A stretch of DNA of 35,981 nt. Source: a virus. Below are positions 1 to 35,981 of this stretch, piece by piece. The stretch's first letter is position 1, and each line of letters starts with the position of its first letter. The DNA is taken from positions 1 through 35,981 of IMG/VR virus record IMGVR_UViG_3300044825_001732, one strand, 5' to 3'. Both the position numbers and the translations under genes were made by a program. The notes under the pieces are model-generated. The model did not search any database. It was given only the letters and a program-made list of their open reading frames with translations, and was not told the DNA's origin.

Positions 1-173
1 TCGTCTCCAATGATTTTATACTTGGTGAAGTATGATAGATTTCCAAAAATATCCTCACGAAGTTTACCACGACGGAATAGATTTTTTACAGTCGCATACT
101 CTGAGATTTGCCTTTGATTAGGATCTCTGCTGACATATTCGAAATCTGGAACTTGTCTGAAGTATGAGGGCAT
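1..173 (-). CDS. 53: Baseplate wedge subunit gp53 (N-terminal part, runs off the left edge)
   Basis: The reverse strand opens with ATG at 173-171 and stays open to the window edge, giving 57 codons of the N-terminus. The translation starts MPSYFRQVPDFEYVSRD and continues with a TVKNLFRRGKLREDIF segment, which I recognise as the start of cyanophage gp53. In T4, gp53 is a baseplate wedge protein that joins wedges around the hub and carries a LysM-like fold. The gene follows gp48 on the same strand with only two bases between the gp48 stop codon and this ATG, so the two are probably translated together from the promoter near 1701-1708. The C-terminus lies outside the window, so length and completeness cannot be judged. 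Confidence 0.78.
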   Translation of the reverse strand, partial: MPSYFRQVPDFEYVSRDPNQRQISEYATVKNLFRRGKLREDIFGNLSYFTKYKIIGD

Positions 174-175
174 TT

Positions 176-1627
176 TTAGTAACCTATGTTTGTATTTCGT
201 ATATTTGGACCACCAATATCTTTTCCTTTGTAATCCTTTTCTGTTACTGGTTCTAGTTCTTGGAACTGCAATGTTAAACTATAAGATGTCATGGGATTTC
301 CACTATCTGGGTCTTTAAATGTCATATAAGATCCATCTGGAGTATAGTCTACATTACAAATTTGTAATGCACACATCTTAATTCTATTGAGTGAGGTGTG
401 ATCTTTTCTTGTTTCTCCATCTATGTATTTTATTTGGAATACATTTGGTGCTTTCAAAAATATGTTGTCTGCAGTTGTTTTTACTGACATATTTTGCTTG
501 AAGTATCTTATGATTTTTTTTACTTCAGTTGCTTCTTTACTGTTTCTGGGTGATAATTTGAAGGTAAATGTGAATGGTCTTAATTGTGGACCTTGAAACA
601 ACAATTCCATATTTGGATTTAATATTCCTCCACCAATTCTAGATAATAAACCATTTATGCCAACTGCCTTTCCGGCAAAATATAATCTTGCGGCTGGGCT
701 TATATTTGCATTTTCTCTCAATACTCTATCGGCTGTTTCTATAGCTTCATTGAATGCCTGTGATGGATTGCTCATTGTGCCAAAAGAAAGAGATGCAGCA
801 AATGCCGTCACAGGATTCAAATTTTCGCTCCCCCATTCTACACTATTCGTATCGATAATAGATGGTTGAATTGGTAAAGTTACTGACCCTTTAGTTTTTT
901 TCAATTTTCTGTCCCCGATTCCTAGAGATAAATCTCCAGTAGCTCCAGGTGAAAATGATCTGCCACCATAAGTATATGAAATGAATTGAATAAAATCTTG
1001 ACCATTATCTCTCAACTTTGTTGGGTATACTAGATCTTCGTAATTTGTTTCTGTGCTATCTGATTCTATTTCTGGAATTTCTAGCGGAACAGAAGGTGCG
1101 TCTATTGGAGTTTGGGTTTGCGCAACTGCTGCTACATTTGCTTGTTTTGCTGAAACTACTTTTGCAAGTCCTGGTTGAGTATTTACTGCAAGATTGATGA
1201 GGTTGTTTTGTACTGCCTCATAAAACCTACCACCACTTGTAGTTAAAGACAGTTGCGTAGTTGCTCCTAAAATTTCATCTCCGACTTTTTTTCCTGGAGG
1301 AATTCTCCCAAGATCTGCATCTTGTTGCGTATAAAACAAAAACGCATAAGATTTTCCATTATCAAGAGTTTTTCCAGCAGTAACCCATCCGCCTTGATCA
1401 AAATTATCTGCGGAGTCGGCAGTTCCTGGAGTCCATGTTTTTCCGTCAGAAGTTCTTGCTGCAGGTTTAGGTGCATAATATAAATTAGTTTGTGCCGATC
1501 CTTCTATGGGTTTTCCATTACCATCTACTTCATATGATGTTACTGTTCTAAAATAAAAATTTTGATTACTTCCTGGTAATTTTTGTGCAAATTGCTCACC
1601 GTAGATATATTTTACTTTGTCAGCCAT
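176..1627 (-). CDS. 48: Baseplate tail-tube cap protein gp48
   Basis: This 483-aa protein is read from ATG at 1627. An in-frame ATG at 1642 exists, but the G-rich GGGGGTGG just before 1627 is the better ribosome site, and the MADKVKYIYGEQF start looks natural. The C-terminal half contains LLFQGPQLRPFTFTFKLSPR followed by an EVKKIIRYFKQNM helix, which fits the gp48 family; the FKLSPR-type beta hairpin belongs to the tube-like fold shared by gp19, gp48 and gp54. In T4, gp48 sits on the gp27 hub and with gp54 forms the platform on which the tail tube polymerises. T4 gp48 is about 364 aa, so this version is longer, mainly in the N-terminal 200 residues. It sits between the 202-aa unknown gene and gp53. 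Confidence 0.75.
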   Translation of the reverse strand: MADKVKYIYGEQFAQKLPGSNQNFYFRTVTSYEVDGNGKPIEGSAQTNLYYAPKPAARTSDGKTWTPGTADSADNFDQGGWVTAGKTLDNGKSYAFLFYTQQDADLGRIPPGKKVGDEILGATTQLSLTTSGGRFYEAVQNNLINLAVNTQPGLAKVVSAKQANVAAVAQTQTPIDAPSVPLEIPEIESDSTETNYEDLVYPTKLRDNGQDFIQFISYTYGGRSFSPGATGDLSLGIGDRKLKKTKGSVTLPIQPSIIDTNSVEWGSENLNPVTAFAASLSFGTMSNPSQAFNEAIETADRVLRENANISPAARLYFAGKAVGINGLLSRIGGGILNPNMELLFQGPQLRPFTFTFKLSPRNSKEATEVKKIIRYFKQNMSVKTTADNIFLKAPNVFQIKYIDGETRKDHTSLNRIKMCALQICNVDYTPDGSYMTFKDPDSGNPMTSYSLTLQFQELEPVTEKDYKGKDIGGPNIRNTNIGY

Positions 1628-1700
1628 CAGAACCACCCCCACATAAGGGACACAACCATCTCAATTTTTTGTAGAGTATGAGACATTATCGTTTTTTATC

Positions 1701-1708
1701 TATTTATC
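1701..1708 (-). promoter_or_regulatory. Late promoter GATAAATA before gp48
   Basis: On the reverse strand the octamer reads GATAAATA, matching the T4-type late promoter core (TATAAATA; NATAAATA in cyanophages). It overlaps the stop codon of the 202-aa gene and would start a transcript about 65 nt before the gp48 ATG at 1627, covering gp48 and gp53. Confidence 0.6.
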
Positions 1709-2312
1709 TTCCAGAAATGAACACTGGAAAAAATGAAGGAATTCGTAAAACATATTCTAGTTCCTGAGGTTTAATATAATAAAACATCGACTGCATTCCT
1801 TCATACGCATAAGTTCTTATTGGACTCTGAATATATTCTGGGTGCCGTTCCCAATGATAATTAACTCCTTTCCAATATTGTCTACCTTCCTTCACGATTA
1901 AGCTCACTGGGTGAACATCATACCATTGTCCTTTTGTTTTTGCGATATACTTGAAGGTATAGATTTTACCAGTTTCCATCGTTTCTTCTGTTCTACCAAG
2001 TCTAGACAAAATGCCAATTAGGGCATTGAAATAAAAATTTGGTGATTGATTTTTTGGTAAACTATCAATTAAATTTTTAAAGCTGTAGAACTCATCTTGC
2101 TGCTGTTGTAATCTTCTTTTCCTATCTCTGAGTTGATCTTGAACATAAGATCTAGGAGCTTCTCTTTGAAGTTTTTGTTCCTCAAATTTTATTTCTTCTT
2201 CTTCTCTTTTTAGTTTTCGTTCTGATGATTTTGTCAGAGTTGAAAACCAAGTTCTGATTGTTCCAAATACTTTCCAGAGCCTACGAGCCTGATTGTCTAA
2301 TGGTTTAAACAT
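1704..2312 (-). CDS. Unassigned virion or assembly protein, 202 aa, coiled-coil N-terminus
   Basis: I do not recognise a named family with confidence. Residues about 28-75 are extremely rich in K, R, E and Q and look like a long coiled coil. The rest is compact and aromatic, with a GKIYTFKYIAKTKGQWYDVH segment followed by VSLIV and GVNYHW. A similar pattern (tyrosine-aspartate, hydrophobic strand, then G-x-N-x-H) occurs in uncharacterised proteins of T4-like phages. The gene lies two bases after gp4 and before gp48 and gp53. In T4, gene 2 (DNA end protector) neighbours gene 4 and gene 53, so a gp2-like role is possible by position only. No signal peptide or membrane segment is visible. Confidence 0.6.
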   Translation of the reverse strand: MFKPLDNQARRLWKVFGTIRTWFSTLTKSSERKLKREEEEIKFEEQKLQREAPRSYVQDQLRDRKRRLQQQQDEFYSFKNLIDSLPKNQSPNFYFNALIGILSRLGRTEETMETGKIYTFKYIAKTKGQWYDVHPVSLIVKEGRQYWKGVNYHWERHPEYIQSPIRTYAYEGMQSMFYYIKPQELEYVLRIPSFFPVFISGR

Positions 2313-2314
2313 TT

Positions 2315-2761
2315 TTATAACCCAAGTTCTTTTTCTGTAATCACCTTGAATTCCATTCCTCTACCTCTGCACCATTCATCTGCGGCTGCCCACTTTGCTT
2401 GATTCACACTATAAGTCTTCATTTCATACAACCAATTTTTGGTTTTTCTTTTTGGTTGTTTTGGTGGGGCAGTTTGCTTTTTTGGCTTAACTTCAATCAC
2501 ATAAGTCTTTAATTCTCCAGACTGCTCTTTGATTTTTATGATAAAGTCAGGAAAATATCTGTGAATTTTATTATCCATTGGAGAGCGATAAGGAATAAAA
2601 AACTCTTCAGATCCATAAGCGATGACACTTTCGTTCAAATCACACCAATTCATAAATCGTAGTTCCCAGGAACTTCTATAAACAATATTCTCTGTGTTCC
2701 CAATATATTTCTTCGGATTTTGTGGGTGAAAATATCCCTGAATGAAATTTTTATTCCCCAT
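2315..2761 (-). CDS. 4: Head completion protein gp4 (PD-(D/E)XK nuclease-like fold)
   Basis: The 148-aa length matches T4 gp4 (150 aa). The sequence carries IVYRSSWELRFMNWCD, then RYFPDFIIKI and YVIEVKPKKQ. The E in SSWE, the PDF aspartate and the ExK in IEVKPK are laid out like the core of the PD-(D/E)XK/TnsA-type nuclease fold that this family is known to resemble. T4 gp4 (also called gp50/65) acts late in head maturation, after DNA packaging and before tail joining. The ATG at 2761 is preceded by an AGGA ribosome site. It is the first gene of the leftward unit and has its own GATAAATA late promoter about 30 bp upstream. Confidence 0.85.
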   Translation of the reverse strand: MGNKNFIQGYFHPQNPKKYIGNTENIVYRSSWELRFMNWCDLNESVIAYGSEEFFIPYRSPMDNKIHRYFPDFIIKIKEQSGELKTYVIEVKPKKQTAPPKQPKRKTKNWLYEMKTYSVNQAKWAAADEWCRGRGMEFKVITEKELGL

Positions 2762-2766
2762 CTATT

Positions 2767-2774
2767 CCTAAATA
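2767..2774 (+). promoter_or_regulatory. Possible late promoter CCTAAATA for the rightward hub operon
   Basis: The octamer CCTAAATA matches the T4 late core at the last six bases. It lies 26 nt before the ATG at 2800, in the only gap between the divergent units. It is weaker than a NATAAATA match, but no better candidate exists for this start. Confidence 0.4.
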
Positions 2775-2790
2775 TTATATGCAGTAAAGT

Positions 2791-2798
2791 TATTTATC
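2791..2798 (-). promoter_or_regulatory. Late promoter GATAAATA before gp4
   Basis: Read on the reverse strand this is GATAAATA, a full NATAAATA match, 30 nt before the gp4 ATG at 2761. It lies one base from the start codon of the rightward gene at 2800, so the two divergent promoters face each other with overlapping transcribed strands. Confidence 0.6.
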
Positions 2799-2799
2799 A

Positions 2800-3645
2800 A
2801 TGGCAGGCCCAGGAATAAAACCATACAAGATGTCTGCAATTAAGAGCAAGTTATTGCAACCTGCTTTGACATCAAATTTTATTTGTGAGTTTTTACCGCC
2901 AGGCAATCTAGCTAATGGTGGCAGTAAGGTTCAACAATTTCTTCGGGAAAGATTTGACGCTGGATTTAAAGGCGGGCAATATCAAGGAAATACGCAAGAA
3001 TTAATTAGACTTTCTTGTTCGGATGCATCATTGCCTGGATCATCTGTGATGACGCATGAAATTAATAATGATTACACTGGAGTCACAGAAAGACATGCAT
3101 ATCGTAGATCATATGATGATCGCGCAGACTTTACTTTTATTGTCGATAGTAATTATTTTGTGATTGACTTTTTTGAAAATTGGATTTCTTATGTTGTCGG
3201 AGAAAATTTATTAACCGCAACAAATCGAAACCAACCACCACAGGTAAGCAGAAATTATAATTATAGAGTCAACTTCCCAGACGATTATAAGACAGATAAT
3301 TTATTCATCACAAAATTTGAACGAGATTATGATTCGTCTGAGCCAGCACAAAAAAAAGAACCTGACAAGGGAAGACCACTAACTTATCAATTTATCAATG
3401 CATATCCGATCAGTATTACGACAATGCCTGTATCTTATGATACCTCACAACTATTGAAATGTACTGTTTCATTTACTTATAGTCGTTATGTATTGTCTAA
3501 AGATTATGCGCAATTTGTAAATGATCCAGAGGAGCCAACTACACCTAATGGAATTCCAGAAGCTCCGTTTCCGCCAACAATTAATGGCGTTCCAGTTAAT
3601 CCAAACACTGGCAGGCCTGAGGCTCCTCCGGCTCCAACCAGTTAA
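2800..3645 (+). CDS. 54: gp54-like baseplate tube initiator (gp19-type tube fold)
   Basis: The 281-aa protein carries an N-terminal LLQPALTSNFICEFLPP strand, a LSCSDASLPGSS segment and a C-terminal FINAYPISITTMPVSYDTSQ followed by CTVSFTYSRYV. These are hallmarks of the T4 gp19-like tube fold, in which a short strand and the Y-P-x-S-I-x-x-x-P-V-S-Y turn stack subunits in a ring. In T4-like cyanophages the longer gp19-fold protein next to gp26 is usually taken as gp54, which sits on gp48 and starts tube polymerisation. The last 45 residues are proline-rich (PEEPTTPNGIPEAPFPPT) and probably flexible. The ATG at 2800 has a weak ribosome site; ATG at 2830 is an alternative. It could instead be another gp19 paralogue. 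Confidence 0.62.
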   Translation: MAGPGIKPYKMSAIKSKLLQPALTSNFICEFLPPGNLANGGSKVQQFLRERFDAGFKGGQYQGNTQELIRLSCSDASLPGSSVMTHEINNDYTGVTERHAYRRSYDDRADFTFIVDSNYFVIDFFENWISYVVGENLLTATNRNQPPQVSRNYNYRVNFPDDYKTDNLFITKFERDYDSSEPAQKKEPDKGRPLTYQFINAYPISITTMPVSYDTSQLLKCTVSFTYSRYVLSKDYAQFVNDPEEPTTPNGIPEAPFPPTINGVPVNPNTGRPEAPPAPTS

Positions 3646-3652
3646 ATAAATA
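3645..3652 (+). promoter_or_regulatory. Possible late promoter AATAAATA before gp26
   Basis: AATAAATA fits the NATAAATA late core. It starts on the last base of the preceding stop codon and lies 28 nt before the gp26 ATG. It could boost gp26 and the large genes downstream. Confidence 0.45.
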
Positions 3653-3680
3653 ATCACAATGACTCGATCATAAGAACATT

Positions 3681-4400
3681 ATGCCATTACCAAAGATTTC
3701 TGCGCCAACTTATCATCTAACTTTACCATCAACTGGAAAAGAAATAAAATATAGACCATTTTTAGTCCGAGAAGAAAAGCTACTTGTCTTGGCACTAGAA
3801 AGCGAAGATTCAAGACAAATCACCGAAGCAATCAAAACTGTACTAAAGAATTGCATCGAAACAAGAGGAATCAAAGTAGAAACTCTTCCGACATTTGATA
3901 TCGAATATCTATTCCTTAACATTCGTGGAAAATCAGTTGGAGAAGACATTGAAGTTAATGTGATTTGTCCAGATGACGAAGAAACTACAGTTCCAGTAAA
4001 AATCAACATTGATGAAATCGAAGTCCAGAAATTTGATGGGCACGATAAAAAAATTAAACTTGATGATAAGATATATCTGGAGATGAAATATCCATCATTG
4101 GATCAATTTATTAAAAATAATTTTGATCTCAATTCTGCTGATGATATGGAGCAGGCATTTGATTTAATTGGGTCTTGTATTGATAAAATTTATACCGAAG
4201 ATGAAGTATGGTCAACTTCTGATGTGACAAAAAAAGAATTACAAGAATTCCTAGATCAAATGAATTCTTCTCAGTTTAAATTAATTGAGAAATTTTTTGA
4301 AACCATGCCAAAACTATCTCATACAATTAAAATCAAAAATCCAAAAACAAAGGTCGAAAGTGAAGTAACAATTGAGGGATTAACATCTTTTTTCGTATAA
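3681..4400 (+). CDS. 26: Baseplate hub protein gp26 (tail assembly chaperone-like)
   Basis: The 239-aa product starts MPLPKISAPTYHLTLPSTGK and continues with KYRPFLVREEKLLVLA and KNCIETRGIKVETLPTFDIE, the typical start of the T4-like gp26 family. The middle has a VNVICPDDEET strand pair, and the C-terminus is helical and acidic. In T4, gp26 is needed for hub assembly. The gene ends SFFV-stop, and the last sense codons lie on a T TTT TTC heptamer in the phase needed for -1 slippage (see 4388-4394). Slippage would fuse gp26 to the 52-aa frame that follows and give about 296 residues. That recalls the G/GT chaperone pair of lambdoid phages and suggests a chaperone role for gp26. Confidence 0.85.
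   Translation: MPLPKISAPTYHLTLPSTGKEIKYRPFLVREEKLLVLALESEDSRQITEAIKTVLKNCIETRGIKVETLPTFDIEYLFLNIRGKSVGEDIEVNVICPDDEETTVPVKINIDEIEVQKFDGHDKKIKLDDKIYLEMKYPSLDQFIKNNFDLNSADDMEQAFDLIGSCIDKIYTEDEVWSTSDVTKKELQEFLDQMNSSQFKLIEKFFETMPKLSHTIKIKNPKTKVESEVTIEGLTSFFV
4388..4394 (+). other. Candidate programmed -1 ribosomal frameshift site (T TTT TTC)
   Basis: The heptamer TTTTTTC sits in exact X XXY YYZ phase in gp26: TTT is codon 4389-4391 and TTC is codon 4392-4394. Two codons later comes the gp26 stop (4398-4400). In the -1 frame, reading continues CGT ATA AGT CTT TCT CAT straight into ATG at 4412 without a stop. A weak stem (4405-4409 with 4421-4425) lies 10 nt downstream. No ribosome site precedes the 4412 ATG. 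Confidence 0.6.
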
Positions 4401-4411
4401 GTCTTTCTCAT

Positions 4412-4570
4412 ATGGATCTGGAGAATTATTATCAGCTCAATTTCTCCTTGATGCAATATCATAAATATTCTTTGACTGAGATTGAAGCGTGGATCCCTTG
4501 GGAGAGAGATGTTTATGTAACTTTATTGAAGAATCATTTAGAAGAAGAAAAACTAAAACAGCAACAATAA
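4412..4570 (+). CDS. gp51-like small protein, probably the frameshift extension of gp26
   Basis: The frame encodes 52 residues from ATG 4412: MDLENYYQLNFSLMQYHKYS, then an LTEIEAWIPWERDVY segment and a K/E-rich helix ending in KQQQ. The W-I-P-W-E-R-D-x-Y-V-x-L-L pattern is the conserved core of a small family next to gp26 in many T4-like phages, sometimes labelled gp51 (baseplate hub assembly catalyst), although T4 gp51 itself is much longer. There is no purine-rich ribosome site before 4412. The frame is open upstream through RISLSH to the gp26 slippery heptamer, so I infer that it is made mainly as the tail of a gp26 fusion. The stop lies one base before the next gene. Confidence 0.65.
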   Translation: MDLENYYQLNFSLMQYHKYSLTEIEAWIPWERDVYVTLLKNHLEEEKLKQQQ

Positions 4571-4571
4571 A

Positions 4572-7052
4572 ATGCAAATTGGCATACCGTCAGGATTACC
4601 AGTAAAATGGTTCACATTTAATCAGGTTAGCGAAAAAACCTGGATTATACTGAAGGCGAAACTTACTGGCAAAAAGCAACCTGACGGTAAATCATATTAT
4701 TCTGAAGTCAGATTAAGTGATAAAGAAGCTGATACAATTATCAGAAACATAAAAAAAGATTCTCGTGGATTCCCACTGTTTGAAGAAGAAAAATCAAAAA
4801 AATTCGAAGAAGAAAATAAAAAGTATCAAGAATGGCTGGTCGAGCAATATCTTAAGAATGAACCAGATATTCCTAGCCTAGAAGATTCTATTAAAAATAA
4901 AAGAGAAGAGCCAACAACGCCCACTAGTGAACCAATATACGAAGGCACTCGTGGCGGCGATTTAGTAGATGAGGAAATTGATCCAGACTTACTAAAACTT
5001 ATTGGAATGGATGATGTCTCCGAAGGAGACTACGAAGATTATAGGGATCTGATTTCACAAAGCCTGTTAGAAGGATCTTGGTCAAATGGAAAAAAGATAC
5101 CGAAAAAACATCTTAAAATCTTACAAAAAGAATTGTATCGCGTAAAAGATAAAGTAGGAAAATTTAAACTAAAAAAATCTGGAAAAATTAATGCTACAAA
5201 TGTCAGGGCAGTAACATCAGCACCAAGAGCAAGAGTACAGCCAGAAAGCCTTGTAACTGAACAACCAAAACCAGAGCAACAAAAATCCGACGATTTACTA
5301 AAGCATGTAGTATCAATCAACAGATCAGTATCAAAAATACTCGAAATACTAACGGAAAGAAGTAAGTTAGATAAAAAACGAGAAGATTCCGAAAGAAAAC
5401 AAGCTGAAGTCTTAAGAAGACAAAAGAGAGAAGAGTCACTAGAAACTGGAATTGGTAAAGTTGCATCTGCTGCTGCTGGTCTTCTTGCTCCAGTTCAGGG
5501 GATTCTCGACAAGATCATAAGATTTATTGTCTTTACTTTACTTGGAAAGGCATTTGTAAACTTTGTGAAATGGCTGAATAATCCACAGAATAAAGAACGA
5601 GTTGAGACCCTCAAAAAGTTCTTGAAGGATTGGTGGCCAGCATTGATGGGTGCCATCGTCTTATTTACCACTCCATTTGGTAAATTTGTTCGTGCATTTA
5701 TTGGAATGGTAGCAAAACTTACATTAAGACTATCAAAGTTTGCTATTCCTGGATTAATGAAATTAATTGCAAAGTATCCTAAAACAGCGATAGCAATTGG
5801 TGCTGCTGGTGCTGCGGCTGGTGTTGGGATGTATATGCAATCTAGAACACAAAAGCAAGATCAAGAATTGCAAAGTGCAGATCCAAATTACGGAAAATCA
5901 CCAAGTCCACAGAAGAGTATGCTTGACACTACATCTTCTAGAGGTATTCCAGCATTTAAAGGTGGAGGATTAATTCCACTTGCTAGGGCATTTACGGGAG
6001 GCGGGCAGCAAACTTATCTGCAGCCATTTGAAGGTGGCTTTGTGGATGATAGTACAGGACTCACTGTAACCGGAGCTGGAGCCGATACACAGGCAACAGT
6101 GCTACAGCCAGGTGAAGTGGTGTTCAGCAAGAAAGCAGTGGACTACTGGGGCGCAGATAGGCTTCTGGCGATGAATAAGATGGGGGGAGGAACCAACATT
6201 CCCAAATTCGTCAATAATGTTCAGATGGCACAAGGTGGTGGTATGATCGGTGGAATGATGCGAGGTATTGGAAGATTATTTGGTTCCAAAAATCCAACTC
6301 CACAAACAACTATTAAGCCATCATGGCATGGCCCAGCACCAAATTATGAGTATAAATCTAGAGAAGTTCAGGCATTCTTGAGATCACTTAAAGTTGCGGA
6401 AGGAACTATAAAATCTAAAAATTCTTATGATACCATTTATGGTGGGGCGGAAGTTCCAATTCGTCAAATGACAGTGAAAGAATTAATTAATATGCAGATG
6501 TCTGATATGCTACCAAAAAGACTTGGTGGAGGAAGAGCACCTTGGCCAAGTGGTAGATCTAGAGCATCTGGTGCATACCAATTTATGCCTAATACTTTAA
6601 AACAGTTAATGGTGATGAATGTATTAAAGCCATCCGATAAAATGACACCAGAAACTCAGGACCGTGCTGCCTGGGAATTAGCAAAAAGAAGAGGAGTTAC
6701 TTTATCTCAACTGAAAACACAAGGTCTTAGTCGAGGAATTTTAAATTCAGTTGCGGGAGAATGGAGTTCATTACCAAACTTAGAAGGTAAGAGTTACTAC
6801 AATCAACCAGTAAAAAAACCTGAATTACTACAACAAGTTTATAAAGAAAGTTTACAACTTGCACCACAAGCAAAAATGCAACTACCAGGACCCCCAACAG
6901 CAAATCAAAAAATATCATTTGTTGATTTACCGCCAATTACACAACAAGCAAATCAACAAGTTGCTTCTTCTGGCGGCACAAAAATTCCACAATTTGTACC
7001 ACCAGACTCTACTCAAGCTTCAATTAATGCTTCTATCTATGGTCTAGGCTGA
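4572..7052 (+). CDS. Tape-measure-like tail protein with lambda R-type (GH104-like) transglycosylase domain, 826 aa
   Basis: Residues 1-290 are charged and partly coiled coil (SKLDKKREDSERKQAEVLRR). Hydrophobic segments follow at about 293-332 (IIRFIVFTLLGKAFVNFV), 356-370 and 406-423 (AIAIGAAGAAAGVGMYM), as in tape-measure proteins. Residues about 500-550 hold the LQPGEVVFSKKAVDYWGADR signature common near tape-measure C-termini. Residues about 597-760 follow the layout of lambda endolysin R: VAEGT with Glu610 as the likely catalytic acid, SYDTIYGG, SGAYQFMPNTL, QDRAAWELAKRRG and EWSSLPN. I infer a protein stored in the tube that cuts peptidoglycan and contacts the inner membrane during entry. 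It starts one base after the gp51-like stop and overlaps the next gene in TGATG. Confidence 0.72.
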   Translation: MQIGIPSGLPVKWFTFNQVSEKTWIILKAKLTGKKQPDGKSYYSEVRLSDKEADTIIRNIKKDSRGFPLFEEEKSKKFEEENKKYQEWLVEQYLKNEPDIPSLEDSIKNKREEPTTPTSEPIYEGTRGGDLVDEEIDPDLLKLIGMDDVSEGDYEDYRDLISQSLLEGSWSNGKKIPKKHLKILQKELYRVKDKVGKFKLKKSGKINATNVRAVTSAPRARVQPESLVTEQPKPEQQKSDDLLKHVVSINRSVSKILEILTERSKLDKKREDSERKQAEVLRRQKREESLETGIGKVASAAAGLLAPVQGILDKIIRFIVFTLLGKAFVNFVKWLNNPQNKERVETLKKFLKDWWPALMGAIVLFTTPFGKFVRAFIGMVAKLTLRLSKFAIPGLMKLIAKYPKTAIAIGAAGAAAGVGMYMQSRTQKQDQELQSADPNYGKSPSPQKSMLDTTSSRGIPAFKGGGLIPLARAFTGGGQQTYLQPFEGGFVDDSTGLTVTGAGADTQATVLQPGEVVFSKKAVDYWGADRLLAMNKMGGGTNIPKFVNNVQMAQGGGMIGGMMRGIGRLFGSKNPTPQTTIKPSWHGPAPNYEYKSREVQAFLRSLKVAEGTIKSKNSYDTIYGGAEVPIRQMTVKELINMQMSDMLPKRLGGGRAPWPSGRSRASGAYQFMPNTLKQLMVMNVLKPSDKMTPETQDRAAWELAKRRGVTLSQLKTQGLSRGILNSVAGEWSSLPNLEGKSYYNQPVKKPELLQQVYKESLQLAPQAKMQLPGPPTANQKISFVDLPPITQQANQQVASSGGTKIPQFVPPDSTQASINASIYGLG

Positions 7053-10000
7053 TGGCAAAAATAGACACAAATAAATTTATACCACAAAATAGAACCGAAA
7101 ATAGAGGCTTATCTTCTCAGAGAGTTTCTGTTTCTTCTGGTGTTTCTTCTGGATCAACACCAAATATTAATCCTTCCGATGTCAAACCAGAAGAAAATGA
7201 AACCCAACCAAAGAAAACTTTATTGTCAGAAGTCATAGAGATTAGAAGAAATCTTCTATTGATTCTAAAGCTTGTTAAAGGTAATAATTCATTATTAAAA
7301 AAATCAGAAGAAAGACAAAGAAAAGAACAAGAGCAACAAAAATTTCAAGAGAAAGAACTGAAATCAGAAGAAAAGAAAAACAAACTGATTCCAGATTTTA
7401 AACCAACAGAATTTCCCAAGATGGGATTTTTGGATAGAATCAAACAGTTCCTTTTCTACACTGTACTTGGTGCTGCATTTACAAAATTTGGAAAGCACAT
7501 TCCACAAGTATTGGGATTACTTAAAAATTTAGGTCCAGCATTTACAACCTTTGAGAATATTACTGGAAATATTTTAAATGGTTTTGTGGATTTTGTTGGA
7601 TTTGGATACAAGGCATACGATAAAGTTAAGGAAATTATTGTAGGTATCAGTGGAGATGATACCGAAAAGAGATTACAAGAATTCGACAAACAATTTAATA
7701 CCTTTGCAAATCTAGCTATTATTGCTGGAATGACTGCTGCTGGTAGTGCAGATTTTAGTGGTGGGGGCGGAAAAAAAGAAAGACTAGGAGTTGACAAACA
7801 AACTGGACAGAGAGTCAGTAAAAGAGCACAGGCAAGATATCTGAATCAATATGGACAAGATGCTTATATTAAAAAGTTTGGAAAAAGAAGTTTTACTGGA
7901 TTAACCGGAAAAGCTCCTAGTAGATTTGCCGGAAGACTTGCTGGTAAGGCACTTGGAAAAGTTCCAATTATTGGTGGTCTTGTTGATTTTATTATCAGTA
8001 CAGTTATATTCAAAGAGAAACCAGGAAGAGCAGCAGCAAAGGCAGTTGGTGCTACAATTGGTTCTGCTCTAGGAACATTTGTTCCAGTTCCATTTGCTGG
8101 AACTATTCTTGGTGGTATTCTTGGTGATATTGTTGGTGGAGCACTTTATGATTCTTTGGTTGGTGGCGATAAACTTAAGGCAAAAGCTCAAGGTGGCCAA
8201 GCTACCAGAGGTGGAAAAAGAGTTTCTGCTCCAATCAAAAGAACCATTAAGCGAACAAGACCCAAACCAACAAAAATTAAACCACAAAAAACAATACCAG
8301 GAAAAGATGTCGGTGGAAGAGAAGAGATCAAAAAATTATTCACATCTCCTACGAATCCTAGACAAAAGAATCCACTTGGGACATTAGAAAATGCTTCCAA
8401 AAATTATAAAGAACGAGTTCCGTTGATCGGTGGCATTATGGGTGCTGCTATAGATTCGACAATGGGACAAAGACCAGATCCAACTACATTCAAAAGAATT
8501 GGAACTGGATTCGGACATTTGATTCAGAATGCAATCGATGCAGAAACGAATGGAACAATTGCAGGTATTCAAAATCAAATAGTTGGACTTGCTGCTGGTG
8601 GTATGGTACCAAGAACACTGTCAACCAATGAAAATATTGGGATGAAGATTGGTGAAAGTATTGGTAAAGCTCTTGAGGCTATGGTTAATAGTCAGGTCAA
8701 TCAAACACTACAATCAATTCGTCAGCAATTTACCAAAGAAGATTATATGGCCCCTGGTGGTGGGGCACCTGATGGTGGTGGGGGCGGAGCTGGTGGAGGA
8801 ATGTTACCCGGAGATGCGCCGCCAGAAGTAAAAGCTGCATTAGAAGCCATTGCCGGAGCTGAAGGTGGGTGGGATTCTGTCAATCCTGGTAAGGTAGTTA
8901 CTGGTCTTAGAAATATGACCATTGCTCAAGCGAGAGAAGTTGGAATGAATCAAAGAGCAATTGCTGGAAGTGGCGCATTAGGGAAGTTTCAGCAATTGCC
9001 CGTATACAATGGAGTTAATGTATTAAAACAAAGAGCTGAAGCTGCTGGACTCAATTATGAAAGAGATAAATTTAATGAAGAAAATCAAACAAAAATTGCG
9101 AGAGCTTATATAGCCGGAATTTATCCTGGAGGTGAAGCGCAGTTAATACAAGATGCAAGAAAAGATCCAATGATCTTAGCAAACAAATTAAAAGGAGTTT
9201 ATCCATCATTGCCAGGTGGCAGTCAACCAAATGTCCATACTTCAGGTTACTTGAGTAGATATCAACAATCACTAGAGAAATATAGAGTAACATTATCTCA
9301 CGGAAGAATACCAAAAGCTGATTATATAAAAGGAGTTGTTGATGAATCCGGAGAACCTGGATTTGATGTTACTTGGAAAGGAAATAATAATATTGCAATT
9401 CTCCCAGGAAAAGTGAAAGAAGTGGGGAAACTATATGGATCTGGATATGGAAATGTTGTAGTAGTTGAATCTATTGATCCAGTAAATGGGAAAAAAGTAG
9501 ATGTTTTATATTCTCACTTCCCTGATGGTGGAATATCAGTAGCCCCAGGACAACAAGTAAATACTGGCCAAGTTTTAGGTAGGATGGGAAAACCTGGGGA
9601 ACCTGGAATTGGAAATATAACAGGTCAACATGCTAGTATAGATTTTTATGAACCTAATAAAAATGTAAAATATTCAAGATGGCAAGGATTATCAAGAGAA
9701 ATTATTAATTCCGCAAAAACTGGAAGTAATCTTAGTAATCGGCCAACCCCAACTCCGAAACCAGATACTCGTCCATCATCGCCACCACCTGCTCAGGTTA
9801 GAACTAATCTAACTAGACCATCTTTGGATCTTAAAAGACATTCTGGATTAAAATTAAATCCGAAAACTGGACAATATGAAAAGGCATCACTAGCACCATC
9901 AACCTTACCAAACAGTGCTTCTGGATTAAACCAAGAAATTATTTATGGGGGAATCAAAGAAACTATAATAGCTAGGCAACTAATTTCCACACCGCAACTA

Positions 10001-10090
10001 ACTCCAGTTCCAACTGGTGGTGGTATAGTAAATAATATAGCAAGCACACAATCAGTTAATCAAACTCAAGCAACATTAGCCAACGCATAA
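7052..10090 (+). CDS. Second tape-measure-like tail protein with lysozyme-like and degenerate M23 domains, 1012 aa
   Basis: The layout repeats that of the upstream gene: coiled coil (about 55-115, LKKSEERQRKEQEQQ), then IKQFLFYTVLGAAFTKFGK (about 130-148), which aligns with IIRFIVFTLLGKAFVNFVK upstream. Further hydrophobic Gly/Ala stretches lie at about 305-320 and 330-370. After a Gly-rich hinge (about 565-590) comes a lysozyme-like domain (about 595-730) with AGAEGGWD (Glu604) and GSGALGKFQQLP. Residues about 755-885 look like a LytM/M23 domain: GEPGFD (D772), YSHF (H822) and GQHAS (H860). Two usual zinc ligands are replaced, giving E768 for His and S862 for His, so catalysis is doubtful. 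The C-terminus is Pro/Thr-rich. It overlaps gp27 by one base (TAATG). Confidence 0.7.
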   Translation: MAKIDTNKFIPQNRTENRGLSSQRVSVSSGVSSGSTPNINPSDVKPEENETQPKKTLLSEVIEIRRNLLLILKLVKGNNSLLKKSEERQRKEQEQQKFQEKELKSEEKKNKLIPDFKPTEFPKMGFLDRIKQFLFYTVLGAAFTKFGKHIPQVLGLLKNLGPAFTTFENITGNILNGFVDFVGFGYKAYDKVKEIIVGISGDDTEKRLQEFDKQFNTFANLAIIAGMTAAGSADFSGGGGKKERLGVDKQTGQRVSKRAQARYLNQYGQDAYIKKFGKRSFTGLTGKAPSRFAGRLAGKALGKVPIIGGLVDFIISTVIFKEKPGRAAAKAVGATIGSALGTFVPVPFAGTILGGILGDIVGGALYDSLVGGDKLKAKAQGGQATRGGKRVSAPIKRTIKRTRPKPTKIKPQKTIPGKDVGGREEIKKLFTSPTNPRQKNPLGTLENASKNYKERVPLIGGIMGAAIDSTMGQRPDPTTFKRIGTGFGHLIQNAIDAETNGTIAGIQNQIVGLAAGGMVPRTLSTNENIGMKIGESIGKALEAMVNSQVNQTLQSIRQQFTKEDYMAPGGGAPDGGGGGAGGGMLPGDAPPEVKAALEAIAGAEGGWDSVNPGKVVTGLRNMTIAQAREVGMNQRAIAGSGALGKFQQLPVYNGVNVLKQRAEAAGLNYERDKFNEENQTKIARAYIAGIYPGGEAQLIQDARKDPMILANKLKGVYPSLPGGSQPNVHTSGYLSRYQQSLEKYRVTLSHGRIPKADYIKGVVDESGEPGFDVTWKGNNNIAILPGKVKEVGKLYGSGYGNVVVVESIDPVNGKKVDVLYSHFPDGGISVAPGQQVNTGQVLGRMGKPGEPGIGNITGQHASIDFYEPNKNVKYSRWQGLSREIINSAKTGSNLSNRPTPTPKPDTRPSSPPPAQVRTNLTRPSLDLKRHSGLKLNPKTGQYEKASLAPSTLPNSASGLNQEIIYGGIKETIIARQLISTPQLTPVPTGGGIVNNIASTQSVNQTQATLANA

Positions 10091-11400
10091 TGGGATTATA
10101 TAATCAGGCAGTAACGAACTTTAATGTTACAAAATTCAGGATCCATTCGAATCGTAATGGAAAGTTTGCGGATATCACGCAGAAGGAAGGTCTTTTCGTA
10201 AACTTATATTATTACGAAAGTATTCTTGAAAATCAAATCAAAGCAACCGCAACCATTGCCGATACTGGATATTCAATTGAGGGCGATGGAAAATATGTTG
10301 GTTTAATTGAGGGACTCGATTTATCTGGTGGAGAAAAGGTTGAACTTCATATTGAAGATGGATATGGAAATCAACTAAGATTTTCAGACGAGAAAGTATT
10401 TCGCATAGGAAGAATCAGAAATAAAATAGAGCACACGCAGAATATGGTTTTTGTGATTGATCTAGTTACCAACGAATTTTTTAAAAATGAACTTGCAGAA
10501 ACTAGAGTTGACGAATCATTTGAAGGAAAAATATCAGACTCTGTTTATAGAATACTTAAAGATTTCTTAAAGACTCCTAAAGATCTTAACATTGAAGTCA
10601 CTGAAAATGAATATCCTTTTAATGCCCATATTGAGAAACCATTTTATAAATGCACTTCTTTAGGTAAAAGATGCATACCAGAGGGTGGAACTGAAACATC
10701 TGCAGGATTTTTCTTCTTTGAAACTTATGATGGATTTCAATTTAGATCGATCGAAAAGCTACTCGACGAAAGAAATGAATATAAAAAATACATTTACAAC
10801 AATACTACAGAATTACCTGTTGGATATGATGGCAAAATCTTACAAGCAACTCCAGTGATTAACATTGATGTCCAACAAAAAATGGCAATTGGTGCTTGGG
10901 GATCTCAGGTGAAAACTTATAATTATTTTGATACTGCGTACACAGAAAAAGAATTTTTAGCCCAAAGTGAAGGAGCAAAAGGAGTGAATCTTGCTGGATT
11001 TAACCTCCCATCTTTACCAGATGATATTATTGGAAAGCCAACAAGAATCATCAGTAAGATGCAACCTTATGGAATTAAACAGCCAATTGATAAAGAAAAA
11101 TCCAAAAAGAAAGATTATAATGTAGAATTTATTGCCGCTCAGGCGGCAAGTCGCTATAATCAACTTTTCACAATTGTGTTAAATATTGTAATAGCAGGAG
11201 ACTACTCTCATCGTGCTGGTGATTTGATTTATTGTGATTTTCCAGAATTAAGTTCCGATAGAACTCAAGTAGTAAGTGGTAAGAATAGTGGAATTTATAT
11301 GATTGCAAATCTCACCCAACAATTGGATCCTCGTGATGGTACATATACACAACTCACTTTAGTGAGAGATTCTTATGGTAGGAAACCATTTAAAAGATGA
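10090..11400 (+). CDS. 27: Baseplate hub subunit gp27
   Basis: At 436 aa it is slightly longer than T4 gp27 (391 aa). The N-terminus (VNLYYYESILENQIKATATI, IEGLDLSGGEKVELHI) is the first beta-barrel, typical for gp27 and related hub proteins. The middle has an EGKISDSVYRILKDFL helix, and the C-terminus has DYSHRAGDLIYCDFPEL followed by SGIYMIANLTQQLDPRDGTY, the second barrel that forms the torus. T4 gp27 is a trimer that links the six-fold tube to the three-fold gp5 spike. The gene overlaps the upstream gene by one base (TAATG) and the downstream gp5-like gene by four (ATGA), consistent with coupled translation and a fixed hub stoichiometry. Confidence 0.82.
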   Translation: MGLYNQAVTNFNVTKFRIHSNRNGKFADITQKEGLFVNLYYYESILENQIKATATIADTGYSIEGDGKYVGLIEGLDLSGGEKVELHIEDGYGNQLRFSDEKVFRIGRIRNKIEHTQNMVFVIDLVTNEFFKNELAETRVDESFEGKISDSVYRILKDFLKTPKDLNIEVTENEYPFNAHIEKPFYKCTSLGKRCIPEGGTETSAGFFFFETYDGFQFRSIEKLLDERNEYKKYIYNNTTELPVGYDGKILQATPVINIDVQQKMAIGAWGSQVKTYNYFDTAYTEKEFLAQSEGAKGVNLAGFNLPSLPDDIIGKPTRIISKMQPYGIKQPIDKEKSKKKDYNVEFIAAQAASRYNQLFTIVLNIVIAGDYSHRAGDLIYCDFPELSSDRTQVVSGKNSGIYMIANLTQQLDPRDGTYTQLTLVRDSYGRKPFKR

Positions 11401-13805
11401 CAAATAATCTTTTCGACACTCAAAAAATTGGAGATGATGTTAGGTGGTGGACGGGAATTATTGTAGATGATGTATCTTGGAAAGGAAATCAATTAGCTGA
11501 GAAGTGGTCTTCAATTGATCAACTTCCTGGTTGGGGAGCAAGATATAAGGTTAGAATTGTTGGTAAACATACTCAAAATAAAAACAAGTTACCTGATGAT
11601 AAACTTGAGTTATGTGAGGTTATGTATCCAGTCACTGCTGGAACAGGACATGGTGCAAGTTATCAAACATCAAATCTAAGACAAGGTTCTGTTGTTTTTG
11701 GAGTTTACAAAGACAGTGAAGGTAATGAACCTCTTATTATTGGGTGTATTGGTAATAATAGTCAAACTTATTTGAATGCAAAACAAAAGAATGGATTTGA
11801 TCCACTAAGAGGATTATCAACAACTCCACTATATTCTGTTCCAGTAGATCCTACTGGTGTTCCAAAATCTGCTGATGGGAAAACATCACCAACCATTGAA
11901 TCTGCGGTAGCGGATAAACAAACAAATATTGAAGACGATGCACAATCCAGAGACCAAGAGAGATTAACACCTATACCAACAACATCAACTTGCGAACCAA
12001 TAGAATTAACTGGAGTTGCTCTTACAATAAAAAATTTAATCCAAGATATTGAGAGAGTTAAAAAAGAAATCAATGATTGGAGATATAAACTTACAAACGA
12101 ATTAATCAGCGAGAATGGTCAAAAGTTTGGACTGCAAGAATATATTCAATATAAGGTTCAAAATGCTGCACAGCGTATATCTGGTTGGTTTAAAAATTTT
12201 ATTAATAAAATAAAGGAAAGAATAGATCAAAACATAGAGGGAGCTGCAAAGGAACTATACTATTTTCTTTTTCCATATCAAAGACAAAAAGGAAAAGAGG
12301 CACTTGAAAAATCAAAAAATTTGTTTAATTGTCTTATAAGAAAAATTATTAGTCAACTGATTTCAATGTTGACTAAGTTTTTATTGAGTGCTGTTGATCG
12401 TTTTATAAATGTTCCTTTATGTGCTGCTGAAAATATTCTTGCAGGACTTATCGGAAAACTTACCGGACTGATTAGTTCTGCACTTGATGCAATTATGGCA
12501 CCAGTAAATGCAATTTTGGGTGCCGCTGATCTGGTTGGAGATGTTCTACAAATAGTTAAAGATATTCTTACATTCTTATCTTGTGATGATCCACCAAACT
12601 GTTCTAAAATCAAAGAATGGAGTATCTATGATGGCCCAGGACAAGGATTAAATTTAGATATAAATTCTCTGTTCAATAAAGTAAAAACTTTTGCTTCTAA
12701 TGTCACACAATCGGTAAATCCGGATAATTTTGATTTTGATTTGGATTTTTCAGATGTCTTTAATAATCCTTGTAATGTTGGTGCGATTTTTTGTGGACCT
12801 CCTACAGTTGAATTTTTTGGTGGAGGTGGATCTGGTGCTGCAGGAAATGCAATTATAAGTGCTGCTGGAGAAATTATGGGAGTTGATATAACACTTCCTG
12901 GTTCAAGTTATACCTCAGCACCTTTTGTTAGATTTGTCGATCCCTGTGGTAAGGGTAAAGGTGCCGTTGGTAGAGCAGTTCTTGGAAGAGTTAATGATCC
13001 ATTGACATCAGGTGTATTGCCTACATTAAATGTAGAATCAACACAAACTCTTACACCAACACAAACTCCTACACCTACACCAACACCAACTGAAGGAGAA
13101 ACTACTATTGGAGTTGTTGGGGTAATTATGGATGATAATGGGAGTGGATATTTGTCAGCGCCTAATGGAGATCTTGGTGGAGATGGAAGAGTCTGGGCAG
13201 AAAAGGGCCAAACAACAGTACAACGAGAAGATGGAACATATGACAGACCTTATGTTCCTGGGGAAAATATAGAAATATTTCCTGGAGATTCTGTTAGACT
13301 TCCTAATGGAACAACAGAAGAACTAGGAAATGAGACTATTATAGGAGGAAAATATCAAATAGTAAATACACAAGGAACGATAACTGCACCAACACAAGCA
13401 CCAAGTGACTTTGTTAGAGGAGATTATCCTGGATTTGATGATGGTAAGTATCCAGTTATTCTTTATCTCTGTGGTCTTGAGATTGCAAACTCTGGATTTA
13501 ATTATACAGAAACAGATAAGATCGTAATAGAACCTTCAAATGGTGCGGTGGCAGTTCCTACCTTTGGTGCATTTGGAACTCTAGAAAGAGTTAGAATTAC
13601 ATCTGTTGGAGAAGGATTTAAAGAAGTTCCAAATATTTACATTGAAAGTGAAACAGGATTCAATGCAAAACTCACTCCAAGATTCTGTATAGATAGAGTA
13701 TCTGCAGATCAATTCAAAGAACCTGGAATACAGGATCAAATTATTTCTGTTGTTGATTGTGTTGGCAAAGCACCTGATGTAAATTTCTTTAGAGTTCCTC
13801 AATAA
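11397..13805 (+). CDS. 5: gp5-like baseplate hub/spike protein with OB-fold but no lysozyme domain, 802 aa
   Basis: Residues about 12-125 (DVRWWTGIIVDDVSWK, GWGARYKVRIVGKHTQ, LRQGSVVFGVYKDSEG, PLIIGCIG) form a gp5/VgrG-type N-terminal OB-fold that docks on gp27. No T4-lysozyme-like domain follows. Instead there is a helical, partly hydrophobic region (about 205-395, LLSAVDRFINVPLCAAENIL and AIMAPVNAILGAADLV), a CDDPPNC cysteine cluster near 395, and then beta-rich repeats of the GSSYTSAP/GSGYLSAP type (about 476-530, 575-600, 690-770). A Thr/Pro linker (PTQTPTPTPTPTEG) lies at about 552-566. The beta-helical spike tip appears to be encoded separately by the next gene. It overlaps gp27 by four bases and the next gene by one. 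Confidence 0.7.
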   Translation: MTNNLFDTQKIGDDVRWWTGIIVDDVSWKGNQLAEKWSSIDQLPGWGARYKVRIVGKHTQNKNKLPDDKLELCEVMYPVTAGTGHGASYQTSNLRQGSVVFGVYKDSEGNEPLIIGCIGNNSQTYLNAKQKNGFDPLRGLSTTPLYSVPVDPTGVPKSADGKTSPTIESAVADKQTNIEDDAQSRDQERLTPIPTTSTCEPIELTGVALTIKNLIQDIERVKKEINDWRYKLTNELISENGQKFGLQEYIQYKVQNAAQRISGWFKNFINKIKERIDQNIEGAAKELYYFLFPYQRQKGKEALEKSKNLFNCLIRKIISQLISMLTKFLLSAVDRFINVPLCAAENILAGLIGKLTGLISSALDAIMAPVNAILGAADLVGDVLQIVKDILTFLSCDDPPNCSKIKEWSIYDGPGQGLNLDINSLFNKVKTFASNVTQSVNPDNFDFDLDFSDVFNNPCNVGAIFCGPPTVEFFGGGGSGAAGNAIISAAGEIMGVDITLPGSSYTSAPFVRFVDPCGKGKGAVGRAVLGRVNDPLTSGVLPTLNVESTQTLTPTQTPTPTPTPTEGETTIGVVGVIMDDNGSGYLSAPNGDLGGDGRVWAEKGQTTVQREDGTYDRPYVPGENIEIFPGDSVRLPNGTTEELGNETIIGGKYQIVNTQGTITAPTQAPSDFVRGDYPGFDDGKYPVILYLCGLEIANSGFNYTETDKIVIEPSNGAVAVPTFGAFGTLERVRITSVGEGFKEVPNIYIESETGFNAKLTPRFCIDRVSADQFKEPGIQDQIISVVDCVGKAPDVNFFRVPQ
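13045..13093 (+). repeat. Thr-Pro linker microsatellite
   Basis: Imperfect ACACCAACA/CCTACA hexamer-type repeats encode a PTQTPTPTPTPT linker inside the gp5-like protein. The unit is in frame, so copy changes would only change linker length. Confidence 0.6.
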
Positions 13806-14467
13806 TGTCTAAACCACAAAATTACGATACCATAAGATATGGTAATAAAGATGGAGAAATAAAATTTGGACATATTACTGAGAACAATGAACTTGATTCT
13901 TTTATTGTAAGAAGTGGATATGAGTCAAATCATTATATTGAAATGTGTTCAACTGGAGCACCTCATAGAAAAAATGGAACGGTTTGTCGTTCTACTGGAA
14001 CCTTTCATGTCAAGGCAGGTGATACTGTAAATAGTGGAAAATCAGTGTCTGGTATTCCTTTACCAAATGCTCAACCTGAAAACTGTGGAATATTTTTTGA
14101 ATCTGTAGATGGTGATTTATGGCTTGGCGCACCCAATGCAAAGGTAAAAATCTGGGCAAGAGATATTGAACTAATTGCAACTGGATATAATGGAAGCACT
14201 GGATCTATTACTCTTTCGGCAAACGAAAAGGTCAATATAGAAGCACCTTATGTTAATGTAAAAGGAAGTACAGCGGTAAAAATTGTTTCAGAAGACACTG
14301 TAAACATATTAGGCCAAACAATATTAAATTGCTATGGGGGTCTTATAGATTTTGCGGATGGCGCATCAACTGCATTGGCAGGAGTTCCCAAAAGAGCAAC
14401 AAAACCTTGTTCATCTAATACATTAAATGAAACATTACAAATTTTGAGAAGTAAATTGGGAGGATGA
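13805..14467 (+). CDS. Beta-repeat spike protein, probably the detached gp5 C-terminal needle
   Basis: The 220-aa product has an N-terminal domain (HYIEMCSTGAPHRKNGTVCR) followed by regular short beta repeats: DLWLGAPNAKVKIWARDIEL, GSITLSANEKVNIEAPYVNV, AVKIVSEDTVNILG. Such V-x-I/A-x-x-V-x-I spacing is typical of the intertwined triple beta-helix of gp5 and VgrG spikes. The gene follows the gp5-like OB-fold gene with a TAATG overlap, so I infer that it completes the spike as a separate chain. No PAAR tip motif is evident. It ends with tandem stops (TGA TAA), which also carry the ribosome site of the next gene. Confidence 0.6.
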   Translation: MSKPQNYDTIRYGNKDGEIKFGHITENNELDSFIVRSGYESNHYIEMCSTGAPHRKNGTVCRSTGTFHVKAGDTVNSGKSVSGIPLPNAQPENCGIFFESVDGDLWLGAPNAKVKIWARDIELIATGYNGSTGSITLSANEKVNIEAPYVNVKGSTAVKIVSEDTVNILGQTILNCYGGLIDFADGASTALAGVPKRATKPCSSNTLNETLQILRSKLGG

Positions 14468-14471
14468 TAAT

Positions 14472-15398
14472 TTGAAAACGCCAGACTTATATGTAGAAAA
14501 AAGATTATTTGTTGGATGTGGAGATCCTGTTGGACTTGGTATAGGTCCAACTGAAATTAGAGGATCTGCATACATTGAAGGACCAATGATTGTTGGTAAT
14601 CCTTTAACATATCCTACTGCAGAAGCAAACTTGATGGTTGCTCGCTGTGTTAATGTTGATGCACTTACGCCACCACCACCATCTATCTTTAAGGTCTCTT
14701 CCAAAACTTTACCGCCAACTCCTATTGATGTGATGTTGGGGGACATTGCTGGTCCAGTTGGAATAAACATAAACTCTTTGGTAATTAGTATTTCAAATCA
14801 AACATCTATTGTTATTTCTTCCCCAAGTACTAATGGATATGGGATATTAACCTGGACTGGATCAAAGACTTTAACTGGGGCAGAAGTAATTACTGCAGCA
14901 AAAGCAGCAATTGGTGCAGAAGCAAGGTCAGATGCTAAAGTTTTTAATGGAATAGTGACTGTAAATGGACTACTTAAAACTGATATATGTAAAGCTGAAC
15001 TTGGCACATTCGCAAATGTTGCTGCTCCGTTTAAGCAGTTTGATATACCACACCCAACAAAACCAAACCACCGGTTAGTACATACTTGTTTAGAAGGTCC
15101 TGAAATTGGTGTTTACTATAGAGGAAAACTTATAGATAGTACGACGATAGAACTCCCAGAATACTGGAGAGGTCTTGTTGATTCAGAGACAATTACAGTT
15201 AATCTAACTCCACATGGTTGTTACCAAGAATTATTTGTAAAAGCAATTGAGTGGGGAACTAAAGTGATTATTCAGAACAATTCGGGTGGTTCAATAAATT
15301 GTAGTTATGTTGTTTATGGGAAAAGAAAAGATGTTCCAGACTTGGAAGTTGAATATGAAGGAACTGAAATGAGAGGTAAACAAAGTGGCACTAACTGA
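14472..15398 (+). CDS. Virion structural protein with cyanophage-type FDIPHPTK C-terminal domain, 308 aa
   Basis: The best start is TTG at 14472, eight bases after a strong GGGAGGA ribosome site; no ATG is suitably placed. The N-terminal half (MKTPDLYVEKRLFVGCGDP) is fibre-like, with VNGLLKTDI near residue 165. Residues about 190-293 hold FDIPHPTKPNHRLVHTCLEG, then IELPEYWRGLVDSETITVNL and NCSYVVYGKRKD. This domain recurs in structural proteins of marine T4-like phages, but I know no assigned function. A shorter copy is encoded at 16805-17059. It is likely part of the spike or short fibre region. It overlaps the next gene by 14 bases. Confidence 0.65.
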   Translation: MKTPDLYVEKRLFVGCGDPVGLGIGPTEIRGSAYIEGPMIVGNPLTYPTAEANLMVARCVNVDALTPPPPSIFKVSSKTLPPTPIDVMLGDIAGPVGININSLVISISNQTSIVISSPSTNGYGILTWTGSKTLTGAEVITAAKAAIGAEARSDAKVFNGIVTVNGLLKTDICKAELGTFANVAAPFKQFDIPHPTKPNHRLVHTCLEGPEIGVYYRGKLIDSTTIELPEYWRGLVDSETITVNLTPHGCYQELFVKAIEWGTKVIIQNNSGGSINCSYVVYGKRKDVPDLEVEYEGTEMRGKQSGTN

Positions 15399-16800
15399 CA
15401 AAGTTAAAAAAGATATTGCTCAAAAGAAAGAACGAAAATTAAGTAATATTGAATACTATAAGGAAGAAATATTACTTACCGATGCTCTTAAAGAGGATTA
15501 TGATAATGCTGTTAAATCAATAGACTCAGATTTACTTGGTGATATAACAATTGTCAATAATACTTTAGTTGGAGTTCAGTCTGCATATCAAGATCGTATT
15601 GACAGTAATTGTAGAACTGATTTATTTTGGAGAGTTGTTGGATTTAATACAAGCACTGGAGATTATTCTTTGGTTGTCACTAAGTTATCCATTACTGGAT
15701 ATGGATCTTCTGTTGCTTTTTTGGATTCTTCTGGTGGAATTACAACATATGCAGATGGTGTAATTGAAATTCCTGGAATTCAAGGTGATAATTTACATGC
15801 AATTAAATATTATGATGAACCATATATGAAAGATATTGGCGACACTACTATTGGAAGTTTTATTGGTGTAGTTGGAACAGCATCAACTATACTTGCAGTT
15901 ATGTCACAATCATCGGAAGAACTTATATCTACTTTTGACATTGGGAATTTAATTACATCATCAAAAAATGGTGTTTTTCCTGGGACCAGTAATAAAATAG
16001 TTGGATTTGGCACTACAACAGTTACCGGAATATCTACAATTGTAATGGAGGAAGTTGTTGGTATCGCAACTACTTCTTTTGATACAAATACAATTATATT
16101 AGAAAATTTTACAGTTGGATTTTCTTCTTTGCCAGAAAGTGATGGGTCCTATACAGAATTTACTGTTGTAACTGATCCTGACACATTTGATCAAAGAAAA
16201 ACCAGATTTAAATATCAAGTTAAATTTACTAGGAATCCATTTTCTCCACAGACAATTGGAATTATGAATTCGAGTACAATTGGTATTGGCACATTCATTG
16301 AATATGATAACAGCGCAAAACCTCCTGCAACACAAAGTTGGAAACCTGAGTTGGAAGGAATTGAAAAGAAAGGAGAAAAAATTAAAGAACCAAAAGTTGG
16401 TGCTGGTAGAATTTATAATATTGTTGGATTTACTGTTGCACCTTCTGTCTTAGGAATTCCTCAATCAGAAGGGACAACTATAACAACACCAGTATTGACT
16501 GGTCTTTATTCTGCAATTAGTCCTCCAGGTGGATGCACTGCAATTGAAAATACATTAACATCTTCTATTTCGGCAAGAGATGTTGCTGAAGCAAAGCTTT
16601 CTTCTGGATCTAATTGTATACAATCAAAAGTTGATGCAGCAAATGCATTAAGAAAAGAAAGATCGGAATATTCATTAAAAATATGGGGTCTTCGTCAATC
16701 AATTGGTGGAGAAAGTGATCGAGTTGATGAATATGAGAAACTTGAAGCATATATAGAAGAAACCGAACAAAGTATAGACGGAACTACAACTTGCTTGTGA
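15385..16800 (+). CDS. Unassigned virion structural protein, 471 aa, GTG start
   Basis: Translation most likely starts at GTG 15385 (MALTDKVKKDIAQKKERK), eight bases after GAGAGG and inside the end of the upstream gene. The N-terminal 70 residues and the C-terminal 90 residues are helical and charged (VDEYEKLEAYIEETEQS), probably coiled coils that oligomerise. The centre is beta-rich with glycine/threonine strands (GTTTVTGISTIVMEEVVGIA). Cysteines occur in the C-terminal region (PPGGCTA, GSNCIQS, TTCL). I do not recognise a named family; similar proteins appear among uncharacterised cyanophage structural proteins. Its position between the spike proteins and fibre genes suggests a baseplate-peripheral or fibre-attachment role. 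Confidence 0.6.
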   Translation: MALTDKVKKDIAQKKERKLSNIEYYKEEILLTDALKEDYDNAVKSIDSDLLGDITIVNNTLVGVQSAYQDRIDSNCRTDLFWRVVGFNTSTGDYSLVVTKLSITGYGSSVAFLDSSGGITTYADGVIEIPGIQGDNLHAIKYYDEPYMKDIGDTTIGSFIGVVGTASTILAVMSQSSEELISTFDIGNLITSSKNGVFPGTSNKIVGFGTTTVTGISTIVMEEVVGIATTSFDTNTIILENFTVGFSSLPESDGSYTEFTVVTDPDTFDQRKTRFKYQVKFTRNPFSPQTIGIMNSSTIGIGTFIEYDNSAKPPATQSWKPELEGIEKKGEKIKEPKVGAGRIYNIVGFTVAPSVLGIPQSEGTTITTPVLTGLYSAISPPGGCTAIENTLTSSISARDVAEAKLSSGSNCIQSKVDAANALRKERSEYSLKIWGLRQSIGGESDRVDEYEKLEAYIEETEQSIDGTTTCL

Positions 16801-16804
16801 TCTT

Positions 16805-17059
16805 ATGAAAAATACACTTTATACTGATACAGAAAATCTTGTGATTGCAAGAGGAAAAGTATTTAATGACACTGTTATTAAACTACCAGAGGAATGGGAA
16901 GAAACTGTAAATCCAAAGACCATTACAATTTCTCTAACTGCTTGTGGTGCATCCCAAGATATTGTTGTTAAAACTGTTGATATTAAAGAAGTTCGTCTGC
17001 AGTCTTATAGTAACTTTCCCATTGAGTGCTACTATCTTATTCTTGCTGAAACTAAATAA
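16805..17059 (+). CDS. Short paralogue of the FDIPHPTK-protein C-terminal domain, 84 aa
   Basis: This 84-aa protein aligns with the C-terminal part of the 308-aa protein: ARGKVFNDTVIKLPEEWEET matches the RGK...IELPEYWRGL segment, TITISLTACGASQDIVVKTV matches TITVNLTPHGCYQELFVKAI, and PIECYYLILAETK matches SINCSYVVYGKRK. It lacks the FDIPHPTK lead segment. It starts four bases after the 471-aa gene without an obvious ribosome site, so it may be translationally coupled. It is likely a small virion subunit or a free copy of an oligomerisation domain. Confidence 0.6.
   Translation: MKNTLYTDTENLVIARGKVFNDTVIKLPEEWEETVNPKTITISLTACGASQDIVVKTVDIKEVRLQSYSNFPIECYYLILAETK
17051..17058 (+). promoter_or_regulatory. 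Weak late-promoter-like octamer ACTAAATA
   Basis: ACTAAATA overlaps the stop of the 84-aa gene and lies 19 nt before the next ATG. It matches only the last six bases of the late core, so it may be chance in AT-rich sequence. Confidence 0.2.
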
Positions 17060-17076
17060 CTAAAAAGTATTAAGAA

Positions 17077-17688
17077 ATGGCATATCAAGGAATATCTACT
17101 GGATCAGTACCAAATGATGGAACCGGCGACGATCTATTAACAGGCGCGGTAAAGATTAATAGTAATTTTCAGGAACTTTATAGTTCTATTGAAACAATTA
17201 ATACCAGTGGAGTATCTATTTTTAATGGTTTAGTTTCTGGAATTACTTCTGTTACCGATCTAAGACTATCTTCTGCATCGGATAAAGTAACAATATTTGA
17301 TGGAAATGATATAACACTCTCATATGATAGTGGTGGAGGAAATGTAGCAATTTGTTCAAATCCAACTGGACCCATTAAATTAAATGTTGTAAATATTCCA
17401 ACAGATAGTTCTTTTGATAATCGTATACTTTCGTTCTCGGTAATTGTAAATCAAGGAACGACAGCATATGCATGTACAAGTGTTACATTAAATGGTGTTG
17501 CATTTGGTGCTAATGCTGCAGTTGGAGTTCAAACACATATCGCATATCTTTTTGGAATTGTTGCAACAGGTAATACTTCTGGATATGACTTCTTTAATTT
17601 CACTGCAATTAACACTGTTGGTTCTGCAGCAACAACAACTAACTATAAAATACTGTCAAATGTAAGTGGTGGCTACCAAAGGTATTAA
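17077..17688 (+). CDS. Fibre-type virion protein with NDGTGD...KINSNFQELY attachment motif, 203 aa
   Basis: The N-terminus (GSVPNDGTGDDLLTGAVKIN followed by SNFQELY) is a motif known from the start of many phage tail fibre and receptor-binding proteins, where it forms a helix that trimerises or attaches the fibre. The remaining 150 residues are beta-rich with Ser/Thr/Gly turns and no catalytic motif. The short length suggests a small fibre or a connector for the Gly-rich protein encoded four bases downstream. Function beyond that is inference. Confidence 0.65.
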   Translation: MAYQGISTGSVPNDGTGDDLLTGAVKINSNFQELYSSIETINTSGVSIFNGLVSGITSVTDLRLSSASDKVTIFDGNDITLSYDSGGGNVAICSNPTGPIKLNVVNIPTDSSFDNRILSFSVIVNQGTTAYACTSVTLNGVAFGANAAVGVQTHIAYLFGIVATGNTSGYDFFNFTAINTVGSAATTTNYKILSNVSGGYQRY

Positions 17689-17691
17689 TTT

Positions 17692-18687
17692 ATGTCACCT
17701 ATTTTTAATTCTCTTACTTCAATAACAAATCGTTTTGGTATTTCTAGTTCTTCCAGATTTTCTGCAACCGGAGGACAATCTGTAGGAAATTTTACTGATA
17801 ATTTGGGATTAAGTTGGAAGGTTCACATTTTTACTTCTTCAGGCACTTTTAATATTAATTTTTTGGGATCGAATTTTCCTCAAACTATTACCACATTAGT
17901 TGTTGGTGGTGGTGGTGGCGGCGGTAGAGATTGTGGTGGCGGCGGCGGTGGCGGCGGTGTCATAGAAACGGTCTATCAAACACCAGTATTGTGTCCAGAA
18001 GGAAAGGTTAGAATTCCAATTGTAGTTGGAAATGGAGGAGCTGGTGGACTATCAAATCCTGGACAAGGAACAAATGGACAATCATCATCTTTTGGTTCTT
18101 TTGTAACTGCTGCTGGTGGTGGCGGCGGTGGATCACTTAATAAATCAGATTCAACAGCAAGAACTTCTACTAGTGGTAGTAGTGGAGGAAGCGGCGGCGG
18201 AGGCGGCGCTGCCTTTAGACAAGCATCAGGAGGTGGTTTGGGAAATGTTCCATCAGTATCTCCTCCACAAGGTTATTCTGGAGGTTCTGGTTCATTTACA
18301 TTCGACTCTCGGTTTTCTGCAGGTGGTGGTGGTGGTTCTGGGTCAAATGGTTCATCAGCTCCAAGTAGTTCTTCTGGAGGTGCTGGAGGATCTGGAAAAG
18401 GTCTTTTATACTATCCATCATCTGTCGGAACATCAGGACCAGATTCCAATAGACGATATTTTGGAGGAGGTGGAGGTGGAATGGGATGGTCTTCTCAAGG
18501 ACTTGGTGGAGTAGGTGGAGGAGGTAATTCTTGTTTGCAAGGAATAAATCCTGTTTCAACTAATCTTTCTTTAATTCAACCTGGCGTTACAAATACTGGT
18601 GGAGGTGGAGGAGGAAGTACATATGGATTACCAACAGATGTAAATAATGGTGGGAGTGGAATTGTTATTGTTAAATATTTGGTTTGA
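17692..18687 (+). CDS. Polyglycine-rich adhesin-like tail protein, 331 aa
   Basis: Residues 1-65 are an ordinary beta-rich lead. From about residue 66 the protein holds TTLVVGGGGGGGRDCGGGGG, then VRIPIVVGNGGAGG and at least six more runs of 4-7 glycines, ending in GGSGIVIVKYLV. A VVGGGGGGG start with an I-V-V-G-N-G-G-A-G repeat resembles the Gly-rich tail domain seen in many tailed phages and recalls the polyglycine-II sandwich of gp38-type adhesins. I infer host-surface binding at a fibre tip. The glycine codons (GGTGGCGGC) make this a GC-rich island in AT-rich surroundings. It is the last gene before the small-gene cassette. Confidence 0.68.
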   Translation: MSPIFNSLTSITNRFGISSSSRFSATGGQSVGNFTDNLGLSWKVHIFTSSGTFNINFLGSNFPQTITTLVVGGGGGGGRDCGGGGGGGGVIETVYQTPVLCPEGKVRIPIVVGNGGAGGLSNPGQGTNGQSSSFGSFVTAAGGGGGGSLNKSDSTARTSTSGSSGGSGGGGGAAFRQASGGGLGNVPSVSPPQGYSGGSGSFTFDSRFSAGGGGGSGSNGSSAPSSSSGGAGGSGKGLLYYPSSVGTSGPDSNRRYFGGGGGGMGWSSQGLGGVGGGGNSCLQGINPVSTNLSLIQPGVTNTGGGGGGSTYGLPTDVNNGGSGIVIVKYLV

Positions 18688-18708
18688 TGTTTGAAAGCAG
18701 AAATTTGC

Positions 18709-18737
18709 TTGACACCAGCACCGCACCGTGCTATGAT
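18709..18737 (+). promoter_or_regulatory. Consensus sigma70 promoter with extended -10
   Basis: TTGACA (18709-18714) and TATGAT (18732-18737) are separated by exactly 17 bp, and a TGC triplet at 18729-18731 makes the -10 extended. This is a full -35 match and a 5/6 -10 match. The start point should fall near 18744, giving a leader of about 18 nt before ATG 18763. An 8-bp palindrome ACCTAGGT (18738-18745) lies just after the -10. This is a host-type, early-class promoter, unlike the late octamers elsewhere in the window. Confidence 0.82.
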
Positions 18738-18762
18738 ACCTAGGTAATCAAAAATCAATAAA

Positions 18763-18945
18763 ATGCAAGACGAGTACCTTTCAAGCTGCGTGGTGGATCC
18801 TATCAAGCGTACAGTGTATCTGTACTCCAGTGAGGGATCGGAGAAACAAGTGACCTGTGATACTGTAGAAGAATTTATGAATGTGTTAGACTTTGTTCGT
18901 GCTACTGTGGATGAAGAAACACTCTCATATACAAATCCACTTTAA
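18763..18945 (+). CDS. Small unknown protein, 60 aa (first gene of the small-gene cassette)
   Basis: MQDEYLSSCVVDPIKRTVYL and the rest give an acidic, soluble protein with two cysteines and no membrane segment. I recognise no family. It lies directly behind the sigma70 promoter, and its base composition is less AT-rich than that of its neighbours. No strong ribosome site is visible in the short leader. As the first product of a strong early-type promoter, a host-directed or regulatory role is possible, but nothing in the sequence proves it. Confidence 0.6.
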   Translation: MQDEYLSSCVVDPIKRTVYLYSSEGSEKQVTCDTVEEFMNVLDFVRATVDEETLSYTNPL

Positions 18946-19002
18946 ATTTCATTTTTAATAAAAATAATCCCATTAAATTTTCTTGTCTTATATTTTTTAA
19001 AA

Positions 19003-19209
19003 ATGAACCCATATCAAATTAACTACAAATTACTGAAAGAAGAGAGGGCGAAAACGACACCAGAAAATGTAAACGAAGCGAACGAAAATTTATTTCATGC
19101 AAAATGGAATCTCCCAATTGCAGCTAAACATTGTGGAATGTCAACCAAAGAAATGAAACTAACTTTTTTTGAATATTTGAAATATCATCCAGTAAATAAT
19201 AATTTCTAA
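19003..19209 (+). CDS. Small unknown protein, 68 aa, possible helix-turn-helix
   Basis: The protein is basic and helical. NLPIAAKHCGMSTKEMKLTF has the spacing of a helix-turn-helix: a helix with A-A, a turn at C-G-M-S, and a second helix. The LFHAKWNLPIAAKHCGMSTK stretch resembles small uncharacterised proteins I associate with T4-like cyanophages. The 57-bp gap before it is very AT-rich, with no clear ribosome site. A DNA-binding role is inference only. Confidence 0.6.
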   Translation: MNPYQINYKLLKEERAKTTPENVNEANENLFHAKWNLPIAAKHCGMSTKEMKLTFFEYLKYHPVNNNF

Positions 19210-19212
19210 ATA
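19205..19212 (+). promoter_or_regulatory. Weak late-promoter-like octamer TCTAAATA
   Basis: TCTAAATA overlaps the stop of the 68-aa gene, 25 nt before ATG 19237. It matches the late core only at its last six bases. It could give late expression of the last three small genes, but may be chance. Confidence 0.2.
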
Positions 19213-19236
19213 ATATCAAGTAATAGGAGACATCTG

Positions 19237-19506
19237 ATGGAATACAGAATTGATGCATCTTATGTCTGGTACAATAAAGGGACACAAATCGTTCTTATGT
19301 ATTTCATCAATCAAGTTCCATTTACTTTTGATGAACTAGAAGATGACTCCATAAAAGATTTGGAACTCATAAAATTAGCTGATAATGAAAGGCGATACGA
19401 ACCAGAAGATTTACACCGTTCTTCACAATATTTAATTTTGGAGGAGTGTCATCCTCTTATGTTTGAATTGGAACTATCAAATCCAGAAATGTTACCTATC
19501 GATTAA
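19237..19506 (+). CDS. Small unknown protein, 89 aa, acidic
   Basis: ATG 19237 is preceded by a good AGGAGA ribosome site eight bases upstream. The product (MEYRIDASYVWYNKGTQIVL) begins with beta strands followed by a strongly acidic stretch (FDELEDDSIKDLELIKLADN). There is no signal peptide or membrane segment, and I recognise no family. High negative charge in a small early-type phage protein is compatible with protein or nucleic-acid mimicry, but this is speculation. The next gene starts two bases after its stop. Confidence 0.62.
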   Translation: MEYRIDASYVWYNKGTQIVLMYFINQVPFTFDELEDDSIKDLELIKLADNERRYEPEDLHRSSQYLILEECHPLMFELELSNPEMLPID

Positions 19507-19507
19507 T

Positions 19508-19666
19508 ATGTCATTAATTTCACAAAAAGACCGAGAAATGGCAATTGAAGCATTTGAATATTATATTCAAAAACTCAAAGATGATAATTGCACAGATGCT
19601 TCCATTAGTGCATTTCAAACTCTTCGGAATTGGATAGAGCTTGAGCACTTCAAAAATGAAAATTAA
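19508..19666 (+). CDS. Small unknown protein, 52 aa
   Basis: The reading frame is open from 19463, but the natural start is ATG 19508 (MSLISQKDREMAIEAFEYYI), one base after the preceding stop. The product is fully helical and amphipathic (IQKLKDDNCTDASISAFQTL). The gene overlaps the next by 11 bases. No family recognised. Confidence 0.55.
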   Translation: MSLISQKDREMAIEAFEYYIQKLKDDNCTDASISAFQTLRNWIELEHFKNEN

Positions 19667-19826
19667 TTTATGGTTGTGTCCAGAAATGGGACAATGGAGA
19701 TACACTGTAACAGATAGTTCTCGACCAGTTGTAAAACAAGAATCTGGACAACAACCTAATTTACATGATGCAATGTCAGACATAGAAAATATAGTTCAAT
19801 CTATGGCGAAATCAAAACAAAAGTAA
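19656..19826 (+). CDS. Small unknown protein, 56 aa (last gene of the cassette)
   Basis: The start is taken at ATG 19656 (MKINLWLCPEMGQWRYTVTD), inside the end of the upstream gene. The N-terminal half is a beta hairpin with two tryptophans and the C-terminal half a helix (HDAMSDIENIVQSMAKSKQK). It resembles small uncharacterised cyanophage proteins, with no known function. A strong intrinsic terminator begins five bases after its stop. Confidence 0.58.
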   Translation: MKINLWLCPEMGQWRYTVTDSSRPVVKQESGQQPNLHDAMSDIENIVQSMAKSKQK

Positions 19827-19831
19827 ACATT

Positions 19832-19871
19832 AAAGCTCTACGAGACTATAGATAGTCCTAGAGCTTTTTTT
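19832..19871 (+). terminator. Strong intrinsic terminator closing the small-gene cassette
   Basis: The outer stem AAAGCTCTA (19832-19840) pairs perfectly with TAGAGCTTT (19859-19867). The inner stem GACTAT (19844-19849) pairs with ATAGTC (19852-19857) around a two-base loop, with a small internal bulge. A run of seven T follows (19865-19871). The A-rich left arm may also let it act on the opposite strand. Confidence 0.88.
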
Positions 19872-19955
19872 CTTATGATCAACTCATTAGAAATTTGTTT
19901 AATTCTTTTATTTTTATTTGTTTTAATTTCTATGTTTTGTTCTTATGATTGAGGA

Positions 19956-20000
19956 CTTATTATCGCTAAATAGGTAATAAAGAACTTTAGCGATAATAAG
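19956..20000. repeat. Perfect 15-bp inverted repeat abutting the 1819-aa gene start
   Basis: CTTATTATCGCTAAA (19956-19970) is the exact reverse complement of TTTAGCGATAATAAG (19986-20000), with a 15-nt spacer. The right arm ends on the base before ATG 20001. The left arm overlaps a GCTAAATA late-promoter-like octamer. It may be an operator, an mRNA hairpin covering the ribosome site, or both. The rest of 19872-19955 is AT-rich, with nothing further I can identify. Confidence 0.85.
19965..19972 (+). promoter_or_regulatory. Possible late promoter GCTAAATA before the 1819-aa gene
   Basis: GCTAAATA overlaps the left arm of the inverted repeat, 28 nt before ATG 20001. The upstream terminator isolates this gene from the small-gene cassette, so a promoter is needed here and this is the best candidate, although it matches the late core only at six of eight bases. 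Confidence 0.35.
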
Positions 20001-23000
20001 ATGGGGCTATCCAGATTATCAAATTTTCTTCGTAGCGTCAGAGGAAATATCATATATGTCGATCCCAACGCACTAGACTCCACCGATTCCATCGAAAATG
20101 ATGGAACTAGTGCTGCAAGACCATTTAAGACTCTACAGCGTGCGCTGATCGAAGCTGCAAGATTCTCATATCTTCCTGGTCCAAATAATGACAAGTTTGG
20201 CAACACAACAATTCTTCTATATCCAGGTGAACACTTAATTGATAATAGACCGGGCTGGATCCCGATCACAGGTTCTACTTTCCTCAAGAGAGATGGAACA
20301 ACTTCAAGTGATTTTTATGAGTTTGACTTACAGACAAACTTTGATATAAATGCAGATAATAATGCTCTTTATAAGTTTAATTCTGTTCACGGTGGTGTAA
20401 TAGTTCCAAGAGGAACTTCTGTTGTGGGATATGATCTTCGTAAGACAAAGATTCGTCCAAAGTATGTTCCTGACCCAGAGAATGATAATATTGGAAGATC
20501 TGCAATTTTAAGATTGACAGGTGCTTGCTATCTTTGGCAGATGTCAATTTTTGACGCAAATCCAAATGGAGTTTGTTATAAAGACTATACAAACAATACA
20601 TTTGTTCCAAATTTTTCACATAATAAACTCACTGCATTTGAATATGCAGATGGCGCAAATGCAGTAGAAATTGACGATGCATTTAACACTTATTCTACAG
20701 ATAGAACTGATCTAGACATTTACTATGAAAAGATTGGTCTTGCTTATGGCAATTCAAGCGGTAGATCAATATCACCAGATTATCCCTCAGTAGTTGACAT
20801 TGAATCAAAAATTGATGAGTATCGTATTGTTGGATCTCGTGGCGAAGAAGTTGGAATCTCAAGTATCCGTGCTGGAGATGGAGTAGGTGGTGGAGATAGA
20901 ACAGAAATTACCGTAACATTAGCGCAAGAGGTTACTGGGCTTGATGTTGATACTCCAATTCGTATCAATAGTGTTGGCATTAGCACCTTTAATGGTCAGT
21001 ATGTAGTTAAGGAAGTTGTAAGCGATACTGAAATCAAATATGCAACATCAAATCCACCACCAACTGGCATTGATTCTGTTTTTGGACAAGGAACACTTAA
21101 CATTGTAGTAGATACTGTTACATCAGCATCACCATATATCTTCAACTGTTCATTGCGATCTGTTTACGGACTCTGTGGAATGCACGCAGATGGTAATTCT
21201 GTGACTGGATTTAAGAGTATGGTTGTTGCTCAGTTCACGGGCATCTCTCTCCAAAAGGACAACAATGCTTTTGTAAAGTATGATCCAACAACTGGAAAAT
21301 ACATTGATACCACAAATGTAGCAAATATCTACTCTGATTCTCTTGCTAGATATAAACCATCATATGAGTCATATCATATTAAAGCAAGTAATAATGCATT
21401 TATTCAATGCGTATCTATCTTTGCGATTGGATATTCACAACACTTTGAAGCAGATAGTGGTGGTGATATGTCCATCACTAATTCTAACTCAAACTTTGGC
21501 GCAAAGTCTCTCTTATCAAAAGGATTTAGAGACGATAAATTCATTCGTGATGATCTAGGTTATATTAGTCACATCGTACCACCAAAAGAGATTACTTCAT
21601 CTAATATAACAATTGAATTTGATTCAATTGATGTTGCTAAAACTGTAAGTGTCGGAAATAGTTCTAGACTTTATCTTTATAATCAAACTAATGAAAATTC
21701 TAGACCAATTGGTGTTATCGATGGTTATAGAATTGGTGCAAAACAAAACGATCAACTTAACTTAATCCTTTCAAGTTCTGGAATATCTACAACATATTCT
21801 GCGACCATCGTAATGGATGGATCTGATGGGATTACTTACCAAAAAGAATATGATGTCGCAAAACTTGCAAATGGAGTAACTAATAATATATCGGCAAATA
21901 CAATTACTCTTACTGCACCTCACAATTTTATTAATGGTGAGACTGTAAGAATTATTAGTGATACTGGAGAAATTCCTGATGGTCTCGATCACAATTCAGT
22001 TTATTATGTAATTACTAATGCTACTGCAACAGGAATTGGAAGCACTCAAGTTCGCCTTGCATCTTCATTAAATGATGCGGAGAATGGTAGTCTTTCTTCT
22101 TATGCGATTAACATTCTCACAGCAAAAACTTCAAATCTTAAAGTTGTAAGTAGAGTTTCGGACAAGTCTCCTGGTGATATTGGCCATCCAATTCAATATG
22201 ACTCTGCTAATGGTCAGTGGTATTTGAAGGTTAATCAAGGTAATGGGATTTATAATGCTATTCTGGCATCTGGAATTAGAGTAAGTTCTAGAACTTATAT
22301 TACTCGAACTCCAGATAATAGAAATTATGAAGATACTTTATACAAGTTTAGATATGTTATTCCAAGAGATACTACAATTAAGGCAAGACCACCTCTTGAT
22401 GGATTTATCATTCAAGATTCTACATCTCTACCATTAGATGATACTGAAATCAATTATCAATATAGCCCAGATAATACAACAAAAACACTTTCAAACTCAA
22501 CAGAACTTAAGAAGACGAGATTTATTTCTAATGCTTCTTGGGTAGGTTCTGTTGCTACAATTCAAACTGAGCTTCCACATAATCTTTCTGTTGGTTCACA
22601 AGTTGAAATTGTAAATATCCTAAGCTCAAACAATGTCTCTGGACTTTCTACCTCTGGTTACAATGGAACTTATGTAGTAACTTCAATTCCAAGTAGAAGA
22701 GAGTTTTCATATTCTTTAACAAATAATCCAGGAACTTTCTTGGATAATACTTCTGTTAGAAATACTTCACTTCCTTATTTCAATCGAAAGAAACTTCCTG
22801 GAACTTATGTTGTATACAGAACAGAACAAGTTCAGGAGTATCTTCAAAATCAACAAGATGGAATTTATCATGTTTCAGTAATTAATTCCTCAAATAATCC
22901 AACAATAGCACCGTTTGATCACTTAAGACTATCGCAACCAGTTCAATATCTTTATCCACAACTTGATAGAGATAATGTAATTTCTGATCCAGAGGCATCT

Positions 23001-25460
23001 CAATCATATGCGCTTCCTGATCCAATAGGTCAAGTTGTTATAAATGACCCCCAAAAGAGTATCACTAAAGAGACTCTTGAAAACTTCTTATTTGAAAACA
23101 AAGTTGGATTTGGTTTAACTAATATTGTTAGTAATTCTGCTGGAACTGCACATACTTTCCACACTAATATAGATCACGGATTGAATCCAATTACTGACCT
23201 TTCTATTACCAATGCAGGATCTGCATATGGAACAACTGGTGCAATAGAAACTTTATATAATGCGCAGTTAATCGGTGGTTCTGGTCGAGGTGCATCTGCA
23301 GTTATTAAGATTAACTCATCAGGTCAAATTACCAATATTGAGGTAATGGATGGTGGTAGCGCATACCAAGTTGGCAATGTATTATCAGTTGTGGGAGTTG
23401 CGACAACATCTGGACATACTGTTGCTACAGTGACTGTTACCTCAATTTATAATCATACTAATGAAGTTATTGAACTAACTGGCATTTCGGGTGACAATTA
23501 CAAACAATATAATGATTTGTATAGAATAACTGGTATTTCTAGCACTAGATCTATCCAAGTTGCTTCCGCAGGTTCAATTACATCTCCATCGACAAGTGGA
23601 GTTGGCGCAACCATAACATCAAATTCTAATGCATATTTAACTGGTAAATCTGTTACTGCAACATCATTCACTTACAATAATATCTCTGGAATTGCAACAG
23701 TAACTTTTGGTTCTGCTCACGGTTTTTCCGCCCAAGATAAAGTAAAAGTATCAGGAGCAAATAGTTCCTTATATAATGGAAATTTCTTGGTATCGAAAGT
23801 TAATTCAATTACTTCAATCAATCTAAATATTGGGATTTCAAATTCCTCTCCCGCAACAACAGGAACTATTATTGTTCATCCTTATGGATATACTTCTAAG
23901 GAGGGAGAGAATACAGGAAGAGAGGAACAAAGATTGGTAGAGCAGTATGGTGGAGTTAGTTCTACAATAACTGCTGGCATTACGACTACTGGTACTACGA
24001 TCTCAATTTCATCAATTGATTCGACTGGTCTTAAGATCGGTGATTATATTCAAATTGATGATGAAATTATGAGAATTCGTGAAACTGTTAATGGCAATCC
24101 AGTTTCTGTCTTCAGAGGATTGCTAGGAACTCGTAGTTCTGCTCATACATCTGGATCCGTAGTAAGAAAAGTACATGCATATCCTGTTGAATTCCGTAGA
24201 CACTCTATTCTTCGTGCATCTGGACATACTTTTGAATATGTTGGATTCGGTCCAGGTAACTATTCTAATGCATTCCCTGATCGTCAAGACAGACAAATCA
24301 CCGAGCAAGAAGAACTACTATCACAATCATTTAAATCTGATGGTGGTATAAATGTCTACACTGGAATGAATAATGATGGAGATTTCTATATTGGCAATAA
24401 GAGAGTAAGTTCTGCAACAGGCCAAGAGGATGTATTTGATGCTCCAGTTCCATCTATTCGGGGTGAAGAGATTTTTGTTGAAACTGGAACTGCAGCTGCA
24501 ATCAATATTGTCAATACCGAAAATGTAAGTGTAACTAGATCAATTAAAGTTGAAGGTGGTAAGGGCGGCAATAATGTTTCCGAATTCAATGGTCCAGTAA
24601 TCTTTAATGATAAGATCACTTCTAATTCATCTCGTGGCGTTGAAGCAAACTCTTTATATCTTCAAGGTGATGCAGTAATTTCTAGAAAGTATACTGTAGG
24701 AATTTCTACACCAACTGATTTCGGTAATAATGGGGATGTTGAATATTATTCAAGTCCAGACGATGGTGGTTATCTTGGTTGGGTTTACACTTCAAATAAT
24801 CAATGGAGAAAGTTTGGACCGATTCAGAATAATGATGGACACTATGTTGGGGTTTGGACTGGCACTCATTATGGAACATACTTTGGCGATGGATCTGGAC
24901 TGAGCGGTTTGGATCCTGTGTGGAAAACTTCACCAACAGGTATTCATACTTCAGTCAATGTTGGTATTGGAACAACTCAGGCAAGTGCAGACTTCAAACT
25001 AGAAGTTACTGGATCTACTAATATTAAAGGAATTCTTAATGTTGGTGAAATTATTGAAAGAATTACAGTAGATTCTACCACTGTTTTGGGTACTGTCTCT
25101 ACAGTAAATATAGACTTGAGTGATAATAATGTTTATTATTACACTTCTTCTGCAACAGGAAATTGGACTATTAATTTTAGATCCAGTAATGTAGAATCTC
25201 TTGATTCATTCATGAATGTGGGCGAAACACTAACTGTTGCAGTTATGACAACACAAGGTGGAACTGCATTCTACAATACAACTGTTCAAATTGACAGTTC
25301 GCCAGTAAATATATTTGAATATGGAGATCTTGCAATTACTGAAGGAAACTCAAGTGGAATTGATATGTATACTTATGTCATTGTGAAAAAATCAAATGCA
25401 GGAACTATTAATGATAGATTTACAGTTCTAAGATCATTGTCTCAGTATACACAGCAATAA
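20001..25460 (+). CDS. Giant modular tail fibre or baseplate-periphery protein, 1819 aa
   Basis: The N-terminus (NIIYVDPNALDSTDSIENDG, then AARPFKTLQRALIEAARFSY and TTILLYPGEHLIDNRPGW) is characteristic of a very large cyanophage structural protein and looks like a pectin-lyase-type beta-helix start. A DMSITNSNSNFGAKSL strand lies near residue 490. Residues about 1060-1150 contain GSAY repeats; about 1320-1460 hold a GDYIQIDDEIMRIRET module, then SGHTFEYVGFGPGNY and GINVYTGMNNDGDFYIGN. A VGIGTTQASADFKLEVTG neck lies near 1652, followed by a beta C-terminal domain (NVYYYTSSATGNWTINFR). It shares modules with the 1124-aa protein. Role in host contact is inferred. The start is unusual because an inverted repeat ends at the ATG. 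Confidence 0.75.
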   Translation: MGLSRLSNFLRSVRGNIIYVDPNALDSTDSIENDGTSAARPFKTLQRALIEAARFSYLPGPNNDKFGNTTILLYPGEHLIDNRPGWIPITGSTFLKRDGTTSSDFYEFDLQTNFDINADNNALYKFNSVHGGVIVPRGTSVVGYDLRKTKIRPKYVPDPENDNIGRSAILRLTGACYLWQMSIFDANPNGVCYKDYTNNTFVPNFSHNKLTAFEYADGANAVEIDDAFNTYSTDRTDLDIYYEKIGLAYGNSSGRSISPDYPSVVDIESKIDEYRIVGSRGEEVGISSIRAGDGVGGGDRTEITVTLAQEVTGLDVDTPIRINSVGISTFNGQYVVKEVVSDTEIKYATSNPPPTGIDSVFGQGTLNIVVDTVTSASPYIFNCSLRSVYGLCGMHADGNSVTGFKSMVVAQFTGISLQKDNNAFVKYDPTTGKYIDTTNVANIYSDSLARYKPSYESYHIKASNNAFIQCVSIFAIGYSQHFEADSGGDMSITNSNSNFGAKSLLSKGFRDDKFIRDDLGYISHIVPPKEITSSNITIEFDSIDVAKTVSVGNSSRLYLYNQTNENSRPIGVIDGYRIGAKQNDQLNLILSSSGISTTYSATIVMDGSDGITYQKEYDVAKLANGVTNNISANTITLTAPHNFINGETVRIISDTGEIPDGLDHNSVYYVITNATATGIGSTQVRLASSLNDAENGSLSSYAINILTAKTSNLKVVSRVSDKSPGDIGHPIQYDSANGQWYLKVNQGNGIYNAILASGIRVSSRTYITRTPDNRNYEDTLYKFRYVIPRDTTIKARPPLDGFIIQDSTSLPLDDTEINYQYSPDNTTKTLSNSTELKKTRFISNASWVGSVATIQTELPHNLSVGSQVEIVNILSSNNVSGLSTSGYNGTYVVTSIPSRREFSYSLTNNPGTFLDNTSVRNTSLPYFNRKKLPGTYVVYRTEQVQEYLQNQQDGIYHVSVINSSNNPTIAPFDHLRLSQPVQYLYPQLDRDNVISDPEASQSYALPDPIGQVVINDPQKSITKETLENFLFENKVGFGLTNIVSNSAGTAHTFHTNIDHGLNPITDLSITNAGSAYGTTGAIETLYNAQLIGGSGRGASAVIKINSSGQITNIEVMDGGSAYQVGNVLSVVGVATTSGHTVATVTVTSIYNHTNEVIELTGISGDNYKQYNDLYRITGISSTRSIQVASAGSITSPSTSGVGATITSNSNAYLTGKSVTATSFTYNNISGIATVTFGSAHGFSAQDKVKVSGANSSLYNGNFLVSKVNSITSINLNIGISNSSPATTGTIIVHPYGYTSKEGENTGREEQRLVEQYGGVSSTITAGITTTGTTISISSIDSTGLKIGDYIQIDDEIMRIRETVNGNPVSVFRGLLGTRSSAHTSGSVVRKVHAYPVEFRRHSILRASGHTFEYVGFGPGNYSNAFPDRQDRQITEQEELLSQSFKSDGGINVYTGMNNDGDFYIGNKRVSSATGQEDVFDAPVPSIRGEEIFVETGTAAAINIVNTENVSVTRSIKVEGGKGGNNVSEFNGPVIFNDKITSNSSRGVEANSLYLQGDAVISRKYTVGISTPTDFGNNGDVEYYSSPDDGGYLGWVYTSNNQWRKFGPIQNNDGHYVGVWTGTHYGTYFGDGSGLSGLDPVWKTSPTGIHTSVNVGIGTTQASADFKLEVTGSTNIKGILNVGEIIERITVDSTTVLGTVSTVNIDLSDNNVYYYTSSATGNWTINFRSSNVESLDSFMNVGETLTVAVMTTQGGTAFYNTTVQIDSSPVNIFEYGDLAITEGNSSGIDMYTYVIVKKSNAGTINDRFTVLRSLSQYTQQ

Positions 25461-25466
25461 AGTAAA

Positions 25467-28025
25467 ATGCCATTACTAGGAGCAATTGGTAACGCATCTG
25501 AGTACTCTTTTAGAGGTACTTATGATAATTATCCATTTGATATAAATTTTGGAGATTTGATTGATGCGGAACCAGGTCAAACTTACACAACTCTATTAAA
25601 ATTTGTTGAAGATATAAACTACAAAGTTCCAATTTCAATCACAGGTGATGGCGAATACTTTGTTGGTAATGTGAGTTTTTTTAAGACATTCGATAATGAC
25701 AAAATTACATTAGATCAAACTGCCACTACATTTGATACAACATTTCCAGAACTCGATTACAGCACATTACCTTCTTATGTAAGAAATGGAAATACTGTAG
25801 GTCTTCGTATATTCGGTGTTCCTCCTAATATTTTAGAAACTAATTTAACTGTAGTTGATAGATCTCCCACTTCATATAACATTTCATTAAGTAGTAATAT
25901 TACAGTTGGATCGCGTGATGGTGATATAACTTTTAATCCGCAGGGATCTTCTCAATTTGACAATAGAACTTTTCAGGGATCTGAAGTTGGACTTGAATAT
26001 TATGATAAAACATATTCTACAACAATTACAATAGGCAAAAAAGATTTTACTTGGATAGTAAAAACTAAAAAAGGTGGAAAAGCGGAGAATTTGCTCTTCA
26101 CTGATGTGACTGATGTAAGATTTTCTACTGAAGTAATAAGTGACACATATACAGTACAGGGACTTACTGATGCGTTTAGTTACACCGCAGAAATAACTTC
26201 AAATGAAGGATTACTTAGCGTAAATTATGGAGAATTTGTAAATTCTACAATAGTAAAAAATGGAGATATTTTAAGATTAAAAGTGACTTCATCTAATTTA
26301 AGTTTCACGCAAAAAACTGTAGTAATAAGAATATCTCTTGATGTGTCACCTGATATCCAAAGTACTACTTCTTGGAATGTTAGAACTGTAGACAATGTTC
26401 CATCCAATTTATCATTTACAGATCTACCAAGTTCTGAATTGAATGCAGAAATTTTAAGCGAAGTTTTAACAATTGGAGGTCTTTCTAACAATATTGATTT
26501 TAATATTTCTATAACTTCTATTGATGGATTATTGTCAGTTAATGGAGGTGCGTTTGTAACATCTACTACAATAAGAAATGGAGATACTCTTCAACTAAAA
26601 TTGAATACCACTTCAAATTGGCTTGAAGAAAAAACTATAACGGTAAAATTAGAAGATACTTTAGCAAATTGGAAGGTTAAAACTAGAACTATATCAGCAA
26701 ACAATGATCCAAATGCAGGTCAACTAATATACTCAATTCCATTCAACACTATAAATCAAGTACAGGATATGAGTCCTGAGGTGAGAATTAAAAATTCTTT
26801 AAATGGAGGACTTCGTGCATCAACGGTTATTGGAACTATTCCGGGGAGAACTAGTCCAGCAATATCAATAGAAAGAAGTAGATCTTATGGCAATATTGGA
26901 TCTTATAAATTAGCAAAAGGAACAACTACTAGAACTTTTGAAGTAACTCAACTCAGAATTAATACCAATCAAACTCAAGTTCTTGGATTTGATGATTTTA
27001 CTGTAGAAATGTGGATGTGGTTTAGTGGACTTAATTTTGGGGGCGAGGTTGGAATGTCAGTATTCTATCCTTCATATATTGATAGTAGAAATGCAAACGA
27101 TTACTTTTTCCAACTATTTGTAAAAGGTGATAATTGGCCTAATATCTCACAATTTAGGCGTGGTCTTTTACTTGGATATCCTGATGCAAATGGAGTTGTT
27201 CAGACAATATGCGAAACTTCATCACAAGTTTTATCAAATAATACTTGGAATCATATCGCACTGACAAGAACTGGAAGTACTTTTAGAATTTGGGTCAATG
27301 GAATCAATTGGGCGAGTGGCACTAGAGCTATGGATTTGACCTCCAGTGGTTATAATTTTGCAATACCAAATTTCCAAAGACTTACCCCAGATGATTTTTA
27401 TATTCAAGACTTGAGACTTTATAAAGGACTAGTAAAATACACAACAAGTTTTAATACTTTAAATGTAACTCCTATCATGGAACCATATAATCCACTAATA
27501 AGTGGAGATTTTTATGTTGATAGTGCTGGGAGAATCCTCATATTATCAAATACTGATAATAGGGATCCAAGAACTCTATCTAAGGTACCTGGAAAAGTTC
27601 TTCCCGGAACTAACAATTGCATTGATGATGCAAGATGGCAGAATTTCTTAAGTCTCGCAGCAAGTGGAATTCAAAATTATAGACTAACCGCAACTCTTGA
27701 TAACAGCACAAGTAGGATTGTTAATGCAACGGATTATAATATTTACAAAATGCTGAATGCAAATAATATTACTCTTAAAAATAGTTTAACTGCGTGGCAA
27801 AATATAAATTATTCATATCAACTCTTAGCTTTGGCTTGGGATGAAAATAATATTTCTGATGGCATAGGACTTGGTGTAGATTATTCTGTTCTTTCTTGGT
27901 CCCCAACAAGTGCATATGGATTTGGGTACTATGGGCAATCTTCAAATTCATTCTTCTCGCCAACAAGTATTAATAATTTTAGCGCAAACTGGTGGATACT
28001 ACCTCCAGGTGTTCCGGACTTCTAA
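25467..28025 (+). CDS. LamG-like lectin fibre protein with Ig-like repeats, 852 aa
   Basis: Residues about 206-311 and 312-410 are tandem homologous beta repeats: NLLFTDV...VNYGEFVNSTIVKNGDILRL against NLSFTDL...VNGGAFVTSTTIRNGDTLQL, each ending in W-x-V-K/R-T. A degenerate first copy may precede them (YVRNGNTVGLRIFGVPPN, ending FTWIVKT). Residues about 505-655 resemble a concanavalin/LamG-type domain: DDFTVEMWMWF, NTWNHIALTRTGSTFRIWVN and DFYIQDLRLYKGLVKY. Such domains bind glycans, so a receptor-binding role is likely. The C-terminus (about 660-852) has DNRDPRTLSKVPGKVLPGTN and aromatic strands, function unknown. It follows the giant gene by six bases. Confidence 0.72.
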   Translation: MPLLGAIGNASEYSFRGTYDNYPFDINFGDLIDAEPGQTYTTLLKFVEDINYKVPISITGDGEYFVGNVSFFKTFDNDKITLDQTATTFDTTFPELDYSTLPSYVRNGNTVGLRIFGVPPNILETNLTVVDRSPTSYNISLSSNITVGSRDGDITFNPQGSSQFDNRTFQGSEVGLEYYDKTYSTTITIGKKDFTWIVKTKKGGKAENLLFTDVTDVRFSTEVISDTYTVQGLTDAFSYTAEITSNEGLLSVNYGEFVNSTIVKNGDILRLKVTSSNLSFTQKTVVIRISLDVSPDIQSTTSWNVRTVDNVPSNLSFTDLPSSELNAEILSEVLTIGGLSNNIDFNISITSIDGLLSVNGGAFVTSTTIRNGDTLQLKLNTTSNWLEEKTITVKLEDTLANWKVKTRTISANNDPNAGQLIYSIPFNTINQVQDMSPEVRIKNSLNGGLRASTVIGTIPGRTSPAISIERSRSYGNIGSYKLAKGTTTRTFEVTQLRINTNQTQVLGFDDFTVEMWMWFSGLNFGGEVGMSVFYPSYIDSRNANDYFFQLFVKGDNWPNISQFRRGLLLGYPDANGVVQTICETSSQVLSNNTWNHIALTRTGSTFRIWVNGINWASGTRAMDLTSSGYNFAIPNFQRLTPDDFYIQDLRLYKGLVKYTTSFNTLNVTPIMEPYNPLISGDFYVDSAGRILILSNTDNRDPRTLSKVPGKVLPGTNNCIDDARWQNFLSLAASGIQNYRLTATLDNSTSRIVNATDYNIYKMLNANNITLKNSLTAWQNINYSYQLLALAWDENNISDGIGLGVDYSVLSWSPTSAYGFGYYGQSSNSFFSPTSINNFSANWWILPPGVPDF

Positions 28026-28026
28026 A

Positions 28027-28034
28027 CATAAATA
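28027..28034 (+). promoter_or_regulatory. Late promoter CATAAATA
   Basis: CATAAATA matches NATAAATA and lies in the 25-bp gap right after the LamG-like gene, 17 nt before ATG 28051. The short distance would leave a leader of only about 10 nt for the next gene. Confidence 0.5.
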
Positions 28035-28050
28035 AAAGAAAACTCTAAAA

Positions 28051-28533
28051 ATGGCTGATAGATATCCATTAATATTTGATTCTACAGACAATAGGTTCAA
28101 AGAACTACCTTCTGGTGATAATCTCAATTTAAATAATAGTCCTATTATTAATGTTCCTTCTATTGAATGTGAAGGTGTAATTACTGGAAGGACTAGATTT
28201 TCTGTATATAATGATACCGTAATATCAACAGATGTTACTTTGACTGCAAATGATATGAATAAAGTTTTATTATTAAATACTTCCAATGTAAGAACAGTAG
28301 TTCTTCCTATTGGTTCTTCAGTGCAACTTGGAGATTGGGTTCGTATTGTTGATATAGGAACTGGCGAGACTAATACTGGAAATGCGTTTAAAAATAATAT
28401 AATAATAGATCCAAATAATGTAGATAGAATTCAAGGTGGAGCTGCTGGAGATACACTTATTATGGATGTTGATAGCCAAGCAATTACTTTGATGTGGTGT
28501 GGTTCTACTTATGATTGGCGCATCGTAAACTAA
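28051..28533 (+). CDS. Small fibre-related virion protein, 160 aa
   Basis: The start MADRYPLIFDSTDNRFKELP and the GDNLNLNNSPIINVPSI segment are common at the beginning of small cyanophage fibre proteins. The remainder is beta sandwich-like: STDVTLTANDMNKVLLLNTS, RTVVLPIGSSVQLGDWVRIV and ITLMWCGSTYDWRIVN. The T-x-x-L-P-x-x-x-x-x-x-G-D-x-V-x-I-x-D pattern also occurs in phage fibre tip domains. It sits between the LamG-like and beta-helix genes. Exact role unknown. Confidence 0.62.
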   Translation: MADRYPLIFDSTDNRFKELPSGDNLNLNNSPIINVPSIECEGVITGRTRFSVYNDTVISTDVTLTANDMNKVLLLNTSNVRTVVLPIGSSVQLGDWVRIVDIGTGETNTGNAFKNNIIIDPNNVDRIQGGAAGDTLIMDVDSQAITLMWCGSTYDWRIVN

Positions 28534-28548
28534 TCCAGGAGACCTAAA

Positions 28549-29517
28549 ATGCCACAATATACTTCTTCTTTTAGGAATAATATTAGCAGAGAAAGAATTG
28601 CGGATGATACTTTTGCGAGCACCGTAACATTTAATTTATCAAGTTATGGTACAATATCAACTACTGATTATGAAGCAAATGGGGATTTGTTTAAAAGAGT
28701 ATATAGTGATGTAGTTAATAGAGTATATGATCCAAATGTGATTATAGAACTAAATGTTCCTGCTGGAGACTATTACTTTAGAGGATCTAGTGATATTAAT
28801 CAATATCTTATTTTAAATCCTCCACAAGGTGGACAAATTAAAATAGTAGGTGCAAGTAGAGTAGGAACTAGACCAACTTCTACTACACTGGCATCACAAA
28901 CAAAAGCACAAAATTACACAACACTAGCAAATCACTACCCCACAAGATTTCATTTTTCATATAATGGATTTTACATGAAATCTGCTTTAGGCGGAGCAAC
29001 TGGTGGTGTAGGTGGATTTTCTAATATTGTATTTTTTGGAACTTGGAATGGTTCTCCGGGAAATCAGGTGGCAAGTCCTACTGTAGACAGTAGAGGTTTG
29101 GCAGGATCTGCTAGACTTGAAAACTGTGCATTTCATGGATTTAATGGTCCATCTGGAAATAGTACTGGAATACTCGCAGATAGTAGTTTAATTAGTGCTT
29201 ACAGTATTATTGTTTCAGATTGTGGTAGAGGAATACAAGCATCCACTGGAGGTAGTTTTTCTAGCTATAGCGCAAACATTGATTCCGATAGAGATATTAT
29301 AACAAACATCAATGAGCATGGTTTACTTGCATTTAACAATGGTTGCATAAGATTGGGTGATGGAGCACATATTCGTGATACCGGAGCATATGGAGCATAT
29401 GCCTTCGACTGTTCTAGTATAACAGTTAGAAGTGCATCTTTTTCTGGAAATGGTGCCGGATCAATTTATGTGTATCCTGGAACAAATTCAATTGTACACA
29501 CAACCACAGTATATTAA
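28549..29517 (+). CDS. Right-handed beta-helix tailspike-like protein, 322 aa
   Basis: ATG 28549 has a good AGGAGA ribosome site. The protein begins MPQYTSSFRNNISRERIADD and moves into short regular strands: GQIKIVGASRVGTRP, SARLENCAFHGFNGPSGNST, SYSIIVSDCGRGIQASTGGS, NNGCIRLGDGAHIRDTGAYG and SSITVRSASFSGNGAGSIYV. The N-C/G-x-I/F-x-x-x-x-x-G ladder is typical of pectin-lyase-like parallel beta-helices in tailspikes. No clear catalytic Asp/Glu set can be assigned by eye, so it may bind rather than cleave polysaccharide. Confidence 0.65.
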   Translation: MPQYTSSFRNNISRERIADDTFASTVTFNLSSYGTISTTDYEANGDLFKRVYSDVVNRVYDPNVIIELNVPAGDYYFRGSSDINQYLILNPPQGGQIKIVGASRVGTRPTSTTLASQTKAQNYTTLANHYPTRFHFSYNGFYMKSALGGATGGVGGFSNIVFFGTWNGSPGNQVASPTVDSRGLAGSARLENCAFHGFNGPSGNSTGILADSSLISAYSIIVSDCGRGIQASTGGSFSSYSANIDSDRDIITNINEHGLLAFNNGCIRLGDGAHIRDTGAYGAYAFDCSSITVRSASFSGNGAGSIYVYPGTNSIVHTTTVY

Positions 29518-29519
29518 AT

Positions 29520-29527
29520 TATAAATA
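29520..29527 (+). promoter_or_regulatory. Perfect T4-type late promoter TATAAATA
   Basis: This is the only exact TATAAATA that I found in a gene gap of the window. It lies 38 nt before ATG 29566. The leader contains a small hairpin (AGAGG 29535-29539 with CCTCT 29550-29554) directly before an AGGGAG ribosome site. Confidence 0.72.
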
Positions 29528-29565
29528 AATAAAAAGAGGGGATAGTGAACCTCTAGGGAGAACAA

Positions 29566-32500
29566 ATGAGTGTCAACAAGTCGTTTGTCGTAAAGAATGG
29601 TCTGGAAGTAGCAGACAATTTGATCTTCACCGAAGGTCAGAAAGTTGGTATCGGCACAACTACTCCGGACTATATTTTATCCGTTAATGGTGACTTATCA
29701 ATAAGTGGTGGAATTTATGTCCCAACTTCCAATACCAGTATTGGATCTACTACTGGTATCGCTTCAGCAACATCTCTAGACTTTATTTCTGGAATTAATA
29801 CTTCTGGACTTTTAGTTGGTGATTATGTAACAGGAACATTCATACAAAATAATACAAGAATTGTTAGTATTGGTGCAAGTTCTCTTGGAATTGTTCCAAA
29901 TCATACCAACTCTGGACTTACAACAGTAACTTTTAGTTTTCAAAGATACAAGTTTTCCGGAGAATTGGGTCAAGTTTTATTATCAGGAGGTCCAGGATCA
30001 TCCCCAGCGTGGAATAATAGCACTGAAATCACTGTTGGCACTTCAACCACAGCAATCAATGTTGTTGGTGGAATTGCATCAGTAACTCAATTGAATGTTT
30101 CTGGAATCAGCACTTTAGGATTTGTTACCGCTACAAATGTGTCAGTAGCAGAAACTGTCACTACTAATACCGTTAATGCTCTTACATATTTGGGGAATGG
30201 GGAAGTATTATCTGGAATTGTAACCCAAATTACCGCAGGGATTGGAGTTCGATTAACCACAACAGAAAATCCAGGTAAAGGTGTTGTCAACATTGATTCT
30301 TATTTCCCGATTGGTAAGACAATTTTTGTAACACAAAATGGCAATGATACAAATAGTGGTTTAACTGAAAATGATTCTAAAAGAACAATTAAAGCAGCTG
30401 CCGCCATTGCTTTTCCTGGTGATACAATTAAGGTATTCCCTGGTGTTTATATTGAGGAAAATCCAATCTATCTTTCCAAGAGAGTTGCGGTTGAAGGTAC
30501 AGAACTTCGTAACTGTGTAGTTACTCCAAAATATACAAATAGAGACTTATTCTATGTAAACAATAGTTGTCATATCACGGACTTGAGTTTCATTGGTCCT
30601 GATATGAGTGATGGTGCTGCGATTGTTTCACTACAACCACTTGCTGGTGTTGCAACAGATCGCTTCTTTGATGCGGCAAGAATGATTCGTTATAATCTTG
30701 ACTTTATCGCAGCAGAGACAGTTGGATACTTAACTAGTACCGACTATAAGAGTCCTGCATTTGTTGTTGTTGATGGATCAGGAACTCCAACAGCACCTGT
30801 AAATTGTAGCGATGATATTAAAGATGTACTGAAGGCAATCATCCACGACATTACAAGAGGTGGAAATCTCAAGTGTGTTGGTGCAGGTAAGTCTTACTAT
30901 AGTGATTCTGGCGCATTATTACACATTACTGGCACTGATCCAAATGGATATAGTGTTAAAACAGCAACGATTGATGCACTGAACTATGCTGCAGGAATCG
31001 CAAGATCTTGCATCAATAATGTTTCTTGGACTGGAAACTATCAGTCAACCTATAGTCAGGTTAAAGATCTAGCAATGCAGGCAGATGATGCCACTGGATC
31101 TAATGAAGATATTGGATCTTGTGCAAATGTTGTTTCTGCAATCTATTCTTGCGTAGGTGTTGTAACATCCATCCTTGATAATGGTCTTACAGTTCTTGGT
31201 GCTGGAATTAATACTTCATTCCCCGCAAATGCAGGTCTTGGAACTGATTCTATAATTGGTGTTACAAGTGCTGTTTATGATCACACTTCAGGGACAACAA
31301 CAATTCTTGCCCCAACACTCTCAGTCAAAGCTGGAGATATTGTTGAAGTAAGAGATCTTTTATTCAATTGTACTTCTGGTGGTTCTATTGGAACTCAAAA
31401 ATATCCATCAGGTGCTTATGGTTATGAGTTTGATGTAACATCCGTTAATAGCGACGGTTCGTTTGTAATCAATACTGGAATTTCAACAATTGCACATAAT
31501 TATATTGGTGGTGGTTTTGTTGTTAACCGTGCAATTGGAGTTACAACTGCTTCTTATGATAATGTAACAGGCATTACAACTATCACTGCTCCTGGTGCTA
31601 CTGTAAAGGTTGGTCAGTTTGTAAAACTCCACGATCTAAAATTCTCTTGTACAAGTGGAGCAGGTACAACAACACTTTATCCAACAGGAAATCTTGGATA
31701 TGATTTTAAAGTTCTTCAGGTTATTGGAACAGGAACTACTTTTGTAGTCAATACTGGAGTTTCTACAATTCCACATACTTATGTTTCTGGTGGTGTTGTA
31801 TTCCCACCATATTCTCCTGGTGTTGGACCTATTACACAAGGTCCATACATTAGAAACTGCACCAACTTCATTCCAAAATCAATTGGAATGAAGGTTGATG
31901 GATTTGATGCAGAACCAGGAGATAAAGATGATATTGGTGTAACTGGTACAATGAGTGTTGACTCTTACACTCAATACAATCAAGGTGGTATTGGTGTTTC
32001 AATCACTAATGGTGCTTACTCTCAGTTAGTTTCTATCTTTACGATCTGTGACGATATTGCAATCTTTACTGGTTCTGGTGGTCAATGTGATATTACAAAC
32101 TCCAACTCTTCCTTCGGTACAAAAGGTTTAGTTAGTGATGGTGTTGGTGATTATAATACTAAGTCAATTTATCGTTATACTGGAATTGCAAACACTGATG
32201 CAGAATTGGAGCAAGCAATTGTTGAGGTTTCTGGCATCGGAAATCTAAGACCTTATGATGGGCAAACTGTTCATTTTGGAGAAATTTATTATACTGTACA
32301 AAGTATAGAGGTAACTAATGGTGGATCTGGTTATACTCAATCTCCATTAGTAGTAATCGATGAACCAACTGGCCCAAATGGTATTCGCGCTGAAGCAATT
32401 GCAAATATTGAAAATGGGTCTGTAACTTCTATTGATATTATTAGTACTGGCAATCAATATAGATTTATCGATAACCCACAAATTGCAATTGCAGGACCTA

Positions 32501-32940
32501 TAGGTACTGGAGTAACTGCAACGGCATCATTGAATTTATATCCAATATATTACACAATTGAATCTGCAACTTTACCTTTTGCAGGAATTTCAACAGTTAC
32601 TCTCAATACAAATCTAAATAATACAGTAAGTGCTGGAACCACTGTTTATTTAAATCGATTGAGTCTTCAGATTACATCTTCTCATTCTTTTGAGTGGGTT
32701 GGATCTGGAAATAATATTAATACTGCAAAACCTGCTCTTGGTGGAGTTGTAATACCAGAAAATGAAGTTGTGAAATTAAATGGAGGAGAGGTCGTTTACA
32801 CCAGCACAGATCAAGCAGGTAATTTTAGAATTGGTGATGGTCTAGTAGTAAATCAATTAACTGGAACATTGACTGGAAGATCATTTGATCAAAGCATAAC
32901 AAACACAATAACACCACTCATCATCGCATTAGGTAATTAA
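29566..32940 (+). CDS. Large modular fibre protein with DUF1565-like beta-helix, 1124 aa
   Basis: The N-terminus (MSVNKSFVVKNGLEVADNLI) is a fibre trimer start, followed by VGIGTTTPDYILSVNGD. Residues about 250-345 hold TIFVTQNGNDTNSGLTENDS, TIKAAAAIAFPGDTIKVFPG and VYIEENP, the DUF1565/pectin-lyase start. Two tandem repeats of about 90 aa follow (563-650 and 655-743, AVYDHTSGTTTILAPTLSVK against ASYDNVTGITTITAPGATVK). CDITNSNSSFGTKGLVSDGV lies near 835, GGSGYTQSPLVVID near 920, and HSFEWVGSGNN with VVYTSTDQAGNFRIGDGLVV near the end. Several modules are shared with the 1819-aa protein. The ribosome site AGGGAG is strong. Role in host contact is inferred. Confidence 0.74.
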   Translation: MSVNKSFVVKNGLEVADNLIFTEGQKVGIGTTTPDYILSVNGDLSISGGIYVPTSNTSIGSTTGIASATSLDFISGINTSGLLVGDYVTGTFIQNNTRIVSIGASSLGIVPNHTNSGLTTVTFSFQRYKFSGELGQVLLSGGPGSSPAWNNSTEITVGTSTTAINVVGGIASVTQLNVSGISTLGFVTATNVSVAETVTTNTVNALTYLGNGEVLSGIVTQITAGIGVRLTTTENPGKGVVNIDSYFPIGKTIFVTQNGNDTNSGLTENDSKRTIKAAAAIAFPGDTIKVFPGVYIEENPIYLSKRVAVEGTELRNCVVTPKYTNRDLFYVNNSCHITDLSFIGPDMSDGAAIVSLQPLAGVATDRFFDAARMIRYNLDFIAAETVGYLTSTDYKSPAFVVVDGSGTPTAPVNCSDDIKDVLKAIIHDITRGGNLKCVGAGKSYYSDSGALLHITGTDPNGYSVKTATIDALNYAAGIARSCINNVSWTGNYQSTYSQVKDLAMQADDATGSNEDIGSCANVVSAIYSCVGVVTSILDNGLTVLGAGINTSFPANAGLGTDSIIGVTSAVYDHTSGTTTILAPTLSVKAGDIVEVRDLLFNCTSGGSIGTQKYPSGAYGYEFDVTSVNSDGSFVINTGISTIAHNYIGGGFVVNRAIGVTTASYDNVTGITTITAPGATVKVGQFVKLHDLKFSCTSGAGTTTLYPTGNLGYDFKVLQVIGTGTTFVVNTGVSTIPHTYVSGGVVFPPYSPGVGPITQGPYIRNCTNFIPKSIGMKVDGFDAEPGDKDDIGVTGTMSVDSYTQYNQGGIGVSITNGAYSQLVSIFTICDDIAIFTGSGGQCDITNSNSSFGTKGLVSDGVGDYNTKSIYRYTGIANTDAELEQAIVEVSGIGNLRPYDGQTVHFGEIYYTVQSIEVTNGGSGYTQSPLVVIDEPTGPNGIRAEAIANIENGSVTSIDIISTGNQYRFIDNPQIAIAGPIGTGVTATASLNLYPIYYTIESATLPFAGISTVTLNTNLNNTVSAGTTVYLNRLSLQITSSHSFEWVGSGNNINTAKPALGGVVIPENEVVKLNGGEVVYTSTDQAGNFRIGDGLVVNQLTGTLTGRSFDQSITNTITPLIIALGN

Positions 32941-32941
32941 A

Positions 32942-33292
32942 ATGGCAGCAGTAGCACTTAACAGATTTAAAACAATTCGCAAAGACATAACATCAAGTCA
33001 AGTTGGAATTTATACTTGTCCTGTTGGTGTAGCAGCTATTGTCATTCTAGCTCATGTTACAAATTTAACATCTGACAGCACTGTACAAGTTACTGCTTGG
33101 CATTCTCGTTTAAGTGAAAATCCGGAAGATTATAAATTTGCAAATGGTGCTTATGTCCCACCTAATGATAGTGTAAATTTAGTTCCAGATGGGAGATTGG
33201 CACTTGAGACTAATGATGTAATCAAAGTTCAAGCAACAGAAGATAGTAAATTAAATATTGTATTAAGTATCCTCGAAACTGCAAAACAATAA
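32942..33292 (+). CDS. Small virion structural protein, 116 aa
   Basis: The product (MAAVALNRFKTIRKDITSSQ) is a compact beta sandwich by pattern: IYTCPVGVAAIVILAHVTNL, TVQVTAWHSRL, PNDSVNLVPDGRLALETNDV and KLNIVLSILE. The Y-x-x-P-x-G-x-x-A-I-V opening is common in small decoration-type or fibre-base proteins of marine T4-like phages. It starts one base after the stop of the 1124-aa fibre gene, so it is probably co-translated and associated with that fibre. No catalytic motif. Confidence 0.62.
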   Translation: MAAVALNRFKTIRKDITSSQVGIYTCPVGVAAIVILAHVTNLTSDSTVQVTAWHSRLSENPEDYKFANGAYVPPNDSVNLVPDGRLALETNDVIKVQATEDSKLNIVLSILETAKQ

Positions 33293-33296
33293 GTAA

Positions 33297-34163
33297 ATGG
33301 CAAAAATAGTCTCAGGTAGAGTTAAAAAAACTCCACAATCAGGAATTAATAGCGATCGTTATCAATTTTTAGGACTGGAGCAAGCAGAACCAGATTTAGG
33401 AGATCCTATTATTGGGGTTTCTTCTGTTGGGATAAACCCATATATTGGAAATATTTCAGATCTTTATTTTTTAGTCTCCGATAATACTGGGTCTGGAAAT
33501 AGATATTGGGCAAAACAAACCGATATCATTTCTAATGGAGTTTTTATACCTGGATCTATTACAGTTCGTGATGCGGGAGTAATTGTTGGTGGTGTAAACC
33601 AAGTCACTGATATTAATTTTGTCAGCAATGAGTTTGTTCTGACAAATCCATCTTCTTGGGTTGGAGCTGGATCAAGTTCCATTGACATAAGTCTTCAACT
33701 TCCAACATTAAGAACTGGTATATCAACAGTAGCAACAGTTGGACAAACTGAATTTACTACATCTTATAATGTTGGATTTGTGGATGTTTATATAAATGGC
33801 ATCAGACTAACTGAGTCGGATTATGTTGCATCAAATGGAACAAGCATTATATTAAATAATTCTTGTTTTGGTGGAGAAGTTATTGATATTTTATCATATG
33901 CTACAGTTAGCACTGGATCCGGATCTAGTGAGGGATCCACAATAAATTATTATTCATATTGGAGTTCAAATAATTCGGGAATTCACACAACATCTAATGT
34001 TGGAATAGGAACAACAAATGCAACATCAAAATTGACTATTATTGGTGGTGATGTATCTGTAGGATTAAATACATCACATGGAGTTATTTTAACTTCTCCA
34101 AATGGAACTGCATACAGATTAATCGTTGATGACTCCGGAAATCTAAGCACTACTGCAGTATAA
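33297..34163 (+). CDS. Fibre-type virion protein with VDVYINGIRL domain and VGIGTT tail, 288 aa
   Basis: Residues about 145-195 contain VGQTEFTTSYNVGFVDVYIN followed by GIRLTESDYVASNGTSI, a beta-sandwich domain often repeated in T4-like and other phage fibres. After a Gly/Ser linker (TGSGSSEGST) the C-terminus has NVGIGTTNATSKLTIIGG and ILTSPNGTAYRLIVDDSGNL, the same neck element found in the neighbouring fibres. The gene lies four bases after the 116-aa gene and before the collagen-like fibre. Likely a fibre connector, by inference. Confidence 0.66.
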   Translation: MAKIVSGRVKKTPQSGINSDRYQFLGLEQAEPDLGDPIIGVSSVGINPYIGNISDLYFLVSDNTGSGNRYWAKQTDIISNGVFIPGSITVRDAGVIVGGVNQVTDINFVSNEFVLTNPSSWVGAGSSSIDISLQLPTLRTGISTVATVGQTEFTTSYNVGFVDVYINGIRLTESDYVASNGTSIILNNSCFGGEVIDILSYATVSTGSGSSEGSTINYYSYWSSNNSGIHTTSNVGIGTTNATSKLTIIGGDVSVGLNTSHGVILTSPNGTAYRLIVDDSGNLSTTAV

Positions 34164-34170
34164 CTAAATA
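34163..34170 (+). promoter_or_regulatory. Possible late promoter ACTAAATA before the collagen-like fibre
   Basis: ACTAAATA begins on the last base of the previous stop and lies 22 nt before ATG 34193. It matches six of eight late-core bases. Confidence 0.3.
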
Positions 34171-34192
34171 AAAATATAAAAGCAATGTAAAG

Positions 34193-35981
34193 ATGTCTAT
34201 AAATAGAGAACTATCTCAATTTGCAAATTTTATTCAAGTTGATGACTCTACACAAAATATAATTATAAATTCTGACGCAGGGTTTAATGTTGGGATTGGA
34301 TCTACCCAGCCAAAAGAAAAATTAGATATTCTTGGGAATGTATCGATTAGCGGAATCTTAACTACATCAGAGTTAGATGTTCTTGGTGATATCAGATTCA
34401 GTGGGGCTTTATATACAGAAAGCGGTTCTGGGTCTGCTGGACAAGTTTTAATATCAAATGGTATAAATTCAGCATATTGGGGTGAACCGCTAGGCAGTCA
34501 AGGTCTTCAGGGATTTCAAGGTGCTCAAGGAGTTCAAGGTTCCACAGGCCCACAAGGAATTCAAGGTCCACAAGGAGCACAAGGAGTCCAGGGTGCTGTT
34601 GGTGCTCAAGGATTTCAAGGTATCCAAGGATTTCAAGGAATTCAAGGTGCCACAGGTCTACAAGGTGTTCAAGGTGCCATAGGTTCACAAGGAGTTGAAG
34701 GTATTCAAGGATCCCAAGGTATCCAGGGTGCTACTGGACCTCAAGGTGTCCAGGGTGGTACTGGACCTCAAGGTGTCCAGGGTTCTCAAGGTGTCCAGGG
34801 TTCTCAAGGAGTTCAAGGTGCCCAAGGAGTTCAAGGTTCTGTAGGTGCCCAAGGTGCCCAAGGTGCCCAAGGTGCCCAAGGTGCCCAAGGAGTTCAAGGT
34901 GCCCAAGGAGTTCAAGGTGCCCAAGGAGTTCAAGGTGCTCAAGGTGCTCAAGGAGCACAAGGACAAAATGGAACTTCAGTAACAATAGTTGGTTCTGTCC
35001 CATCGGTTACTACTTCAAGTCCAAATACTACATTAACTTCAGATGATACTCTTTTTTCTTGGTATCCTCCATCAATTGGAGACGGTGTAATTGCGGCAGA
35101 TACTGGAAATTTGTGGATATATACTGGATCTAATTGGAATGATGTTGGAACTATTGTTGGTCCTCAAGGAGAGCAGGGAGCACAAGGAGTTCAAGGTGCC
35201 CAAGGTGCACAAGGTGCACAAGGTGCCCAGGGAGTCCAGGGTGCTGTGGGGACTCAAGGCGCACAAGGTGCTCAAGGTGCTCAAGGTGTTCAAGGAGCTC
35301 AGGGAGTACAGGGTGCTCAAGGTATTCAAGGAGCAACAGGTGCTCAAGGAGTTCAAGGTGCCCAGGGAGTCCAGGGTGCTGTGGGGGCTCAAGGCGCACA
35401 AGGTCGTCAAGGAGCTCAAGGAGCTCAAGGAGCTCAAGGAGTTCAAGGTGCTACAGGACCTCAAGCTCTTCAAGGAGTCCAAGGGCCACAAGGAGCACAA
35501 GGTGTTCAAGGTGCTACAGGTCCACAGGGAATTGAAGGTCCACAAGGAGCACAAGGTGTTCAAGGAGCACAAGGAGCACAAGGAGTTCAAGGCGCAACAG
35601 GCGCTCAGGGCCGTCAGGGTGCCCAAGGTGCTCAAGGTGTCCAAGGTGCTCAAGGTCCAGAAGGACCTCAAGCTCTTCAAGGTGTCCAAGGTGCTCAAGG
35701 AGTTCAAGGCGCACAAGGAGTTCAAGGTGCTCAAGGTGTCCAGGGAGCACAAGGAGCAACAGGTACACAAGGTGTCCAGGGAGCAACAGGTGCACAAGGA
35801 GCAACAGGTACACAAGGTGTCCAGGGAGCACAAGGAGCAACAGGTACACAAGGTGTCCAGGGAGCAACAGGTGCACAAGGAGCAACAGGTACACAAGGTG
35901 CACAAGGAGCACAAGGAGCAACAGGTACACAAGGTGCACAAGGAGCACAAGGAGCAACAGGTACACAAGGTGTCCAGGGAG
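34193..35981 (+). CDS. Collagen-like tail fibre (N-terminal 596 codons, runs off the right edge)
   Basis: The frame opens at ATG 34193 ([20 protein letters not shown]) and has no stop before the window end. Residues about 30-100 are a fibre neck: [20 protein letters not shown] and [20 protein letters not shown]. Residues 101-259 are a collagen-like tract of G-x-x triplets, mostly G-A-Q, G-V-Q, G-I-Q and G-A-T. A 63-residue globular insert follows ([37 protein letters not shown]), then a second tract from 35159 to the edge. The bias to Q in the third position and lack of hydroxyproline sites fits bacterial and phage collagens, which form triple helices. Two Gly-to-Ala breaks (GPQALQG) occur. 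Probably a long flexible shaft bearing a receptor-binding tip outside the window. Confidence 0.8.
34493..34969 (+). repeat. Collagen-like coding repeat tract 1
   Basis: Nine-base G-x-Q/T units (GGTGCCCAA, GGAGTTCAA and similar) are repeated about 53 times in frame. The stretch 34850-34890 holds several identical GGTGCCCAA units in a row, which suggests recent slippage. Confidence 0.85.
35159..35981 (+). repeat. Collagen-like coding repeat tract 2 with long identical tandem units
   Basis: The tract continues to the window edge. From 35736 it resolves into blocks A (36 bp), B (45 bp) and C (36 bp) in the order A-B-A-B-C-C, followed by the start of another unit at 35970. Repeated copies of each block are identical as read. 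All lengths are multiples of nine, so copy changes keep both the frame and the G-x-x register. Confidence 0.85.

Follow-up and report, generated by a model that had tools for sequence, protein, structure and literature searches.

A predicted programmed −1 frameshift site in the gp26/gp51 tail assembly chaperone locus of a cyanophage-like virus

Two frames between the tail tube gene and the putative tape-measure genes

The window analysed here, i.e. a complete virus record of 35,981 bases, contains two overlapping or adjacent frames, gp26 and a small gp51-like frame, between the tail tube gene (PF23849 match) and two large ORFs that, by inference, encode tape-measure proteins. This arrangement (tail tube–gp26–gp51–tape-measure-like ORFs; all window features given below are on the + strand) raises the question of whether gp26 and gp51 are two genes with separate starts or, as an earlier note on this DNA had proposed, a single chaperone locus in which a −1 frameshift fuses the second frame to the first. 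The gp26 frame (3681..4400) encodes a protein of 239 aa, which matches PF12322 (Pfam T4_baseplate) with an E-value of 8.9e-77 and positions 5-232 of phrog_150 with an E-value of 2e-83. Since it is 73% identical to gp26 of Synechococcus phage SynMITS9220M01 (Kyanoviridae), the virus can be regarded as cyanophage-like. The gp51-like frame is usually annotated as a separate gene starting from the ATG at 4412, 11 nt past the gp26 stop, and comprises 52 aa when counted from this codon.

The first of the two large ORFs (4572..7052) encodes an 826-aa protein that we consider, by its position, a putative client of the chaperone; it has one hydrophobic segment and matches phrog_90 (endolysin-like). The second (7052..10090) encodes a 1012-aa protein with an M23 peptidase domain. 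The tandem pair shows partial paralogy (BLASTP E 8e-10), and the two proteins differ in their cell-wall hydrolase-like domains. Searches of solved structures by sequence returned none for gp26 and none for the 826-aa protein.

The 3′ end of gp26 reads ACA TCT TTT TTC GTA TAA, so that the heptamer T_TTT_TTC at 4388..4394 is exactly in the X_XXY_YYZ phase, two codons before the stop (4398-4400), as the earlier note had read it. The −1 frame entered at 4394 encodes RISLSHMDLENYYQLNF...QQQ and remains open to the stop at 4568-4570, passing through the linker RISLSH (4394..4411), predicted to be translated only via frameshifting, into the protein that begins with MDLENYY. The −1 slip would add 58 residues to 238 residues of gp26, which gives a predicted fusion of 296 aa next to the unshifted product of 239 aa, the two sizes that had been anticipated. 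The added part (4394..4570), the candidate C-terminal domain of the long form (TAC-C), matches phrog_634 (E 5e-27) and positions 237-280 of phrog_150 (E 1.9e-4).

The heptamer in the window by itself is weak evidence, because a Ser-Phe-Phe sequence would be encoded with NNT TTT about 0.4 of the time, as estimated from pooled codon frequencies. In the window's ORFs of at least 100 aa we found 22 in-phase A6/T6 heptamers, among which the gp26 site is the only one that both lies within 30 nt of the stop of its ORF and opens at least 50 codons in the −1 frame.

Conservation of the heptamer and of the −1 frame

The earlier note had suggested that the heptamer, its phase and the open linker be compared among relatives. 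Six IMG/VR scans and 24 annotated phage regions yielded 363 sequences with a gp26 match, the window included, and 358 of these include the gp26 stop. An in-phase T_TTT_TTN no more than 31 nt from the stop was found at 353 of the 358 loci, whereas in the remainder of gp26 the heptamer occurs at 0.2 per gene. Five loci are exceptions: T2, RB49, VP-1, PH4 and Vibrio phage K444. The first two have no heptamer, and they encode gp26 and gp51 as separate genes on opposite strands. The other three phages have a gp26 homologue of the Ackermannviridae type, and VP-1 and PH4 are classified in that family.

The gp26 homologues of VP-1, PH4 and Vibrio phage K444 (L097:2160-2260, L101:2160-2260 and L102:2180-2280, respectively) end with NTT TTY NNN TAATG, which lacks a full heptamer, and their −1 frame still enters a similar small C-domain; in this type, either stop-start reinitiation or slippage in the A site, as at the Vandenendeviridae motif GTTTTT, may be at work. 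In Pseudoalteromonas phage vB_Psh_XG4 (L096:2220-2290), which is outside the list of five exceptions, the frame relation at the end of the gp26 homologue, as judged from translations only, fits the same −1 shift, possibly at T_TTT_TTA.

Constraint at synonymous positions was analysed in 153 representatives that are less than 80% identical. The codon preceding the first Phe ends in T in all 153, although it encodes Ser, Asp, Asn and other residues (log10 P of about −31 under pooled codon usage), and the first Phe codon is TTT in all 153 (log10 P of about −22 under the same model); these third-base biases rank among the strongest synonymous biases of gp26. The relatives share ancestry, so the P values overstate the independence of the observations, but inheritance without selection is implausible, because divergence in the set reaches down to about 30% identity. 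Judged from these alignments, the conservation of the heptamer is not due to chance.

The −1 frame is conserved as well. The −1 ORF spans 55-73 codons in the 346 cases where it is complete, and among the 121 representatives with the usual geometry none has a −1 stop within 20 codons, whereas stops occur in the 0 frame past its own stop in 112 and in the +1 frame in 113. The residues between the gp26 stop and the annotated start of gp51 are kept in the −1 frame as R-I/L-A/G-L-S-H, and most linker codons vary most at their third position. The heptamer (at 353 of 358 loci) and the open linker are thus kept among the relatives, and these two tests named in the earlier note did not refute the frameshift.

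Start codons of gp51 and alternative readings of the junction

Counting against the frameshift, the window retains ATG 4412, a possible source of some free gp51 domain. The earlier note had pointed out that this codon has no ribosome site. We indeed found no Shine-Dalgarno (SD) sequence at 4412; as an argument against initiation, however, the observation had to be rejected, because most genes in the window lack such a sequence, including most of those in the tail module (e.g. the starts at 2800, 3681, 4572 and 10090).

The alternative that survives best is compatible with our preferred explanation and supposes that both routes operate: frameshifting would produce the long form while, in the close cyanophage clade, ATG 4412 would supply extra TAC-C as a free domain. 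We regard it as rather unlikely: nearly all close relatives have an ATG at the corresponding position, but no SD sequence accompanies the codon at 4412, and most lineages have Asp, Glu, Asn, Ile or another residue in place of the Met, so that the free domain cannot be needed in general. In one close relative of the window (L038:3700-3800) the ATG of gp51 has been lost entirely (RLALIYIDLESY), so the start is dispensable within the clade.

It is very improbable that the heptamer is incidental and that gp51 is a separate gene, read from ATG 4412 through coupling to gp26 translation or through reinitiation past the gp26 stop. The short distance from the stop, the presence of the ATG in many close relatives, the general scarcity of SD sequences in the window and the public records, which annotate gp51 as a gene of its own, would all agree with this reading. 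However, 131 of the 309 distinct junctions found among the relatives lack ATG, GTG and TTG throughout the initial 12 codons of the gp51 frame and nonetheless encode the same residues; moreover, the linker is conserved in the −1 frame and the heptamer is fixed at synonymous sites. With start codons absent from so many junctions and the linker conserved, independent initiation cannot be how gp51 is generally made, and the earlier note's condition of a clear independent ribosome site and start for the small frame did not refute its proposal. The gp51 genes annotated in P-HM2 (L098:2289-2381; 93 bases, 31 aa, starting 90 bases past gp26) and in Mosig (L087:3262-3396; 135 bases, 45 aa) start too late, because the true N-terminus has no ATG.

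That one gene was split by a sequencing or assembly error in the run of six T's can be dismissed, since hundreds of independent contigs, and complete isolate genomes as well, show the same frame relation.

The preferred reading, which the sequence comparisons strongly support, is therefore that the heptamer is a site of programmed −1 frameshifting within a locus for a tail assembly chaperone.

Candidate stimulatory elements

In the dnaX gene of E. coli, the frameshift cassette consists of an SD-like element about 10 nt upstream, the slippery heptamer and a downstream hairpin. The dnaX heptamer is A6G, and the dnaX shift shortens the product, whereas the shift in the window would extend it. The SD-like element of the dnaX type, placed 10-14 nt upstream, is matched in the window by GAGGG (within ttGAGGGa, 4372..4378), about 11 nt 5′ of the heptamer, and this element is a probable upstream stimulator. 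In the 153 representatives, pairing with the anti-SD sequence is strongest some 11-16 nt 5′ of the heptamer, where its mean is −5.9 kcal/mol versus −4.7 kcal/mol in synonymous codon resamplings (z −14.7, reached at offset −16). An excess of third-base G is found at gp26 codons 231-233. Read across the relatives, these patterns show that an SD-like element is under selection.

The downstream hairpin or pseudoknot of the dnaX type, expected at 5-9 nt, has a clear counterpart in many relatives and not in the window. When the relatives were compared with dinucleotide shuffles, folding deviated most right after the heptamer (mean z −2.3 versus 0 to −0.6 elsewhere), and the downstream folding was also stronger than that of codon-resampled sequences (mean z −1.6). 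A stem of at least 6 pairs within 40 nt was present in 67 of 152 representatives, most commonly starting 6 nt past the heptamer; since comparable stems occurred in 21 to 51 of 152 in control stretches, the frequency of stems alone indicates only a modest enrichment. Compensatory changes were found in one set of lineages (GCCCTC/GAGGGC, GGGCTCTC/GAGAGCCT and GCACTATC/GATAGTTT). A single downstream structure common to all relatives was rejected, as the pair probabilities at fixed positions are low and the stem is lineage-specific. The window lacks the clean hairpin that many relatives have about 6 nt downstream, which counts against the preferred reading. A weak, non-canonical stem GGAGAA/TTCTCC (approximately 4419..4453) lies 26 nt downstream of the heptamer and is a possible stimulator with unusual spacing; the folding z of the window is −3.2 for a 60-nt stretch only, and about 0 for shorter stretches.

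Proposed short and long forms of a tail assembly chaperone

The gp26 and gp51 proteins of T4 and T2 are homologous to the window's proteins, and their comparison is informative about the fusion. T2 gp51 is a single polypeptide of 249 aa that matches positions 13 to 280 of phrog_150, whereas the match of T2 gp26 ends at 235; the two ORFs of the window split the same family into 5-232 (gp26) and 237-280 (the −1 peptide). In profile comparisons, residues 13-186 of T2 gp51 match the gp26 profile (E 2e-6) and residues 207-244 match the gp51-like profile (E 3.1e-5), while T2 gp26 matches the gp26 profile (E 9.6e-17) and no gp51-like part was detected in it. Because T2 gp51 matches both parts and T2 gp26 only the first, the T4-type gp51 can be seen as a natural “long form” and gp26 as the “short form”, and the cyanophage-like locus would behave as one that encodes both from one start. 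Unlike in the window, gp51 of T2 and RB49 has an N-terminal domain of its own.

AlphaFold gave a confident model of gp26 (pLDDT 93) and a helical one of the C-domain (pLDDT 88). Foldseek searches with the gp26 model found gp26 relatives among viral models, and no significant match among solved structures, a further point against the chaperone reading; a likeness to the HK97 tail assembly chaperone (2ob9, E 1.1, probability 0.28) is a lead only. No match to the Pfam tail-chaperone families was found for the C-domain among 60 members.

We are highly confident that the two overlapping frames of the locus form a single tail assembly chaperone system, with the long form arising by a −1 slip at the heptamer. 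From the sequences compared here we infer slippage, its efficiency and the chaperone function as follows. Ribosomes that terminate at 4398, the majority, would yield the 239-aa short form (TAC-N). The others, aided by the upstream SD-like sequence, would slip back by one base at U_UUU_UUC, with tRNA-Phe re-pairing in both the P and the A site; these ribosomes would bypass the gp26 stop and append the 58-aa gp51-like domain, producing the 296-aa long form (TAC-NC). By analogy with gpG/gpGT of phage lambda, a fixed ratio of short to long form may chaperone the tape-measure-like proteins encoded just downstream.

In lambda, a short form and a −1 frameshifted long form are encoded just before the tape-measure gene. 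The layout in the window is the same, with a different slippery sequence and a C-terminal extension of just about 58 aa, and the likeness to the lambda-type pair put forward in the earlier note is borne out by T2 gp51, in which the gp26-like and gp51-like parts naturally form a single polypeptide. In T4-like phages, Vladimirov et al. 2022 are said to have reported that frameshifting is kept in several groups and that T4 uses genes 26 and 51. According to the 2022 work as cited in PMC12846349, the TAC-N genes of T4-like phages carry polyT slippery sequences, and according to the same work as cited in PRFect, some T4-like phages encode the short and long forms as separate genes. The central idea of a gp26/gp51 frameshift in these phages is therefore already published (Vladimirov et al. 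2022, as cited by these sources), so that the recasting of gp26 and gp51 as one chaperone system, proposed in the earlier note, is supported by our comparison and is not new. The published scheme, as far as it is given there, assigns the same roles, with gp26 being TAC-N and the gp51-type C domain its extension; the window represents another member, from an uncultivated virus. Our analysis agrees with the published view from separate data and adds a new member, sample size, the loss of start codons, and probable SD-like and hairpin signals. In the tail chaperones of Vandenendeviridae and Andersonviridae, the TAC-N gene, located before the tape measure, likewise ends with a −1 frameshift at a polyT motif, GTTTTT (PMC12846349), whereas the window has the full T_TTT_TTC heptamer.

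Taken more broadly, a single ancient cassette of three parts at gp26/gp51, consisting of an SD-like element, T_TTT_TTN and a short hairpin, is likely to be common to most T4-like phages outside the T4 clade, and the T4 clade has two separate genes in its place. Public annotations of gp51 in the phages with the cassette would therefore be wrong at the N-terminus. The annotations “baseplate hub subunit” (gp26) and “hub assembly catalyst” (gp51) would be corrected in hundreds of marine phage genomes, and a virus group that is among the most abundant in the sea would gain a testable pair of short and long tail-assembly chaperones. The cassette, strongly conserved as it is, may also serve for studying the tuning of viral frameshift efficiency in marine hosts, cyanobacteria among them.
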